Shown here: positions 1 through 64,000 of the stretch, piece by piece
Layout of the letters: every line of letters begins with the position of its first letter
Numbering within the stretch: position 1 is the stretch's first letter
Assembly: GCF_013085545.1 (NCBI RefSeq)
Contig: NZ_CP039543.1
Location: 3,627,322 to 3,691,321, forward strand
From: Oceanidesulfovibrio marinus
Lineage (GTDB): Bacteria > Desulfobacterota > Desulfovibrionia > Desulfovibrionales > Desulfovibrionaceae
DNA: 64,000 nucleotides
Reading direction: 5' to 3'
The notes under the pieces: model-generated
Seen by the model: only the letters and a program-made list of their open reading frames with translations
Database searches by the model: none
Told to the model about the DNA's origin: nothing
Program-made: the position numbers and the translations under genes

Positions 1-309
1 CAGGTAGTGGTAGGCGCCCTGCTCCATGGCCTGCACGGCAGTTTCCACCGTGGCGAAGCCGGTGAGCATGATGACCTCGGTTTCGGGTTGCAGGCCCTTG
101 GCCGCGGCCAGCACGCCCATGCCGTCCACCTGCTTCATGCGCAGGTCGGTGAGCACCACATCGTACTGGTTCTCGCGCAACAGCTCCACCGCGCTTTCGC
201 CGTCCGGCGCGGCGTCCACCGTATACCCGTCACGCGAGAGCACGTGGGTCAGGTTCTCGCGCGTTATCTCCTCGTCCTCGGCTATCAGGATGCGGATTTC
301 ATTGCTCAC
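1..309 (-). CDS. Response regulator, NtrC-like receiver domain (3' part cut by window edge)
   Basis: The first 103 residues are visible. They form a receiver domain with the acidic pair at E11-D12, the phospho-acceptor D55 in VVLTDLRM, and the T/S switch in VIMLTGFATVETA. The TGFATVETAVQAMEQGAY stretch is typical of receivers fused to a sigma-54 activator (NtrC family), but the output domain lies outside the window, so that is inference. The start is a GTG at 309, because the in-frame reading runs [13 protein letters not shown]; it overlaps the end of the upstream kinase gene by about 11 bp, so the two are translationally coupled and form a cognate pair. Phosphorylation by that kinase is expected. 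The signal sensed is unknown. Confidence 0.85.
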   Translation of the reverse strand, partial: MSNEIRILIAEDEEITRENLTHVLSRDGYTVDAAPDGESAVELLRENQYDVVLTDLRMKQVDGMGVLAAAKGLQPETEVIMLTGFATVETAVQAMEQGAYHYL

Positions 310-1744
310 GGGCTTGTTGCTCCATCATGTCGGTCGGGATGCGGATAGTGAAGGTGGTGCCGGCGCCGGGCTCGCTGTCCACGGTGATCTTGCCGCCGTG
401 CTTTTCCACGATGCCGTAGACGATGGACAGGCCGAGACCGGTGCCGCCGGTTTCGCCCTTGGTGGTGAAGAACGGGTCGAATATCTGGTTGCGGACCTCC
501 TCCGGAATGCCCTTGCCGGTGTCGGCCACGCTCATGGTCACGGTGTTTTCGTCCTTCTGCGCCACAATGGTCACGGTGCCGGGATTGGGGTCCATGGCGT
601 GCACGGCGTTGATGATCAGGTTGAGCAGAGCCTCCTGGAAGCGCTGGGCGTCCAGGTAGACCTCCAGGTCCTCGGGCACGTCCACGATGATCTCGATGTT
701 GCCGGGCACCTGGCTGGAGACCAGGCGCACGGTCTTTTTGATGACCGTGGCCAGGTTCTCGCGCACGATGGAGAAGTTGCGCTCCCGCGAGAACTCCAGC
801 AGGCCCTGGACAATCTCCTTGGCGCGCAGGGACTCGCTCTCCACGTTGTTCAGCATCTTGCGCATGAAGTTCGGGTCGGCGGAGTCGAGCTCCTCGATGA
901 GTATCTGGCTGGAGGTGGAGATGTTGTTGAGCGGGTTGTTGAGCTGGTGGGCGATGCCGGCGGCCAGGGTGCCGATGGAGGAGAGCTTCTGCGCCTGCAG
1001 CAGCTGGGCCTGGCGGAACTCCAGCTCCCGGACCATGGCGTTGAGCGCGCGGACAATGGTTTTGGCCTCGCTCTCGCCGCCCACCTCTGGCAGGGGCTCG
1101 AACACCCCCTGGGCAATGCGCCGGGTGGCCGTCTGAATGATGTTCAGGGTGTTGAAGAGCCGGCCGAACATCATCAGCGCCACGGTGACGCCCAGGGCGA
1201 TGACCACCACCACCGAGGTGAGGAGCTGCATCTTGAGCGTGTCGATAATGCTGATGATGCGCTTGCTTTCCGAGGTCAGAAGGTTCTCGGCCAGGCTCAC
1301 CATCTCCTTGCCGTGCGCGCGTATGTTGTTCAGCTCGGCCTCGCTGGCCGGCCTGCCGCCTTGCAGCTCCTGGCCCAGGGTCTCCATGCTCTGCCCGTAG
1401 TCGGCCAGGTTTTCGCGCAGGCTGTCCATGGTGCTCAGCACGCCGGTCTTGCCCCGCTTGCGCGCCACGTCGTTGACCAACACTCTGGCGTGCTCCAGAT
1501 AGTTGCGCGCCTCGGCCAGGTCGGCTGGGTTGCCGTAGAGCAGGAAGTTCTTCTCGAACCGCCGCGTCTCCAGCAGGGCGTTGCTGAGCTGCTGCACCTC
1601 GCTCACCAGCAACGTCAGCTCGCGGATGCGCACGAGATCGAAGAACGAGAGGGTTCCCACGATGCCCATGCTGATGATGAAAAACAGCAGGATGGCAAGG
1701 AAGCGCTGCCTGATGGTCAATCGCCACGCAGTCATCTTTGGCAT
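299..1744 (-). CDS. Membrane sensor histidine kinase
   Basis: A 481-residue kinase. TM helix at about 14-35, an extracytoplasmic helical region of about 135 residues with the motif [16 protein letters not shown] seen in four-helix-bundle sensors, TM helix at about 174-193, a HAMP-like segment, then a HisKA dimerisation domain with the phospho-acceptor H266 in IAHQLNNPL, and an HATPase domain with N box ([12 protein letters not shown]), G1 (ADTGKGIP), F (FDPFFTTK) and G2 ([10 protein letters not shown]) boxes. I chose the ATG at 1744 over an upstream TTG at 1789. H is followed by Q rather than the usual E, a minor variant. It partners with the regulator that overlaps its 3' end. It lies downstream of phnL in the same direction, after a 360-bp gap, so a role in phosphorus control is possible but unproven. 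Confidence 0.85.
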
Positions 1745-2104
1745 ACGTGTTACCGCCGGGTGAAAGGTGCGCCAGCTATACCGTTGCAATGGTTTTCAAG
1801 GGGCCAGATAGAGCGTTACCCCGGTATCAACAGCTTTTCAAGGCGGAGAATAGGCTCCGGGATAGTGAACTTCATGGCCGAAACGGTCGGGAAGTCGCAT
1901 CAGATATAGATCGAAGCGCGATTCGCAAAGGCGTGATAATTTGCAACGCCAGGCCGATGCGGAAGGGAGGCGGAGCAGTCGGATGTGGCAGAACGGCCCG
2001 GCGCGGGCGGAGCCGCACGCAGGATTGCCACTGGTTGGTCACAATCAGGGGAACGTTTGGAGGCGGCCGGCGAGCGTCCTGGGTCGCCGCCGGATCTGGG
2101 ATAA
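1745..2104. other. Gene-less stretch between phnL and the histidine kinase
   Basis: No open frame here has coding character. A GC-rich imperfect dyad (GGCGGCCGGCGA near 2060 against TCGCCGCCGG near 2083) lies just after the phnL stop on the minus strand and could end the phn transcript, but it has no clear T run. The promoter of the kinase/regulator pair is probably in the more A+T-rich part at about 1790-1950; I cannot fix its boxes. Confidence 0.4.
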
Positions 2105-2824
2105 TCAGCAGCCGGCTTCCGCCGTACAAGGTGGGCGCACTTCGCAGCACTCGTCCGCCACCCGCGCCAGGGCGTCCTCGTCGTGGAAGATGCCCACCAC
2201 GGCGGCGCCGTTTGTCTTGGCCTCCTCGATGAGCTCCAGCACCACGCCCTTGTTGCGCGCATCGAGCGAGGCTGTGGGCTCGTCCAGCAGCAACAGGGGA
2301 CTGTGGGCGATGAACCCGCGCGCGATGTTCACCCGCTGGCGCTCGCCCCCGGAAAAGGTGGCCGGCGTGAGCTCGAACAGGCTCTTCGGGATGTTCAGCC
2401 GCGCCAGCAGGGCGGCCGCGCGTTCGCGCGCCTCCATATGCTCCACGCCTCTGCGCTGCAACGGTTCGGCCACAATGTCCAGCGTGTCCACGCGGGGGAT
2501 CACCCGCAGGAACTGGCTCACATAGCCGATGGTCTCGTTGCGCAGCTCCAGCAGAGTGCGCGGTCCGGCCGCGGCGATGTCCACCACCTCGCCGTGATGG
2601 CGCACCAGGATTGCGCCGGCGTTGGCGCGGTAGTTGGCGTAGAAGAGCTTGAGCAACGTGGACTTGCCCGCGCCGGACGGGCCGGTGAGGGCCACGCAAC
2701 GGCCGGGCATGGCCGTGAGCTCGAACCCGGCGAGCACAGGCAGCCGCGCGCCGCCCCGGTGGTGCAGGACGAACTCCTTGGCCAGACCGCGGACGCGGAG
2801 GGTGGGGCGTGGAATGTCAGTCAT
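2105..2824 (-). CDS. phnL: C-P lyase complex ATP-binding protein PhnL
   Basis: A 239-residue ABC-type ATPase with Walker A GPSGAGKST, signature FSGGERQRV, and Walker B LLLLDEPTASLD followed by the H-loop in GIFHDEDAL. The stretches GYVSQFLRVIPRVDTLDIVAEPL and LDARNKGVVLELIEEAK are characteristic of PhnL rather than of a transporter ATPase. PhnL works with PhnI, PhnG and PhnH in the first C-P lyase step, which replaces the adenine of ATP by the phosphonate to give an alkylphosphonate ribose 5-triphosphate. Its ATG overlaps the phnK stop by 4 bp (ATGA), so it is the last gene of the phnGHIJKL run. The C-terminus ends in a short cysteine-containing tail. Confidence 0.93.
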   Translation of the reverse strand: MTDIPRPTLRVRGLAKEFVLHHRGGARLPVLAGFELTAMPGRCVALTGPSGAGKSTLLKLFYANYRANAGAILVRHHGEVVDIAAAGPRTLLELRNETIGYVSQFLRVIPRVDTLDIVAEPLQRRGVEHMEARERAAALLARLNIPKSLFELTPATFSGGERQRVNIARGFIAHSPLLLLDEPTASLDARNKGVVLELIEEAKTNGAAVVGIFHDEDALARVADECCEVRPPCTAEAGC

Positions 2825-3615
2825 GCGTGGATGATGGAGGAGACGAGAAGCTGCGTGTAGGGGTGGATGGGGTCGTCCAGGACCTGGTCGGCCAGGCCCT
2901 GCTCCACGATGCGGCCGCGCCGCATCACCAGCACGCGATGGGCCAGGAGCCGCGCCACGCCGAGGTCGTGCGTGACCAGCACGATGGACAGGGACAGGGT
3001 TTGCGCAAGGTTGCGCAACAGGTCGAGCAGCGTGGCCTGGGCCGAGACGTCCAGGCCGCCGGTGGGCTCGTCCATGAACACCAGCCGCGGCTCTGTGACC
3101 AGGGTCCGCGCTATCTGCAACCGCTGCTGCATGCCGCCGGAAAAGGCCGAGGGCAGGTCATCCAGCCTGTCCACGGCAATGCCCAGCCGCTCCAGCCAGC
3201 CGGCGGCCGCACTGCGCACCGCGCCATAACGGCGCTCTCCGGCGTTCAGCAAGCGCTCGCCGATGTTGGCCCCGGCGCTCACCTTCATGCGCAGGCCGTC
3301 GCGTGGGTTTTGGCGGACCATGCCCCACTCCGTGCGCATCAGCACCCGCCGCGCCGCCTCGGGCATTTCGTGCACGTCCACCACCCGGCCGTCGCGCGTC
3401 CGGTAGGTCACCTGGCCGGCGCTGGGCGCGTAGTTGCCGCACAGACATTCGAGCAGCGTGGTCTTGCCGGAGCCGGACTCGCCCACCAGGGCCAGCACCT
3501 CGCCGGGCCAGAGGTCGAGCTCGATATCCCGGCAGCCGACGCGGGCTCCGTAATACTTGGCCAGCCCGCGCACCGAGAGCAAGGGCGCGTCACCTTTGGA
3601 TAGCACCGGGTTCAT
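2821..3615 (-). CDS. phnK: C-P lyase complex ATP-binding protein PhnK
   Basis: A 264-residue ABC ATPase with Walker A GESGSGKTT, signature FSGGMQQRLQIA and Walker B LVFMDEPTGGLD. It resembles oligopeptide-transport ATPases, but its place between phnJ and phnL and the segment DVHEMPEAARRVLMRTEWG identify PhnK, the subunit known to dock on PhnJ in the C-P lyase core. It overlaps phnJ by 4 bp and phnL by 4 bp, so the genes are translationally coupled. No membrane partner adjoins it, which fits a role in the cytoplasmic lyase complex rather than transport. Confidence 0.93.
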   Translation of the reverse strand: MNPVLSKGDAPLLSVRGLAKYYGARVGCRDIELDLWPGEVLALVGESGSGKTTLLECLCGNYAPSAGQVTYRTRDGRVVDVHEMPEAARRVLMRTEWGMVRQNPRDGLRMKVSAGANIGERLLNAGERRYGAVRSAAAGWLERLGIAVDRLDDLPSAFSGGMQQRLQIARTLVTEPRLVFMDEPTGGLDVSAQATLLDLLRNLAQTLSLSIVLVTHDLGVARLLAHRVLVMRRGRIVEQGLADQVLDDPIHPYTQLLVSSIIHA

Positions 3616-4538
3616 TGCGCGCCTCCCTCACTTTCCGACTCGCCGATTAGCTCTCCTGCCAGCTCCTCGGCGATTAGACCGGCGGACATGGCCCCGCGGT
3701 TGCCGGCCTGACGCCGGCGCTCGCAGAAGTCCGTGTCCGAGCAGGCAAACATCCGGCCGCCGGCGTCATCGATCACGATCTCGTCCAGAAAGCTTTCGGC
3801 CGAGCCGCACAGGTCGCAGGCGCGCTCCCAGCGCTGCACCGTGAAGGGATGGTCCTCGAAGGCGATGCTCTCCACGGCCGTGAACGGCGGCAGCGCGTAG
3901 ATGCGTTTCTCCCGGCCGGCGCCGAAGAGCTGCAGGGCCGGGCTGCGGTCCAGCTTGGGGTTGTCGAACTTTGGGATGGGCGACGGGCTCATGACGTAGC
4001 GGCCCTCCACGAGCACCGGGTAGTTGTACGAGGTGGCCGCCTCGCCCAGGCGGGTGATGTCCTCGTAGAGCTTGACGTACAACAGGCCATACTCCTCCAG
4101 GGCGTGCATGGTGCGGGTCTCGGTCTCGCGCGGCTCCAGCCAGCGCAGGGGCTCCGGAATGGGCACCTGGTAGACCATGATCTGCCCCTCGCGGAGCGGT
4201 GTTTCCGGGATGCGGTGCCGCGTTTGGATGATGGACGCCTCGGACGTGCGCGTGGTGGTGGCCACGTTGGCTGTGCGCGCAAAAAAGGAGCGGATGGACA
4301 CGGCGTTGGTCGTGTCGTCCGAGCCCTGGTCGATGACCTTGAGCACATCGTCCTGTCCGATGACCGCGGCGGTGACCTGCAGACCGCCCGTGCCCCAGCC
4401 CGGCGGCAGCGGCATCTCCCGGCTGGCGAATGGAATCTGGCAGCCGGGCACGGCTACGGCCTTGAGCACGGCGCGGCGGATCATCCGCTTGGTCTGCTCG
4501 TCCAGGTAGGCGAAGGTGTAGCGGCTTTTCGGTTTCAT
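3612..4538 (-). CDS. phnJ: Alpha-D-ribose 1-methylphosphonate 5-phosphate C-P lyase PhnJ
   Basis: The radical-SAM-type enzyme that cleaves the carbon-phosphorus bond of ribose 1-alkylphosphonate 5-phosphate, releasing the alkane and a cyclic ribose phosphate. In the C-terminal third, starting at CDLC, the four cysteines show the exact PhnJ spacing C-x2-C-x21-C-x5-C: three ligate the 4Fe-4S cluster and one is the thiyl-radical cysteine. The N-terminal FAYLDEQTKRMIRRA block is also typical. At 308 residues it is slightly longer than the usual 280 or so, owing to an acidic tail after the cysteine motif. It overlaps phnI and phnK by 4 bp each. Its activity needs SAM and anaerobic or reduced conditions, in keeping with the host. 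Confidence 0.95.
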   Translation of the reverse strand: MKPKSRYTFAYLDEQTKRMIRRAVLKAVAVPGCQIPFASREMPLPPGWGTGGLQVTAAVIGQDDVLKVIDQGSDDTTNAVSIRSFFARTANVATTTRTSEASIIQTRHRIPETPLREGQIMVYQVPIPEPLRWLEPRETETRTMHALEEYGLLYVKLYEDITRLGEAATSYNYPVLVEGRYVMSPSPIPKFDNPKLDRSPALQLFGAGREKRIYALPPFTAVESIAFEDHPFTVQRWERACDLCGSAESFLDEIVIDDAGGRMFACSDTDFCERRRQAGNRGAMSAGLIAEELAGELIGESESEGGAQ

Positions 4539-5836
4539 GCGCCGTTCTCCATGCCGTCCGGTCCGAAGCTGTGCAGGTGGGAGTCCCCGGCGTCATCGAC
4601 GTCATGGGCCTCGGGAGTATCGCCTGCGCCGTCTGTTGTTGTCCCTCCGCCGCGTTTTCCGACTTCCCATTTTCTGCGCAGGCCGCGCACCAAGGCGAGC
4701 TCGGACTGGAAGTCCGCGTAGTGTGGCAGCTTCACGTGCTGTACGAATCCGGAGGCCTGCACGTTGTCCGCATGCAGCAGCACGAACTCGTGGTCCTGCG
4801 CCGGGGAGCTCGCCTCCTCCCCCAGCTCCTCGGCGCGCAGGGCGCGGTCCACCAGCGCCATGGACACGGCCTTGCGCTCCAGCCGGCCAAAGACCAGGCC
4901 GTAGCCGCGGGTGAACTGGGCCGGCACATCGCCGCCGCCCTTGAACTGGTTGATCATGTCCGCCTCGGTCACGGTGATGTCGGCCACGGAGACCGGAAAG
5001 CCGAGCTCCTCCGGGCAGAGTTCCACGGCCACCTCGCCGGTGCGGATCTCGCCGGCAAAGGGGTGATTGCGGCCAAAGCCGCGCTGGGTGGAGTAGGCCA
5101 TGGAGAGCAGGAACCCTTCGTCCGCCCGCGCCAGGCATTGCAGGCGCACGTCGCGGCCGGCCGGCAGCTCCAGCGGGTCCAGGGTGATGTCGCCGGGCTC
5201 CGGGTCGTCATTATGAGGATGAGGCCCGCCACACTTTTCTGAGGCGTCGTCGCCTGCATCTGCTGCGCCTGCTGCGTCATCAACTGCCACATCCGGCGCG
5301 GTGTCCGGCTGCTTTTGTCCCATGCCGCCGGGCGGCTCGATAAGTCCCTCGGCGTTCAGCCAGTCCAGCACCCGGGGCAGGGGCTCGTGCAACGGCTCGT
5401 CGGCCTCGGCAATGTCTGGCGCGTCGCGGCCGTCGGCCAGCTCGAAGTCTAGCAGCCGGTGCGTGTAGTCGAAGGTGGGGCCGAGAATCTGCCCGCCTGG
5501 CAGGTCCTTGTACACGGCGGAGACGCGGCGCATGGCGGCCATGCGCGTGGTGTCCACGGGCTCGCTCTCGCCCAGCCGCGGCAGGGTGGTGCGGTAAGCG
5601 CGCAACAGGAAGATGGCCTCCACGAGATCGCCCTGGGCCTGCTTTACGGCGAGGGCTGCGAACTCCGGATCGTACAGGGAGCCCTCGGCCATGACGCGGT
5701 CCACGGCCAGGCCGAGCTGCTCGCGTATTTGGTCGAGATCGAGCTCCGGCACGTCCGGGTCGCCCCGGCGGCAGGCGTCCAGCAGGGCATGCGCTGCGCG
5801 GATGGCGCGCTCGCCGCCTTTGATGGCTACGTACAT
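4535..5836 (-). CDS. phnI: C-P lyase core subunit PhnI
   Basis: The nucleosidase-like catalytic subunit that displaces adenine from ATP with phosphonate. It begins MYVAIKGGERAI and keeps the family blocks LDQIREQLGLAVDRVMAEG, EAIFLLRAYRTTLPRLG, YSTQRGFGRNHPFAGEIR, FTRGYGLVFGRLERKA and HADNVQASGFVQHVKLPHYADFQ. At 433 residues it is clearly longer than the usual 350-365. The extra length lies in an acidic, alanine-rich linker (about 175-215) and a C-terminal acidic/His tail of about 45 residues after the point where the family normally ends. It overlaps phnH by 10 bp upstream and phnJ by 4 bp downstream. Confidence 0.94.
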   Translation of the reverse strand: MYVAIKGGERAIRAAHALLDACRRGDPDVPELDLDQIREQLGLAVDRVMAEGSLYDPEFAALAVKQAQGDLVEAIFLLRAYRTTLPRLGESEPVDTTRMAAMRRVSAVYKDLPGGQILGPTFDYTHRLLDFELADGRDAPDIAEADEPLHEPLPRVLDWLNAEGLIEPPGGMGQKQPDTAPDVAVDDAAGAADAGDDASEKCGGPHPHNDDPEPGDITLDPLELPAGRDVRLQCLARADEGFLLSMAYSTQRGFGRNHPFAGEIRTGEVAVELCPEELGFPVSVADITVTEADMINQFKGGGDVPAQFTRGYGLVFGRLERKAVSMALVDRALRAEELGEEASSPAQDHEFVLLHADNVQASGFVQHVKLPHYADFQSELALVRGLRRKWEVGKRGGGTTTDGAGDTPEAHDVDDAGDSHLHSFGPDGMENGA

Positions 5837-6576
5837 GGCGCGCCTCCGTGGTCCGGAAGCCGCACGCTGCGCGGCAGGCCGGCCAAGCAGGAGCCGGCCG
5901 TGAGGAAGATGTCCACGCCCTGGGGGTAGGACGTTCGTTGCGCGGCCATATCGTTCCAGAACCAGTCCGGCAGCCCGCGTGCGGCAAAACGGATGGAGCC
6001 GTCCACACCCGGCCCGGCCAGTGTGACGATGTCGGAGTCAGAGATTGTGTCCAGTTTGTTAGACATGTCGTTCAGGCTGTTCGTCTTGCTAATGGCGTCC
6101 ATAAAATTAGACTCGACAACCTGCTCGCCCGCCAACGCATCAACCTGGATAAGCAACGTGGCAGCGAGATGCGGGTCGCGTAGCGTGCCCTGGCAGAAGC
6201 GTTCCAGGCGCGGCATGTGGTCGGGGTCGGTGATGATGGCGAAGGCCGCGGCGGCCGGGTCGTCCACGATGCGACAGCCGCAGTGGAATCGCAGCCAGCC
6301 GATGACGCCGTCGCGGTCGCTACCATTGATACAATCCAGCCAGACAGGGGTGTTGCCGTCCACCAAGGTGAGGCAGAGACCTGCCGTGGCCGGGTGCAGC
6401 GGAGCCGGATGACCCGGCGAGTCGTGTGCGCAGTCTGCATGGGCGACGTGGCCGGGCCGGGACAGGGCCTCCAGGGCGACGCGGAAAAAGCGCTGGCTCT
6501 CCTGTACTGGGTTGGCAAAGGCCGGTTGCAGCATGGCGCGTCCCTGCGCGGTGGGGATCGAGGCGTGGAAGGTCAT
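5827..6576 (-). CDS. phnH: C-P lyase core subunit PhnH
   Basis: A structural subunit of the PhnGHIJ core. The start region (FANPVQESQRFFRVALEALSRPG), the block LTLVDGNTPVWL and the end LPRSVRL match PhnH. At 249 residues it is longer than the usual 190-210. The excess is a polar segment of about 30 residues, VVESNFMDAISKTNSLNDMSN and on to DTISDSD, inserted between LAGEQ and VTLAGPGV (about 6030-6120), with A+T-richer codons than its surroundings. The stop overlaps the phnI start by 10 bp, and the gene overlaps phnG by 4 bp. An alternative start is Met15 (MLQPAF). Confidence 0.92.
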   Translation of the reverse strand: MTFHASIPTAQGRAMLQPAFANPVQESQRFFRVALEALSRPGHVAHADCAHDSPGHPAPLHPATAGLCLTLVDGNTPVWLDCINGSDRDGVIGWLRFHCGCRIVDDPAAAAFAIITDPDHMPRLERFCQGTLRDPHLAATLLIQVDALAGEQVVESNFMDAISKTNSLNDMSNKLDTISDSDIVTLAGPGVDGSIRFAARGLPDWFWNDMAAQRTSYPQGVDIFLTAGSCLAGLPRSVRLPDHGGAPCT

Positions 6577-7058
6577 AGGCCGATATGCCCCCGCTCCAGA
6601 GTGAAGAAAGAAGCCCGCGTGGCTGCGGCGCGTTTGCTGGCGCGCTCCTTGTCCTTTTGGATGCGCTCCGCCTCAGGCGTGATCAGCGCGGCCATGACCG
6701 CCGTCTGGTGCTCGGCGTCCTGCAAAAGGCTGTCGAACAGGGCCGCCCACATGGCGCGTTCGTGCGCGTAGCCCGCCACGTAGCCGAAGCCGGCGATACC
6801 AGAATCCAGGAGGCGCACGGCGCAGCGGGTCAGGGTCATCTCGCCGATGTTGAACCTGCCGCCGCTGCCGCCCATGCGCCCGCGAACCATGACCAGGCCG
6901 GTCTCGGGCCTGCGCAGATACTCCCAGGCCGGCTGTCGGTCGAGGTCGTGCCAGGCTTCCTCCATGGCGTTGGCGTCGGCGCGTGCAAGCACGGCCATCC
7001 AGTGCTGGCGCGCGGTCGTAGCGGTTTCCGTGTCATGCAAATGCTTCGCAGTCGTCAT
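6573..7058 (-). CDS. phnG: C-P lyase core subunit PhnG
   Basis: The 161-residue first gene of the lyase operon. Family features are RQHWMAVLARA near the start, PETGLVMVRGRMGGSGGRFNIGEMTLTRC in the middle, and GYVAGYAHERA. PhnG pairs with PhnI in the core complex. I chose the ATG at 7058 because the frame only extends upstream to a TTG at 7085. The promoter region holds a PhnF-type operator (7074-7085), so expression of the phnGHIJKL operon should be controlled by the divergent PhnF. The C-terminal 40 residues are Lys/Arg/Glu-rich and probably helical. Confidence 0.92.
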   Translation of the reverse strand: MTTAKHLHDTETATTARQHWMAVLARADANAMEEAWHDLDRQPAWEYLRRPETGLVMVRGRMGGSGGRFNIGEMTLTRCAVRLLDSGIAGFGYVAGYAHERAMWAALFDSLLQDAEHQTAVMAALITPEAERIQKDKERASKRAAATRASFFTLERGHIGL

Positions 7059-7073
7059 CAAACAATCATCCGG

Positions 7074-7085
7074 AGGTCTATACAA
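7074..7085. promoter_or_regulatory. Candidate PhnF operator
   Basis: AGGTCTATACAA lies between the divergent phnG and phnF genes. It matches 10 of 12 positions of TGGTCTATACCA, the inverted repeat I recall as the site of the GntR/UTRA repressor PhnF of Mycobacterium smegmatis. It sits 16 bp upstream of the phnG start codon and 71 bp upstream of phnF, so bound repressor could control both directions. Confidence 0.6.
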
Positions 7086-7156
7086 TTCAAAAGGTCAAGA
7101 ACCCTGAGACCGCGGCCATTCCCATCCACCATCGACACCCCGAGTAGAGAGGCGCC

Positions 7157-7882
7157 ATGACCCTGCCCAGAACAGCCGGCGTGACCTTGTGGCGGCAGAT
7201 TGTCCTGAATCTGGAGCGCGACATCCTGAGCGGCGCGTTCGCGCCTGGCGAGAAGCTGCCCACCGAGATGGAGCTGGCCGACCGCTTCCGCGTGAATCGG
7301 CACACCGTGCGCCGGGCCATGGTGGTGCTGCAGGAAAAGGATCTGGTGCGGGTGGAGCAGGGCCGCGGCGCGTTCGTCCAGGACCACCTCATCGAGTACT
7401 CCGTGGGCAAGCGGACGCGATTTTCCGAGAACATGGCGCTGCAGAACCATCTCCCCGGCGGAACGCTGCTGAACAAGGACGTCGTGGAGTCCGAGGGCGA
7501 GATGGCCCAGGCGCTGCAGCTTCCTGCAGGACGTAAGGCCGTGCGCATGGACATTCTGCGCGAGGCGGACGGCAGGCCCATCGCCATTGCCTCGCACTTT
7601 TTTCCGCTGCCGCGCTTTACGGGCATCGATGAGATGTTTGTGCAGAAATCTTCGATCACCGCGTGTCTGACCGAGTTCGGCGTGGCCGACTTCACCCGCG
7701 TGTACACGCGCATCACGGCGCGGCCGCCCACCCAGGAGGAGGCCGTAATCCTGCGCCAGCCGCGCACCCGGCCCTTGCTGGTGGCCAAGAGCCTGAACGT
7801 GGACACTCGTGGCCTGCCCATCGACTACGGCTGCACCCGCTACAACAGCGACCGCGTGCAGATCGCCCTCGACAAGGCGTGA
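7157..7882 (+). CDS. phnF: GntR-family (HutC/UTRA type) regulator PhnF
   Basis: A 241-residue transcription factor. It has an N-terminal winged helix-turn-helix of GntR type (LPTEMELADRFRVNRHTVRRAMVVLQEKDLV, about 35-70) and a C-terminal UTRA ligand domain (about 95-240, with LLVAKSLNVDTRGLPIDYGCTRYNSDRVQI). UTRA regulators beside C-P lyase genes are PhnF, thought to respond to phosphonate or a lyase metabolite. It is transcribed away from phnG and towards phnE, with which it converges 8 bp apart. GAGAGG upstream of the ATG serves as ribosome-binding site. Confidence 0.9.
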   Translation: MTLPRTAGVTLWRQIVLNLERDILSGAFAPGEKLPTEMELADRFRVNRHTVRRAMVVLQEKDLVRVEQGRGAFVQDHLIEYSVGKRTRFSENMALQNHLPGGTLLNKDVVESEGEMAQALQLPAGRKAVRMDILREADGRPIAIASHFFPLPRFTGIDEMFVQKSSITACLTEFGVADFTRVYTRITARPPTQEEAVILRQPRTRPLLVAKSLNVDTRGLPIDYGCTRYNSDRVQIALDKA

Positions 7883-7890
7883 AGCGCGCA

Positions 7891-8733
7891 TCAGATGACC
7901 CTCTGCCGCAGCCAGGTGGAGGCGCGCTCCACGATGAGCACCAGGAAAAAGATGAGCAACATGATGGTGGAGGCCTGGTCGTACATGAACATGTCCATGG
8001 AGACCTTGAGCTCGATGCCGATGCCGCCGGCGCCCACCAGGCCCAGCACCACCGAGGAGCGCGTGGCCTTTTCCAGGCTGAAGAGCGCGGTGTTGATGAA
8101 CGAGGGCAGGGCGGCCGGGATGACGGCGCAGAAGATCACGCCCAGGCGCGTGGCGCCCAGGGCCTGCAATGCCTCCTGCGGGCCGGGGTCCACCTCCTCC
8201 ATGGCCTCGGCAAAGAACCGGCCGCAGAAGCCTATGGTGTCCACCATGATGGCCAGGGTTCCGGCAAAGGGGCCGAGCCCCACCATGACCACGAAGATGA
8301 TGGCCCAGATGAGGTCCGGCACGGTGCGGAACAGGGCGATGAACCCGCGGGAAATATAGTAGAGCACCATGCTGGGCGTCTGGCTGCGCGTGGCCAGAAT
8401 GCCGATGACCATGCTGAAGAGCACGCCGAGCACCGTGCCCACCAGCGCCATCTGGAAGGTCTCCAGCAGGGCCCGGCCCACGGCCCCCAGGCGGGAGAAG
8501 TCCGGCGGGAACATGCGCGAGAGAAGGTCGAGCATGTACGGCACGCCGTGCGCGATTTTGAGCAGGGAGAAATCCGTACCGTAGAGCGAGGAGACGAAGA
8601 AGGCCGCGCAGACCAGGAGGACCACGAAGGAGAAAGGCTCCATGCGCTTGAACCGCTGAGGCAGGAGCTTGTGGTCCACCACGGAGGGGTCCTTGAAGCG
8701 GCGTTCTTCCGCCGCGGTGTCATGCGGCTTCAT
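7891..8733 (-). CDS. phnE: Phosphonate ABC transporter permease PhnE
   Basis: A 280-residue inner-membrane protein with about six hydrophobic helices and the permease coupling loop EEVDPGPQEALQALGATRLGVIFCAVIPAALP. It forms the channel for phosphonate, and possibly phosphite or phosphate-ester, uptake with PhnC and PhnD. It overlaps phnC by 14 bp, so the order of translation is phnD-phnC-phnE on the minus strand. Only one permease gene is present, so it is presumably a homodimer. Confidence 0.92.
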   Translation of the reverse strand: MKPHDTAAEERRFKDPSVVDHKLLPQRFKRMEPFSFVVLLVCAAFFVSSLYGTDFSLLKIAHGVPYMLDLLSRMFPPDFSRLGAVGRALLETFQMALVGTVLGVLFSMVIGILATRSQTPSMVLYYISRGFIALFRTVPDLIWAIIFVVMVGLGPFAGTLAIMVDTIGFCGRFFAEAMEEVDPGPQEALQALGATRLGVIFCAVIPAALPSFINTALFSLEKATRSSVVLGLVGAGGIGIELKVSMDMFMYDQASTIMLLIFFLVLIVERASTWLRQRVI

Positions 8734-9523
8734 AAACCGTCCTCAGCTGGGATTCGTCGAGGTTCGCGGCCGGTGCGTCCAGGTCGATGCGGCCATGCTT
8801 CAGGGCCACGAGCCGATCCGCGTACTCCAGGGCCTGGGCCAGGGAGTGGGACGTGAAGACCAGGGTGATGCCCTCGCGGTGGATGAGCTCGACGAAGAGA
8901 TCCATGACCTCGCGCCCGGCGCTGGGGTCCAGGCTGGCCACAGGCTCGTCGGCCATCATCAGCTTGGGCCGCTGCATCAGGGCGCGGGCAATGGCCACAC
9001 GCTGGGACTGCCCGCCGGAGAGGGTGTCCACGCGGCGTTCGGCCAGGTGGGAGAGGCCCACCATCTCCAGGCAGCGCAACGCCTCCAACCGATTGCCTTC
9101 GGAAGCGAGGGTCTGGTGCCAGAGGCGGGGCCCCTTGCCGCGAGCCTGCGCGCCGTGGAGCACGTTGGTGAGGGCTGAAAATCTGGGCACGAGGTTGTGC
9201 CGCTGGAACACGAAGCCCACCTGACTGCGGATGCGCCTGAGCTCCGCCGGCCTGAGAGCGGTGACGTCCTCGCCCAGGAGCGTGACGCAGCCGTCTGTGG
9301 GGTCCACGAGGCGGAGCATGCAGCGCAGCAGGGTGGACTTGCCGGCGCCGTTGGAGCCGATGAGCGCCACGGCCTGTCCCCTGGGGATATCGAGGTCCAC
9401 GCCCTTGAGCACCTCGTGGTCGCCGAAGCGCTTGGTAAGGCCGCGCACCAGGATGTCGCGCTCGGCTTCTGGGGTGGTGCCCGCCGGGGCGCTGGCCCCG
9501 GCGGGTTCATACGGACATTTCAT
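8720..9523 (-). CDS. phnC: Phosphonate ABC transporter ATP-binding protein PhnC
   Basis: A 267-residue ATPase with Walker A GSNGAGKST, Q-loop FVFQRHNLVPRFSALTNVLHG, signature LSGGQSQRVAIA, Walker B LMMADEPVASLD and the H-loop in FTSHSL. The FQRHNLVxRxSxLxNVLxG block is typical of PhnC. It abuts the phnD stop directly (9523/9524) and overlaps phnE by 14 bp, so the three genes form one transport operon. Confidence 0.92.
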   Translation of the reverse strand: MKCPYEPAGASAPAGTTPEAERDILVRGLTKRFGDHEVLKGVDLDIPRGQAVALIGSNGAGKSTLLRCMLRLVDPTDGCVTLLGEDVTALRPAELRRIRSQVGFVFQRHNLVPRFSALTNVLHGAQARGKGPRLWHQTLASEGNRLEALRCLEMVGLSHLAERRVDTLSGGQSQRVAIARALMQRPKLMMADEPVASLDPSAGREVMDLFVELIHREGITLVFTSHSLAQALEYADRLVALKHGRIDLDAPAANLDESQLRTVYEAA

Positions 9524-10405
9524 TTAGTCACCCACGAACTCGGCGTACTGGGGGTAGCCGATGGTGGCGTACATTTCACGGACGTAGTTGTAGTCCGAAT
9601 CCTTGATAGAAGAGATGAACTTCATGCCCTGGTACTTCTGGTTCTCCTCGCCCACGAGCAGCGCGGCAATGAGCTCGTCGGAGTGCGAGTCGAAGACGTT
9701 GCGGACCGTGTCCACGACCTTCTGGTCGACGTGGGGGCCCACGAGCAGCACGTCGTTGGGCAGGTCCGGACCGCGGGCGATGACCCGGAACGCGCCGGGA
9801 GGCAGCTCATCCTTTTCACGAAGCTGCATGAACTTGGAGTTGGTGGTGCCGAAGGCGGCCACGTCGCCGCGTTTGAGCGCCTGCCAGCCCACGTTCTGGT
9901 CGATGTACATGGGTTCGAGATCGCTCAGCGCATTGATGCCGTGATCGCTGAAGATCTGCATGGGGCCCAGGTGCTTGGAGGTGGAGCCAACGTCGCCGAA
10001 GGCCACCTTCTGGCCCTTGAGGTCCTCCAGGGAGGTGTAGCCGCTGTCGGCCATGACCACGACGGAGGAGAAGTAGTCCGGACGGGAGAAGCCGATCACC
10101 GGGGTTGCGTTGGTGAGCTTCTTGAAGACCACGTACTCGGCCGGGCCGGTGAGCACGAAGTCCACATTTTTGGACCGCAGCGCCTCCACGGCGGCGGTGC
10201 GGTTGTTCACAGGGAAGAGCTCGAAATCATAGCCAGTGGCCGTGTTGAGGACTTCGCGGAACTTGGCGAACTCACGCTGGAGCTCCTCCATGCCTTCGAG
10301 GTCCGTCACGGCAAGTTTGTAGGTCTGGGCGGCCTCGGCCTTCCTGGTCACGGCGAAAACCGCGATCAGGGCCAGGGCTATCGCCAGGCTGCGGAACAGT
10401 GTCAT
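9524..10405 (-). CDS. phnD: Phosphonate/phosphite ABC transporter substrate-binding protein PhnD
   Basis: A 293-residue periplasmic binding protein. Signal peptide MTLFRSLAIALALIAVFAVT with probable cleavage after AEA, then the mature fold with the PhnD-type blocks LTGPAEYVVF, LKGQKVAFGDVGSTSKHLGPM and the FISSIKDSDYNYVREMY tail. I prefer the ATG at 10405, preceded by GGAGG seven bases upstream, over a GTG at 10417. It delivers substrate to PhnEC. PhnD and the phosphite-binding PtxB belong to one family, so the ligand could be phosphonate, phosphite or both. Its promoter faces phnM. Confidence 0.92.
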   Translation of the reverse strand: MTLFRSLAIALALIAVFAVTRKAEAAQTYKLAVTDLEGMEELQREFAKFREVLNTATGYDFELFPVNNRTAAVEALRSKNVDFVLTGPAEYVVFKKLTNATPVIGFSRPDYFSSVVVMADSGYTSLEDLKGQKVAFGDVGSTSKHLGPMQIFSDHGINALSDLEPMYIDQNVGWQALKRGDVAAFGTTNSKFMQLREKDELPPGAFRVIARGPDLPNDVLLVGPHVDQKVVDTVRNVFDSHSDELIAALLVGEENQKYQGMKFISSIKDSDYNYVREMYATIGYPQYAEFVGD

Positions 10406-10532
10406 GCCATCCTCCACTCGGTTGCATCGTGCTTGGGGTGCGAAAAACCTGCGACGTCTGTGCGCACACCACAGTGTCTACCGGCGAATTGGTTACAATG
10501 CGGTGGCAGGCAAACACAGTTCCGATGAAGAA

Positions 10533-10542
10533 CGTCTAGACA
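10533..10542. promoter_or_regulatory. Palindrome in the phnD-phnM divergent promoter region
   Basis: The 268-bp region between phnD and phnM contains the perfect 8-bp palindrome GTCTAGAC (10534-10541) inside ACGTCTAGACAA. It agrees with 8 of 12 positions of the PhnF consensus TGGTCTATACCA. A further GTCTAA follows at 10554. It is a candidate second PhnF-controlled operator; support is weaker than for the phnG-phnF site. Confidence 0.35.
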
Positions 10543-10673
10543 AATTTAGATATCGTCTAATCCTTTGACAGCGCGCCCGCGGCGCGCCATAGCGCGTATG
10601 TCTGGAAGCAGGTTGCGCACGAATGGCGCATCGGAATCCGGGCGTTCAGCGAACATGAATGAGGAGTTGCCAC

Positions 10674-11822
10674 GTGAGCCTGACCATAGACAATGCGCGG
10701 GTGCTGCTGCCGGGCGGAAGCATCGAGGACACCACCATCACCATCGAGGACGGCGTCGTAACCGGCGTGGGCGAGAACGGCCGCGGCCGCAGGCTGGACG
10801 CCGGCGGCAGGCTGGTGTTGCCGGGGGCTGTGGACCTGCACGGCGACGGCTTCGAGCGCCAGCTCATGCCCCGGCCGGGCGTGCACTTTGCGCACGACAT
10901 CGCGCTGATCGATACGGATCGCCAGCTCCTGGCTAGCGGCATCACCACGGTGTTTCATAGCCTGACGTGGTCGTGGGAGCCGGGACTGCGCGGACGCGAG
11001 GCGGCGCTGACCTTTCGCCAGGCCCTGGAGGCGGTGCGGCCGTCGCTCATTTGCGATACGCGGCTGCACGTCAGGTTCGAGACGGCCAACCTGGACGTGG
11101 TCGGCGAGCTGGAGGAGTGGCTGGACCAGGGCGCTGTGGACCTTTTGGCCTTCAACGACCACCTTGATCTCATGTCCAGAAAATTGGACAGCTACGACAA
11201 GATGTCCGGCTATCTGAACCGCACGGGCCTGACCCGCGAGGAGTTCATTGTGCTGCTGGAGGAGATGAAGGGCCGGCGGGGGGTAATCCCCCGCATGGTG
11301 GAGCGCCTGGCAGCACGGGCCGCGGCGCGGGGCATTCCCATGGCCTCCCATGACGACCCGGACCCGGAGACCCGGCGCTGGTTCCACGAGCTGGGCTGCC
11401 GGCTGTCGGAGTTTCCGGTGGACCCGGAGACGGCCGAGGAGGCGCGGCGGATGGGGGATGCGATTATTCTGGGCGCGCCCAACGCCCTGCGCGGCAAGAG
11501 CCACGACAAGCGGCTGACCGCGCGCGAGGCTCTGGTGGCCGGGCTGTGCACCGTGCTGACCTCGGACTACTACTACCCCACGCTGCTGCACGCGCCGTTC
11601 GTTCTGGCCCGGACTCTGGAGCTCGGCTTCGGCCGCTGCTGGGACCTCGTCTCCGGCGGACCGGCGCGCGCCGTAGGCATGGAGGACCGCGGCGCCATCG
11701 CGCCCGGCAAGCGCGCGGACATCATTATTGTGGACGACGCCGGAACCCCGACAGTCACGGACGTCATAGTGGAAGGCCGCCACGTTTTTGCCGTGGGGCG
11801 TTCTGCCTGCGCCGCGGCCTAA
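10674..11822 (+). CDS. phnM: Alpha-D-ribose 1-methylphosphonate 5-triphosphate diphosphatase PhnM
   Basis: An amidohydrolase-fold enzyme of about 382 residues that removes pyrophosphate from the ribose phosphonate triphosphate before PhnJ acts. The metal-binding HGDGFE near the N-terminus, the FNDHLDLM block, HDDPD in the middle and TSDYYYPTLLHAPF are PhnM hallmarks. A GTG at 10674 is preferred because GAGGAG lies seven bases upstream and MSLTIDNARVLLPGG is a normal PhnM start; the ATG at 10659 is an alternative adding five residues. It is transcribed divergently from phnD. No phnN or phnP follows in the window. Confidence 0.92.
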   Translation: MSLTIDNARVLLPGGSIEDTTITIEDGVVTGVGENGRGRRLDAGGRLVLPGAVDLHGDGFERQLMPRPGVHFAHDIALIDTDRQLLASGITTVFHSLTWSWEPGLRGREAALTFRQALEAVRPSLICDTRLHVRFETANLDVVGELEEWLDQGAVDLLAFNDHLDLMSRKLDSYDKMSGYLNRTGLTREEFIVLLEEMKGRRGVIPRMVERLAARAAARGIPMASHDDPDPETRRWFHELGCRLSEFPVDPETAEEARRMGDAIILGAPNALRGKSHDKRLTAREALVAGLCTVLTSDYYYPTLLHAPFVLARTLELGFGRCWDLVSGGPARAVGMEDRGAIAPGKRADIIIVDDAGTPTVTDVIVEGRHVFAVGRSACAAA

Positions 11823-11840
11823 GATTTCGCTCCCAGATTC

Positions 11841-11890
11841 CAAACAAAATGAGACGCCGGAGGACGCTGCTGCCTCCGGCGTCTTGTTTG
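11841..11890. terminator. Bidirectional-type terminator after phnM
   Basis: An 11-bp GC stem (GACGCCGGAGG at 11853-11863, CCTCCGGCGTC at 11873-11883) is flanked by CAAACAA on the left and TTGTTTG on the right, which themselves are complementary. It would end the phnM transcript 30 bp after its stop. Confidence 0.8.
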
Positions 11891-12009
11891 TATACGTAGT
11901 TATACTTGAGAACTTTAATATTGCGCTGCGCTGAAGGGCATATTAAAAAAAAGGCCAAGAAACTTTACTAAGAGAGGAAGCTGCAACGCTTAATGAAGGA
12001 GAGTTCAAT

Positions 12010-13179
12010 ATGGCTAGTTCAGAAAGCGCCGGCGCGAAAAGGAACAGGGCCGGAATATATGTACCGCAAAGCGCGGGCTGCCGATCCTTCATTCCGACCC
12101 CTCTCCCTCCGAAGAATCCACTGCTTGATCTTGGCAATCCAGAGCTGTTGATGAGGCTATCAAGCGCGGATAGGGCGATAGGCAGGTTGGACGCGGCGAC
12201 AGAGCTTCTTCCTAATCCGGATCTGTTTGTTGCAATGTATGTGAGAAAAGAGGCGGTGTTGTCATCTCAGATCGAGGGGACGCAAGCCTCCCTGATAGAC
12301 CTTCTGGAGTACGAAATAGACTCTGCTCGGGCCGAGAAATCTTCAGATGTGGGAGAGGTCGTCAACTATATCAGAGTCATGAATCACGGGCTGGAGCGGC
12401 TTGATGAGCTCCCACCTTCCATCCGGCTGATAAAGGAAATTCATGAAATCCTTCTTCAACGCGTGAGGGGATCGGAGAGGGAACCAGGAGAGTTCAGAAG
12501 GACGCAGAATTGGATCGGGGCTCCAGGGTGCTCACCTTCAGATGCGACATTCGTCCCGCCACCTCCTCAGGAAGTGCTACGCCACATGGGTAGGCTTGAG
12601 GAGTACATTCATATGGAAGATGATGTACCGCCACTTATAAAAATTGGTTTGATACATTCTCAATTTGAAACTGTTCACCCCTTCCTCGATGGAAACGGAA
12701 GAATGGGTAGGCTTCTTATAACATTCTTATTGTGCTGGAAGAAAATATTGAGTCGTCCACTCCTGTACATCTCATACTACTTTAAAGAGAACAGGATGGA
12801 GTACTATGAGCGACTTCAGAGAGTTCGTGATTATGGCGAATGGGAAGAATGGATAATCTTTTTCTTGAAAGGTGTTCGAGAAACGTCTGTTCAAGCAACA
12901 GATACAGCGAAAAATATCCAGAGGATGCGCGAAGATCATAGGGCATTGCTTTCAGATCAGACTCGCTCAAGTGCAAGCAGCGTACTTCTGCTGGATAAAT
13001 TGTTCGAGCATCCTTTCGTCTCAGTCAAGACCATTGCCGAAATCATTGGTAGAAGCTACCCGGCCGCAAATGCCCTCGTGTCTCAGCTTGAAGAGCTGGG
13101 TCTGCTGCATGAAGTTACCGGGCAGAAGAGAAATCGCGTGTACATTTATAAGCCCTATTTGGACTTGTTAAATGTGTAG
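12010..13179 (+). CDS. Fic-domain protein (probable AMP-transferase) with C-terminal winged helix
   Basis: 389 residues. The catalytic Fic motif HPFLDGNGRMGR begins at H223. Upstream, S85-S-Q-I-E89-G90 fits the autoinhibitory (S/T)xxxE(G/N) helix, here on the N-terminal side (class II). The N-terminal Fic_N part is about 30-115, and the last 80 residues (SVKTIAEIIGRSYPAANALVSQLEELGLL) are a winged helix that may bind DNA. Such proteins AMPylate target proteins; the target here is unknown. GAAGGAG precedes the ATG. The gene is visibly A+T-richer than both neighbours and splits the phosphonate genes from ptxD, which suggests lateral gain. No antitoxin gene is adjacent; the internal helix would serve. 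Confidence 0.88.
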   Translation: MASSESAGAKRNRAGIYVPQSAGCRSFIPTPLPPKNPLLDLGNPELLMRLSSADRAIGRLDAATELLPNPDLFVAMYVRKEAVLSSQIEGTQASLIDLLEYEIDSARAEKSSDVGEVVNYIRVMNHGLERLDELPPSIRLIKEIHEILLQRVRGSEREPGEFRRTQNWIGAPGCSPSDATFVPPPPQEVLRHMGRLEEYIHMEDDVPPLIKIGLIHSQFETVHPFLDGNGRMGRLLITFLLCWKKILSRPLLYISYYFKENRMEYYERLQRVRDYGEWEEWIIFFLKGVRETSVQATDTAKNIQRMREDHRALLSDQTRSSASSVLLLDKLFEHPFVSVKTIAEIIGRSYPAANALVSQLEELGLLHEVTGQKRNRVYIYKPYLDLLNV

Positions 13180-13209
13180 GAGATTGTTTGGCTGGCTTGA
13201 GTTTTGTAC

Positions 13210-14211
13210 TCAACGAACCGGCTCGTTGACGGCGTCTTCCGGCCGCTGGCCGGACAGAGCCTGGACGATGTTGCGCGCCGCCTGCATGGCGATTTCATAG
13301 CGCACGCCGTCCACGGCCGAGCCGATGTGCGGGGTGAAAAGCGTGCGGTCCACGTTGTCGAGCAGCATCTCCGGAATGACGCTGGGCCGGTCCTCGCGCG
13401 TCCATTCCTCCAGTTCGAACACATCGGCGGCGTAGCCGCCCAGCCGGCCCGCAGCAAGGGAGCCGGCCACGGCCGCCTCGTCCACCACGGAACCGCGGGA
13501 GACGTTCACCAGGTAGCTTCCCGGCTTCATGGCGGCCAGTGCGGTCTCGTCGATGAGGTGGAAGGTCTCCGCCGTCATGGGCGTGAGGGGGAAGAGCACG
13601 TCGCTCTGGGCGAGGATATCCTGGAAGCTCGCCTGCTTTGCGCCGAGGCGTTTCTCTTCCTCCGGCGTGAGCGCCGCTGGGTCCGTGTAAAGGATCTGGC
13701 GGATATCGAACCCCATGAGCCGCTGCGCCAGGGTCTTGCCCACCGCGCCCATGCCGATCATACCGATGGTCGCGCCGGTCATGCTGGCACCGTACAGACT
13801 GGGCCGCCAGCCCTGGAACTTGCGGCTGCGGATGAAGCGGTCACCGGGCAGGACATTGCGCATGAGGCCCAACGCCAGGCCCAAGGCGAGCTCGGCCGTG
13901 GGGACCGTAAGCAGGTCCGGTACGATGGTGAACCAGACGCCGCGTTGGGTGCAGGCAGCGACGTCGAAGTTGTCGAACCCTTTGAGTGCGGCGCCGACCA
14001 CTTTGAGCTTCGGGCAATTGTCCAGAAACGCGGCGTCGATCCAGTCCGGCATGAAGACCATGACGGCCGCGGCATCTCGGCAGCGTTCCAGCAGGGTCTC
14101 ACGGTCCAGAGCTCCGGGAGTCTCGTTGGGTATGACGTCGTAGTGCCGGGACAGATACTCGACGACACCGGGGTGGACCCGGTGGGTGATCACGACTTTT
14201 TGTGTGTTCAT
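13210..14211 (-). CDS. ptxD: Phosphite (phosphonate) dehydrogenase, PtxD-like
   Basis: 333 residues with the D-2-hydroxyacid dehydrogenase fold. It differs from SerA-type enzymes by carrying the PtxD signatures as I recall them from Pseudomonas stutzeri: VITHRVH at the start, [12 protein letters not shown] (K77 corresponds to the phosphite-binding lysine), [23 protein letters not shown] with LYG, and [13 protein letters not shown]. Catalytic residues are R239 ([10 protein letters not shown]), E268 and H295 (FTPHIGSAV). The Rossmann motif is GMGAVG, with D177 at the end of the second strand, favouring NAD. Predicted reaction: phosphite + NAD+ to phosphate + NADH. It lies 1.4 kb from the C-P lyase genes, with a Fic gene between. 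A plain 2-hydroxyacid dehydrogenase is the alternative but is less likely. No Shine-Dalgarno is evident. Confidence 0.82.
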
Positions 14212-14449
14212 AGGTAGGTGGGGGGGCTTGCGTGCGATTTTTTAACATGCGCCGTTCGGTTTGAAGCGCCGGAAAAAGATATGCTATGTGCCCAGGAACG
14301 TACGCAATCTCTTTCGCGCAATCGTGACGGTATTGTGGCATTCCGCAAACAATGCTTGAATATATATCGAAAAATTTCGCGGGGATCTAGCGGGAGAGCG
14401 CCACACGCCGCCGTTTCCGTCCGTCCCGGCTGCTGATACACTTGCGGTC

Positions 14450-15655
14450 ATGGCTCGGCGCATCATGCATGTGGATATGGACGCGTTCTTCGCATCCGTG
14501 GAGGTCCTGGACGACCCGTCCCTGGCCGGCAAGCCCGTTATCGTTGGCGGCCGGGAGCGCGGGGTCGTCTCTGCCGCGTCCTACGAGGCGCGCAAGTACG
14601 GCGTGCACTCGGCCATGCCCACGGCCACGGCTAAACGGCTCTGCCCCAACGGGGTATTCGTCAAACCGCGCGGGCACCGCTATGGCGAGCTCTCAAACAT
14701 CGTCATGGAAACGCTTTCCGACTTCTCGCCGATCCTGGAAAAAGCCTCGGTGGACGAGGCGTATCTCGATGTCTCGGGCACGGAGACGCTGTTCGGGCCG
14801 CCGGCCGTGCTGGCCAAGAAGGTGAAGGATGCGGTGCGCGAGGCCACGGGCGGGCTCACCTGCTCGCTGGGCATCGCGCCGGTCAAGTTCCTGGCCAAGA
14901 TCGCTTCGGACGTGAACAAGCCGGACGGCGTGTTCATCATCGAGGCGCGCGAGGTGGCCGGCTTCCTGAAAACGCTGCCCGTGGGCGACATCCCTGGCGT
15001 GGGCAAGCACGGCAAGGGCGCTTTGGCCAAGCTCGGCATCGTCATGGCCGCGGATATCACCCGCTACCCCGAAGAGTTCTGGCTGGAGCGCTTCGGCAAG
15101 TGGGGCGGCGTGCTTTATGACCGCGCCCAGGGGCTGGACCCGCGCGGCGTGACCACCTACCGCGCGCCCAAGAGTGAGGGCGCCGAAACCACCTTTGCCA
15201 AGGACATCTGGGACAAGAACGAGCTGCGGCGCATCCTGTGGGGGCTGTGCGAGCGGGTGGGCCGCCGGCTGCGGCGCGACGGCAACCTGGGCCGCACGGT
15301 CACGCTCAAGCTCAAGGATGTGGACTTCCGCAACATCACGCGCTCGCGCACTTTGGACGAGCCCGTGAACACGGACGAGCGCATTTTCGAGACCGCGGCC
15401 GATCTGCTGGACAAGGAGCGGCTGACCAAGAAGATCCGGCTCATCGGCGTTTCGGTTTCCAACTTCCAGCGTACGCCGTACCAGCTCAAGCTGGACCTGC
15501 GCGGCGAGGGCGAGAAGTCGCGGCGCTTCGAGGTGATCGACAAGACCGTGGACGCCATCCGCGAGAAGTATGGCCGCGAGGGACTGGTGCGCGGCAGGAG
15601 CCTGGAGGACGACGGGGAGAGCGCCGAGAGCAGGAAGGGCGAGGACGAGGACTGA
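14450..15655 (+). CDS. dinB: DNA polymerase IV (Y-family)
   Basis: A 401-residue translesion polymerase. Palm motif I HVDMDAFFASVE (D9, with F14 as steric gate), the SxxSYEARKYGVHSAM fingers block, motif III SVDEAYLDVS (acidic pair), helix-hairpin-helix DIPGVGKHG, and a little-finger domain up to about residue 360. The acidic C-terminal tail (after about 380) lacks a clear beta-clamp pentapeptide. No good ribosome-binding site or LexA-like box is visible before the ATG. It is transcribed divergently from ptxD and convergently with the MarR gene. Confidence 0.93.
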   Translation: MARRIMHVDMDAFFASVEVLDDPSLAGKPVIVGGRERGVVSAASYEARKYGVHSAMPTATAKRLCPNGVFVKPRGHRYGELSNIVMETLSDFSPILEKASVDEAYLDVSGTETLFGPPAVLAKKVKDAVREATGGLTCSLGIAPVKFLAKIASDVNKPDGVFIIEAREVAGFLKTLPVGDIPGVGKHGKGALAKLGIVMAADITRYPEEFWLERFGKWGGVLYDRAQGLDPRGVTTYRAPKSEGAETTFAKDIWDKNELRRILWGLCERVGRRLRRDGNLGRTVTLKLKDVDFRNITRSRTLDEPVNTDERIFETAADLLDKERLTKKIRLIGVSVSNFQRTPYQLKLDLRGEGEKSRRFEVIDKTVDAIREKYGREGLVRGRSLEDDGESAESRKGEDED

Positions 15656-15738
15656 GCAGTGCCCTCTGAAAGACGGCGCGCCGGGTAGCACTGAGAGCGA
15701 ATCGAACCGCCGGCCCCACGTCCATCGGGAGAAAGGTC

Positions 15739-16155
15739 TCAGAACTCGTTGTTCAGCCGGGTGAGCAGCTCGGTCAGGGTGTCGCGCTCCTGGTCGGAGA
15801 GCTGCGCCGTGATGTCGCGGGTGAGCTGTTCGTGCAGGGAGTGGTGTCCCTGGAACATCTCCTGCCCGGCGTCGGTCAGCTCCACCAGAATGGAACGGCG
15901 GTCATCATGGTGCGGCCGCCGGCGTACCATGCCGCTGCGTTCCAGCCGATCCACCTGCACGGTCAGGGTGCCGGTGGTCACGCCCATCTTCTGGGCCAGC
16001 TCCTTCATGCGCAGGGGCGGGTTCACGCCAAGAATCTCCAGTGTGTGCATCTGCGGCAGGGTCATGCCCTGGTCGCGCACCACGCTATGCTCCCAGGAGG
16101 AAAGCTTTTCGTAAAACTCCACGAGCGCGCGGGAGAGGGTATCCAGGTCGGGCAC
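15739..16155 (-). CDS. MarR-family transcriptional regulator
   Basis: 138 residues, a winged helix-turn-helix dimer of MarR type: MHTLEILGVNPPLRMKELAQKMGVTTGTLTVQVDRLERSGMVRRRPHHDDRRSILVELTDAG contains the recognition helix and the wing with the usual D-x-R-S. The start is GTG at 16155, with AAGGAGG seven bases upstream, 12 bp after the stop of the membrane-protein gene, so the two are one operon. It probably represses that operon through the paired TTGA-N3-TCAA sites upstream. The ligand is unknown; a metal or a metal-dependent signal is suggested by its partner. Confidence 0.85.
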   Translation of the reverse strand: MPDLDTLSRALVEFYEKLSSWEHSVVRDQGMTLPQMHTLEILGVNPPLRMKELAQKMGVTTGTLTVQVDRLERSGMVRRRPHHDDRRSILVELTDAGQEMFQGHHSLHEQLTRDITAQLSDQERDTLTELLTRLNNEF

Positions 16156-16167
16156 GAGGTTGCCTCC

Positions 16168-16938
16168 TTATGCTAAAAAATCCGCGTACATGGAGTATAC
16201 GCCGAATGCGATAGTCATCACGCCCACGGTGCGCATGATGGCCGGTTCCACCCACGGCTTCTCCAGGTTGCGCACCCAGCCCGCCAGCCGGAAGAGCAGA
16301 AAGATGACGCTGGCCAGGGCCAGGGCGGTGCCCACGGCGTAGCTGGCGAACACGGATACGGCCCTGGCCGCGTTCCCGGACTTCAGGGCGTAGGAGTACA
16401 TGATGGCCACCGTGGGGCAGGGCACGATCATGTTTACGAAGCCGATGGCGCCCAGGCCCCAGGCCGTGGAGGCCTTGTTGCCCAAGCCTTTGGCGGGAGC
16501 GTGGTGATGGTGTGCATGGTCATGATCGTGATGGTGGTCATGATCGTGATCATGATGATGGGGATCGTCGCCATGGTGGTGATCATGATCATCGTCCGGC
16601 ATGTGGCAATGCTCGTGGCTGTGCAAAAGATGCGGTTTCCAGACCAGGATCAGACCCAAGATTATGATGATGCCGCCTACGACCATGTCCGTTACCACGC
16701 GGATGCTGTCCGGCAGTTGCGCAGAGAGCAGGCCCAGGGCCAGGCCGATTGCCAGGCAGCCCAGCGAGGTGCCTGCTATGAACGAGCCGGTGAGCACGGC
16801 CACGCGACGGCCGCTTTTCTGCCCGGCTACGAACGGCGCCAGCACCAGCCAGGAATGGCCGCACGGATTAACGCCGTGCACCAGACCGAGAACGAGGCTG
16901 GTCTGCAGGGCCACAAGGAATATCGCATCGGCATTCAT
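16168..16938 (-). CDS. His-rich cytoplasmic-membrane exporter, NicO/RcnA- or UreH-like
   Basis: 256 residues with about six hydrophobic helices. The first helix contains GLVHGVNPCGHSWLVLAPF, resembling the G-x2-H-x5-GH signature of RcnA-type nickel/cobalt exporters and UreH/TauE-like proteins. Between helices 3 and 4 is a loop of about 50 residues (about 107-152) made almost only of His and Asp, a metal-binding loop typical of nickel/cobalt transporters. PCPT in a later helix is a second conserved polar site. AAGGAG precedes the ATG. Co-transcribed with the MarR gene. I predict metal efflux or homeostasis; a sulfite-exporter role is the alternative. Confidence 0.7.
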   Translation of the reverse strand: MNADAIFLVALQTSLVLGLVHGVNPCGHSWLVLAPFVAGQKSGRRVAVLTGSFIAGTSLGCLAIGLALGLLSAQLPDSIRVVTDMVVGGIIIILGLILVWKPHLLHSHEHCHMPDDDHDHHHGDDPHHHDHDHDHHHDHDHAHHHHAPAKGLGNKASTAWGLGAIGFVNMIVPCPTVAIMYSYALKSGNAARAVSVFASYAVGTALALASVIFLLFRLAGWVRNLEKPWVEPAIMRTVGVMTIAFGVYSMYADFLA

Positions 16939-16955
16939 TGAAAATCTCCTTTAGC

Positions 16956-16998
16956 TTGAAAGTCAAAATAAACTATATGCGAGTATTTTGAATATCAA
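16956..16998. promoter_or_regulatory. Paired MarR-type operators
   Basis: Two copies of TTGA-N3-TCAA lie upstream of the exporter/marR operon at 16956-16966 (TTGAAAGTCAA) and 16988-16998 (TTGAATATCAA). Their centres are 32 bp apart, about three helical turns. The wider 17-bp arms are themselves inverted copies of each other with two mismatches. This is the expected layout for a MarR dimer pair, probably binding its own promoter. Confidence 0.65.
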
Positions 16999-17078
16999 GC
17001 TATTTTGCGAAATTTATGGATGCCCTGGCATTCTTGATAGTTGCGTAAGTCGATCAGAATCCGTAGCCGTAAAAAAGA

Positions 17079-17113
17079 GAACGCGCCGGCGGTCCCATTC
17101 CGCCGGCGCGTTC
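17079..17113 (-). terminator. Rho-independent terminator of tupA
   Basis: A 14-bp perfect GC-rich stem (GAACGCGCCGGCGG with its complement, 7-nt loop) is followed on the minus strand by TCTCTTTTTT. It lies about 50 bp after the tupA stop. Confidence 0.85.
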
Positions 17114-17160
17114 ATAGTGTGCACCCGCTCATCGCCTGGGCGGGTAGCCCCATGTCCAAC

Positions 17161-18006
17161 TTAATGCACGAACTGCTTGGCGTACTCCGCGTCGTTGTAC
17201 AGCGGCTCACCGTAGCGGTCCTTGCCGAAATCCCGAATGATCTGTTGGCCGGCGTCACTGCCGACAAAGTCTATGAACTCGCAGCCGGTCTCCGCCATGG
17301 GCGTGGCCCCGGCGGGCTGGCAGAGCCCGTGGTAGGTGTTCACGATGAAGGGATCGCCGGAGAACAGCGGCTTCACGTTCTGCAGCTCCTTGCGCGCGGC
17401 CACGTAGGTGGAGGAGTCGGTCATGAAGTAGCCCTTCTCGGCGTCGGCGCGTTTCAGGGTGGCCATCATGAAATCCTTGGTCACCACGTACCAGTCGCCG
17501 GAAGGCTCGATGCCGGCCTTTTCCCAGATGGCCATCTCCTTTTTGTGCGTACCGGAGTTGTCACCGCGGGAGAAGAACAGCGCCTTGGCCTTGGCGATTC
17601 TGGCGTAGGCGTCGGCCACGCTTTCGGCGTCCGCGATGTCGGCAGGGTCGGACTCCGGACCCACGATGTAGAACTCGTTGGAGCCGATGAGCTTGCGGTC
17701 CGTGGCCCAGCCTTCTTCCACGGCCTTTTTCTCCGCGGCCGGCGCGTGGACCATGACGGCGTCCACCTCTTTTTCCTTGAGCAGCTTGAGGGAAGCCCCG
17801 GAGCCGGCCTTGATCCAGCACAGGCTCGTGTCGTGGTCGGCGTTGAAGGCGTTTGCGAGCTGTTCGAGCAGTCCCAGCTCGCCCGGGCTTCCGGTGGCCA
17901 GCTTGAACTGCTGGTCGGAATCGCCGTACACCGCGGTGCAGTCCTTGGCGTAGGCAGGGGCCGCAATCAGGCAGACAAAGACGAGGAGCAGAAGAAGCCG
18001 TCTCAT
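17161..18006 (-). CDS. tupA: Tungstate ABC transporter substrate-binding protein TupA
   Basis: 281 residues. Signal peptide MRRLLLLLVFVCLIAAPAYA, then a periplasmic-binding fold with family blocks KAGSGASLKLLKEKEVDAVMVHAPAAEKKAVEEG, IGSNEFYIVGPESDPADI, FFSRGDNSGTHKKEMAIWEKAGI and YFMTDSSTY. These match TupA, the tungstate-specific binder related to ModA-like proteins. The ATG at 18006 has GGAGG five bases upstream. No tupB permease or tupC ATPase gene is in the window: the next gene on either side is unrelated, and a strong terminator follows directly. Tungsten would serve formate dehydrogenases and aldehyde oxidoreductases; that is inference from the host type. Confidence 0.85.
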   Translation of the reverse strand: MRRLLLLLVFVCLIAAPAYAKDCTAVYGDSDQQFKLATGSPGELGLLEQLANAFNADHDTSLCWIKAGSGASLKLLKEKEVDAVMVHAPAAEKKAVEEGWATDRKLIGSNEFYIVGPESDPADIADAESVADAYARIAKAKALFFSRGDNSGTHKKEMAIWEKAGIEPSGDWYVVTKDFMMATLKRADAEKGYFMTDSSTYVAARKELQNVKPLFSGDPFIVNTYHGLCQPAGATPMAETGCEFIDFVGSDAGQQIIRDFGKDRYGEPLYNDAEYAKQFVH

Positions 18007-18305
18007 GGAGTCCTCCAATATATTTGGTGTGGAACTATTATATTGTTATATGGGATTCTTGACTGAAATCAAGCGCAGAACGTTTTCTATGGGAGGAAGA
18101 AGGAACGTGTGGATTCTTCCGGGACTGCTGCATGCAAGGCCGCGCTGAGCGCCGCAGCCCTGACAGGGGACCTCCCCGAAAAAAGACCTCGCTACAGAGT
18201 ATGATTTCGAGCATACGATTGTGCTCAAGGCTATCACGGCACGAGGCCGATGCGTCCATCCGGTCCGCGGCCTTATCCTCAGGAACGCAACAGAAGGGGA
18301 GCACC
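18007..18305. other. Gene-less stretch upstream of tupA and left of the insertion sequence
   Basis: Holds the tupA promoter in the A+T-rich part (about 18020-18070). At its right end AAGGGGAG (18294-18301) followed by CACC is the original ribosome-binding site of the VOC-family gene, now separated from its ATG by the insertion sequence. Confidence 0.6.
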
Positions 18306-18383
18306 TATACTGCCCCCAGTTTGAAGAAGCCTTGACCAGAGGGGAGCATCCATGGCTGAGATTTTCAGCAGAAGGAGGTTCCC

Positions 18384-18656
18384 ATGGCGTTGAGAAAATG
18401 GACCCCGGAACAGAAAGCCCAGATCGTCCTCGAAGGCCTTCGAGGACGATCCGTCACAGAAATCTGCACGGAGCATGCCATCACTCAGAACATGTACTAC
18501 CGGTGGCGGGATCAGTTGCTGGAGAAGGCCCACGAGGTCTTTATCTCGGACAAGAACACCCGGCGCACGGCAAAGCTCGAACGCGAAAACACCCGGCTCA
18601 AGGGGCTGGTGGGCGAGCTGACTCTGGAGCTTAAAAAAAGCGATCTGTTCGAATGA
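18384..18656 (+). CDS. IS3-family transposase OrfA
   Basis: 90 residues. Helix-turn-helix of transposase_8 type (RKWTPEQKAQIVLEGLRG, SVTEICTEHAITQNMYYRWRDQLLEKA) followed by a leucine-zipper-like helix (KLERENTRLKGLVGELTLELKK). It binds the terminal repeats. Near its end the run of seven A followed by G (18633-18640) is a typical slippery site; a -1 shift there would read on into orfB. The TGA stop also overlaps the ATG of orfB, so termination-reinitiation is possible as well. Confidence 0.92.
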   Translation: MALRKWTPEQKAQIVLEGLRGRSVTEICTEHAITQNMYYRWRDQLLEKAHEVFISDKNTRRTAKLERENTRLKGLVGELTLELKKSDLFE

Positions 18657-19429
18657 AGCGTGGCCCATACCCCAAAGTTGCATCTCGCAACACTCTGTTG
18701 TTGCAGAGAATTCGCGCCATCAAGGCGGATCATCCCTACTGGGGCTACCGCCGGATCTGGGCCCACTTGCGTTTTGTGGACACGATGTCCATCGGCAAAC
18801 ACCGCGTCTACCGGCTTATGCGCGACCACGGCCTCTGCGTGAAGCGCGGCGCCGTGCCCGCGACCAATCGGAAGCCTTCGCGCCCCAAGCCGCGTCCGAC
18901 GCGGCCCAACGAGTGGTGGGGCACGGACATGACCAAGGTCATGATCGACGGCTTTGGCTGGATGTACGTCGTGATCGTCCTGGATTGGCGCACCAAAAAG
19001 GTCGTGGGGCATTACGCCGGGGCGCAAGCCAGGACAGAGCACTGGCTCGCGGCGCTGGACCAGGCCGTGAATCGGCAGTTCCCCGAGGGCGTGCGCGGCG
19101 GCGGCCTTCACCTGATGTCGGACAACGGCAGCCAGCCGACATCATTGAGCTTTATGAAGACATGCCACTGCCTGGGCATCACGCAGGCCTTCACGGCGTA
19201 CAACAACCCCAAGGGCAACGCCGATACGGAGCGCTTCATGCGGACGCTGAAGGAGGAGCTCGTGTGGGTGAACGAATGGCGTAGCCCCACGGCTTTCTGC
19301 GAGGCGCTAAGCCGCTGGATTGACGACTACAATGCGCACTACCTGCACTCGACGTTGGGCTACCGAACGCCCCTGGCTGTCGAGCAGGAGCTGCTCAACC
19401 CAAACCTCCCCTTACAAGAGGCTTGCTAA
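18653..19429 (+). CDS. IS3-family transposase OrfB (DDE catalytic subunit)
   Basis: 258 residues. N-terminal HTH_21 region (HPYWGYRRIWAHLRF, HRVYRLMRDHGL), then the retroviral-integrase-like core with catalytic D in WWGTDMTKV, D in LMSDNGSQPTS, and E in GNADTERFMRTLKEE, followed by the K/R seven residues on that stabilises the site. Frame -1 relative to orfA, overlapping it by 4 bp. Intact. Confidence 0.93.
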   Translation: MKRGPYPKVASRNTLLLQRIRAIKADHPYWGYRRIWAHLRFVDTMSIGKHRVYRLMRDHGLCVKRGAVPATNRKPSRPKPRPTRPNEWWGTDMTKVMIDGFGWMYVVIVLDWRTKKVVGHYAGAQARTEHWLAALDQAVNRQFPEGVRGGGLHLMSDNGSQPTSLSFMKTCHCLGITQAFTAYNNPKGNADTERFMRTLKEELVWVNEWRSPTAFCEALSRWIDDYNAHYLHSTLGYRTPLAVEQELLNPNLPLQEAC

Positions 19430-19448
19430 AACGGGGGCAGTACACACC

Positions 19449-19859
19449 ATGGATCCTATGAAGACGCATGGCATGTTCAGCTGGAACGAGCTCATCACTA
19501 CGGACGTCGAGGCTGCCAAGCAGTTCTACGGCAAGCTGCTGGGGTGGACATTTGAGGACATGCCCATGGAGCACTTGCCTGGCATGACCTACTCGTCGGC
19601 CAAGGTTGGCGGCCAGTACGTCGGCGGCATGATGACGTTCCCGCCGGCGGCTGAGGGCAGGAACATCCCGCCGCACTGGGGCGCGTACATTACCGTGGAC
19701 GATACGGACGAATCGGCAAAACAATGCGTGGCGCTTGGCGGCGAGGTTATCCACGGCCCGGTGGATATCCCACATGTCGGGCGGTTTGCGGTTCTGCGGG
19801 ACCCGCTGGGCGCGTACATCCATATCATCACGTACTTCCCGGAGGCGGGCGGCGCGTAA
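19449..19859 (+). CDS. VOC-family (glyoxalase/bleomycin-resistance-like) protein
   Basis: 136 residues, two beta-alpha-beta-beta-beta modules. GMFSWNELITTDVEAAKQFYGKLLGWTFEDMPM opens the first half, and HWGAYITVDDTDESAKQCVALGGEVIHGPVDIPHVGRFAVLRDPLGAYIHIITY closes the second. Such proteins include CgrA/SAM-like hydroxylase relatives and plain metal-binding glyoxalases; the substrate is unknown. The insertion sequence ends 4 bp before the ATG, removing the original ribosome-binding site, so expression is probably reduced unless GGGGG in the IS end, 11 bases upstream, substitutes. A second in-frame ATG is at 19458. Confidence 0.82.
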   Translation: MDPMKTHGMFSWNELITTDVEAAKQFYGKLLGWTFEDMPMEHLPGMTYSSAKVGGQYVGGMMTFPPAAEGRNIPPHWGAYITVDDTDESAKQCVALGGEVIHGPVDIPHVGRFAVLRDPLGAYIHIITYFPEAGGA

Positions 19860-19891
19860 CGCCCCTCATCGCAATCCTTCCTGCGGGACAC

Positions 19892-19932
19892 AAAAAACCC
19901 CCGGCCCTCGCGAAGAGGACCGGGGGTGGGTT
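19892..19932. terminator. Terminator between convergent VOC and DUF2188 genes
   Basis: Stem ACCCCCGG (19897-19904) with CCGGGGGT (19920-19927), extended by a CCTC/GAGG pairing inside. On the minus strand it is followed by six T, so it chiefly serves the DUF2188 gene; GGGTTAGGG follows on the plus side. Confidence 0.7.
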
Positions 19933-19937
19933 AGGGC

Positions 19938-20165
19938 TTATCCTTTGTAACGTTCAGGGTCATTCCCGTAGGTGTGCTCGGTCTGGAACTCACCATCTCC
20001 TTTATGGATGATGATTTGTCCAAGGGGGGCGTTTTTCGCGATATCCTTCCCTCGGTTGACGGCATCTTCTTTTCGATCATGGTAGCTGTCAGCACGTCCA
20101 GCATCCTCGGACTGTACCTTCCATTTCTTGCCTGCTTTCGTTACGTGGACTTTTTTCCGTGACAT
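19938..20165 (-). CDS. DUF2188-type small basic protein
   Basis: 75 residues from the ATG at 20165 (GAGAGGTG eight bases upstream). The pattern SRKKVHVTKAGKKWKVQSEDA, then SYHDRKEDAVNRGKDIAKN, then GQIIIHKGDGEFQTEHTYGNDPERYKG matches the DUF2188 family: a lysine-rich beta-alpha-beta unit ending in YGNDP. The function is unknown. Probably co-transcribed with the 44-residue gene 70 bp upstream on the same strand. Confidence 0.78.
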   Translation of the reverse strand: MSRKKVHVTKAGKKWKVQSEDAGRADSYHDRKEDAVNRGKDIAKNAPLGQIIIHKGDGEFQTEHTYGNDPERYKG

Positions 20166-20234
20166 AGCTATGCACCTCTCAGTGTCTAAAGAGTTAGACG
20201 GGAGCGCCCGAAGGCGCTCCGCTGTCAATACCTG

Positions 20235-20369
20235 CTACAGATAGAAGATGAATGCCTTCTTTCCGTAGTCCTTAGCTCGAATGATGCGTCCGCTCCGCCA
20301 ATGGCGGAACCAAGCCACAAATCTGACGCGACGCCCGTTTATGACGCCGTTCCAGCTTTGTCTGGACAT
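20235..20369 (-). CDS. 44-residue basic protein of unknown function
   Basis: A short frame starting ATG at 20369, preceded by ATAGGAGGTAATTCCT, whose GGAGGT is one of the best ribosome-binding sites in the window. The product is MSRQSWNGVINGRRVRF, followed by VAWFRHWRSGRIIRAKDYGKK and AFIFYL: rich in Arg, Trp and Phe, no membrane helix, no signal peptide. I do not recognise it beyond the impression that RHWRSGRIIRAKDYG resembles a recurrent motif of very small bacterial proteins. It sits 69 bp upstream of the DUF2188 gene in the same direction. Likely real because of the Shine-Dalgarno and intact frame; the function is unknown. Confidence 0.6.
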   Translation of the reverse strand: MSRQSWNGVINGRRVRFVAWFRHWRSGRIIRAKDYGKKAFIFYL

Positions 20370-20402
20370 AGGAATTACCTCCTATGTTTACACGAGCAGG
20401 CG

Positions 20403-20430
20403 TTGACACAAAGAGTGGTGGGAGTATAAC
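20403..20430 (+). promoter_or_regulatory. Sigma-70-type promoter with no following gene
   Basis: TTGACA (20403-20408), 16-bp spacer, TATAAC (20425-20430). A dyad AACTATG (20428-20434) and CATAGTT (20447-20453) covers the -10 box and the expected start near 20437, like an operator. No coding frame with a start signal follows on the plus strand; a short terminator hairpin does. Confidence 0.55.
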
Positions 20431-20436
20431 TATGAA

Positions 20437-20515
20437 CTGCCAAGTACATAGTTGCACCAGCTTCTGGTGCCAAGGGCCTCCTGCTCGTGTTGTTACGACT
20501 GGAGGCCTTTGTCTT
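20437..20515 (+). ncRNA. Candidate small RNA, about 80 nt
   Basis: Bounded by the promoter at 20403-20430 and a hairpin AAGGGCCTCC (20472-20481) with GGAGGCCTTT (20501-20510) followed by TGTCTTTG. Between them lies a perfect hairpin GCACCAG-CTT-CTGGTGC (20454-20470). The loop of the terminator hairpin contains CCTGCTCGTGT. No known RNA family is recognised. Alternatively these structures belong to the 5' leader of the minus-strand small genes. Confidence 0.4.
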
Positions 20516-20572
20516 TGCATATTGTTTCGGCGTTAACACGCCGTTACCATACGAATCTCCTTATCCTTGAAA

Positions 20573-20607
20573 AACCCCCCGGCCCCCCTTTGGAGGACCG
20601 GGGGGTT
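20573..20607 (-). terminator. Terminator of nrdD
   Basis: Stem AACCCCCCGG (20573-20582) with CCGGGGGGTT (20598-20607). On the minus strand it is followed by TTTTCAAGG. It lies 33 bp after the nrdD stop. Confidence 0.8.
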
Positions 20608-20639
20608 GGTCTATGGAGTGATCCCTGCGTTGCAGCGGA

Positions 20640-22706
20640 TCAACAGCCGCACATCCCCGGCGTAATTTCCTCGAAGACTATGCGATCGCTATATTCGGCC
20701 TGCTTGCCCTTGTTCCACTGGGAGACCGGGCGGTAGTAGCCCACGATGCGGGTGTAGACCTCGGTGGTCTCGCCGCATGTGGGGCATTCGAAGTGCTCGC
20801 CAAAGACGTAGCCGTGCTCCTTGCACACGCTGAAGGTAGGCGTGATGGAGAGGTACGGCAGCTTGGTCTGGCTGAAGGCCTTGATGATGAAGCTCTTCAG
20901 CGCATTGGTGTCCGGCACTGCCTCGCCCAGGAAGGTGTGGAACACGCTGCCGCCTGTGTACAGGGGCTGGAGCTTGTCCTGGTGTTCCAGGGCGAAGAGC
21001 ACGTCCTCGGTGTAGCCTACGGGCAGGGCCGTGGAGTTGGTGTAGTAGGGCGTGCCGTTGCCCGAAGCGGCGATGCCGGAGTAGAGGTTCTTGTCGATCT
21101 TGGCCAGGCGGTAGCTGGTGCCCTCGGCCGGGGTGGCCTCCAGGTTGTAGAGGTTGCCGGTCTCCTCCTGGAAGCGGCTGGTGAGGTCGCGCAGGTGATG
21201 CAGGGCGCGCTGCATGAGCCGTATGCCGGCCTCGGTCTCGATGCCCTTGCCCAACAGGTTGAGGCACGCCTCGTGGCCGCCCACCAGACCAATGGTGGAG
21301 AAGTGGCCCTTGTAGCCGTTCTTCAGGTAGCGCCGCGTCCAGGGGAACATGCCGCGCTCAAGGTTGTCGTTGATGAGCTTGCGTTTGAACTCCAGGGCGT
21401 CGCGCGCCATCTGGGCGTATTCGGTGATCTGGTCCAGGAAGTCCTCTTCACCCTGGGAGAGGTAGGCGAGCTTGGGCAGGTTGAGCGTGACCACGCCGAT
21501 GGAGCCGGTGAGGTCGCCGGCGCCGAACAGGCCGCCGGTCTTCTTCCTGAGCTCGCGCAGGTCCATCTGCAGGCGGCAGCACATGGAGCGCACGTCCTCG
21601 GGCGAGAGGTCGGAGTTGATGAAGTTCTGGAAGTACGGCGCGCCGTACTTGGCGGTGAGCTTCAAGAGGTTCTCACCGATATCGCTGTCCCAGGGGAAGT
21701 CCTTGGTGATGTTGTACGTGGGGATGGGGAAGGAGAAGATGCGGTCGTGATAGTCGCCCTCGCTCATGACTTCGAGGAAGGCGCGGTTGATCATCTCCAT
21801 CTCCTCCGGGTACTCGCCGTACGTCGTGTCCGTGATCTCGCCGCCGATGATCGCGCCTTCGCTGGCAATGTGCTTGGGCGGCACGAGGTCGAAGGAGAGG
21901 TTGGTGAACGGCGACTGCCCGCCCCAGCGCGAGGTGGTGTTCAGGTTGAACACGAACTTCTGCATGGCCTGGCGGACCTGATCGTAGGACAGGCCGTCCT
22001 TGCGGATGAAGGGCGCGAGGTAGGTGTCCACGTTGTTGAAGGCCTGGGCACCGGCCCACTCGTTCTGGAGCGTGCCGAGGAAGTTGACCATCTGGCCCAG
22101 GATGGCGTCGAAGTGCTTGGCCGGTCCGGCCGAGGAGCGGCCGTCCAGGTTGAAGCCTTCGAGCAGGAGATCGCGCAGCGACCAGCCGGCGCAGTAGCCG
22201 GCCAGGCCGAAGGAGAGATCGTGGATATGGAAGTAGCCGTGGTTGTGCGCCTCGCGCACCTCCACCGGATACTTCTCCAGGGCATAGCGCGCCTGGATGG
22301 TGCCCGAGAGGTGGAGCATGAGACCCTGGAACGAGTGGCTCATGTTCGCGTTCTCGTTCACGCGCCAGTCGGCCTTGTCCAGGTAGTTGTCTATGGTCTC
22401 GGAGATGTCCAGATACGCGGCGGTCTGCTCGCGGATCTGACGGCGCTGCTCGCGATAGATGATGTAGCGCTTGGCCGCATCGAAGAGCCGGGACTCCATG
22501 AGGACCTGCTCGACCGTATCCTGGACGAGCTCCTGTTCAGGAACGTCGACGCCGAGGAGCTTCTTCTCGACCTTGAGCGCAAGTCTCTTGGCAAGGATCG
22601 GGTCCTTGATCCCAGTGACTTGCAGCGCTTTCAGGATAGCATGCGCTATGCGATCTGCTGACCAGGTCTCAAGGCAACCGTCACGTTTCCTGATCTGTTT
22701 TGGCAT
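20640..22706 (-). CDS. nrdD: Anaerobic (class III) ribonucleoside-triphosphate reductase
   Basis: 688 residues. N-terminal ATP-cone (MPKQIRKRDGCLETWSADRI to about 95), then the large glycyl-radical barrel (AHNHGYFHIHDL, NLNTTSRWGGQSPFTNLSFD, LNLLGKGIETEAG). Near the C-terminus C628, C641 and C644 with a nearby histidine form the zinc site (CKEHG, CPTCGE), and G656 in YTRIVGYYRP is the expected radical glycine. It ends in MCGC. It makes deoxynucleotides without oxygen, probably using formate or a thioredoxin-type reductant. It is downstream of, and overlaps by 26 bp, its activase gene. The RIVGY context differs slightly from the R-V-x-GY of enterobacterial NrdD. Confidence 0.95.
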   Translation of the reverse strand: MPKQIRKRDGCLETWSADRIAHAILKALQVTGIKDPILAKRLALKVEKKLLGVDVPEQELVQDTVEQVLMESRLFDAAKRYIIYREQRRQIREQTAAYLDISETIDNYLDKADWRVNENANMSHSFQGLMLHLSGTIQARYALEKYPVEVREAHNHGYFHIHDLSFGLAGYCAGWSLRDLLLEGFNLDGRSSAGPAKHFDAILGQMVNFLGTLQNEWAGAQAFNNVDTYLAPFIRKDGLSYDQVRQAMQKFVFNLNTTSRWGGQSPFTNLSFDLVPPKHIASEGAIIGGEITDTTYGEYPEEMEMINRAFLEVMSEGDYHDRIFSFPIPTYNITKDFPWDSDIGENLLKLTAKYGAPYFQNFINSDLSPEDVRSMCCRLQMDLRELRKKTGGLFGAGDLTGSIGVVTLNLPKLAYLSQGEEDFLDQITEYAQMARDALEFKRKLINDNLERGMFPWTRRYLKNGYKGHFSTIGLVGGHEACLNLLGKGIETEAGIRLMQRALHHLRDLTSRFQEETGNLYNLEATPAEGTSYRLAKIDKNLYSGIAASGNGTPYYTNSTALPVGYTEDVLFALEHQDKLQPLYTGGSVFHTFLGEAVPDTNALKSFIIKAFSQTKLPYLSITPTFSVCKEHGYVFGEHFECPTCGETTEVYTRIVGYYRPVSQWNKGKQAEYSDRIVFEEITPGMCGC

Positions 22707-23427
22707 GGGTCCTCCTCGCAGGTTCTCTGTATTGTTGTGTCGTAAGAGTGAAGCCTTCGGGCAGCAGACGCCGCACCGTGGCGATATCGTCGTCAGTCAG
22801 CAGCGGGACCATGGTGGTGCGGAACTGGAAGCGTTCCGGCGCGGTCCGCGCCAGCTTGAACACGCGGCTTATGTTGGCCTCGGCCTGGTCGGCGGTGACG
22901 CCGTTGCCTGTGAGCTGGGGGTATTTCTCGAACGGCCCCTTCACGTCCACAAAGAACGCGTCGGCGAGGTTCGCGTGGAAGAGGATCTCGACCATGTCCG
23001 GCCGCATGCCGTTGGTGTCCACCTTCACGGGCAGGCCCGTGGACTTGAGGTCGCGCAGCAAAAGCGGCAGGTCGGCGTAGGATGTGGGCTCGCCGCCGGA
23101 GACCACGATGCCGTCGTACCAGCGCTTGCGTTTCGCAACGAGCTCATGTACGGCGCTCTGTCTGATTCGCGGCAGAGTGGTGTGCCTCCAGGCGAGATCC
23201 GCATTGTGGCACGTGGGGCAGCGCAGGTTGCAGCCGCCTATGAAGAGCACAAACACGGTGTGCCCGGGCCAGTCAGAAAGGCTCATACGCTCGAAGCCGC
23301 GGACGCTGCACCAGCCCGGCGCCACACTGGGCACCACGTGCGTGTCCGGCTGGACGATCGGAAGCTCTTCGGATCGGGTTGCGATCTGCATGGCGCGCAC
23401 GGCATTGAGAGAAGCGATGTGTTGCAT
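22681..23427 (-). CDS. nrdG: Anaerobic ribonucleotide reductase activating radical-SAM enzyme
   Basis: 248 residues from the ATG at 23427. The 4Fe-4S motif is C66-NLR-C70-PT-C73-HN (CX3CX2C) after FVLFIGG, followed by VVSGGEPTSYADLPLLLRDLK (SAM-binding GGE) and VDTNGMRPDMVE. It installs the glycyl radical on NrdD. The start is uncertain: none of GTG 23511, ATG 23427 or ATG 23391 has a good Shine-Dalgarno. The 40-70 residues before the core are longer than in short NrdG proteins. Overlaps nrdD by 26 bp. Confidence 0.9.
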   Translation of the reverse strand: MQHIASLNAVRAMQIATRSEELPIVQPDTHVVPSVAPGWCSVRGFERMSLSDWPGHTVFVLFIGGCNLRCPTCHNADLAWRHTTLPRIRQSAVHELVAKRKRWYDGIVVSGGEPTSYADLPLLLRDLKSTGLPVKVDTNGMRPDMVEILFHANLADAFFVDVKGPFEKYPQLTGNGVTADQAEANISRVFKLARTAPERFQFRTTMVPLLTDDDIATVRRLLPEGFTLTTQQYREPARRTHAKTDQET

Positions 23428-24158
23428 TGAATGGGCAGTGGTCTTGGACGGCTTGAAGACGTCCCGGGCTACGGGAAAAGCGGCACGGAGAGCGGGCTCC
23501 AGCCGGTCCACAACCAGATTGTAGCGTTGATGAAATCGAACCAGAATCTAGTAAATCTTTAGAAAAAAAGACTCCCTCGATTCAGGGTCAGTAGATACAT
23601 TTTCTATGAATTTTTGTACAGCATCCTTCGTGTTCGAAAGGAAAATGTCACAGAACTTCTTGTCGGAATGATTGGACAAAAAAATGTTTTCCGCAGCATG
23701 GGGAAGAAATCGGGGTAAAAAACGGGAAATTGCGAGGCGAATTTTCGGATAAACTCACTCGACAATAGCGCAGCCCGCGCGGGGACCGGGCTCGCTTGAA
23801 TGGGCCCTTTTTGTGTGATGGGAAAAGTCTATGATTCAAGAATGTTGTATCAAATGTTACAGAATGTTAAGGGATACGAGGGGGATGAAGGCTTGTGATC
23901 GGGAGTTCGCAAGAAAATTCCAGACAAAGCTAAGAAAAAATCACGAGACCAGGGCACCGCATCGCGCAGGAAAAAAGACCGCGGCCAACGACATCCGGCG
24001 CGGAGAAAATCGTCACACGAAAGTAACGGCGGAATGATGCGGTGGAGATCCGGGCCTGGACGAAAGGCTGAAGCGCCACGCTGGAACACGTGGGTGCACG
24101 GGCCCGTGGAACGTCAAGCGCCATGGTCCGGCGCCGCATGGCGCAAAAGAGACGTCGC
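23428..24158. other. A+T-rich intergenic region upstream of nrdG and downstream of cheY
   Basis: Up to 730 bp without a supported gene; it is visibly A+T-richer than the flanks between about 23540 and 24020. It should hold the nrdG promoter. A dyad GCGCCATG (24118-24125) with CATGGCGC (24137-24144) lies 15 bp after the cheY stop and may be its terminator, though the T run is on the wrong side. GGGCTCGCTTGAATGGGCCC followed by TTTTT near 23785 could end a plus-strand transcript. No NrdR box was recognised. Confidence 0.4.
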
Positions 24159-24539
24159 CTACTCGAAAATCTTGTCGATTTTCTGCTTCAGCGTCTCGGC
24201 GGTGAAGGGCTTGACGATGTAGTTGGAGACTTTGGCCTGGACCGCCTCGATGATGTTCTCCTGCTGGGCCTCGGCCGTGACCATGAGGAAGGGCAAGTCG
24301 CTGAACTCCTCGCTGGCCCGGACCTTGCGCAGGAATTCGATGCCGGTCATCTGGGGCATGTTCCAGTCGGAGATGATGAAGTCGATTCCACCCTTGTTGA
24401 GCATTTCCCATCCCGTGCTGCCGTCGTCAGCTTCTTCGATGTTGTTGAAGCCGAGCTGGCGGAGGATGTTCTTGATGATCCTGCGCATGGTGGAGAAATC
24501 ATCTACGACGAGAATACGCATGTTGGTGTTGGCGGGCAT
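24159..24539 (-). CDS. cheY: CheY-like chemotaxis response regulator
   Basis: 126 residues, a single receiver domain. Acidic pair D13-D14 (LVVDDFSTMRR), phospho-acceptor D58 (FIISDWNMPQMTG), T in LMVTAEAQ and K in NYIVKPFTAETL. The SDWNMP and FSTMRRIIKN segments are those of flagellar-motor CheY. Start at ATG 24539, where CAAAGGAG lies upstream; ATG 24521 is possible. It stands next to cheX, a CheY-phosphate phosphatase family member, and the two may form an excitation/adaptation pair, although 240 bp separate them. Confidence 0.92.
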   Translation of the reverse strand: MPANTNMRILVVDDFSTMRRIIKNILRQLGFNNIEEADDGSTGWEMLNKGGIDFIISDWNMPQMTGIEFLRKVRASEEFSDLPFLMVTAEAQQENIIEAVQAKVSNYIVKPFTAETLKQKIDKIFE

Positions 24540-24778
24540 ATCAGAAAACGCTCCTTTGCGTTGACGTTCCGTATAAAGTTGCAAACCAGTAGTTGCTTTT
24601 CCGGGTAAATGCAACACGCAAGGCCGAGGCGCGGCGATGTCCGAATGCCAGTATCCGTTCTGCGCCGGCGTGACGGGTGATCGGCGTCTTCATGGGATGT
24701 ACTATAACACATCTCCGGACGGATTGCATGCATTGGGCATTTGCTCGGAAACTGCATGATGCGGTTCGGATATTCACA

Positions 24779-25249
24779 TCACTCGAAGACGAACTCCACG
24801 TAGAACTCACCGTACGCGGTGCTGAACGGAATGGAAACCACGGGATTCGACGTAATATGTGTAATGGTGTGGTTGTCTCCCATGACCACCGACGGGGTGG
24901 AGCCGGCGAAGTTGAGGCCCATTTCCGCAAGGCTGGCGCGCGCCTGGCCGGATATCATGTTCGCTATTTCGCCCACGGCGTCCTTTGCGTCCTGCAGGAT
25001 ATCCTCGATGTCGTCGCCGAGCATGGATTTGACCACGGCAATGGCGCAACGCTTGGTGAAGGATACGGAGATGGAACCATTCTTGGAGCCGGTCACGCCG
25101 ATGATGGCCGAGATGTCGCCGGTAGCGGTATTGTCCTTTTTGACAAACGGCCGGCCCGGCTCGGGCTCGATCATCGCCATGGTGGACAGCACGCTGACGG
25201 TTGCCTTGATGAATGGTTTGGCGATTTCCACGCCGCTTGTGTCGGTCAT
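24779..25249 (-). CDS. cheX: CheX-family chemotaxis phosphatase
   Basis: 156 residues from ATG 25249, which has GAGGAG nine bases upstream. VEIAKPFIKATVSVLSTM opens the protein. The helix AVVKSMLGDDIEDILQDAKDAVGEIANMISGQARASL contains the E-x2-N catalytic pair of the CheC/CheX family (DAVGEIANMISG). It ends VSIPFSTAYGEFYVEFVFE. It should dephosphorylate CheY-phosphate, perhaps the product of the next gene on the same strand. Divergent from the large GGDEF-EAL gene. Confidence 0.88.
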   Translation of the reverse strand: MTDTSGVEIAKPFIKATVSVLSTMAMIEPEPGRPFVKKDNTATGDISAIIGVTGSKNGSISVSFTKRCAIAVVKSMLGDDIEDILQDAKDAVGEIANMISGQARASLAEMGLNFAGSTPSVVMGDNHTITHITSNPVVSIPFSTAYGEFYVEFVFE

Positions 25250-25499
25250 TCGGTTCGGCTCCTCAATTTCGTATGACGTATCCGCAGGTGCCATAGTGGT
25301 TGCTTGCGTTGTTCTTTCTTGGCAAAAAGGCTGGGGGATGTCCAGGCGCCAGTGCGCACAGGCCCCCTGAAATGTGCGGGAATGCCCGCTACGTATGGAA
25401 TCAGCCCCAAGACGCGGATGCGCCGGTTCCCGACGTCGGCAAAGAGCGTGGAACAGGCAGGCTGTACGATCGATTACATTTTCCCCCCGAGTTGATATC

Positions 25500-28157
25500 A
25501 TGGACGGCATGGACCAGGCAGATACTTCCACAAACCATACGATTCTCGTCGTCGACGACGAACCCATCAATATTCGTGTACTCCACGCCTATCTGGAGCG
25601 GGCAGGCCACAGCGTCCTTGAAGCGCAGAGTGGCCAGTCGGCCTTGGAAAAGGCTGACCTGCAGCCGGACCTCATCCTTCTGGACGTCATGATGCCGATG
25701 ATGGACGGGCTGGAAACGTGCCGCCGGCTCAAGGAGAACGAGGTCACTCGCGGCATTCCGGTCATCTTCCTCTCCGCTTTGTCCGATACCGAGTTCAAGA
25801 CCAGGGCCTTGGAGGCGGGCGGGGTGGATTATGTGACCAAACCCTTTGACTCCAAGGAGCTTCTGGCGCGGGTGGACACGCACCTTACCCTGCGCGACCA
25901 GGAGCGGCAGATACGCCAGTACGCCGACAACCTGGAGGCCATGGTCGAGGAGCGCACCAGAGACCTGCGGGCGGCCGAGGCGGAGCTCCTCCGTGACTAC
26001 GACATCCAGTCCGTGGTCAATGACCTGTTGCGCATCTCGCTGGACGAGGTGACGCTCGACGAGTTTCTGGACCAGTCGCTGGGCATGATCCTCGACGTTC
26101 CGCTACTCTCCTTCGAGGACCGCGGCGCCATCTTCGTGGACTGCGACGAGACCGGTGAGCTGAGACTGGCGTGCAGCCGCAATCTCTCCGGGGATATCCT
26201 GGACAATTGCCCCTGGCCCATGATCACGAGTTGCCCCTACTCGGCAGAAGCGGCGGCCAAGGGCGTAGTCGTCGCCACCGACCCGGGGCCGGACGGCGGT
26301 AAGCGCCGGCACATCTGCGCCCCCATCGCATACGCCGGGTCGCTGCTCGGAGTCATCGACATCTACCTTAAGGATGGGCACAGCCCGGACTCCAAGGAGA
26401 TGGAGTTTCTCAACATGATGGCCAATACCCTGGCCCGCGTCATCCTGTACAAGCGCGCCATCCGCGACCTGGTGAAATCGGAAAAGCACTATCGCACCAT
26501 TTTCGAAAGTGCGGGCACGGCCAAGGCCATCACCGATGCGCACGGGGCCATCCTGTTGGCCAACATGGAGTTTCAGCGCATCACCGGGTTGACCGAGCAG
26601 GCTCTGAAGTTCGTCAACTTCTACGACGTCATCCACCCGGAGGACCGCGCCGAGGCCCGCGAGTTTGTGGCGCTCTCGGTGGCCAACGAGGAGCACGCCG
26701 GCACCCTGGAGGTCCGCCTGGGCGACGCGGGCGGTTCCATGCAGAGCTACTCCACGCTCACGGTTTCGGCCCTGCCGGACGAAAACGAGCACGTGATCTC
26801 GCTGGTGGATGTGACCGACCGAAAGCGCGCCGAGCAGCAGGTGCTCTACAACGCGAGGCACGACGCCCTCACCGGGCTGCCCAACCGGGTAATGCTGTTG
26901 TCCACGCTGGGCGAGGCCGTGCGCCGGGCGCGCACCGAGCCGGGCTGGAAGTTCGTGGTGCTCATTCTGGACCTGGACCGCTTCAACATCATCAACGAGA
27001 GCCTGGGCCACACCATTGGCGACCGCCTGCTGGTGGCCATGGCCGGCCGGCTCAAAAGCCTTGTGGGGTCGAGCGGCCTGCTCTGCAGGTTGGGCGGCGA
27101 CGAGTTCGCCGTGCTGCTGCAGGGCGTGGAAGATATCGCCATGGGCGAATCCCTGGCCCGCGAGATCCTCCAGGTGGTGCGCCAGCCCTTTGCTTTTGGT
27201 GAGCAGGAGATCGTGACCACGTCGTCCCTGGGCATCGCCACCAGCGACATCGGCTACGACAGGCCGGAAGACGTGCTGCGCGACGCCGACACCGCCCTGC
27301 ACCGGGCAAAGCTGCTGGGCAAGGCGCGGTTCGAGGTGTTCGACTACGAGATGCACATCAAGGCCAGGAAGCTGATGCAGCTCGTCACGGACATGCGGCA
27401 GGCCCTGAAGCGCTCGGAGTTCATTCTCCACTACCAGCCCATCATCTCTTTCGCCTCGGGCCGGGTCATCGGGGTGGAGGCGCTCATCCGCTGGCAGCAT
27501 CCCACGCACGGGCTCGTCTCCCCGGTGGAGTTCATTCCCGTGGCCGAGGAGTCCGGGCTGATCCTGCCCATCGGTCAGCGGGTGCTGGAGGAGTCGTGCC
27601 GGGCCATAACCCGTCTCAACGCCCAGACCGACATCGAGCTCATGCTCTCCGTGAACATCTCCGGCAAGCAGTTCGCCCAGGAGGACCTCTTCGACGTGGT
27701 CAAGCGGGCGCTGATCGTGTCCGGCCTGAAGCCGAGGAATCTGAAGCTCGAGATCACGGAAAGCGTGGTCATGGAGAACGCCAAGCAGGCCATCGAGCTG
27801 CTCAAGCGGCTCAAGTCCCTGGACCTGCAGGTCTCCATCGACGACTTCGGCACCGGGTACTCGTCCCTCTCCTACCTCCACCGCTTCCCGGTGGACATGC
27901 TCAAGATCGACCGCTCCTTCGTCTCCATGATGGAGGCCGGCTCCGACAACCTGGAGATCGCGCGGACCATCGTGTCCCTGGCACACAGCCTGTCGCTGGA
28001 GGTGGTGGCGGAAGGCGTGGAGACGGTGGCACAGCAGGATATGCTGCGCGAGCTGGGCTGCGAGTTCGGGCAGGGCTTCTACTACGCCAAGCCCATGTCC
28101 GAGGAGGACCTGCTGGCCAGCGGCGTTTTGACGACCCACTGGCCCATGGGCGAGTAA
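25500..28157 (+). CDS. Response-regulator cyclic-di-GMP protein: REC-GAF-PAS-GGDEF-EAL
   Basis: 885 residues from ATG 25500. Receiver at about 12-130 (LVVDDEPINIR, LILLDVMMPMMDG phospho-acceptor, TKPF), a coiled linker (about 135-165), a GAF-like region (about 170-330), a PAS domain (about 345-460), a GGDEF domain with intact RLGGDEFAVLL and DALTGLPNR, and an EAL domain with GVEALIRWQ, NISGKQF, IDDFGTGYSSLSYL and EGVET. Both the synthase and phosphodiesterase active sites look complete, so net activity cannot be told. It is transcribed divergently from cheX. The kinase is not adjacent. Note the cytosolic build: no transmembrane segment. Confidence 0.9.
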   Translation: MDGMDQADTSTNHTILVVDDEPINIRVLHAYLERAGHSVLEAQSGQSALEKADLQPDLILLDVMMPMMDGLETCRRLKENEVTRGIPVIFLSALSDTEFKTRALEAGGVDYVTKPFDSKELLARVDTHLTLRDQERQIRQYADNLEAMVEERTRDLRAAEAELLRDYDIQSVVNDLLRISLDEVTLDEFLDQSLGMILDVPLLSFEDRGAIFVDCDETGELRLACSRNLSGDILDNCPWPMITSCPYSAEAAAKGVVVATDPGPDGGKRRHICAPIAYAGSLLGVIDIYLKDGHSPDSKEMEFLNMMANTLARVILYKRAIRDLVKSEKHYRTIFESAGTAKAITDAHGAILLANMEFQRITGLTEQALKFVNFYDVIHPEDRAEAREFVALSVANEEHAGTLEVRLGDAGGSMQSYSTLTVSALPDENEHVISLVDVTDRKRAEQQVLYNARHDALTGLPNRVMLLSTLGEAVRRARTEPGWKFVVLILDLDRFNIINESLGHTIGDRLLVAMAGRLKSLVGSSGLLCRLGGDEFAVLLQGVEDIAMGESLAREILQVVRQPFAFGEQEIVTTSSLGIATSDIGYDRPEDVLRDADTALHRAKLLGKARFEVFDYEMHIKARKLMQLVTDMRQALKRSEFILHYQPIISFASGRVIGVEALIRWQHPTHGLVSPVEFIPVAEESGLILPIGQRVLEESCRAITRLNAQTDIELMLSVNISGKQFAQEDLFDVVKRALIVSGLKPRNLKLEITESVVMENAKQAIELLKRLKSLDLQVSIDDFGTGYSSLSYLHRFPVDMLKIDRSFVSMMEAGSDNLEIARTIVSLAHSLSLEVVAEGVETVAQQDMLRELGCEFGQGFYYAKPMSEEDLLASGVLTTHWPMGE

Positions 28158-28226
28158 AAGCCGCACCATTCATGCGGCGGCGGCCCGGCCGGCGCGATCC
28201 TGTCTTCTGTTGTTCCGTTGATGGAG

Positions 28227-28249
28227 CAGGCGGGGGAATCCCCCGCCTG
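28227..28249. terminator. Terminator between convergent GGDEF-EAL gene and cobT
   Basis: Perfect stem CAGGCGGGGG (28227-28236), loop AAT, CCCCCGCCTG (28240-28249), followed by TCCTTCTC. It lies between two converging genes. Confidence 0.75.
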
Positions 28250-28281
28250 TCCTTCTCGTGTTCCGAAAAATCGATGCGATG

Positions 28282-29367
28282 CTAGGAGCGGCTTACGCCG
28301 GCGGAGTCGAATGTGGCCATCTGCTCGAACACGGCGGCGGCGGCGCGGTAGAGCGGCAGCGCCAGCGCGGCGCCGGTGCCTTCGCCCAGGCGCATGCCCA
28401 GGTGCAGCAGAGGCTCCAGCCCCAGGGATTCCACGGCACCGCGGTGGCCGGGCTCGGCCGAGGCGTGGGCCACCATGACGAAGAAGCGCACATCCGGCGC
28501 GATGCGCGCTGCGGCGCAGAGCGCCGCCGTGGAGATGAAGCCGTCCACCACGGTGAGCTGCCCGTTGGCTGCGCCGCCGATGATCAGGCCGGCCAGGGCC
28601 GCGATCTCGTAGCCGCCCAGGGCGGCGAGGATGGCTACGGGGTTCTGCGAGGCCACGACGTCCGCGTGCTTTTCCAGTGCCTGGCGGACGACCTGGGCCT
28701 TGCGGGAGACACCGTTGGCGTCAAGGCCGGCGCCGGGGCCGGTCATACGCACGGGGTCCAGGCCGTGGTAGGCGCAATACAGCGCCGTGGAGGGCGTGGT
28801 GTTGCCGATGCCCATCTCGCCGGTCATCAGGGTGCGCACGCCTTCGGCAGCGGCCTCATTGGCCAGCTCGACGCCCAGGTCCAGCGCGGCCTCGCACTGC
28901 TCCAGACTCATGGCCGGGCCTTCCAGGAAGTTGGCGGTGCCGTCGGCGACCCTCCTCTGGATCAGGTTGGGATGCTCGGGGAACGGTCCGCCCAGACAGC
29001 CTGCGTCCACCACCCGGTGCTGTGCGCCAACGCTGCCGGCAATGGCGTTGACCCCGGCACCGCCCTGCAGAAAGTTCATGACCATCTGCCGCGTGACGTC
29101 CTGGGGAAAGGGGCTGACGCCCGGACCGTCGGGCGAGGCCACGCCGTGGTCGCCGGCGATGGTGTAGATGCGGGCGGGATCGACGGCCATGGGCGTCTTG
29201 CCGCCGCCCACGGCGTAGAGCTGCGCCGCGAGATCTTCCAGGCGGCCGAGGCTCCCCGGAGGTTTGGTCAGGTTGTCGAGATGGCGGCGCGCCGCCTCGT
29301 AGAGGGCGCTTTCCGGGGGTTGGATTCGTGCGGCGGCCTGTTGGTAGGCCGGTTTCTGGGACGCCAT
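28282..29367 (-). CDS. cobT: Nicotinate-nucleotide--dimethylbenzimidazole phosphoribosyltransferase CobT
   Basis: 361 residues. Family blocks LTKPPGSLGRLEDLAAQL, DHGVASPDGPGVSPFPQDVTRQMVMNFLQGGAGVNA, LMTGEMGIGNTTPSTAL and LLHLGMRLGEGTGAALALPL are complete; E329 in GEGTG is the catalytic glutamate. It makes alpha-ribazole phosphate for the lower ligand of cobalamin. It is a single gene here with no other cob gene nearby. B12 is needed in sulfate reducers for corrinoid methyltransferases. Confidence 0.95.
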   Translation of the reverse strand: MASQKPAYQQAAARIQPPESALYEAARRHLDNLTKPPGSLGRLEDLAAQLYAVGGGKTPMAVDPARIYTIAGDHGVASPDGPGVSPFPQDVTRQMVMNFLQGGAGVNAIAGSVGAQHRVVDAGCLGGPFPEHPNLIQRRVADGTANFLEGPAMSLEQCEAALDLGVELANEAAAEGVRTLMTGEMGIGNTTPSTALYCAYHGLDPVRMTGPGAGLDANGVSRKAQVVRQALEKHADVVASQNPVAILAALGGYEIAALAGLIIGGAANGQLTVVDGFISTAALCAAARIAPDVRFFVMVAHASAEPGHRGAVESLGLEPLLHLGMRLGEGTGAALALPLYRAAAAVFEQMATFDSAGVSRS

Positions 29368-29436
29368 GGGGACCGGGCTCCTTCATGTCTGCCCGGCCCA
29401 CAGCGGATGCGTGCTCAATGCGCCGCCTGTACGCGG

Positions 29437-30060
29437 CTACTGTTGCGCGTTCACTTCCTCAAGAGCATTCATGAGCTTTCCGAGGTCGGGCCGGGTGTTG
29501 ATATCGTGGATTTCGATGTACCGAATCACTCCCTGCTTGTCGATAACGAACAGAGCGCGCTCGGCCATGCCGGAGGAGCGTAGTATCCCGTACTTTTTGG
29601 CAACTTCGCCGTGGGGCCAGAAGTCCGAGAGGACCGGGAACCAGAGGTTGGGCATCTCGCTTGTCCAGGCATACAGCGAGGGGATGTTGTCCTCCGAGAT
29701 GCCCAGAAGCATTGCATCCTGCTTTCTGAACAGGGGCTCGGCCAGGCAGTAGCCGGGCCACTGGTCCGAGCAGACTGGTGTGAAGGCGGCCGGCACAAAG
29801 GAAAGGACCACGTTCTTCTTGCCGCGGTAGTCGCTCAGGGTGACGTCCTCGCCCTGGATGGAGGGCAGGGTGAAGTCCGGGGCCATGTCGCCCACCTTGA
29901 CCTTGAGCTCGGAGTCCGTGGGCGGCAGATGGCCCACCTGGTAGAGCTCATCGGAGTTGGGGCGCGTGGCGTTGGCGGCCAGGGCAGGAACGGCCGCTTC
30001 GGCAAGGATCACGGCCGGAACCAGAAACACGGCAAGAAGCAAGCTCGGCACGATACGCAT
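29437..30060 (-). CDS. Secreted peroxiredoxin (AhpC/TSA family)
   Basis: 207 residues. N-terminal signal peptide (MRIVPSLLLAVFLVPAVILAEA, cleavage near ALA-AN), then a thioredoxin fold: VGDMAPDFTLPSIQGEDVTLSDYRGKKNVVLSFVPAAFTPVC with the peroxidatic Cys97 in a T-x2-C context. C105 follows shortly after; a resolving role is uncertain. AGGAGG precedes the ATG. It would reduce peroxides in the periplasm, useful to an oxygen-exposed anaerobe. A TATAAT hexamer near 30083 may be its -10 box. Confidence 0.88.
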   Translation of the reverse strand: MRIVPSLLLAVFLVPAVILAEAAVPALAANATRPNSDELYQVGHLPPTDSELKVKVGDMAPDFTLPSIQGEDVTLSDYRGKKNVVLSFVPAAFTPVCSDQWPGYCLAEPLFRKQDAMLLGISEDNIPSLYAWTSEMPNLWFPVLSDFWPHGEVAKKYGILRSSGMAERALFVIDKQGVIRYIEIHDINTRPDLGKLMNALEEVNAQQ

Positions 30061-30384
30061 GAAGCCTCCTGAACGATGCGTTATTATACAGAATGCTTAT
30101 TGTCCCCTATTTTGGTCAATCAGGCAAGATGGGTCAGGGAAAATAACGGGTAGGCATCGCACATCGGCTCGGAAAGTTGGCCTGCCGCGCGGCTGGGATC
30201 ATCAGCAATGTTGCAGGTCCGGCAGGGTGCGGAGGGCTCGGCAATCAGATGCCGGGCCGGTGGCTACAATGCCACTTTTTTTCGGAAACCCGCTTGACGT
30301 GATGGGTAATTCCCCCGAAACTGGAAAGACTGTGACCTTTTTGCGCGTAAATTTTCATCCGATATATCAGGAGGACATATTTCC
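30061..30384. other. Divergent promoter region, peroxiredoxin and sulfur operon
   Basis: 324 bp without a gene. On the minus strand TATAAT lies about 20 bp upstream of the peroxiredoxin start. On the plus strand AGGAGG (30369-30374) is the ribosome-binding site of the metallo-hydrolase gene. No clear operator dyad recognised. Confidence 0.45.
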
Positions 30385-31761
30385 ATGAGCATGTTCGTCG
30401 AGCCCGTGAAATCCGTTGGATTGGCCCATCTCTCCTACGTCGTCGGCCACGGTGGCCAGGCCGTGGTCATCGACCCCAGGCGCGACTGCGAGATCTACCT
30501 GGAGATCGCCGAGAAGTACGGCGTCGCCATCACCCGTATTTTTGAAACCCACCGCAACGAAGACTACGTGATCGGTTCGCGGGAGCTGGCCCGGCTGACC
30601 GGCGCGTCCATCCACCACAGCGGCGCCACAAAGTTCGCCTACGGCGAGACCGTGGAGGAGGGCGACACCTTCCGCGTCGGCGGGCTGGAGCTCATGGTGC
30701 TGGAGACGCCCGGCCACACCTTCGACTCCATCTCCCTCGTGCTGCGGGACACCACCTCGGGTAGCGCGCCGCTGGCCGTGTTCACCGGCGACGCCCTGTT
30801 TATCGGCGACGTGGGACGGACCGACTTCTTCCCGGATCGCAAGGAAGAGGTGGCCGGCCTGCTGTACGACTCCATTTTCAACAAGATTCTGACCCTGGGC
30901 GACCAGACCATCCTCTACCCGGCGCACGGGGCCGGCTCCGTGTGCGGCAAGGGCATGGCGCCGCGGGACTTCTCCACCCTGGGGTATGAGCGCATGCACA
31001 ACAAGGCGCTCACCGTGGGTTCGCGCGAGGCGTTCATTGCGCGCAAGGTGGCGGAGCGGCATCCGCTTCCCCCGTACTTCAAGCAGATGGAAGCATACAA
31101 CCAGGAGGGTACGCCGCCGGCGGTGCTGCCGCTGCCGCGGCCTACGCCGTTCACGCCCGAGGCTTTCGAGGCGCGCATGGCCCGGGGGCTCCAGGTGGTG
31201 GACCTGCGCAGCCCGGAGGCCTTTGCCGGCGCGTTCATCCCCGGCAGCTTCGCCTTCCCGCTGGAGATGCTCTCGGCCTACGCCGGTTTCTTCCTGGAAT
31301 ACGGAACGCCCATCGGGCTCGTTGCCGAGACCCACGACCAGATCGACATGGCCGTGCGCCGGCTGGTGCGCATAGGCTACGAGAAGGTGGTCTGCTTCCT
31401 GGAAGGCGGGCTGGCCGCCTGGGAGCAGAGCGGCCGCGCCTATGACACGATCCCGGCCATCCATGCCGACGAGCTGGTGCGGCGCATCGAGGAGGATGAC
31501 GACTTCGTGCTGGTGGACGTGCGCGATGACGACGAGTGGGACGCCGGCCACCTGCCCGGTGCTGTGCATGCCTTTCTGGGCGATCTGCCCGGCAACCTGG
31601 ATGTGGACAAGTCCAGACGGATCACCACCTTCTGCGGTTCCGGAGCGCGTGCGATCATCGCCGCCTCCATTCTCAAGCAGAACGGCTGGACAACCGTGGA
31701 AGACTCCCTGGGCTCCATGATGGCCTGCCAGAAGCGCGGCTGCCCCATCGAGAGGGACTAA
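30385..31761 (+). CDS. Metallo-beta-lactamase-fold protein fused to two rhodanese domains
   Basis: 458 residues. The first 240 form an ETHE1/CstB-like metallo-hydrolase. Its first metal motif is H56-RNE-D60 (ETHRNEDYVIGS) rather than the usual HxHxDH; H111 (TPGHTFDS), D136 (FTGDALFIGDVGRTDFF) and H181 (YPAHGAGS) are present. Rhodanese domain 1 (about 260-350) has no active-site cysteine; domain 2 (about 360-455) has C417 in TTFCGSGARA. Family role: persulfide dioxygenase/sulfurtransferase handling sulfane sulfur. It is followed within 3 bp by two halves of a YeeE-type sulfur transporter, so it probably processes what they import. Confidence 0.85.
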   Translation: MSMFVEPVKSVGLAHLSYVVGHGGQAVVIDPRRDCEIYLEIAEKYGVAITRIFETHRNEDYVIGSRELARLTGASIHHSGATKFAYGETVEEGDTFRVGGLELMVLETPGHTFDSISLVLRDTTSGSAPLAVFTGDALFIGDVGRTDFFPDRKEEVAGLLYDSIFNKILTLGDQTILYPAHGAGSVCGKGMAPRDFSTLGYERMHNKALTVGSREAFIARKVAERHPLPPYFKQMEAYNQEGTPPAVLPLPRPTPFTPEAFEARMARGLQVVDLRSPEAFAGAFIPGSFAFPLEMLSAYAGFFLEYGTPIGLVAETHDQIDMAVRRLVRIGYEKVVCFLEGGLAAWEQSGRAYDTIPAIHADELVRRIEEDDDFVLVDVRDDDEWDAGHLPGAVHAFLGDLPGNLDVDKSRRITTFCGSGARAIIAASILKQNGWTTVEDSLGSMMACQKRGCPIERD

Positions 31762-31763
31762 GC

Positions 31764-32369
31764 ATGCGCGTATGGAAACTCTCTCTGACTGCGGCGTTGT
31801 CGCTGGGCGTGTTCGCAGCTCTTGCATCGCTTGCGTACGGCCAGACAGAGCCGGCGGCCTCGGCTTGGACCACGGCGCGATGGTCGCCCTATCTGTGCGG
31901 AGCCGGCATCGGCGTCATCTGCTGGTTCACGTTCCTGCTCTCCGGCACGGGCATCGGCGCATCTGGTGCGTATGCCCAGACGGCCGGGATGATCGAGGCC
32001 GCCATCCGCGGCAAGGACCGCGTATGGAACAGGACGTTCTACTCCGATACAGGTCCGGGCGTTGACTGGCTGTGGATGGTGGTTGCAGGCGTCATCGTGG
32101 GCGCGGTGATTTCTTCGCTGGCTGCCGGGAGCTTCCAGTGGATGCTGCTGCCGCCCCTGTGGGAGCAGGCCTTCGGGCCTGGCGCTGTCCACCGGCTGGC
32201 GGTGTCCTTTGCCGGCGGCATGCTGCTCGGTTTCGGCGCGCGTCTGGCAGGCGGTTGCACCAGCGGCCACGGCATCAGCGGCGCGTTGCAGCTCGTGGTC
32301 TCCAGCTGGATGGCTGCGGCGTGCTTCTTCATCGGCGGCGTTATCACCGCCTTCCTTATCTATCCGTGA
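31764..32369 (+). CDS. YeeE/YedE-family sulfur transporter, N-terminal half protein
   Basis: 201 residues: signal-like first helix (MRVWKLSLTAALSLGVFAALASLAYG), then about four more helices. C165 in GARLAGGCTSGHGISGALQ is the conserved cysteine of the YeeE/TsuA family that passes thiosulfate or another sulfane-sulfur compound along the pore. Starts 2 bp after the upstream stop. It corresponds to the first half of a full-length YeeE; the next gene supplies the second. Confidence 0.85.
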   Translation: MRVWKLSLTAALSLGVFAALASLAYGQTEPAASAWTTARWSPYLCGAGIGVICWFTFLLSGTGIGASGAYAQTAGMIEAAIRGKDRVWNRTFYSDTGPGVDWLWMVVAGVIVGAVISSLAAGSFQWMLLPPLWEQAFGPGAVHRLAVSFAGGMLLGFGARLAGGCTSGHGISGALQLVVSSWMAAACFFIGGVITAFLIYP

Positions 32370-32380
32370 GGTGGACGGCG

Positions 32381-32938
32381 ATGCTCCAGACCATACGCAG
32401 CAACAAATCTGTACAGCTCGTGTTCGGGCTGCTGATGGGCGTGTGCTTCGGCTTTTTCCTGGATAGGGCCGGGGTGGACCGTTACGAGGTCATCCTGGGC
32501 CAACTGCTGCTCCGGGACTTCACCGTGCTCAAGGTCATGGGCTCGGCTGTGATCGTAGGCATGGCCGGGTTCTTCGCCATGCGCCGGCTGGGCTGGGTGG
32601 AGTACCAGAAAACGCACGGCTCGGTTGGCGCCACCATCCCCGGCGGGCTGATCTTCGGCGTGGGCTTCGGACTGCTGGGCTACTGCCCGGGCACCATGGC
32701 CGCAGCCATGGGCCACGGCGCGCTGGACGCCCTGATCGGCGGCCTGCCTGGCATCATTCTGGGCTCGTGGCTCTACGTGATCTCCCAGAAGTTCTGGCAG
32801 AGCACGGCCGAGCGCATCATCCCCTTCGGCGACATCACCTTTGACGAACTCTTCGGCGTGTCCCGCTGGAAGGCGGCGCTCACCTGCGCCGGCATCCTTG
32901 TCGCGCTGTTCATCGCGCTGGAGCTGGCCGGCTACTGA
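32381..32938 (+). CDS. YeeE/YedE-family sulfur transporter, C-terminal half protein (DUF6691-like)
   Basis: 185 residues with about five helices. C102 in GFGLLGYCPGTMAAAMGHGALDALIGGLPG is the second conserved transport cysteine. Starts 11 bp after the preceding gene, and GAGGTGGACGGCG lies before the ATG. Together the two proteins should build one pore, as in PmpA/PmpB-like pairs. This is the last gene of the operon; a run of hairpins follows. Confidence 0.85.
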   Translation: MLQTIRSNKSVQLVFGLLMGVCFGFFLDRAGVDRYEVILGQLLLRDFTVLKVMGSAVIVGMAGFFAMRRLGWVEYQKTHGSVGATIPGGLIFGVGFGLLGYCPGTMAAAMGHGALDALIGGLPGIILGSWLYVISQKFWQSTAERIIPFGDITFDELFGVSRWKAALTCAGILVALFIALELAGY

Positions 32939-32980
32939 TCCGTCGTCTGAAGTTGGCTCGGCGGTCGAAGGGCTGGTAAT

Positions 32981-33112
32981 CGAGGGGCTCCGCCCCTCGG
33001 ACACCCCGCCAGGGAGCTAAGCTCCCTGGACCCTTTACGGGTCCAGGACCCCAGAAAGGGGTCAAGGGGCCATTGGCTCCTTGCAGGGGGTCTGAGGGAC
33101 AGCGTCCCTCAG
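32981..33112. repeat. Array of six tandem hairpins after the sulfur operon
   Basis: Six perfect or near-perfect inverted repeats follow one another in 132 bp: 32981-32999 (GAGGGGC/GCCCCTC), 33009-33029 (CCAGGGAG/CTCCCTGG), 33028-33044 (GGACCC/GGGTCC), 33047-33063 (GACCCC/GGGGTC), 33064-33082 (AAGGGGCC/GGCTCCTT) and 33092-33112 (CTGAGGGAC/GTCCCTCAG). No T run follows any single one. The same kind of element recurs at 39725-39780. Confidence 0.8.
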
Positions 33113-33132
33113 GCGTTCCAGCTGCTCAAAAA

Positions 33133-33573
33133 TTAGTGGCAGCACCCGCCGCCGTGGCCGTGGCCATGACCGCCGGGTTTGTGCTTGCCCAGGTCGTCGT
33201 GGTCGTGGTGATGGTGCTCGGGCGAATCGCCGATGATGTAGGCGTCGCAGAGGAAGCGTTTGGTGTAGCGCTGGTTGATGTTGAAGAGGAAGCGCAGGAA
33301 GAGCAGCACGAACTCCTTGTCCGTGACGTCCGGGTAGGGGTTCTCCGGGATGGTGGTCATGCCGGAGAGCGCCTCGACGAGCTCGTTGTACACGGCCTCG
33401 TCGGTCTCCAGAGCTTCCTGGTAGTTCTTGTAGGTGGAGTACTTCTCGATGGCGGCGGAGAAGAAGAGGTTCGCCTTCTCGATGTTCAGGGGGATGCGCT
33501 TGCCGCCGGCTTCGATGAAGTAGCGGTCCCGCTCCTCGGCCACGGTCTTTTCGAAATCATAGATCACTATCAT
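33133..33573 (-). CDS. Unknown protein with His-rich metal-binding tail
   Basis: 146 residues. The first 115 are a soluble helical domain (MIVIYDFEKTVAEERDRYFIEAGGKRIPLNIEKANLFFSAAIEKY and so on) that I do not recognise. The last 30 residues are HHHHDHDDLGKHKPGGHGHGHGGGCCH, an obvious metal-binding tail ending in Cys-Cys-His. Such tails occur on nickel/zinc chaperones and storage proteins. It stands alone, converging with the hairpin array. Possibly a metal chaperone; no function can be assigned. Confidence 0.65.
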   Translation of the reverse strand: MIVIYDFEKTVAEERDRYFIEAGGKRIPLNIEKANLFFSAAIEKYSTYKNYQEALETDEAVYNELVEALSGMTTIPENPYPDVTDKEFVLLFLRFLFNINQRYTKRFLCDAYIIGDSPEHHHHDHDDLGKHKPGGHGHGHGGGCCH

Positions 33574-33767
33574 GGCGTGTTCCTCGAAGGATGAATTGGC
33601 CGCGGCGCGTGCGCCGCAGGTGGTGCTCTCGATACCAGGAACAGGGCCGGCTGAAAAGCCCGCCTCCGCGCTGGAAGGACAGCGCGATCCAGGCGTGGAG
33701 TCATCCTGCCGGCAGGCCGTTGCCCGTAAGGCGCCTGGGAGCCACCGTGCGCCACGGGCTCCGCATT

Positions 33768-34946
33768 CTACTCGAAGAGTGACAGATACTGGCCGTAGCC
33801 TTCTTCTTCGAGCTTGTCCTTGGGGATGAAGCGCAGCGCGGCCGAGTTCATGCAGTAGCGCAGACCGGTGGGCTGCGGCCCGTCGTCAAAGACGTGGCCC
33901 AGGTGCGAGTCGGCGTGCTTGGAGCGGACCTCGGTGCGCGTGGTGAACAGGGAGCGGTCCTCGCGCTCCTCGATGTTCTCCGGCGCCAGGGGCTTGGTGA
34001 AGCTGGGCCAGCCCGTGCCGGACTTGTACTTGTCCGTGGAGGAGAAGAGCGGCTCGCCCGAGACGATGTCCACGTAAATGCCGGGGCGTTTCTCGTCCCA
34101 GTACTCGTTGTTGTAGGGCGGCTCGGTGCCGTCCTTCTGGGTTACGCGGTACTGCATGTCAGTGAGCGTGGCTTTGAGCTCGTCGTTGGATGGCTTCACG
34201 AAGTGCTCCCAATCATTTGTTTGTGAGGTGGTTGTCGTGTCGTTTTGGGCGGATGCATTGCTCTGGGTGGCGTTGGATGCGCCGCCGGAAGCTGCGCCGT
34301 CATCCGGAGTGGTGTCCACCTCGTGGCCTTCCCAGGCGTCGTCCAGGAAGCGGTCGCGGCCGGAGCCGAAGCGGTAGAGATGGTACCGGATGGAGTGGGT
34401 CTTGTAGTAGTTCTGGTGGTAGGTTTCCGCATCGTAAAACGTGGTCAGGGGCAGGATCTTCGTGACGATGGGCTTGTCGAACACGCCGGAGGCCGCAAGG
34501 TTCTTCTTGGATTCCTCGGCGATGCGCTTCTGCTCTTCGTTGCTGTAGAAGATGGCGGAGGTGTACTGCTTGCCGCGATCCACGAACGAGCCGTCCGGGT
34601 CCGTGGGGTCCACGTGATGCCAGAAGTAGTCCACGAGGTCGGCGTAGCTGATCTTCTTGGGATCGTAGAGCACGCGCACGGACTCCCGGTAGCCGGTGCC
34701 GCCGGACGAGACCTGTTCGTAGGTGGGTTCGGGCTCGGTGCCGCCGGCATAGCCGGAGATGACTTCCTTCACGCCGTCAAGCTTTTCGAAGTCCGATTCC
34801 ACACACCAGAAGCAGCCGGCCGCGAAGACCGCCTCGGCCGATCCGTCCTTGTCGGTTGTCGCATTCATCGCAGGCTCCTGTGCCTCGGCCCATCCGGCAA
34901 CGAGCAGAATGACTCCGGCAAGAAGAACGGGAGAAAAGAAGCGCAT
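33768..34946 (-). CDS. msrAB: Secreted bifunctional methionine sulfoxide reductase MsrA-MsrB
   Basis: 392 residues from ATG 34946 (GGGAGG upstream). Signal peptide [22 protein letters not shown], MsrA domain with catalytic C45 in GCFWC (plus C48), a low-complexity linker of about 45 residues rich in Ala/Ser/Asn/Thr ([18 protein letters not shown]), then an MsrB domain ([23 protein letters not shown] to the end) with catalytic C365 in RYCMNSAAL. MsrB lacks the zinc CxxC pairs, as some do. It repairs both stereoisomers of oxidised methionine in exported proteins. Its reductant in the periplasm is not evident. Confidence 0.92.
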
Positions 34947-35186
34947 GCGCCCTCCCTGGGTAAGAGGCGAAGGGTATTCTTCCATACTATGCGGATCGCG
35001 GTGTTGCGCGTCAAGGGAAAGGGGGGCGGCGCGAGAGCCGCCCGGCAGGGAGATTGAGGGGACGCGTTGCCATGGGCGCAAGAAAGCATGTACTGTAGGA
35101 ACAGGCGGCAGTTCACGCCGGCCAGCCATCTTTCGAACAGGGAAGGCGCTTTCGTCCCCAGCACACCGACCACAAGGATGGACGCT

Positions 35187-36128
35187 ATGATCGGGCGACT
35201 ATTTGTTGCGACGGCGGCAGGCTGCCTGCTGCTGGCCTCCACTGCCGCGGCGCAGATTCGCATCCAGGGGGCGTACGCCGCGCCGGCCGGCCCTGCCTGC
35301 ATGACCGAGTGGACCCTGCCGAGCCTCCGGTCGGCCGGACCGTTGCCGGCGGTGGCCGGGCTGGCCGAGACATTTTCCGGCGGCGCGCTGGAGCGGCCCA
35401 TGTGTCTGGTGGGCGTTGTCCGTCCCGGCGGCGTTTATCTGGACCAGACCATCCTGGCCGTGGCCAGGGCGCCGCAGGGTCCTGTGGTGCAGGAGCTCGA
35501 ACGGCCGGCCATGGCCGCCTATATCCCCATTGCCGAGTGCTGGCCTGCGACCATCGGTTTCGACGACGTGAACGGCGACAGCGTACCGGACATTCTGATG
35601 ATGCTGGAGTGCCAGGACCGCAACGCCGAGATCTACGCGCGGCCCAACGCCGTCTACCTGAGCGGCGGCCGGGGCAACGACGTGCGCTGGGTGCAGGACC
35701 GCGCCCGCAACCAGCGCCTTTCCCAATACGACGCCTACGAGACATTGCTGGCCGCGACGCGTTCCGATCTGGGCGGCCAGGCCATACCGGTTCCGGCAGA
35801 GCCGCTGCCGGAGCTCCCTCAGACCATGCCTCCGCCGGTATCGCCCCCTGCGCCTCCTGCCAAACCAGCCCCGGCTGAGGGGCCGTATGTGACGCTGCGT
35901 GGCCAGGTGCAGGACTGCGACGCGACCGGCGGCAGTCTGGCCTGCACCGTGGTCTTCACCGACGGCCGCATCCGCCGCATCACCATGCGGCCGGACGTGG
36001 GCCTGGTGCAAGGCCGGACCGGCGTGCCCGCACCTGAGGAGCTCGCGGGCAAGGAGGTCATCGTGGAGGGTGAGACCGACGCCCGCGGCGACCTGGTGCG
36101 CGTGCACTCCATGCGGCTGGCCCAATAA
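35187..36128 (+). CDS. Secreted protein of unknown function with proline-rich linker
   Basis: 313 residues. Signal peptide [24 protein letters not shown] first domain of about 200 residues contains [16 protein letters not shown], resembling a single FG-GAP/dockerin-like calcium motif. A proline linker (about 205-235, [16 protein letters not shown]) leads to an 80-residue OB-like domain ([41 protein letters not shown]). Cysteines at both ends may form disulfides. AAGGATGG precedes the ATG; an ATG nine bases upstream (35178) is possible. Ends 13 bp before the next gene. The function is unknown. Confidence 0.7.
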
Positions 36129-36141
36129 ACGCCGAGGCGCC

Positions 36142-36639
36142 ATGCTCCACCAGTTGGCCCGTACGCAGACGTTGACCGGCAGGTTCGCCGACCTGGACGA
36201 AACGTGGCGCTTCTTTTCCGATCCGTGCAATCTGGCGCAGATCACGCCGCCGTGGCTGGGGTTTGTGGTCACGTGCGACCCGGAGCCCATGTACGCCGGC
36301 CAGATCGTCACCTACACCATCACACCTTTTCCGGGCCTTTCGCGTATCCGCCGGCAGTGGGTCACGGAGATAACCCAGGTGCGCGGGCCTGGAGACGTGC
36401 GACCGGGCGAGCCGCTTTTTTTCGTGGACGAGCAGCGGCTGGGACCCTATCGCCTCTGGCATCACCAGCACAGGTTCACCGCCGAGGAGGGCGGCGTGCG
36501 CATGGAAGACATCGTGCATTACGCCCTGCCCTTCGGCCCGTTGGGTTCCGCCGCACACCGGCTCATGATCTGCCGGTTGCTGGGGCGCATCTTCGACTAC
36601 CGCCGCCGCATCCTGGAAACGATCATGCGCGAGGGGTGA
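36142..36639 (+). CDS. SRPBCC (START-like) ligand-binding protein
   Basis: 165 residues. LARTQTLTGRFADLDETWRFFSDPCNLAQITPPWLGFVV is the usual start of the polyketide-cyclase/CoxG-like SRPBCC group of cyclase/dehydrase proteins, and MEDIVHYALPFGPLGSAAHRLMICRLLGRIFDYRRRIL is the C-terminal helix. It binds a hydrophobic ligand in family members; the ligand here is unknown. GAGG precedes the ATG and it follows the secreted protein by 13 bp. Confidence 0.82.
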   Translation: MLHQLARTQTLTGRFADLDETWRFFSDPCNLAQITPPWLGFVVTCDPEPMYAGQIVTYTITPFPGLSRIRRQWVTEITQVRGPGDVRPGEPLFFVDEQRLGPYRLWHHQHRFTAEEGGVRMEDIVHYALPFGPLGSAAHRLMICRLLGRIFDYRRRILETIMREG

Positions 36640-36669
36640 ATCTCGGAAGGGTTTGCGCTGTGTCGCAGG

Positions 36670-37002
36670 ATGGGTCAGGATGTGCTGATGTGGAACTCGA
36701 AACTCGTGTCAAGAATCCGGGAGTTCTGCGCCGGACACAGACGGTCGGAGCACCGCTGTCACCTGACAGGCTGGTGGCTGTTCGTGGGCTCTGCAATCTT
36801 TTTCATCATCGCCGGCCTGCGCTCCGGAGACGTGCTGACCATCGTGGGCGGCATCCTTTTTCTACTCGGCTGCCTGCTCTTTCTTTACCCCATGGCGTGC
36901 CTGTGCGAACGAGCGGAGGAAACGCGCCGGGACGCCGGAGAGAGCCGGGACACGCAACGGCCGGAGGAACGGGTGTGCCCCCGCTGCGGGGAGCGCATCT
37001 GA
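36670..37002 (+). CDS. Small membrane protein with zinc-ribbon-like tail
   Basis: 110 residues: a basic N-terminus with H/C residues, two hydrophobic helices (about 34-50 and 56-77), then a charged tail ending RVCPRCGERI, half of a zinc ribbon. I do not recognise it. The start could also be the ATG at 36688. Downstream of the SRPBCC gene by 30 bp. Confidence 0.5.
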   Translation: MGQDVLMWNSKLVSRIREFCAGHRRSEHRCHLTGWWLFVGSAIFFIIAGLRSGDVLTIVGGILFLLGCLLFLYPMACLCERAEETRRDAGESRDTQRPEERVCPRCGERI

Positions 37003-37125
37003 GTGCGGGCCGCACGGTATCGGCCCTGCGGCGGCAAGCCGAGAAATGGCCCTTTCGATAGGGCTGCGCATGTGGTGTCGTGTCGGCGCGTCCGTTCCGG
37101 GAACGCGAACGTCGTATGGAGCTGA

Positions 37126-37365
37126 GTGAGTATGGGGAATGAGAGGACAGGGAAAGGCACGGTGCTGCCGTTCCGGGCCGGAAAGGCTTCCGCCGGGAAG
37201 GCGCAGCCGTGCGGCCACAAGCGCATAACCGTCTATCGGAACGACGGCTATGTGGTCTGCGACGTCTGCGGAGAGCTCCTGGACCCCATCGAGGTGCTGG
37301 CGGACATCGTGCAAGGCTGCGGCGCCGGGTACTGCACGCGTGAGCCGGACCCCGGCGATGAGTGA
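37126..37365 (+). CDS. Small Cys-rich (zinc-ribbon-like) protein
   Basis: 79 residues from GTG 37126 (GGAG four bases upstream; ATG 37132 is an alternative). QPCGHKRITVYRNDGYVVCDVCGELLDP resembles a C-x2-H/C ... C-x2-C zinc knuckle, followed by C64 and C69. Unknown function. Sits between the membrane protein and malate synthase on the same strand. Confidence 0.5.
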   Translation: MSMGNERTGKGTVLPFRAGKASAGKAQPCGHKRITVYRNDGYVVCDVCGELLDPIEVLADIVQGCGAGYCTREPDPGDE

Positions 37366-37445
37366 GCATGCCGCCCGGGGACACTCGCCCTGCGGTCGCC
37401 GCGCCGTATTCGTATAAGGAAGCATAAAGGAACAGGAGAGTACGG

Positions 37446-39629
37446 ATGGATTACGTTCGGGTCGGAGGATTGCAGATCGCCGCGCCGGTCAAGCAGTTCG
37501 TGGACGATTCGGCCGCTGCGGCCGGGTTGGGCGCGGAACGGTTCTGGGCGGCGGTTGAGGAAATCACCAAGGACATGGCGCCGCGCAACGCCGAGCTGCT
37601 GGCCAAGCGGTCCGGGCTCCAGGCGCGGATAGACGCCTACCACAAGGAGCACCGCGGCGCGCACCACGATCATGAAGCGTACAAGCAATTTCTGTACGAT
37701 ATCGGGTACGTATTGCCGGAAGGCGGGGACTTTTCCATCACCACGTCCGGGGTCGATCCCGAGATCAGCCTTATCGCCGGCCCGCAGCTCGTGGTGCCAG
37801 TGACCAACGCGCGCTACGTGCTCAATGCCGCCAACGCGCGCTGGGGCAGCCTGTACGACGCGCTCTACGGCTCCGACGTGATTCCGGAAAGCGCCGGGCT
37901 GGAGAAGTCCGGGCCGTACAACCCGCAGCGTGGCAAGGTCGTCATGGAGCAGGCCGCCGCGTTTCTGGATCAGGCTTTTCCCCTGGCCAAGGGCAGCCAC
38001 GGCACAGCTACGCGTTACTTCCTTGCCGAGGAGGGCGGCGCCCTGGCCCTGCGCGTGGAAAGCGACGGCCGCGAAACCGGCCTGCGCGATCCGAACCAGC
38101 TCGCGGGCTACGGCGGGGAGGAAGACGCACCCTCCGCCATTCTGCTGCAGAACCACGGCCTGCACGCGGAGCTTGCCATCGACCGCGAGGACCGCGTGGG
38201 CAAGGATCATCCGGCCGGCGTGCGCGACGTGATCCTCGAATCGGCCATGACCACCATCCTCGACCTGGAGGACTCCGTGGCCGTGGTGGACGCCCACGAC
38301 AAGGCCCTGGCCTATCGCAACATTCTGGGCCTGTTCAAAGGCGATCTGGAAGCGCGCTTCGAAAAGGGCGGGAAGACCCGCACCCGTACCCTGGCCGGCG
38401 ACCGCCGCTACACCGCGCCGGACGGCACCGCCGTCGTCCTTTCCGGCCGGAGCCTGCTGCTTATCCGCAACACGGCCATGCACATGGATACCGATATAGT
38501 GCTCGACGCTGCCGGCAATCCCGTGCCCGAGACGTTCCTGGACGCCGTGGCCTCGGGCTGGTTCGCGCGGATCGACCGCTCCGAGGCCGGCGGCTACAAC
38601 AACTCCCGCACCGGCAGCATCTACATCGTCAAGCCCAAGATGCACGGTCCGGACGAAGTCGCTTTCAACTGCGAGCTTTTCAGCCGCGTGGAGCAGGCTC
38701 TGGAGCTGCCGCCGCGGACCATGAAGATCGGCGTGATGGACGAGGAGCGCCGCACCACCGTGAACCTCAAGGCGTGCATCCGCGCCGCCCAGGACCGCAT
38801 CATCTTCATCAACACCGGCTTCCTGGACCGCACCGGCGATGAGATCCACACCGACATGGAGGCCGGGCCGGTGCTGCGCAAGGGCGACATGAAGAACGCC
38901 GCCTGGATGACTGCCTACGAGGACTGGAACGTGGACATCGGCCTGGAAACCGGGTTCGCCGGCACGGCGCAGATCGGCAAAGGGATGTGGGCCAAGCCGG
39001 ACGAGCTGCGCGAGATGGTCGAGACCAAGATCGCCCACCCAAAGGCCGGGGCCAACTGCGCCTGGGTGCCCTCGCCCACGGCCGCTACCCTGCACGCCAT
39101 GCACTACCACCAGGTAGACGTACGTGAGCGCCAAAAGGAGCTGGCCGGAAAACGCCGCGCCACCCTGGACCAGCTCCTCACCCTGCCCGTTCTGGTCAAG
39201 TCTTATCCGAAACCCCATGAGGTGCAGGAAGAGCTGGAAAACAACGCGCAGTCCATCCTGGGCTACGTCTCCCGTTGGGTCGAGCAGGGCATCGGCTGCT
39301 CCAAGGTCCCGGATATCCACGACGTGGGACTCATGGAAGACCGCGCCACCCTGCGCATCTCCAGCCAGCAGATCGCCAATTGGCTGCACCACGGCATCTG
39401 CGACAAGGACGACGTCGTGGAAACCATGCAGCGTATGGCCAAGGTCGTGGATGCACAGAACGCCGGCGACCCGGCCTACAAGCCCATGGCCGCCGATTTC
39501 GCAAACAGCGTGGCCTTCCAGGCCGCCCTGGAGCTCGTGCTTAAAGGTCGCGGCGAGCCCAACGGCTACACCGAGCCGATTCTTCACAAGCGTCGGCGGG
39601 AGGCGAAAAAGAAATTTGGGATTCAGTGA
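37446..39629 (+). CDS. glcB: Malate synthase G
   Basis: 727 residues, the normal length of the G isoform. It begins [28 protein letters not shown] and carries the blocks [85 protein letters not shown] and [21 protein letters not shown], with the catalytic Arg and Asp and the Mg-binding E/D. Condenses glyoxylate and acetyl-CoA to malate. AGGAG precedes the ATG. No isocitrate lyase or glycolate oxidase gene is nearby, so its glyoxylate source is open. It ends at a strong terminator. Confidence 0.96.
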
Positions 39630-39663
39630 TTAGCTAAATAAGTTGTCCAGGAACTTGGATAGC

Positions 39664-39700
39664 AACGGGGGCGGAACACACGTGTTCCGCCCCCGTTCTT
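39664..39700 (+). terminator. Terminator of glcB
   Basis: A long GC stem AACGGGGGCGGAAC (from 39664) with its complement ending at 39696, followed by CTTAATTTT. Confidence 0.85.
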
Positions 39701-39724
39701 AATTTTGATATGCCTCCGGCGGCC

Positions 39725-39780
39725 GGGGGAACAACTGTTCCCCCAGACCTGGCGGGGAGCGCGAGGGGCAGCGCCCCTCG
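39725..39780. repeat. Second hairpin array, same type as at 33 kb
   Basis: GGGGGAACA/TGTTCCCCC (39725-39744) and CGAGGGGC-AGC-GCCCCTCG (39762-39780). The second is the same hairpin as at 32981-32999 apart from its three-base loop. Placed between glcB (plus) and the cyclophilin gene (minus). Confidence 0.7.
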
Positions 39781-39785
39781 TTCTC

Positions 39786-40292
39786 CTACTCGTACCGGCT
39801 TACAGAGATGATATCCACGGTATCCACGGGCAGGTCATCGAAGCCGTCACGGGGTTTGACGACTTTCCAGTTGATTTTCTTGACGACATCCATGCCGTCC
39901 ACGACCTGGCCGAACACGGCGTAGCCGTACTCGTCGTCGGCGTCGCCGGCATGGTCCAGGTCCGGGTTGTCGGCGGCGTTGATGAAGAACTCGTCGGTGG
40001 CCGAGTCCTTGTCAAAGGCGCGGGCCATGGCCAGGGTGCCGGCCGTGTTCTGGAGGCCGTTGGTCGCTTCGTTGGGGATGGGCTCGCGCCTGGGTTTCTT
40101 TTCCAGAAGGGAGGTGTAGCCGCCGCCCTGGATGACGAAGTTGCGGACTACGCGGTGGAAGATGGTGTTATCGTAGTGGCCGTCGTCCACGTACTGGAGG
40201 AAGTTGGCCACGGAGGCCGGAGCCTTGTCCGGATAAAGCTCGGCGAGGATGTCGCCAAGGCTGGTCTCGATGAGCACGTGCGGGTTTTCCAT
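39786..40292 (-). CDS. Peptidyl-prolyl cis-trans isomerase (cyclophilin)
   Basis: 168 residues from ATG 40292. MENPHVLIETSLGDILAELYPDKAPASVANFLQYVDDGHYDNTIFHRVVRNFVIQGGG and TDEFFINAADNPDLDHA and YAVFGQVVDGMDVVKKI are the cyclophilin core; R of FHRV and F/Q of VIQGGG line the active site. No signal peptide with this start, so a PpiB-like cytoplasmic enzyme. The upstream frame to 40379 has no better start. Confidence 0.92.
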   Translation of the reverse strand: MENPHVLIETSLGDILAELYPDKAPASVANFLQYVDDGHYDNTIFHRVVRNFVIQGGGYTSLLEKKPRREPIPNEATNGLQNTAGTLAMARAFDKDSATDEFFINAADNPDLDHAGDADDEYGYAVFGQVVDGMDVVKKINWKVVKPRDGFDDLPVDTVDIISVSRYE

Positions 40293-40657
40293 GCGGGTGT
40301 CTCGGGTCTGGGGTGATCGGTTGAGCCGCCGGGCTCCGGGAAGAGACTGGGCGGCGTTGGCCGCGGCGTTGTGCAGCACAGCGGCAGGCGCCGGAGCAGG
40401 GAGCGGGCCTGCACCGGCATGCCGGAGTTAAGGCGGAAAGGCAAGCCCCCCGCACGTCGTCCGGTTAACGTGAACAACTTACACCCACGTGGCGGACCGG
40501 AAAAGGCACGCGCCGTTATATCCCTGTACGCAGACGCACCAAGCGTCCACATGGACAACAGAAGGTCTGGAGCACAAGCAGTCAGCGTGCCGGCGTTGTC
40601 CCATCACAACGACTTCGAGAGCGTCACGATGACCCGGCAGCCGGATCGCTCGGGGAA

Positions 40658-41662
40658 TCAGCGCTCCACCAGCTCCACCCGGCGATTCTTGGCCCGGCCC
40701 TCCTCGGTGCGGTTGGTGGCCACGGGGGCGAGGTAGGCCACGCCCTTGGGCGTGAGCCTGGAGCCGTCGATGCCGAAGTCCTTGGACAGCGCGGCGGCCA
40801 CGGCTTCGGCGCGGCGCTGCGACAGGCCCATGTTGTAGTCCAGACCGCCCTGGTTGTCCGTGTGGCCCACGATGAGCACGTTCAGCTCGGGCCGGGATTT
40901 GAGCATGGCGGCCATCTGCTCCAGCTGCGGCTTGGACTCCGGCTTGATGTCCGCCTTGTCGTAGTCGAAGTAGATGCCGTAGATGGCGGCCTTGCCCGTG
41001 GCATCGATGTCCTGGGCCAGCTCATCGGCCTTGAGCACCACCATCTTGTTCTCCATGGGTTTGGCCAGGACCTCCTGCACGTACACGGCCACGCGGTCGC
41101 TGGCCTGGGGCTCGTGGTAGTTCTCCTGATAGGCGGCGAAGATGAAGATATTCGACTCCTTGCCGTCCAGCATGCCCTTGGCCACCACGATGCGCGGGTC
41201 CTTCACGGACATCTGGGAGAAGGCGTTCTTGGCCGTGTGGGTCTCGGTAAACTGCGCGCCGTGCAGGTCCGCGCTGTAGAAGGTGTCCACATCCTTGCCG
41301 CACTCGTCGAACCCGCCGCACTGGAACACGGTCGTGTAGCCCAGCTCCTTCAGGGAGTTCTCGTAGTTGCGGATTACCTCCAGGGAGCTGCGGTCCGGCG
41401 GAGCAAGGTAGAGGATGCGCGTGACCCGGCCTTCGAGCTTGACGGCGTCGGACCAGTCGCCGTCCTGGAACGGGGCCAGGGGCACGACGGCCTCGTCGAA
41501 CTCGCCGAGCTGGTAGGCCATGATGATGGAGCCTTCGTAGCGCGGCAGGCCCGGAATGTCCTTGGAACCTGCGACGTCTTTGGAGAGGTCGATAGCCGCG
41601 GCGGGAAAGGCGACGGCAAGGCAGAGCAGGCCGGCAAGCAGGGACGAGATCAGAAGGCGCAT
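40658..41662 (-). CDS. Secreted OmpA-family protein with DUF4892-like N-terminal domain
   Basis: 334 residues. Signal peptide MRLLISSLLAGLLCLAVAFPAAA. The first 200 residues (PRYEGSIIMAYQLGEFDEAVVPLAPFQ, EVIRNYENSLKELGYTTVFQC) resemble DUF4892. The C-terminal third is an OmpA peptidoglycan-binding domain (YGIYFDYDKADIKPESKPQLEQMAAMLKSRPELNVLIVGHTDNQGG ... LSQRRAEAVAAAL) with the Asp and Arg that hold diaminopimelate. It lacks a beta-barrel, so it should be a periplasmic protein held to the cell wall. Confidence 0.88.
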   Translation of the reverse strand: MRLLISSLLAGLLCLAVAFPAAAIDLSKDVAGSKDIPGLPRYEGSIIMAYQLGEFDEAVVPLAPFQDGDWSDAVKLEGRVTRILYLAPPDRSSLEVIRNYENSLKELGYTTVFQCGGFDECGKDVDTFYSADLHGAQFTETHTAKNAFSQMSVKDPRIVVAKGMLDGKESNIFIFAAYQENYHEPQASDRVAVYVQEVLAKPMENKMVVLKADELAQDIDATGKAAIYGIYFDYDKADIKPESKPQLEQMAAMLKSRPELNVLIVGHTDNQGGLDYNMGLSQRRAEAVAAALSKDFGIDGSRLTPKGVAYLAPVATNRTEEGRAKNRRVELVER

Positions 41663-41809
41663 GATCGTTTCCTCCTCGTGTGCGGAAGTGGTGGGCGGTG
41701 CGACGGTAAGACAGATGCGATTGTTCTCGATACGTACGTCGATCGGTAAATTTTGGCAAGAAGTACGTGCGGATATTGCAAAAGTGTGACGCGGGGGCAG
41801 GTGTTGGCG

Positions 41810-42616
41810 TCAGGAATCGATCTCGGAGCGCAGCAGCCCGAAGAACTCGTCGCGGGCGTGGGTTTCCAGCCAGGGGTAGTGGCCGCAGCGGGGCAGCAGG
41901 TGGAAGCGGAAGTCGGGCAGGATGCGCGTCAAAGGCTCCTCGATGCCGGCAATCGGATGGGGATCGTACTCGCCGTGGATGGCAATCACCGGACAGCGGA
42001 TGGCGCGGCCCATGTCGAGCAGCTTTCCGCTCCGGCGCAGCCCGCGCATTTCGGCCCAGACGGCGGTGTGCAGATCGTATTGACAGGCCAGGGTTCCTTC
42101 GCGCTGACTGTCCAGAATGTTGGACTCGAAGGTGTCGGTTTCGATGAAGTACGGCGCGGCTCGGGCCATCAGATTGTCGCGTTCGGACGCTGTTCCGGCG
42201 GCGTCCATGGCGTGGAAGATGGTGTCGAGTTCGGCGCGTTGTTCCGGGGTGAGACGCTGCATCCGCGTTTCCATGATGGTGCCGGCCAGGGCGTCGTCGA
42301 ACAGGCCGCTGCCCACGAGGATGAGCTTCTTCACATGGGCCGGGTGCCGCGCGGCCAGGCACCACGCGAGCATGGCGCCCCAGGAGTGCCCCACCAGAAC
42401 CGCCGGCAACGTGGCGTGCTGCTCCAGAATTCCGCGCAGCTCCTCCACCTGGCCGTCCGGGCCGAGCAGGCTCGATTTGGACTGCATGGGCTCGGCCACG
42501 CCGTATGTGGCGGAGAGCTCGCGTGCCAACAGATAGGCGCTGCCGGGCGCGCCGGGTCCGCCGTGGATAACGGCCACGGTGTAGGGCGGTTTACCATGCA
42601 GGCGGCAGGGGATCAT
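41810..42616 (-). CDS. Alpha/beta hydrolase (proline-iminopeptidase-like)
   Basis: 268 residues. The oxyanion motif HGGPGAPG (about 18-25) and nucleophile S78 in VGHSWGAM; D in GEYDPH and H in PRCGHYPWLE complete a triad. HGGPG is typical of prolyl aminopeptidases and related hydrolases, but the lid is short and substrate specificity cannot be told. Single gene. Confidence 0.85.
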   Translation of the reverse strand: MIPCRLHGKPPYTVAVIHGGPGAPGSAYLLARELSATYGVAEPMQSKSSLLGPDGQVEELRGILEQHATLPAVLVGHSWGAMLAWCLAARHPAHVKKLILVGSGLFDDALAGTIMETRMQRLTPEQRAELDTIFHAMDAAGTASERDNLMARAAPYFIETDTFESNILDSQREGTLACQYDLHTAVWAEMRGLRRSGKLLDMGRAIRCPVIAIHGEYDPHPIAGIEEPLTRILPDFRFHLLPRCGHYPWLETHARDEFFGLLRSEIDS

Positions 42617-42685
42617 GAAAAAGAGAGTACGCCGCGCAGGCGCGGGTGTGAAGACGCGTGGTGTGCCTGATGGACGGCCCGGCGT

Positions 42686-43945
42686 CTATAGCAAGGTGTC
42701 TTCGAACTTCTGCCGGCGGTCCATCAGGGCGTTGCGCTGGAACACGCGCAGGCCGAAGAAGGGCAGCGCGGCCAGCAGGTGGTCGAAGATGTCGGACTGG
42801 ATGCCCTCATACTCGACCCAGTTTGTGGTCCGGGTGAAGCAGTAGACCTCCAGGGGCAGGCCGGTGTCGCCTTCGGGCTCCAGCTGCCGCACCATGAGCG
42901 TCATCCGTTCGGTGTCGATGTCCGATCGCTCGGTGAGGTAGCTGCGCACGTAGGCGCGGAAGATGCCGAGGTTGGTCTGGCGCCGGCCATTGAGCGGGTG
43001 CTCGTCCGGGGGGATGTTGGCGCGGCGGTTGGCCTCCTCTATTTCCAGCTCCTTGTCCATGATGTAGTGCGTCAGCGTGCGGATCTCGGTCCAGCGCTCG
43101 ATCTCCTCGTGCGTGGCAAAGCGGATGCTGGACATGTCGATGAGCATGGCGCGCTTGATGCGCCGGCCGCCGCACTCCTGCATGCCGCGCCAGTTGATGA
43201 AGGAGTTGTCCAGGAACTTGTGCGTGGGGACGGCGGTGATGGTCTTGTCGAAGTTCTGGACCTTTACCGTGTGTAGGGCGATATCCACCACATCGCCGTT
43301 GGCGCCGAAGGAGTCCATCTGTATCCAGTCGCCCTTGCGCAGCAGGTCGTTGGAGGCGATGGACACGCTGGCCACAAAGGAGAGGATGGTTTCGCGGAAG
43401 ATGAGCAGCAGGATGGCCGAAAGCGCGCCGAGTCCGGAGAGGAGCGCCCAGGGCGAGGTCTCCACGATCAGGGAGAAGATGACGATGCCGGCCACGATGT
43501 AAATGGACATCTTGACCAGCTGCGCATAGCCCTTGAGCGGCCTCCGGCGGGAGATGGCGCTTTCTTCGTAGATCTGGATGGAGGTGTCGATGAGCTTGCT
43601 GATGAGGGACACGACCTCCACGAGCATCCAGATGTAGACAGCCTTGCGGAAAGCGGTCTGGCCGTATGGCAGCAGTACGGAGCCGTACAGCAGGATGATG
43701 GCCGGCAGGAGCATGGCCATGTCGCGCACGGCGCCGCGCTGGATAAAGTAGTCGTCCCAGCGGTTTCGCGTCTTGCAGGAGAGAGAGGTAATGATCCGTT
43801 CGAGGATGGGCCTGCCGATGGCGTAGGCGAGCAATGCCACCAGAATGACGCCGACGTAGAGGGCAATGACCTGGTAGGACTCGCCGACGGGCAGGGAGTC
43901 CTTGAGGGCCAGGAGCCAGGCAGGGATGTGCTCTTCTGCTGCCAT
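42686..43945 (-). CDS. MscS-family mechanosensitive channel (YbdG-like)
   Basis: 419 residues with about five hydrophobic helices in the first 190 (the last one SGLGALSAILLLIFRETILSFVASVSIASNDLLRKGDWIQM being the pore helix and the start of the MscS beta-domain), followed by VVDIALHTVKVQNFDKTITAVPTHKFLDNSFINWRGMQECGGRRIKRAM and a C-terminal domain as in YbdG/MscM. Releases solutes on hypo-osmotic shock. Single gene. Confidence 0.9.
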   Translation of the reverse strand: MAAEEHIPAWLLALKDSLPVGESYQVIALYVGVILVALLAYAIGRPILERIITSLSCKTRNRWDDYFIQRGAVRDMAMLLPAIILLYGSVLLPYGQTAFRKAVYIWMLVEVVSLISKLIDTSIQIYEESAISRRRPLKGYAQLVKMSIYIVAGIVIFSLIVETSPWALLSGLGALSAILLLIFRETILSFVASVSIASNDLLRKGDWIQMDSFGANGDVVDIALHTVKVQNFDKTITAVPTHKFLDNSFINWRGMQECGGRRIKRAMLIDMSSIRFATHEEIERWTEIRTLTHYIMDKELEIEEANRRANIPPDEHPLNGRRQTNLGIFRAYVRSYLTERSDIDTERMTLMVRQLEPEGDTGLPLEVYCFTRTTNWVEYEGIQSDIFDHLLAALPFFGLRVFQRNALMDRRQKFEDTLL

Positions 43946-43964
43946 GCCGATACGGATACTTATT

Positions 43965-43992
43965 CGCGAGAGCCCCGTTCGGAGCCCTCGCG
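43965..43992 (-). terminator. Possible terminator of the RND operon
   Basis: CGCGAG (43965-43970) with CTCGCG (43987-43992), extended by an inner GCCCC/GGAG pairing; it lies 8 bp after the pump gene stop, but the T tail is poor. Confidence 0.4.
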
Positions 43993-43999
43993 TTATTCG

Positions 44000-46900
44000 T
44001 TACGCGCCGGAGGGTTCGTCCTCAGGTGTGTCAGATGGTGCTTGGGGTGATGCATCAGAAGATGCTTCCGGTGTTGCAGGCGGAGTTCCGGCGTCTGCGC
44101 CCGCGTCCTTTCCGTTCTTCTTGCCCTTCTTGTCCCTGTTGCCGCGCAGCCACTCTATGGACGTGTAGAGCGTGGGGATGAAGAAGGTCCCCAGCACCGT
44201 GGCGAAGAGCATGCCGGCGAAGACCGACGTGCCCAGGGAGTGGCGGCTGGCCGCGCCGGCGCCGCTGGCCAGAACCAGGGGCAGCACGCCCAGGATGAAG
44301 GCGAAGGAGGTCATCAGGATAGGCCGGAAGCGCAGGTGCGCGGCGTCCACCGCGGCCTCACGCACGGTGAGGCCCTGGGAGCGGCGCATCATGGCGAACT
44401 CCACGATGAGGATGGCGTTCTTGGCCGCCAGGCCGATGAGCATGACCAGGCCGATCTGGGCGTAGACGTTGTTGTCCAGACCGCGCAGCAGCTGGCCGAA
44501 CATGGCGCCGAAGATGGCCACGGGCACGCAGAGAATGACCGCCCAGGGCACGAGCCATGACTCGTAGAGCGCGCTGAGGAAGAGCACGACCATGAGCACG
44601 GCCAGGCCAAAGGCGACCACGGCCTGCCCGCCCTGCTGGATCTCCTGGAAGGAGAGGCCGGACCAGGCAAAGGAGTATCCCTGGGGCAGGTTCTCGGCGG
44701 CCACTTCCTTGAGCGCGTCGAGGGCCTGACCGGAGCTGTAGCCCGGGGCCGACGCGCCGTTGATCTCCACTGTCTGATAGAGGTTGAAGTGCTGCACGTA
44801 CTCTGGTCCGGTAATGGACTGGGGATGGGTCAGGGTGGACAGCGGGATCATGGAGCCGTCCTGGGCGCGCACGTAGAAGCTGCCGACCTGGTCCACCTGG
44901 CGACGGAACTCAGGCTTGGCCTGGAGCATGACCCGGTATGTGCGCCCGAAGCGGTTGAAGTCGTTGACATAGTATCCGCCCAGGAAGGTTTGCAGGGCCG
45001 AGAAGATATCCTGCACGGGCACGCCCAGGGTCTTGGCCTTTTCGCGGTCCACATCCACTTTGATCTGGGGGACGTGGGCGTTGAAGGAGGTGAAGATGAC
45101 GCCGATCTCCGGGCGCTGCATCGCGGCCTGCATGAACTTCTGCGACGTCTCGGCCAGCTTGCCGATGCCCTGGCCGGTCCTGTCCTGCAGCTCGAAGGTA
45201 AAGCCGCCTGCGTTGCCCATGCCGCGGATGGGCGGCGGGTTGAACACGGAAATGACGGCGTCGTTGTAGTTGCTGAACATGGCGCGCGTCTTCTGCATCA
45301 GCGCGTTGATGGACAGCTCGGGACTCTGGCGCTCGCCCCAGGGTTTGAGCACGACGAACATGCTGGAGGAGTACGAGCTGGAGGAGCCGTTGAGCAGGTT
45401 CAGGCCGCCGAGGGCGATGAGGTACTCCACGCCGTCGAGCTCTTTCATCTTGTCCTCGATGTGGCGCATGACCTCGTCGTTGCGCTGGAGAGAGGACGCT
45501 GGCGGAAGCTGGATGGTGGCCATGAAGTAGCCCTGGTCCTCATCCGGCACGAATCCCGTGGGCAGCTTTTCGATGAGCCCCAGGCAGCCGAAGATGAGCA
45601 CGCCAAGCACGGCCAGGGTGAGCAGGGCCATGCGCATGGCGCCGCGAACGCCGGCCAGATAACCGCGGGTAACCCACTCGAAGATGGCGTTGAACTTGTC
45701 GAAGAACCAGCCCAGTGGTCCGCGGGCCTTGTACTTGGGCTTGAGCAGCAGGGAGCACAGGGCCGGCGAGAGCGTCAGCGCGTTGAGCGTGGAGATGGCC
45801 ACGGACACGGCCAGGGTGAGGGCGAACTGCTGGTAGAGCCGGCCGGTGATGCCGCCCATGAAGGCCACGGGCACGAACACGGCGATGAGCACCAGGCTGG
45901 TGCCGATGATGGCGCCGGACACCTCGTCCATGGCCTTGATGGTCGCTTCTTTGGGCGATAACCCTTCCTCGTCCATGATGCGCTGCACCGCCTCCACCAC
46001 CACGATGGCGTCATCAACCACCAGGCCGATGGCGAGCACGATGCCGAAGAGTGAAAGCGTGTTGATGGAGAAGTCCAGGAGCGTGAAGAAGAGGAACGTG
46101 CCCACCAGGGAGACCGGCACCGTGACCATGGGAATGAGGGTGGCGCGCCAGTTCTGCAGGAACACGAAGACCACGAGCAGCACGAGGAACAGCGCCTCGT
46201 ACAGGGTCTGCATAACCTCCTGGATGGAGGCGTTGACGAACAGGGTGGTGTCGTACGGCACGGAGTAGGACACGCCGGAGGGGAACTGCACGGCGAGCTG
46301 CTCCATGGTGGCCCGTACTTCCTTGACCGTCTCCAGGGCGTTGGCGCCGGGAAGCTGGTAAATGAGGATGGAGCAGGTGTCCTGGCCGTTGAGCCGGCTG
46401 AAGTTGTTGTAGGACAGGGAGCCGAGCTCGACCGAGCCCACGTCCTTGATGCGGACCATGGAGCCGTCCGGGTTGGAGCGCAGCACGATGTTCAGGAACT
46501 CGTCGGCGTTGCTGAGGCGGCCCTTGACCTGGACGGCGTACTGGAAGACCTGGCCCTCCGGCACCGGCGGCATGCCTATCTGGCCGGCCGGGGCCTGGAC
46601 GTTCTGCTCGTTGATGGCGTTGGCGATATCGCTCACGGTCAGGCCCAGGTCTGCCATCTTGCCCGGGTCCAGCCAGATGCGCATGGAGTAGTCACCCGCG
46701 CCGAACACCTGCACGTTGCCCACGCCCTTGATGCGCGCCAGGGCGTCGGCGATATTGATGCTGGCGTAGTTGGTGAGGAAGAGGCTGTCGTACTCACCGC
46801 CGGGCGAGGTGAGCGAGACCACGGCAAGGATGTCCGGCGATTGCTTGAGCACGGTGACGCCGGAGCGGGTGACGTCTTCCGGCAGCTGCGGGTTGGCCAG

Positions 46901-47236
46901 GGAAAGCCGGTTCTGTACATCGACCGTGGCCAGGTCCAGATCGCGGCCGATATCGAAGGTCACGCTCAGGCTCATGGAGCCGTCGTTGGCGCTGATGGAG
47001 GACATGTAGAGCATGTCCTCGGCGCCGTTGATCTGCTGCTCGATGGGGGTCGCCACGGTGTCGGCCACGACTTCTGCGTTGGCGCCGGTGTAGGTGGCCG
47101 AGACGGAAACTGTGGGCGGCGATATCTCGGGATACTGCGCGATCGGCAGATTCAGGATGGAAATAACGCCGACGAGCGTGATGACGATGGACACCACAGC
47201 CGCGAAGATGGGTCTGTGGATGAAAAAGCGGATCAT
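44000..47236 (-). CDS. RND multidrug efflux pump, inner-membrane subunit (AcrB/MexB type)
   Basis: 1078 residues. MIRFFIHRPIFAAVVSIVITLVGVISILNLPIAQYPEISPPTVSVSATYTGANAEVV is the standard HAE1 start. Twelve helices, two large periplasmic loops, and the proton-relay region GIVLAIGLVVDDAIVVVEAVQRIMDE with its Asp pair are present. It ends in a charged, Ala/Pro-rich tail after the last helix (about 1040-1078). Exports hydrophobic compounds by proton exchange. Its adaptor gene lies 24 bp upstream. No TolC-type outer-membrane gene is in the window, so it must use one encoded elsewhere. Confidence 0.95.
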   Translation of the reverse strand: MIRFFIHRPIFAAVVSIVITLVGVISILNLPIAQYPEISPPTVSVSATYTGANAEVVADTVATPIEQQINGAEDMLYMSSISANDGSMSLSVTFDIGRDLDLATVDVQNRLSLANPQLPEDVTRSGVTVLKQSPDILAVVSLTSPGGEYDSLFLTNYASINIADALARIKGVGNVQVFGAGDYSMRIWLDPGKMADLGLTVSDIANAINEQNVQAPAGQIGMPPVPEGQVFQYAVQVKGRLSNADEFLNIVLRSNPDGSMVRIKDVGSVELGSLSYNNFSRLNGQDTCSILIYQLPGANALETVKEVRATMEQLAVQFPSGVSYSVPYDTTLFVNASIQEVMQTLYEALFLVLLVVFVFLQNWRATLIPMVTVPVSLVGTFLFFTLLDFSINTLSLFGIVLAIGLVVDDAIVVVEAVQRIMDEEGLSPKEATIKAMDEVSGAIIGTSLVLIAVFVPVAFMGGITGRLYQQFALTLAVSVAISTLNALTLSPALCSLLLKPKYKARGPLGWFFDKFNAIFEWVTRGYLAGVRGAMRMALLTLAVLGVLIFGCLGLIEKLPTGFVPDEDQGYFMATIQLPPASSLQRNDEVMRHIEDKMKELDGVEYLIALGGLNLLNGSSSSYSSSMFVVLKPWGERQSPELSINALMQKTRAMFSNYNDAVISVFNPPPIRGMGNAGGFTFELQDRTGQGIGKLAETSQKFMQAAMQRPEIGVIFTSFNAHVPQIKVDVDREKAKTLGVPVQDIFSALQTFLGGYYVNDFNRFGRTYRVMLQAKPEFRRQVDQVGSFYVRAQDGSMIPLSTLTHPQSITGPEYVQHFNLYQTVEINGASAPGYSSGQALDALKEVAAENLPQGYSFAWSGLSFQEIQQGGQAVVAFGLAVLMVVLFLSALYESWLVPWAVILCVPVAIFGAMFGQLLRGLDNNVYAQIGLVMLIGLAAKNAILIVEFAMMRRSQGLTVREAAVDAAHLRFRPILMTSFAFILGVLPLVLASGAGAASRHSLGTSVFAGMLFATVLGTFFIPTLYTSIEWLRGNRDKKGKKNGKDAGADAGTPPATPEASSDASPQAPSDTPEDEPSGA

Positions 47237-47260
47237 GGGTTCCCCTCCAGGAACGGCGCG

Positions 47261-48517
47261 TTATTCCGTCGCGTTGGATGCAGTGGCGTTGCCCGCTTCG
47301 GATGCGGTTGCCGACTGAACCGGGGCCGCCGTGGCATTGGCGTCGGTGACTTCCTGAATGGGCTCGATCTGCGGGCTCACGGTCATGCCTGGACGGAACT
47401 TCTGCAACCCTTCCACAAGAATGACGTCGCCGGCCTCAAGGCCGTCCTCCACCGTATAGAACTGGCCAACCTGGTTGCCGAGACGGATGCTCTTGGACAC
47501 CAGGGTCCCGTTGTCCTGGGCCATGAGCACCTGCTTGATGCCCTGGACATCGTACACGGAGCGTTGGGGCACCAGCAGAGACTTGTCCTTGCGGCTCACC
47601 GTCACCCGCACCCGGCCGAAGAGGCCCGGCCGCAGGATGCCGTTGGGGTTGGGGAACACGGTGCGCACGCCCAGAGTGCCGGTCTGCTTGTTGATGGTGG
47701 GGTCTACGTAGTCAACGGTGCCGTTGTGCGCATACACATCGCCGTCGGAAAGGACGAGCTGGAAGGAGGGTGTGAACGAGCTCTTCTCCTGATGATCCTT
47801 GACGAAAGTCAGGTACTCCTGCTCGCTGATGGAGAAGTTTACGTACATGGGGTCGATGGAGGTGATCTCGGCCAGCAGGGTGTTCTCGCCCTGGCCCACC
47901 AGGCTGCCCACCTCCACCTTGGCCTTGCTGATGCGGCCTGCGAGAGGCGCTGTGACCTTGGTGTAGCCCAGGTTCAGCTGCGCTTGTTTCACGGCGGCCT
48001 TGTCGCTCTCCACCATGGCCTCGTACTCCTTGGCCTGGGTTTCGCGCGTGTCATACTCGGACTGGCTCACGGCCCCTTGGTCCACCAGCTCCTTGAAGCG
48101 CTGCTGGTCTTTGCGCGCCTTGATCATGGACGCCTCGTCCCGGGCCAGGTTCGCCTTGGCCTCGTTGAGCGTCTGCTCGTACTGGCTGGGGTCGATGGTG
48201 AAGAGGAGGTCGCCCGCGCTGACCACGGAGCCCTCCTCGTAGTGCCGTTCCTCCAGGAACCCAGCGACTCGCGCACGGACCTCGACCTTCTCTTTGGCCT
48301 GGGTCTCCGCCACGTACTCCATGGTGATGGGCACGTCTGCGGACTGGACCTTGACGGCCTTCACCTCCGGTGGAGGCGCCGCCTGGGCGGCGGGTTTTGC
48401 GGCGTCCTTCTTGGCCGTGGACTCGGGGGCGTCGCCGCCGCACGAGGCAAGGACAAGGAAGAAGCAAAGAGAAGCGAGAGGGACAAGACGGTGCAGCTTG
48501 GATGCAGTAAAGCGCAT
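47261..48517 (-). CDS. RND efflux periplasmic adaptor lipoprotein (AcrA/MexA type)
   Basis: 418 residues. Lipoprotein signal with lipobox LASC (LVPLASLCFFLVLASCGG), then a barrel-sandwich half (VKVQSADVPITMEYVAETQAKEKVEVRARVAGFLEERHYEEGSVVSAGDLLFTID), a coiled-coil hairpin (about 105-165), and VTAPLAGRISKAKVEVGSLV. It links the pump to an outer-membrane channel. Start ATG 48517 is chosen because GGAG lies six bases upstream; two further ATG triplets precede it. First gene of the operon. No regulator is adjacent. Confidence 0.93.
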   Translation of the reverse strand: MRFTASKLHRLVPLASLCFFLVLASCGGDAPESTAKKDAAKPAAQAAPPPEVKAVKVQSADVPITMEYVAETQAKEKVEVRARVAGFLEERHYEEGSVVSAGDLLFTIDPSQYEQTLNEAKANLARDEASMIKARKDQQRFKELVDQGAVSQSEYDTRETQAKEYEAMVESDKAAVKQAQLNLGYTKVTAPLAGRISKAKVEVGSLVGQGENTLLAEITSIDPMYVNFSISEQEYLTFVKDHQEKSSFTPSFQLVLSDGDVYAHNGTVDYVDPTINKQTGTLGVRTVFPNPNGILRPGLFGRVRVTVSRKDKSLLVPQRSVYDVQGIKQVLMAQDNGTLVSKSIRLGNQVGQFYTVEDGLEAGDVILVEGLQKFRPGMTVSPQIEPIQEVTDANATAAPVQSATASEAGNATASNATE

Positions 48518-48623
48518 CATCATCTCCGGGTTGAGTGTTCACGGATGAGACGCACGAATTCACAACGAGCCTAACACTTAGCTGGAGCCGGGATACATGG
48601 CAAGCCGCAGGCGACCGGTAAAG

Positions 48624-49691
48624 CTAGGTAATGGCCGAAATTGTCGGCTCCAGGCCCCGTTTCCGGGCCATGTCCTCCAGCGTGGCGATGACGCCCGGGT
48701 CCACTGGCACGCCCTCGGCCCGGTTCCGCGCCGCGACACGGGCGGCGCGCTCTCCGGGGATCAGAATCTCCTCCACGCCTTCGCGTCGCCGGCTGCCCTT
48801 GATGCGGTCAATGAGCGCATCGGTGCGTTGGGTAAAGAGCTCCAGGTCCATGAAGGCGGAAATATCAAGGGCCTGGAAAAAGTGGCCCACGTCTTGCGGC
48901 CGCTCCGGCCCGGCGTACATGGAGGAAATGTCCGCGGAGAGGGATGAGCCGGAAAGCACGCCCGAGAAAAGCTCCACCAGCAGCGCCAGGGCGTAGCCCT
49001 TGTGCCCGGCCATGGTCAGCACCGTGCCCATCAGGGCGGCCTGGGCGTCGGTGGTGGGCTCGCCGTTCTTGTCCAGGGCCCAGCCCTCGGGAATGGGGTC
49101 GCCCCTCCGGTTGGCCGCTACGATGTTGCCGCGCGCAACCACCGAGGTCGCCATGTCGATGGCGATGTGCCAGCCCTTGCCCGTGGGGAAGGACGCGGCC
49201 AGGGGGTTGGTGCCGAACAGGGCCTCTGTTCCGCCCGCGGGCGCCATGGCAGGCTCGCAGTCGGTCGTGGCAAAGAGGATCATGCCCTGGTCGGCGGCGT
49301 GGTTGCAGTACTGCGCCATGGTGCCGCTATGCTGGGAGCCGCGCACCACCGCGGTGGCCGTACCGTTCTCGCGCGCCATGTCCAGCAGCGTCTCTACAGT
49401 CTTGAAGGACTGGACCTGGCCGATGCCGTTGGCGGCGTCCGCCAGGAGCACGCCCGGCCGGGGTCGTTCCAGAACGAGCTGCGCCGCGGGATCGACAAGG
49501 CCTTTGTCGATGCGCTGCAGATAGACGGGCAGGCGGGAGACGCCATGGGTGGACCTGCCGTGCAGGTCGGCATCCACCAGAGATGCAGCCAGGATGTCGG
49601 CATCTTGTGGGAGTACGGAGGAGGTCCGGGCCAGGCCGGCGCACAGCTCTCGCAGCGCGGCGGCGTCAAAACGCGGGTATTGATTGGGCAA
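48624..49691 (-). CDS. Ldh2/MdhB-type NAD(P)-dependent malate/lactate dehydrogenase
   Basis: 355 residues. Blocks LAASLVDADLHGRSTHGVSRLPVYLQRIDKG, AVVRGSQHSGTMAQYCNHAADQGMILFATTDCEPAMAPAGGTEALFGTNPLAASFPTG and MAGHKGYALALLVELFSGVLSG define the Ldh2 family (malate, sulfolactate, ureidoglycolate and related dehydrogenases); the catalytic H of STHG is present. Substrate not assignable. Start codon is TTG at 49691 with GGAG eight bases upstream; no in-frame ATG fits the family start better. Confidence 0.88.
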   Translation of the reverse strand: MPNQYPRFDAAALRELCAGLARTSSVLPQDADILAASLVDADLHGRSTHGVSRLPVYLQRIDKGLVDPAAQLVLERPRPGVLLADAANGIGQVQSFKTVETLLDMARENGTATAVVRGSQHSGTMAQYCNHAADQGMILFATTDCEPAMAPAGGTEALFGTNPLAASFPTGKGWHIAIDMATSVVARGNIVAANRRGDPIPEGWALDKNGEPTTDAQAALMGTVLTMAGHKGYALALLVELFSGVLSGSSLSADISSMYAGPERPQDVGHFFQALDISAFMDLELFTQRTDALIDRIKGSRRREGVEEILIPGERAARVAARNRAEGVPVDPGVIATLEDMARKRGLEPTISAIT

Positions 49692-49710
49692 ACGAGTTCT
49701 CCAAGCGTGT

Positions 49711-50154
49711 TCAGTGTGCTATGGGCAGCCCGGCGTTGCGCCAGGCGTAGAACCCGCCCTGCAGCAGCCAGACCTTGGCGAAACCCAGGGCGGCCATCTT
49801 TTCGAAGGTCTGGAAGCTACGACCCTGGGTAGCGCAGTAAATAACATACGGCTTGTCGCGATCCAGCGACGCAAGCCGCTTCCAAAAATCGTCCTTGTTG
49901 TAGTCGAGCAGCCTGGCGTCCGGTATGTGGCCCTGATCGAACTCCAGCGGCGTGCGCAGATCGAGGATCACTGTGTCGGGGACGGAGTCGATGATGCCTG
50001 CGGCCTCGGAGGGCGAGACCATGCGCAACGTCTGGCCAGGCGCCTCCTTGGGCGCGGACGGCGAAAAGGGCTTGATGTAAGCCACGAACGCCACAGCTGC
50101 GAGGGCGAAGACAAGAAGAAGAGCGCGATTTACAAGCGTAGCGGGTTGCATCAT
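49711..50154 (-). CDS. Membrane-anchored rhodanese-like protein
   Basis: 147 residues from ATG 50154 (or 50151). One N-terminal helix (ALLLVFALAAVAFVAYI) anchors a single rhodanese domain with active C107 in VIYCATQGRSF and the DLRTPLEFDQGHIPDA block. The CxxxGRS loop is a usual sulfurtransferase type. Starts 20 bp upstream of the Ldh2 gene's start on the same strand, so the pair may be co-transcribed. Faces the periplasm if the helix is a signal anchor. The substrate is unknown. Confidence 0.85.
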   Translation of the reverse strand: MMQPATLVNRALLLVFALAAVAFVAYIKPFSPSAPKEAPGQTLRMVSPSEAAGIIDSVPDTVILDLRTPLEFDQGHIPDARLLDYNKDDFWKRLASLDRDKPYVIYCATQGRSFQTFEKMAALGFAKVWLLQGGFYAWRNAGLPIAH

Positions 50155-50254
50155 CAATTCTGCCGGGCGGATTTGGTAAGCGCGGAAAATAAATCCGCGA
50201 AACAACGGTGTTAGGACGGATGCGGATAGATGGCAAGCAAGCCCAGCAGATAGA

Positions 50255-50276
50255 AGGGGGCGTCACGCCGCCCCCT
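50255..50276. terminator. Hairpin between rhodanese and CMD genes
   Basis: AGGGGGCG (50255-50262), loop TCACGC, CGCCCCCT (50269-50276). It lies about 37 bp after the stop of the CMD-family gene on the minus strand; the T tail is weak on both sides. Confidence 0.5.
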
Positions 50277-50312
50277 GTTCTGAATATCTATTTCAACGGC
50301 CAGGGCCGGCGC

Positions 50313-50843
50313 CTAGCCGCAGCTCTTGTTTCCGGCGAACGCCTTCCACAACATGGTGGAGGAGATGAACGAAGTGGCGTGGAAGGACATGTCGAAGATG
50401 TCCTCGTCAGTCCAGCCCAGATCGCGCAGCGCGTCCACATCCTTGGACGTGACGGACTCCGGGGCGGCGACCACCTGAAGCGCGAAAAGGAGCAGGGCTT
50501 TGCGTTCCGGATCGATCTCGGCGGACTCGGGGGTCTCGCGCAGGGTGGCCAGCTCTTCGTCGCTCATCATGGCCGCGGCCTGCAGGATCATGCCATTGAA
50601 ATCGTAACAGAACTGATGGCCGAGGCGGTGGGACAGGATGTAGCGCGTCATGGCCAGCAGCTCCATGTCCAGCCGCGGATGGTTCATATAGTAGCGCAGG
50701 AACTCCATCTGCCGGATCAGGATCTCGGGGCTGGCGGAGTGCAGCACCAGCGGATCGGGCACCGGAACGCCGGGAGGAAGCGCTGCGTATGCGTCGGCGA
50801 TCTTGCCTTCGGCCTCGTCCGGCGGGGTATGGTTCAAGAGCAT
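50313..50843 (-). CDS. Carboxymuconolactone-decarboxylase-fold (AhpD-like) protein
   Basis: 176 residues from ATG 50843 (AAGGAG six bases upstream). All-helical; PDPLVLHSASPEILIRQMEFLRYYMNHPRLDMELLAMTRYILSHRLGHQFCYDFNGMIL and DLGWTDEDIFDMSFHATSFISSTMLWKAF match uncharacterised CMD-superfamily proteins. The usual CxxC of AhpD is not present (only one Cys, in HQFCYDF), so thiol peroxidase activity is doubtful. Unknown function. Confidence 0.72.
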   Translation of the reverse strand: MLLNHTPPDEAEGKIADAYAALPPGVPVPDPLVLHSASPEILIRQMEFLRYYMNHPRLDMELLAMTRYILSHRLGHQFCYDFNGMILQAAAMMSDEELATLRETPESAEIDPERKALLLFALQVVAAPESVTSKDVDALRDLGWTDEDIFDMSFHATSFISSTMLWKAFAGNKSCG

Positions 50844-50937
50844 GGAGGTCTCCTTGTCGTGCGGCGGCTTGGGTTGAAGAGTTTTGTTCTGGTCTAGACG
50901 CCGCGCTCCGCAATGGCAAGGCGGGAGTGCGCCGGGA

Positions 50938-51273
50938 TTAAAGCAGGAACCGCCACAGCCACAACGCCACGAGGCCGGCGGCAATGGTCATGAACATGTG
51001 CCGAGTGCGCCAGGCCACCACGGCGGCCACCAGCCCGGCCGCGATCTTGCCGCTCTGCCAGGACACGGCCAGCGTGGCCAAGCCGCCGCCCGGCGTGAGA
51101 ATGGCCGGAGCCACCAGCGCGGCCAGCACGGCCGCCGGAATGGGCCGCAGCATGGTCATGAAGCGCGGCGACACCGTGCCCCGGATCAGCGCGAAAAAGG
51201 AAAAGCGCATCAGGAACGTGCCGGCGGACAGGATGGCCACCACGCCCCAGAAGGCTGCATCGTTAACGATCAT
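50938..51273 (-). CDS. azlD: AzlD-family branched-chain amino acid exporter small subunit
   Basis: 111 residues with four hydrophobic helices; AILSAGTFLMRFSFFALIRGTVSPRFMTMLRPIPAAVLAALVAPAIL is the AzlD hallmark. It pairs with AzlC, whose gene overlaps it by 4 bp, to export branched-chain amino acids. Confidence 0.92.
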   Translation of the reverse strand: MIVNDAAFWGVVAILSAGTFLMRFSFFALIRGTVSPRFMTMLRPIPAAVLAALVAPAILTPGGGLATLAVSWQSGKIAAGLVAAVVAWRTRHMFMTIAAGLVALWLWRFLL

Positions 51274-51992
51274 TGTTCATCCTCCGTGCCCGGGGGACGC
51301 CGCTCCTCCGGCGGCCGGGCGTAGTATCCCGCCACAATGCCGACCACGGCGGCGATGAGGAAGCCGGTGTTGGCCGGCATGCTGGACAGCAGCACGGACA
51401 GGCCGCCACCCACTATCGCGGCGATGATCAGCCCGCGGTCCGTGAGCACCTGGAAGAGCAGCGCCAGAAAGGTGAGCGGCACGGCGAACTCCAGGCCCAG
51501 CTCCGGCGGCACGGCGCGGCCCAGCAGGGCTCCGGCTATGGTGCCGAGCTGCCACATGGTCCACACGCCCAGGGCGCATCCGGCGTAGTATGCCATCTTG
51601 GCGCGTTTGGGCAGCTGCGGCTCGCTGCGGAATTTGGAGACCGAGAGCGCGTACGACTGGTCCGAGAGGATGCAGGCAAACACCGCCTTGAGCGGCAGCG
51701 GCCGCTCGGCAAAGTACGGGGCGATGGACGCCGAGTACATGAGGTAGCGCATGTTGATGACCAGGCCGGTGAGCGCCGCCACCAGGACCGGAGCCCCACT
51801 CTTGAGCAGCGCCAGGCTGGCGATCTGGGAGGCCCCGGCAAAGGCCAGCAGCGAGAACAGCGAGGCGTCCAGGGCGCCGTGCCCGGTCTCGATCACCGTG
51901 ATGCCGGCGATGACGCCGAAGGGCAGCACGCCGAGCAGGATGGGCGAGACGGCCCGCAGACCGAGAATGAAGTGTTTTGATGCGCGCGGCAT
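51270..51992 (-). CDS. azlC: AzlC-family branched-chain amino acid exporter large subunit
   Basis: 240 residues, about seven helices. SPILLGVLPFGVIAGITVIETGHGALDASLFSLLAFAGASQIASLALL, NMRYLMYSASIAPYF and ILSDQSYALSV are typical of AzlC. Overlaps azlD by 4 bp. Promoter region shared with the divergent phosphatase gene. Confidence 0.93.
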   Translation of the reverse strand: MPRASKHFILGLRAVSPILLGVLPFGVIAGITVIETGHGALDASLFSLLAFAGASQIASLALLKSGAPVLVAALTGLVINMRYLMYSASIAPYFAERPLPLKAVFACILSDQSYALSVSKFRSEPQLPKRAKMAYYAGCALGVWTMWQLGTIAGALLGRAVPPELGLEFAVPLTFLALLFQVLTDRGLIIAAIVGGGLSVLLSSMPANTGFLIAAVVGIVAGYYARPPEERRPPGTEDEQ

Positions 51993-52050
51993 GATGGGGC
52001 TTCCTTGTGAAACATTCTTCTCTACGGGCAGCGGGGCATAGGGTCAACGG

Positions 52051-52096
52051 AATCATAGGGGAATCGTGGGAGAATCACGGGGGAATCGGGGCAATC
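52051..52096. repeat. AATC repeats phased at 11 bp in the azlC-phosphatase intergenic region
   Basis: The tetranucleotide AATC recurs at 52051, 52062, 52073, 52084 and 52093, mostly in the context GGGAATCRTGGG, with spacings 11, 11, 11 and 9. It could be a slipped tandem repeat or a set of helically phased binding sites between two divergent genes. Confidence 0.5.
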
Positions 52097-52210
52097 GTGG
52101 ATATACCCATGGGATTGTGCAGGAACGCGCCGATCTGGCCATATTGCCTTTACAGCAAGCTCCGCCAACCGCTACATTGAACCATTGTACCTGACGATCC
52201 TGGTGAGCCC

Positions 52211-54496
52211 ATGAGCATACGCTGGAAACTCTTCATCCTCCTTCTCCTGGTCACCCTGGCGCCCATTCTCCTGTTGCGGCTCAACGCCCAGCAGTCCATG
52301 CGCGAGGTGGGGGACGATCTTGCGAAACGCACCAGCTCGGCCCTCGTGGAGAACGTGGGCGACAGTCTGAAGCGTCTGGTGGAGGACCACGCCCGGCTGC
52401 TCAAACGAGAGCGCCAGCTCCTGGAAACAACGCTGGAGCTCCAGTCTTCACGCATCTCCCAGTTCAACGCCGGCCGGCTCTTCCTGCACCCCTCGGCAGA
52501 GCGCGACACGGACCGCACTTCGGTGCTCGATACCGGGCTCTATTGCAACAGCACGGCCACCGGCGAGTGCGTGGCCTTTGGCGTGGACGACAGCAGGCTC
52601 GTCGAGTTCCAGGGTGGCTGGGGCCGCTGGTGGGCCGGCCGGCCGGAAAAGACGGACCATCCCTACGTGCCCATATTCCGGGAATCCTTCAAGGAATACG
52701 GCGAGATGCTCATGTGGACGCTCTACGCGCGCACGGGCAAGGGGCTCCTGCTCTATCCGGCGCCTCCGCTTGGCGTCTTCAGCCAGGAGTGGCGGGATGA
52801 CGGCGTGTCCGGCGGCCTGTACGGCGGCATGGGCATGATGCAGGACGGCAGCAGCATGATGCAGCACGGCATGGGCATGTCCCGCGGCATGATGCGCGGC
52901 ATGGAGGGCATGCACGAGAACATGCGCCGGATGTGGCGTGGCATCCAGAACCTTCTGCCCCCGCCCGGCAAGGGCTCGACCAAGACCGTGTGGCACGGTC
53001 CTATGCAGGACCCCATGACCGGCCGCGCCGTGTTCGTCATCGTGCGGCCGTTGCTCTCCGCCGCCGGCGAGGCGGAAGGCCGTACGGCTTTCGTGGTGCC
53101 GGTCAACGCCTTGTTTCACGCGGGTGTCCACCTGCCGGACATCTCCACGTCCATGCAGGCGTACATGGTCAATGTGGAGGGCGGCCGACTGCGCATCGTG
53201 GCCAGCACGGTGCGGCGGCAGAACCCGGTGCATGGTGATGAGGCTCACATGGGCTGGCGGTTGAGCGGCGCGGAGACCATCTACCTGGGCGAGGCGGACG
53301 GCGAGGGCGTGTCCGAGATCGCCGCCGACCTGACGGACAAGAAGTCCGGCATCGCGGTCCAGCCCCTGGACGGCCGCGAGTCCATCTGGGTGTACGCGCC
53401 TGTGGGGCTCTCCGGGCTGCACCTCATCCTCGTTGCGCCGGAAAAGGACGTGGTGGCCCAGGCCGAGGCCCTGGGCGACTACGTGGAGAACCGCATCCAT
53501 GGGCAGGTGCGCACCACAGGTATCATTCTGATCTTCGCCCTGGCCGCCATCCTGGCCGTCTCCTTCCTGCTCTCGCGCTCCATGACCCGGCGGCTGAAGA
53601 TTCTGGCCAGGCAGGCCCGGCGGCTGTCGGAAGGGGACTTCGACGCCCGCTCCGACGTGGGCGGGCATGACGAGATCGGCGAGCTCGGCCGTGTGCTGGA
53701 CAACACCGGACCGGCCCTCTCGGAGCATGTCTGCATCAAGGAAGCGCTGAACGTGGCCATGGAGGTGCAGCAGGCTCTCCTGCCGGACGGTTCCCCCGCG
53801 TTTGACGGCTTTGAAATCGCCGCACGCTGCGACTACAGCGACGAGACCGGCGGTGATTTCTACGACTTCGTGCCGCGCAGCATCTCCGGCGAATCCACAC
53901 TGCTGGCCGTGGTGGGCGACGTCTCCGGCCACGGCATTCCGGCGGCGCTGCTCATGTCCTCGGCCCGCGCCTATCTGCGCAGCCGCGCCGCCCAGCCCGG
54001 ACCGCCGCACGCTATTGTGGAGCACGTCAACACGCAGCTCTCCGGCGATACCTTCGGCACCGGCCAGTTCGTCACCCTGATGCTTATCGAGCTCAAAGCC
54101 GGAGGACGCGAGCTGCGCTGGGTTCGCGCCGGGCACGAGCCGGCCCTGCTGTTCGATCCGGCCACCGGCGCAATGACCGAGCTGATGGGACCGGGCGTCA
54201 GCCTTGGCGTGGACGACGATCTGACCTACGAAACCCGCGGCGTGGATATTGCCCCGGGGCAGATCGTTGTGGTGGGCACGGACGGCATCTGGGAGATGCG
54301 TTCGCCCGGCGGGGAGATGTACGGCAAGGAGCGTTTCCACGAGGCCGTGCGCCGCCATGCGCACCTGGACGTTCGCCAGATGGTGGATGCCATCTTCGAT
54401 GACCTTTATGCCTACCTGGGCCATGCGCCCCAGGAAGACGACATCACTCTGCTCATCATCAAAGCAACGGACGAGACCGGCACCAACGCCGGATGA
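52211..54496 (+). CDS. Membrane PP2C (SpoIIE/RsbU-type) phosphatase with Met-rich sensor segment
   Basis: 761 residues. TM helix at about 6-20, a periplasmic region of about 415 residues, TM helix at about 436-456, HAMP (about 457-505), then a PPM/SpoIIE phosphatase domain (DYSDETGGDFYDF, VVGDVSGHGIPAALLMSSARAYLR, GQIVVVGTDGIWEMRSPGG). These phosphatases act on anti-sigma-factor antagonists. Unusual is the segment at about 200-245, GGMGMMQDGSSMMQHGMG and onward, with about 13 methionines and several His in 40 residues. Met-rich periplasmic segments often bind Cu(I) or Ag(I), so a metal or oxidant sensor is possible. No HPt, STAS or kinase partner is adjacent. Ends 4 bp inside the NUDIX gene start. 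Confidence 0.88.
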   Translation: MSIRWKLFILLLLVTLAPILLLRLNAQQSMREVGDDLAKRTSSALVENVGDSLKRLVEDHARLLKRERQLLETTLELQSSRISQFNAGRLFLHPSAERDTDRTSVLDTGLYCNSTATGECVAFGVDDSRLVEFQGGWGRWWAGRPEKTDHPYVPIFRESFKEYGEMLMWTLYARTGKGLLLYPAPPLGVFSQEWRDDGVSGGLYGGMGMMQDGSSMMQHGMGMSRGMMRGMEGMHENMRRMWRGIQNLLPPPGKGSTKTVWHGPMQDPMTGRAVFVIVRPLLSAAGEAEGRTAFVVPVNALFHAGVHLPDISTSMQAYMVNVEGGRLRIVASTVRRQNPVHGDEAHMGWRLSGAETIYLGEADGEGVSEIAADLTDKKSGIAVQPLDGRESIWVYAPVGLSGLHLILVAPEKDVVAQAEALGDYVENRIHGQVRTTGIILIFALAAILAVSFLLSRSMTRRLKILARQARRLSEGDFDARSDVGGHDEIGELGRVLDNTGPALSEHVCIKEALNVAMEVQQALLPDGSPAFDGFEIAARCDYSDETGGDFYDFVPRSISGESTLLAVVGDVSGHGIPAALLMSSARAYLRSRAAQPGPPHAIVEHVNTQLSGDTFGTGQFVTLMLIELKAGGRELRWVRAGHEPALLFDPATGAMTELMGPGVSLGVDDDLTYETRGVDIAPGQIVVVGTDGIWEMRSPGGEMYGKERFHEAVRRHAHLDVRQMVDAIFDDLYAYLGHAPQEDDITLLIIKATDETGTNAG

Positions 54497-55023
54497 GTCC
54501 AGACCCCGGCACCATGCAACAACACTCTGTCGATTCCGTGCGCAAACGTTCCGCCGGCCTCCTGCTCTACCGTCGGCGCGGCCAGTCCATCGAAGTCTTC
54601 CTCGTCCATCCCGGCGGCCCGTACTTCAAGAACAAGGACGCCGGAGCGTGGTCCATTCCCAAAGGCGAGTACGAGGAGGGCGAGCCGCCTTTCGACACCG
54701 CCCGCCGCGAGTTCCACGAGGAAACCGGCCAGCTTCCACCGGCCGGCGGCTACGAGCCTCTGACGCCGATTCTGCAGAAAAACCGCAAGCGCGTGCGCGC
54801 CTGGGCTGTGGAAGGCGACGCCGACGCCGAGACCATAGTCTCCAACACCTTCAAGATGGAGTGGCCGCCCCGTTCCGGCAGGACCATCGAGATTCCGGAG
54901 GTGGACCGCGCCGCCTGGTACAGCCCGGACACCGCGCGCGACAAGATCAACCCGGCCCAATGGGCTCTGGTTGAGGAGCTGCTGGAGAAGCTGGGCCGGT
55001 CTTCCACTGACAACGGCGACTAG
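54493..55023 (+). CDS. NUDIX hydrolase
   Basis: 176 residues. NUDIX box GEYEEGEPPFDTARREFHEETGQL fits GX5EX7REUXEEXGU exactly. AGLLLYRRRGQSIEVFLVHPGGPYFKNKDAGAWSIPKGEYEEG is the group often annotated as an NTP pyrophosphohydrolase including oxidative-damage repair enzymes. Overlaps the phosphatase gene by 4 bp, so translationally coupled to it. Substrate unknown. Confidence 0.9.
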   Translation: MSPDPGTMQQHSVDSVRKRSAGLLLYRRRGQSIEVFLVHPGGPYFKNKDAGAWSIPKGEYEEGEPPFDTARREFHEETGQLPPAGGYEPLTPILQKNRKRVRAWAVEGDADAETIVSNTFKMEWPPRSGRTIEIPEVDRAAWYSPDTARDKINPAQWALVEELLEKLGRSSTDNGD

Positions 55024-55450
55024 CAGGGTACGAAGAATGCCATCCCTTGAGCGCCTGCCAGGGCGCTATCCTCCCTGATTCGTTTCGCTTATCATCTCGT
55101 TTGACCTGTCCCGGGAAAGTATTGCCGCAGAAGTGCGACACCGGGACGAGAACACTCCTGGTTGCCGGCGGCGATGCGCGCCCTGGGCGTCTTCATTCAT
55201 GATTTTTCCATGAGATCCGCAGGGGTCTGCGACGGCTTCGGCAGAGGCGGGGGAGACTGCCCTCGGCGGCCCCGGCGGGTCGCCATAGATCCGTCACACA
55301 GTCCATGTAGTGTAATATCGGATAGATACGTTGAGTACAATATTGGCCAAGGCAGCGCCTGTTTTTTCGGCACGATTTGTGCTAAAAAATAGTCAAATGG
55401 AATAAATGCATTAACCGGGCATAGACAACTTTGATTCCAAGGGGAGCGCG
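55024..55450. other. Gene-less stretch upstream of the chemoreceptor gene
   Basis: 427 bp. The left half is GC-rich without clear features. The right half (about 55300-55450) is A+T-rich and holds the promoter of the chemoreceptor gene; a candidate sigma-54 site is listed separately. Confidence 0.45.
55367..55383 (+). promoter_or_regulatory. Candidate sigma-54 (-24/-12) promoter
   Basis: CGGCACGATTTGTGCT: GG at 55369-55370 and GC at 55381-55382 are exactly ten bases apart, and the flanks (GGCACG, TGC) agree with TGGCACG-N4-TTGC apart from two positions. It lies about 68 bp upstream of the chemoreceptor start codon. Confidence 0.4.
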
Positions 55451-57598
55451 ATGCGGTTCAAAGACTGGAGCCTGAGAAAGAAAATAGTCATTCCGTTGTT
55501 TGTTCTCATCCTGATTATCCTGACCGCCAGCACCTGGCTTATGACCAGGCAGGGCACGGAGATGGCGATCGATCAGGCAAAGACACTGGCCCAGGCGCAA
55601 GCCGAGGCCAACAGCAACAAGGTAAGCGGTACCCTCAATACCGCCATGACCGTGGGCAGAACAATACAATCGGCGTTCAATGAAGCCATGAAAGCCGATT
55701 CAGTTCCAAGGCGCGAGTACCTCGCCGCCTTTCTCAAGGATATTCTCGTCAATTACCCGGAGCTGTCCGGCAGTTGGGTCGTCTGTATCCCTGGGGCCTT
55801 TGACAACAGGGAGGAAGAGTACGCGGACGTATGGAAGGGGAACATGCGCGTGTACCATTACCGGGACAACGGCAAGATTGCCACGGCGTACCAGGGCAGC
55901 GAGAATATCAAGGGCGCGTGGTGGGAGGTCCCGAAAGAAACCGGCAGGGAAATGCTGACCCAACCCTATCCATGGGAAATGGGCAGCAAAACCCTGTGGC
56001 TGGCTTCGGCCTCCTTTCCCATCAAGCGCGACGGCGAGTTTGTCGGCGTGGTCGGTGTGGACTTCTACCTCGAAGATCTCCAGAAAATGGTGAAGGAGAT
56101 CAATCCATTTGAGACTGGGTACGGCTTTCTGGTGGACAATAGCGGCAGCATTGTGGCGCATCCCGATGAGAAGCTCCTCGGCAAGAAGATCGAGGATGTT
56201 CAGGGGTCCGGCAATACGGCTCAATTGCTGGACGCCATACACAATGGCAAGCCGTACACGGCGATCCTGCAATCGCCGACAACGGACAGTGATATGTATT
56301 ACGCCTACATGCCGATATCAGTGGGCCGGACCGACACGCCCTGGAGCCTGGCTGTCGCCATCCCCATGGACAAGGTTCGCGCGCAAGCCGGTGTTATCAG
56401 CAGAACCGGCATATGGACCGGCATTGGCGCCATGATCGCGCTGATTATAGTGTTGTTGATCATTGCGGGCATCATCAGCAAGCCTATTCTCAAGACGTCG
56501 GCCTACACCGAGCAGGTGGCCGCGGGCGACCTGCACGCCAATCTGGACATCGACCAGAAGGACGAAATCGGCGTCATGGCCGATTCATTGAAAAGCATGG
56601 TCGGTGAGCTCGATAAAACCATTATGCGGGCCCAGGAAAAAACGCAGGAAGCGGAAGAGGAATCCGAGAAAGCGAGGCTGGCGACGGCAGAGGCCGAGGA
56701 GGCCAGAAATCGCGCGGACAGGGCGCGGCTGGAAGGCTTGCATCATGCGGCGGAGCGCGTGGAGCGGGTGCTGGAGCATGTGGTTTCTGCCTCCGAAGAA
56801 ATGTCCTCGCAATCCGAAGAGCTGCTTCGCGGCACCGACATTCAAAGCGAGCGCATCACGTCCACAGCCACGGCCATGGAGGAGATGAACACCACGGTTC
56901 TGGAAATCGCCCGCAACGCCAGCGACGCCGCCAAAGTGGGCAAGGAGGCCCAGGAGAAAGCGTCCAGTGGTGCGGAAGTGGTGGACGATTCCAAGGGCGC
57001 GATGGATTCGACCATCGCCGAGGTGAACAACCTCAAGGACAGCATGCAAGCGCTGGATTCGCAGGCCCAGGACATCGGAGCTATCATCGGCACTATCGAG
57101 GACATCGCCGACCAGACCAATTTATTGGCGCTGAACGCGGCCATCGAAGCCGCCCGGGCCGGCGAGGCGGGGCGCGGTTTCGCAGTGGTGGCCGACGAGG
57201 TCAGAAAGCTGGCGGAAAAGACCATGACGGCGACGAAGGAAGTGTCCGATTCCATAGGCGCGATTCAGAAGGTGGCAGGCACCAACATCTCCGCAATGGA
57301 AGGGGTGTTCAGTCGCATCTCGAGCGCGGGCGAGCTCTCCGTCCGCTCGGGCGAGATGCTCCGCGAGATCGTGCGCAAGACAGAGGACAGCGCAGCACAG
57401 ATCGACGCCATTGCTACGGCGGCGGAGCAGCAGTCCGCCACGTCCGAGGAGATCAACAACGCCATCGAAGAGATCAACCGCATCACGATGGAAGCGTCCG
57501 AAGGGGTGCATGAGTTCACCACGGCCCTGAAGAGCCTGGCCGAGCAGGTGAGCGAGCTGCAGAAAATCGTCGAGGACCTCAAGTCCGAAAGCGACTAG
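55451..57598 (+). CDS. Methyl-accepting chemotaxis protein with Cache sensor domain
   Basis: 715 residues. TM helix at about 12-30 ([18 protein letters not shown]), a periplasmic double-Cache domain (about 35-318: [54 protein letters not shown]), TM helix at about 321-342, HAMP (about 343-395), then a long coiled coil and the signalling tip [26 protein letters not shown] at about 560-590. Cache domains bind small ligands such as amino acids or carboxylates. GGGGAGCG precedes the ATG. Confidence 0.93.
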
Positions 57599-57638
57599 GC
57601 CCCGCAGGCTTCACGCAGCAGACTGCGCGCAACGCAAA

Positions 57639-57681
57639 AGTCCCCCCGAACTCCAGCCAGGACGTTCGGGGGGACTGCTTT
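57639..57681. terminator. Bidirectional terminator between chemoreceptor and trpB2
   Basis: 13-bp stem AGTCCCCCCGAAC (57639-57651) with GTTCGGGGGGACT (57664-57676), followed on the plus side by GCTTTTT and on the minus side by TTTT. Between convergent genes. Confidence 0.88.
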
Positions 57682-57698
57682 TTGGTATTTCCTGGTCC

Positions 57699-59039
57699 CT
57701 ATATGTCCGGGCAGCTCTTGAGCGCTTCGGCGATCTCGGCGTCCGGATACTCGTAGTCGGTGAGCTTGCCGGAGAGATAGGCGTCGTAGGCGGCGAGGTC
57801 GAGCAGGCCGTGGCCGGAGTAGAGGAAGACCACGGTCTGTCCGGGCTCGGCGTTCTTGGCCGCCTCGATGGCGCCTTTGATGGCGTGGGCCGTTTCCGGC
57901 GCAGGCAGGAAGCCCTCGGTCTTGAGGAAGAGCATGGCCGCCTCGAAGACCTCCTTCTGGTAGTACGCCTGGGGCGTGACCAGGCCGGAGTCCACCATCT
58001 GGCAGAGGATGGGGGCGTTGCCGTGGTAGCGCAGGCCGCCGGCGTGGATGGGCGGGGGCGTGTAGGAGTGGCCGAGGGTGTGCATCTTGATGAGCGGGGT
58101 GAGCTGGGCCACGTCGCCGTAGTCGTAGCGGAACTGGCCCTTGGTCAGGGTGGGGCAGGCCATGGGCTCGATGGCGAGCATCTGCGGGCCGTGGCCGTCC
58201 AGGCACTCGGGCACAAAGGGCGCGAACAGGCCGGCGGCGTTGGAGCCGCCGCCTACGCAGCCCACCAGGATATCGGCCTTTTCACCGGCCAGAACGAGCT
58301 GGCTCTTGGTCTCCAGGCCGGTCACGCTCTGGTGGATGAGCACGTGGTTGAGCACGCTGCCCAGGGCGTAGTTGGTGTCCTCGTGGGTGGCGGCGTCTTC
58401 CACGGCTTCGGAAATGGCCAGACCCAGGCTGCCCGTGTGGTCCGGGTTCTTTTCCAGGGCGGCGCGGCCGGAGCGCGTCTTGTCCGAGGGCGAGGGGAAG
58501 ATGGTGGCCCCGTAAGAGCGGATGAGCATGCCGCGGTAGGGCTTCTGCTCGAAGCTGACCTTGACCATATATACGGTGCAGTCGAGGTTGTACTGGACCG
58601 AGGCGAAGGAAAGGGCCGTGCCCCACTGACCGGCGCCGGTCTCGGTGGCTAGGCGCCTCAGCCCGGCCTGCTTGTTGTAGTAGGCCTGCGGTACGGCGGT
58701 GTTGGGCTTGTGCGAGCCGGCCGGGGAGAGGGACTCGTTCTTATAGTAGATCTTGACCTTCAGCCCCAAGGCCTCTTCCAGGCGCTTGGCGCGGACCAGG
58801 GGCGTGGGCCGCCAGAGGCGGTAGACGTCGCGCACGGGCTGGGGAATCTCGATCCAGGGCTGGTCGCTCATCTCCTGGGCGATGAGGGACTCGGGAAAGA
58901 TGGCGGCCAGGGCGGCCGGGTCCACAGGCTCGTGGGTCTGAGGATCGAGCGGCGGCGCCACCGGAGAAGGCAGGTGGGGCATGACGTTATACCACGCCGT
59001 GGGTATCTCGCTTTCAGGCAGGTTGATGCGCAAGTCCAC
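57699..59039 (-). CDS. trpB: TrpB2-type tryptophan synthase beta chain
   Basis: 446 residues from GTG 59039 (AAGGAGG six bases upstream). [40 protein letters not shown] carries the pyridoxal-phosphate lysine (K111); [18 protein letters not shown] binds the cofactor phosphate. The long N-terminus, [31 protein letters not shown] and [21 protein letters not shown] belong to the TrpB2 group, which acts alone as an indole-salvage enzyme since no trpA is adjacent. It condenses indole with serine, or phosphoserine in some members. Confidence 0.92.
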
Positions 59040-59273
59040 AGGATGCCTCCTTGAATGTGATTTCCCGCCGCTGGCGGCGTGTTGTCGAGGATGGCGCATC
59101 CTAGAGGAGGGGCGGGGCCGGCGTCAATTCTGGTGAATGAGCCGTGGGAGCCGCGGATTCAGGAAGAGACGGCGGTGTTTTCTGGTCGGGTGTGTTATGC
59201 TGGGGCAGGACCGTTCAACCAAGCCGGGAACGGGCCGGCGCGGACCAGACCGGCGCAATGCAAGGAGGCGGAG

Positions 59274-59444
59274 ATGTCCGAGAAGAAAATTACGGTGAAA
59301 CCTGGCGAGATCGTTCCGGATTCTGGGATATATATGGACGACAGCGGCAGGAAGGCGACCATGGTCAAAGGCGAGCATGCGCCGCCGACGTCCAAACCGG
59401 GCGAGCAGTGGACCCAGGTGGTATCCACCCATTCCCAGTCGTGA
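59274..59444 (+). CDS. YjzC-like small protein
   Basis: 56 residues from ATG 59274, with AAGGAGG five bases upstream. The pattern KPGEIVPDSGIYMDDSG, then KGEHAPPTSKPGEQWTQV is that of the YjzC family: G-E-x-VP-x-SGIY ... G-E-x-FPP ... G. No function is known. Lies between trpB2 and hsp20. Confidence 0.78.
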   Translation: MSEKKITVKPGEIVPDSGIYMDDSGRKATMVKGEHAPPTSKPGEQWTQVVSTHSQS

Positions 59445-59467
59445 GCGTCTGGCCGGATAGCAAAGAA

Positions 59468-59502
59468 AACGGCGGAGCCCCTATCGCAGGGACTCCGCCG
59501 TT
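59468..59502 (+). terminator. Terminator after the YjzC-like gene
   Basis: AACGGCGGAG (59468-59477) with CTCCGCCGTT (59493-59502), followed by GTTGTTGGTTGG on the plus side; on the minus side TTTTCTTTG follows, so it may also end the hsp20 transcript. Confidence 0.75.
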
Positions 59503-59526
59503 GTTGTTGGTTGGGCAGATGGTTGG

Positions 59527-59955
59527 TTACTGGATCTCGATCCTGCGGGGCCTGGCCTCCTCGACCTTGTTGATGGTCAGGGTGAGGATGCCGTTTTCCA
59601 GATGCGCCGAGGCTTCGCCCGCGGCGTGCCTGGGCAGGCGGATGGCGCGGGAGAACTCGCCGTAGCCGCGTTCGCTGAAGTGGTAACGCTCGCCCTCGGC
59701 GGTTTCGTCGTGCTTCTTCTCGGCGCGGATGGTCAGGACATTGTCCTCCAGGCTCACGTCGATGTCCTCGTTCTTGAAGCCGGGAAGCTCCGCAAAGATC
59801 ACATAGGCCGTGTCCGTTTCCTTGAGCTCGATAGGGAAAGCGCCCGCGTGCGTGCGAACGTGGGTGCCCGCGCCAGGACGCATGGCGCTGGCGAAGAAGC
59901 GGTTCATCCAGTCAAGGTTGCGGTCAAAAGCGGAAAGTGGAGTGAGAGTTGTCAT
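59527..59955 (-). CDS. Hsp20/alpha-crystallin small heat-shock protein
   Basis: 142 residues. N-terminal arm, then the alpha-crystallin domain (about 40-130): IELKETDTAYVIFAELPGFKNEDIDVSLEDNVLTIRAEKKHDE, RYHFSERGYGEFSRAIRLPRHAAGEASAHLENGILTLTINK, ending RPRRIEIQ. The G-x-L motif (NGILTLT) is present. A holdase chaperone for unfolded proteins. Single gene; GGAGG lies upstream of the ATG. Confidence 0.94.
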   Translation of the reverse strand: MTTLTPLSAFDRNLDWMNRFFASAMRPGAGTHVRTHAGAFPIELKETDTAYVIFAELPGFKNEDIDVSLEDNVLTIRAEKKHDETAEGERYHFSERGYGEFSRAIRLPRHAAGEASAHLENGILTLTINKVEEARPRRIEIQ

Positions 59956-60188
59956 ATCATTACCTCCAGAAAAGAGTGGTTGTTTGGTTCTGGAGTTCAG
60001 ATAAGCATCCGGGCCGCACAGTCAAGAGGGCGCGTGGCTCATGCTGCCGGGATGTATGGGTAAAATGAGTCCGGCCCCCGGGCGGCAATAATGCAACAGC
60101 CGTCAGGGAGCCGGTTGGATGGGAGAAGATACGCGAGAGGCTGAGTTTTCTACGGCAACACAGCCAACGGGAGGTTCTCAACAGCCTG

Positions 60189-61907
60189 TCAGCGCACGCC
60201 GTGCTCCTTGAGGAATGGGACATATTTCTTGTCCGTGCCCATGATGTGGCCGGTGAGCCAGTCTTTGAGGAACTTCATGATCTCCATGGACAGGGTCACG
60301 CTGCCGGCCTTGAGCGCCTTGTCGAACTCCACGACCTTGTCCACGAACATGGTGTGGATTTCCTTGTGCGACTTGGTCTCGGGGTAGCCGTAGCGGTCGA
60401 AGAGCTTTTCCTCGTTGGCGAAGTGCTCCACCACGTAGTTCTTGAGCCGGTCGAGCACGTCGATGATGGCCTCGTTGGCCTTGCGCTGCTTCATGGCCTC
60501 GTTGAGCTCGTTGATGAGGTCCACGAGGATCTTGTGCTGGTCGTCGATGGAGTCGATGCCCACGGAAAGCTTGTCGCTCCAGACGATGAGCGGCCGGCCG
60601 GCGGCAGAGACATTGGCCGTGAGCGTGTGCTCGGAGTCGGACATCTCGCGGATGATCGAGTCGAGCTCGCCGATGAGCCCGGTCATGGAGCCCAGCGCGG
60701 CGGCCGAGCGGGCCATGCCCGTGGCGGTGCTCACGGCCACGTCGTTGACCTCGCTCACAGCGCGGTTGATCTCGTCCGAGGTGGCGGACTGCTCTTCCGA
60801 TGCCGTGGCAATGGAGTCCATCTGCAGGGAAGAGCCCTCCACGTGGGAGACGATCTGGTCCATGAACTTGCCGGAGTCCTCGGCACGGGAGGCGGCAGCA
60901 TCCATATCCTCGGCCACGGACTCCACCGAGGCCACGTTCTCCCGCGCCACCTTCTGGATGCCGAACACGGCCTCGCGCACCTCGTCGGTGGCGTGCATGG
61001 TCTTTTCGGCCAGCTTGCGCACCTCGTCCGCCACAACAGCGAAGCCACGGCCGGCCTCCCCGGCTCGGGCCGCCTCGATGGCCGCGTTGAGAGCGAGCAG
61101 GTTGGTCTGGTCGGCGATCTCGGTGACCATCTGCAGAACCTCGCCGATGGAATCGGCCTGGGTGTCCAGCGTGGACATGGTGGTCTTGAGGCCCATGATC
61201 CGCTCGCGAATCTGGGAGATGGTGGTGACGGCGCCGCGTACGTCGTCGGCTCCGTCCTGAGCGTTACTGCGGGACTCCGCCGCGCTGCCTGCCGCCTCGG
61301 CCGCGTTGCGTGCGACCTCGGCCACGGTGGCGTTCATCTCCTCCATGGCCGTGGCGATCTCGGCCATGCGGTCGCGCTGGATATCCACGCCCTGGTTGAC
61401 CTCCTCCACCTCGTGGGAGAGCTCCTCCACGGACGAGGCGACCTGTCCGGAGATGGCGCGTGCGCGGGCAGCGCCGCCGGCAAGCTGCTGCAGTAGCGAC
61501 GTGAGCGACTCGTTCTCTTCCCTGGCCTTTTCGAGCTGGGAGCGGAGCTCCGCCGCTTCGTTCCTTGCGGCGCTCAATCCGTTTTCTGAGCGTTCACACT
61601 CGCAGCGGAAGGTGTCCGCCAGCTTGGCCACGGCGGTCTGCAACGCGCCGAGCTCCAGCGGGGCCTGCGCCGGAGCGCCGGAGAAGTCGCCACCCGCGGC
61701 GGCCTCGGCAAACTTTTGGGTGGCGGCGACCGGTCCGAACACGCGAGCCGGCAGGGCTACTATGGCGTACCCGGCAGTGAGCACGGCTACAGCGGTCAGG
61801 GCCATCTGCAAACCAATACCAAGACCGAACCACGAGCATATGAAGAGCGTTACGGTTGCAAGCGCAGCGATACAAACCGCAGTGAAAATGCGTGAACCGA
61901 GAGACAT
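60189..61907 (-). CDS. Chemoreceptor with C-terminal bacteriohemerythrin domain (DcrH-like)
   Basis: 572 residues. Two adjacent helices in the first 55 residues with almost no periplasmic part, a short HAMP-like segment, a coiled coil, the signalling tip [26 protein letters not shown] (about 270-300), and a hemerythrin domain at about 443-572. Its di-iron ligands follow the family pattern: H of [10 protein letters not shown] and E of [11 protein letters not shown]-x3-H of SHKEIHTMF, and H-x4-D of [10 protein letters not shown]. This is the layout of Desulfovibrio DcrH, thought to mediate aerotaxis by binding O2. GGAGG precedes the ATG. No cheA is adjacent. Confidence 0.92.
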
Positions 61908-62023
61908 TTTTCCTCCGGGCTATATACCCCGTACCTGTGCGAATTCGAAAATTAGCTCATTTATTGCGGGGAGTTGGGTGATACTTTAGCGAGACCCAAA
62001 TACGCCCTTTTTTCCCAAAAGAC

Positions 62024-62051
62024 AAACGGGCCATCCGAGGACGGCCCGTTT
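62024..62051 (-). terminator. Terminator-like stem downstream of putA
   Basis: AAACGGGCC (62024-62032), 10-nt loop, GGCCCGTTT (62043-62051). Minus-strand side is followed by GTCTTTTGGGAAAAAAGGG. It would end the putA transcript about 205 bp after its stop. Confidence 0.65.
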
Positions 62052-62099
62052 GAGAGAGATGCTATGGATGGATGATTTCAGATCGTTTTTGTCTGAAAA

Positions 62100-62256
62100 T
62101 ACGACTCCTATCTGAACAAATCTTCACGAACTTCAGATGCGAGCTTAAGATGCTCCAGCGCGTTTTTGTCTTGAAGCAAGACTCCTTTTTGAAATAACTG
62201 ACGTTATTTCAAAGAAACGCATAAGAGCATCTAAATCTCTTCGAGCTTAAGATGCT
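62100..62256. repeat. Imperfect direct repeat with hairpins downstream of putA
   Basis: On the minus strand two units each begin GAGCATCTTAAGCTCG (starts near 62255 and 62160) and end with AGGAGTC, a TTTCA-like stretch and GACAAAAACG (near 62165 and 62090). Inside are a perfect 11-bp stem TTTGAAATAAC/GTTATTTCAAA (62188-62213), GTCTT/AAGAC (62168-62182), and AGAGCATCT against AGATGCTCT (62224-62258). Origin unknown; it looks like a small duplicated, structured element. Confidence 0.5.
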
Positions 62257-64000
62257 CTAAACCCATTCGTCGTCCTCGGCGATGGGCGTGAAGCCACGCC
62301 GCATGGTATTTTCCGTGACCACCTTGGGGTCCATGTACTGGATAAGATAGTCCGGCCCGCCGGTCTTGGAACCCACGCCCGAGAGCTTGAACCCGCCGAA
62401 GGCCTGGCGTTCCACCAGAGCGCCCACGTTGTTGCGGTTGAGGTAGAGGTTGCCCACGTTGAACTCGCGCCGGGCCTGCTCCAGGTGGCGCGGCGAGCGG
62501 GAGAACACGCCGCCGGTCAGGGCGTAGCGCGTGGAGTTGGCCCACTCGATAGCCTGATCGAAGTTTTTGGCGCGCATCACCGCCAGCACCGGGCCGAAGA
62601 TCTCCTCCTGGGCGATGCGGTGCTCCGGCGTGATGCCGCCCACGATGGTCATGGGCACGTAGCAGGCGTTGTCCGTATCCAGCGCGGCCGGGGCCGTGTG
62701 CTCCACCAGGATGGTGCCTTCCTTGCGGGCGATCTCCACGTACTCCTTGATCTTTTTCTGCTGGCTCACGTCCACCACCGGGCCCATGTTGTTGCCCGGG
62801 TCCTCGGACGGGCCGATCTTCAGGGAGCGCGCGCCCTCCACCAGGCGGTCTACAAAGCGGTCGTAGATGGCGTCCACCACGATGACCCGCGAGCAGGCCG
62901 AGCACTTCTGCCCCTGGAAGCCGAAAGCGGCGTACAGGGTGTGGACCACGGCCTCGTCCAGCTCGGCGTCGTCGTCGATGATCAGGGCGTTTTTGCCGCC
63001 CATCTCGGCGATGACGCGCTTCACGTGGTCCTGGCCGGGCTGGATCTTGGCCGCCGTCTCGATGATGTGGGTGCCCACCTCCATGGAGCCGGTAAAGGCG
63101 ATGACGCCGATCTCGGGCCGGTTCACCAGGTAGTCGCCCATCACGGAGCTGCGGCCGGGCACGTAGTTGAACACGCCGTCCGGCACGCCGGCTTCCTTGA
63201 ACAGCTCCACCAGGCCGTAGCCGATGACCGAGGACAGGGACGACGGCTTGTAGAGCACGGCGTTGCCCGTGACGATGGCGGCCGAGCACATGCCCACGGA
63301 GATGGCCAGGGGGAAGTTCCACGGCGCGATGACCGCGGCCACGCCCTTGGGCTGGTACATGTAGTGGTTGATCTCGCCGGGAGCGCGCCCCATGCGGCGC
63401 GGGTTGTCCAGCCGCAGCATGTCGCGGGCGTAGTACTCCATGAAGTCGATGGCCTCGCCCACGTCGGCGTGGGCCTGGTCCCACTGCTTGCCCACTTCCA
63501 GCACCTGAATGGCGGCAAGGTCGATGATCCGCTCCTTGGCTATCTCGGCGGCGCGCATGATGATTTCGGCGCGCTCCTTGGCCGGACGGCGGGCCCACTC
63601 CTTCTGCGCCGTGACAGCCGCGGCGATGGCCTGGTCGATCTCGGCCGTGCCGGCCTGGCAGACCTCGCCGACAACCTCGTTCAGGTTGGCCGGGTTGGTG
63701 GAGGGGATGCGGTCGTCCGTCTCGATATCCTTGCCGCCGATGAACAGGGGATAGGTGCGGCCAAGGCTGGCGCGGCGCGCGGCAATGGCCTCCGGGAAGG
63801 CGCGGCGCGCTTCCTCTATGGTGAAATCGATGGCCGGATCGTTGCGGAAGGGGCCCACGCCCTCGCAGCTGGGCGCCGGTTCCGGAGCCGGAGCCTCGCG
63901 CTGGGCCGTGGTCACCGGCTTTTCCAGCAGCCGGTCGTGGTCGGACTCGTCGGCAAAGGACTGGCGCAGGAAGGACTCGTTGGCAGTGTTCTCCAGCAGC
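62257..64000 (-). CDS. putA: Bifunctional proline dehydrogenase / L-glutamate-gamma-semialdehyde dehydrogenase PutA (5' part beyond window)
   Basis: 581 residues of the C-terminal part are visible and the frame is open through the window edge. The first visible residues LLENTANESFLRQSF are the linker after the proline dehydrogenase barrel. The aldehyde dehydrogenase domain follows: NLNEVVGEVCQAG, APWNFPLAISVGMCSAAIVTGNAVLYKPS, VIAEMGGKNALIIDDDAELDEAV (general-base Glu), and the catalytic Cys in FGFQGQKCSACSRVIV. It converts P5C/glutamate semialdehyde to glutamate. Ends ALVERQAFGGFKLSGVGSKTGGPDYLIQYMDPKVVTENTMRRGFTP. A GTG at 63915 is only internal. Confidence 0.92.
   Translation of the reverse strand, partial: LLENTANESFLRQSFADESDHDRLLEKPVTTAQREAPAPEPAPSCEGVGPFRNDPAIDFTIEEARRAFPEAIAARRASLGRTYPLFIGGKDIETDDRIPSTNPANLNEVVGEVCQAGTAEIDQAIAAAVTAQKEWARRPAKERAEIIMRAAEIAKERIIDLAAIQVLEVGKQWDQAHADVGEAIDFMEYYARDMLRLDNPRRMGRAPGEINHYMYQPKGVAAVIAPWNFPLAISVGMCSAAIVTGNAVLYKPSSLSSVIGYGLVELFKEAGVPDGVFNYVPGRSSVMGDYLVNRPEIGVIAFTGSMEVGTHIIETAAKIQPGQDHVKRVIAEMGGKNALIIDDDAELDEAVVHTLYAAFGFQGQKCSACSRVIVVDAIYDRFVDRLVEGARSLKIGPSEDPGNNMGPVVDVSQQKKIKEYVEIARKEGTILVEHTAPAALDTDNACYVPMTIVGGITPEHRIAQEEIFGPVLAVMRAKNFDQAIEWANSTRYALTGGVFSRSPRHLEQARREFNVGNLYLNRNNVGALVERQAFGGFKLSGVGSKTGGPDYLIQYMDPKVVTENTMRRGFTPIAEDDEWV

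Follow-up and report, generated by a model that had tools for sequence, protein, structure and literature searches.

In type I toxin-antitoxin pairs such as tisB/istR and zorO/orzO, a small ORF and a small RNA are encoded divergently, often in prophages. For plasmids of the IncI complex (ColIb-P9, IncB, IncK), a published account (PMC10724649), which cites the ColIb-P9 pseudoknot work, describes an antisense RNA and a repZ leader, in which a hairpin loop is complementary to a segment proximal to the Shine-Dalgarno sequence (SD). The locus analyzed here lies in a 64,000-nucleotide stretch of the Oceanidesulfovibrio marinus genome (NZ_CP039543.1, positions 3,627,322 to 3,691,321; hereafter the window, numbered from its first letter). 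It is of an already known kind, a predicted small RNA of a mobile element with a small cargo gene, and what is unusual here is the palindromic promoter. Its features suggest a way of controlling passenger genes that has not been described before.

The predicted small RNA and its relatives

A sequence-only reading of the window had proposed a small RNA that looks regulated and is served by a promoter and a terminator of its own. All the motifs that it named were found in place, and the region is more structured than chance. On the plus strand, TTGACA (20403-20408) is followed by a 16-nt spacer and TATAAC (20425-20430); this small-RNA promoter (20403-20430) scores 12.4 bits with a position weight matrix (PWM), and 0/200 shuffles score as high. 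Three hairpins abut without linkers: the central dyad H1 (AACTATG-N12-CATAGTT, 20428-20434/20447-20453, spanning 20428-20453 and assigned to no strand), the plus-strand hairpin H2 (GCACCAG-CTT-CTGGTGC, 20454-20470), and H3 (20471-20511). The stem of H3, CAAGGGCCTCC/GGAGGCCTTTG (20471-20481/20501-20511), comprises 10 Watson-Crick pairs and one G-U pair around a 19-nt loop and is directly followed by TCTTTG; together with the T-rich tail, H3 is a probable intrinsic terminator on the plus strand (20471-20518). The predicted RNA is about 82 nt long (20437-20518, plus strand), its start being placed at the -10 box plus 7 and its end at the terminator. The fold of 20429-20520 has a z-score of -6.5 and that of the predicted transcript one of -4.2, with no shuffle equally stable in either case. 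A strict promoter and terminator scan listed neither the small-RNA promoter nor the terminator, because T is missing from position 6 of the -10 box and the loop of the terminator exceeds the length permitted by the scan.

Covariance models and a small-ORF search identified 12 loci in Desulfovibrionaceae genomes and one Syntrophaceae metagenome-assembled genome (MAG), and a viral contig matches by architecture. A single-sequence covariance model run on 348 genomes of the class returned two relatives, L033 and L034. Later models added L050, L051, L059, L058 and L116 and rescored the Syntrophaceae locus, L102; a search with the 44-aa ORF family led to L134, L135 and L136, in which the element was located by eye. 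The viral contig L165 is identical in sequence to L134, whereas in the viral contig L166 the small ORF is present with no clear RNA; L167, the contig that matches by architecture, has no model score and is therefore not counted as a family member. Only the covariance models worked on the element itself: BLAST against 199 family genomes gave nothing beyond chance, DNA searches of phage and plasmid records gave nothing, a pattern scan of genome contigs gave mostly chance matches, and pattern scans of viral sequences gave chance matches or none. L096 and L098 look similar but lie beside a SAM_alpha riboswitch and a tRNA and were dropped, as was L076; the model matches L052, L118, L119, L121, L126 and L129, at 25-30 bits, were too weak to be accepted.

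The stems H2 and H3 do show compensatory changes, whose absence had been named as grounds against the small RNA. In a MAFFT alignment of seven members that was not fitted to structure (A6), 11 of the 24 pairs had changed on both sides, 5/7 in H2 and 6/17 in H3, although these changes, like the wobbles counted below, are not independent events because the member sequences are related. A model-fitted alignment agreed with this result. The covariation score of the two stems in A6 was 0.240 against 0.136 ± 0.028 for shuffled alignments (0/500 as high), and at most 0.101 when the stems were slid. With G-U and A-C mismatches given equal weight in scoring, H2 and H3 of 12 members contain 27 plus-type and 7 minus-type wobbles, part of this plus excess being one G-U common to seven members; H3 alone has 19 plus-type G-U against 3 minus-type. 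T-rich tails follow H3 in most members, with poor T tracts at a few terminators (L116, L136), and the conserved hairpins and terminator carry no protein-coding content. The compensatory changes and plus-type wobbles therefore make a conserved plus-strand small RNA likely, and, together with the relatives, they support the proposal of an independently initiated and terminated RNA; we regard the existence of the predicted transcript as quite probable.

Shortly 3' of the terminator, most members have a further hairpin (H4), with a clear T tract only in L051. Rfam gave 0 matches above the gathering score in the window, only low-score chance matches for the element at E up to 5, and none for the relatives except the unrelated tRNA and SAM_alpha riboswitch. 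Searches of Rfam, PHROGs, Pfam and NCBIfam returned nothing for the RNA or the 44-aa ORF, and a description of the RNA/ORF family was not found in the open-access literature.

The palindrome around the promoter

The dyad AACTATG-N12-CATAGTT had been described as operator-like, so that the RNA looked regulated. The dyad is present, but it forms only the middle of a longer palindrome that is itself conserved, and a simple operator of two half-sites at the start point is therefore not the preferred interpretation. This imperfect palindrome extends over ~100 bp, with a left arm (20390-20426) that includes ACACGAGCAGG and the plus -35 box, and a right arm (20449-20490) that includes CCTGCTCGTGT inside H3, neither being assigned to a strand. 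ACACGAGCAGG and CCTGCTCGTGT form an 11-bp inverted repeat (20390-20400/20480-20490), one copy flanking the -35 box and the other lying within H3; in the 64 kb, just one other exact 11-bp repeat has its halves this far apart. Complementarity runs on through the -35 box (CTTGACA vs TGCCAAG) into the spacer, giving 29 Watson-Crick pairs between the arms in the window.

Own-locus complementarity is retained in nearly all members despite differing sequences, as in L050 (GGAGAGCAGC), L034 (GGCGGACTC) and L051 (GGAGTGGGTG). Own arms match better than arms exchanged with other members (0/20000 permutations as good), and the outer, -35 and inner parts of the palindrome are each significant when close relatives are dropped (0-2/20000). 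Measured against random window positions, 9/13 loci fall in the top 1.1%, with L033, L058, L116 and L136 outside it; the palindromes of L033, L116 and L136 do not rise clearly over background. Over the whole palindrome, G-U and A-C transitions number 40 to 38. There is thus no strand bias, and nothing in the arms indicates that they pair as RNA of one strand; the constraint therefore probably acts at the DNA level.

TTGAC lies upstream in 12/12 Desulfovibrionaceae-type members, a conservation that is partly ascertained, since models R2/R3, used to find members, contained TTGACA. Plus promoters exceed shuffles in most members; their -10 box has no T at position 6 in most cases and is poor in L051, L058 and L116. 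On the minus strand, the right arm holds a mirrored, weaker promoter, TTGGCA-N17-TATGTA (20445-20473), which is a candidate for expression of the small ORF. In 8/12 members, the top-scoring minus promoter of the right half is built on the mirrored CTTG(G/A)C box; these promoters are individually weak, with modest scores, are missing in some members, and exceed shuffles more weakly than the plus promoters do. A minus-strand promoter lying beyond H3 was rejected, as nothing stood out there by PWM score in 12 members. An invertible promoter is disfavoured, because several repeats are imperfect and the element has the same orientation in all members, in a search whose models flipped copies would have escaped.

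Divergent cargo and the inserted module

In the window, the RNA has as its divergent partner a minus-strand ORF of 44 aa (20235-20369), which is preceded by a strong SD, AGGAGG (20378-20383), and starts 33 bp left of the plus -35 box. A small ORF with an SD is found 31-57 nt from the -35 box on the opposite strand in all members, and the constant partner of the RNA is an immediately divergent ORF of 42-90 aa. In genome G144, a 42-aa ORF that is 46% identical to the 44-aa ORF occupies the same position beside the RNA. The 44-aa protein is basic and represents a nameless small-protein family with the motif HWRSGKIIxAxDYGKKAF, which also occurs in other genomes of the Desulfovibrionaceae family and in three viral contigs.

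The DUF2188 gene (19938-20162, minus strand; Pfam PF09954, E 2.6e-16), which is second in the inserted module, had been named as the gene whose carriers should be compared for covariation. Its association with the RNA proved incidental, the constant partner being the divergent small ORF: the RNA is clear at only 2/26 DUF2188 loci of the family (the window and G156), with one weak match (23 bits) elsewhere. The divergent cargo varies and includes DUF2188, a GETC-type protein of 59 aa, a 42-57-aa family, a CxxC protein, HNH and a protein of 82 aa.

The window module is located between the genes for glyoxalase and NrdD. DUF2188, the 44-aa ORF and the RNA together form an insert of ~640 bp (19928-20572, no strand), whose GC content is about 0.50-0.51 against 0.60-0.65 around it. 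In the sister species G001, glyoxalase, one terminator and nrdD (88% identical in DNA) follow each other with no insert. Since this low-GC DNA lies between two similar terminators and is missing from G001, the module is, judged by composition and by the sister comparison, a horizontally gained insert. The bracketing terminator hairpins (19893-19927 and 20571-20607) both match the single terminator of G001, the pattern one would see had the insert entered a terminator and duplicated it. An IS3-type transposase, encoded in two overlapping frames (18384-19429), directly adjoins the glyoxalase gene on its left and is thus not far from the insert.

Among the relatives, the module of G156 (L034) lies beside nrdD, as in the window. 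Mu-like baseplate genes are found near the G144 locus, L050 is adjoined by tail genes that are prophage-like as judged by sequence, and L102 by an integrase. HigBA-like, XRE-ImmA and SecB-type toxin-antitoxin-chaperone genes, named partly by eye, often lie nearby.

In the prophage-like region of G144, a HigB-HigA-SecB-like toxin-antitoxin-chaperone operon (L112:7945-9289) lies beside the RNA, with SecB and HTH domains assigned by Pfam and HigB by eye. RelA/SpoT-like and TIR-like genes, recognized by eye, are located near the element of L102 (L102:4246-7919), an arrangement suggestive of a defence island adjoining the integrase. L058 is placed between cas3 and cas5 by Pfam, and L116 appears to be so by sequence; around 1500-1830 in both, the cas3-cas5 gap encodes a CxxC protein of 54-55 aa, preceded by the same RNA and palindrome, whose gene is possibly a guard of the CRISPR locus.

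Candidate mechanisms and comparison with described systems

We tentatively interpret the locus as a mobile control module of two genes, in which a terminated small RNA unit and its cargo are under reciprocal promoter control. Two face-to-face promoters would be held in one long imperfect palindrome with a symmetric core. The stronger, TTGACA-16-TATAAC, would fire to the right and produce an ~80-nt RNA of two hairpins, stopping at the second, which would serve as the intrinsic terminator. The weaker mirrored promoter, TTGGCA-17-TATGTA, would fire to the left through a short leader and an SD into the small cargo ORF, which in the window would be the 44-aa ORF, followed by DUF2188. Each promoter lies within the initially transcribed region of the other, so firing of the RNA promoter should limit the activity of the cargo promoter through occlusion and collision; the symmetric sequences beyond the two -35 boxes would allow a single factor or DNA state to influence both promoters. 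Given this face-to-face anatomy, the RNA would share sequence with the mRNA leader rather than be complementary to it. What the sequences show is the RNA hairpins conserved with compensatory changes and plus-type wobbles, the maintained palindrome, the constant divergent ORF and the horizontal insertion; we infer transcription, the minus start site, interference and any regulator as parts of this mechanism. Against it, a simple interference device has no obvious need for covarying sequence outside the -35 boxes or in the spacers. The imperfect plus -10 boxes, the weak or missing mirrored promoters, the few poor T tracts and the palindromes near background in L033, L116 and L136 also count against it.

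A cis-antisense RNA with a leader switch, as in IncI/IncB plasmids, is a serious rival, because the pairing between leader and SD is weak but specific and readthrough is possible in several loci; we consider it conceivable, if on the unlikely side. The cargo mRNA would start upstream of H3 or read through from HigBA, ImmA or cas3, the loop of its 5' hairpin would pair with a leader segment by the SD, and the plus RNA would bind the loop and block this pairing. The long-range complementarity between the SD-proximal segment and H3 is indeed kept in own pairs, the leader segment pairs slightly better with its own SD window than with others (562/20000), and many members have a codirectional gene just upstream of the palindrome. 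The lack of a minus promoter beyond H3 argues against such a switch, as do the palindrome wobbles, which have no overall minus-strand excess; in the window, moreover, the strong terminator at 20573-20607 shields the module from nrdD readthrough.

It is also unlikely that the transcript is a trans-acting small RNA of mobile elements, with targets elsewhere and the neighbouring ORF as a passenger. Conserved hairpins and a terminator without coding content would suit such a role, as would divergent cargo that differs among members, but the constant small ORF with its SD at 31-57 nt and a palindrome that includes the promoter would be left unexplained. No seed region stands out, and complementarity of the RNA to the SD of its own ORF is non-specific, with 11001/20000 permutations as good, a result on which direct pairing with that SD was rejected as well.

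Quite improbable, in our view, is that the symmetric sites are operator or activator sequences, namely repeats of ~10 bp, often GAGCAG, that lie on the outer side of the two -35 boxes and would be recognized by a regulator, for instance the XRE protein encoded nearby, with the RNA as a by-product. The DNA-level symmetry without strand bias, the weak -10 boxes, which suggest an activator, and the XRE or HigA-type regulators in several loci accord with this. Against it stand the RNA-level compensatory changes and plus-strand wobble bias in H2/H3, covariation of the inner arms too, and the window locus, beside which no regulator gene is present. Retron and integron attC readings were dropped, as neither a reverse transcriptase nor attC boxes were seen near the element by eye.

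If the reading as a control module is true, a small RNA family without an Rfam entry would mark a reusable regulatory cassette that mobile elements put before unrelated tiny genes, and some of the cargo genes would lie inside defence loci. It would further provide a handle on the silencing of phage passenger genes and a sequence signature for additional cargo genes. The mirrored arrangement of promoters and RNA is unusual and easily tested with reporters. We hold it doubtful, as a bolder view, that these loci form a new class of mobile cassette, in which a ~100-bp palindrome couples a terminated RNA to swappable cargo as a bistable or entry-sensing switch; just as speculatively, the palindrome of this class would be kept by compensating changes and not by sequence across prophages, toxin-antitoxin loci and a CRISPR operon.

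Among described systems, the element resembles tisB/istR and zorO/orzO in that its small ORF and predicted small RNA are divergent and often in prophages. Unlike in type I pairs, its repeat is inverted and not direct, so that RNA and leader would have sequence in common and not pair; the RNA shows no specific complementarity to the region around the SD of its mRNA, and the cargo proteins are diverse and basic or soluble. With the IncI-complex antisense RNA, the element shares a short RNA with secondary structure, here a predicted one, encoded opposite the sequence that precedes a gene, and complementarity between loop and SD-proximal segment. It differs from that complex in having no replication gene, its cargo being small ORFs, DUF2188 or HNH, in a palindrome that includes the promoter, with no minus start found upstream of the RNA, and in a wobble pattern that is not minus-biased. 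The CRISPR-regulated toxin-antitoxin RNAs of CreTA (PMC8501985, PMC9458426) are located beside cas genes and guided by Cascade. Two members of the present family are comparable in position, L058 between cas3 and cas5 and L116 apparently so, and a short sequence match next to a promoter is a further similarity; the other loci, including the window, are outside cas operons, and no repeat-spacer-repeat layout was noted. Finally, like the single-stranded DNA promoter Frpo of F (PMC9849209), the element can be drawn as a long imperfect hairpin containing the -35 and -10 boxes. In Frpo, however, the -10 box lies at the hairpin base and the -35 box toward the loop, whereas here the -10 box points to the loop and the loci are prophages and chromosomal inserts.
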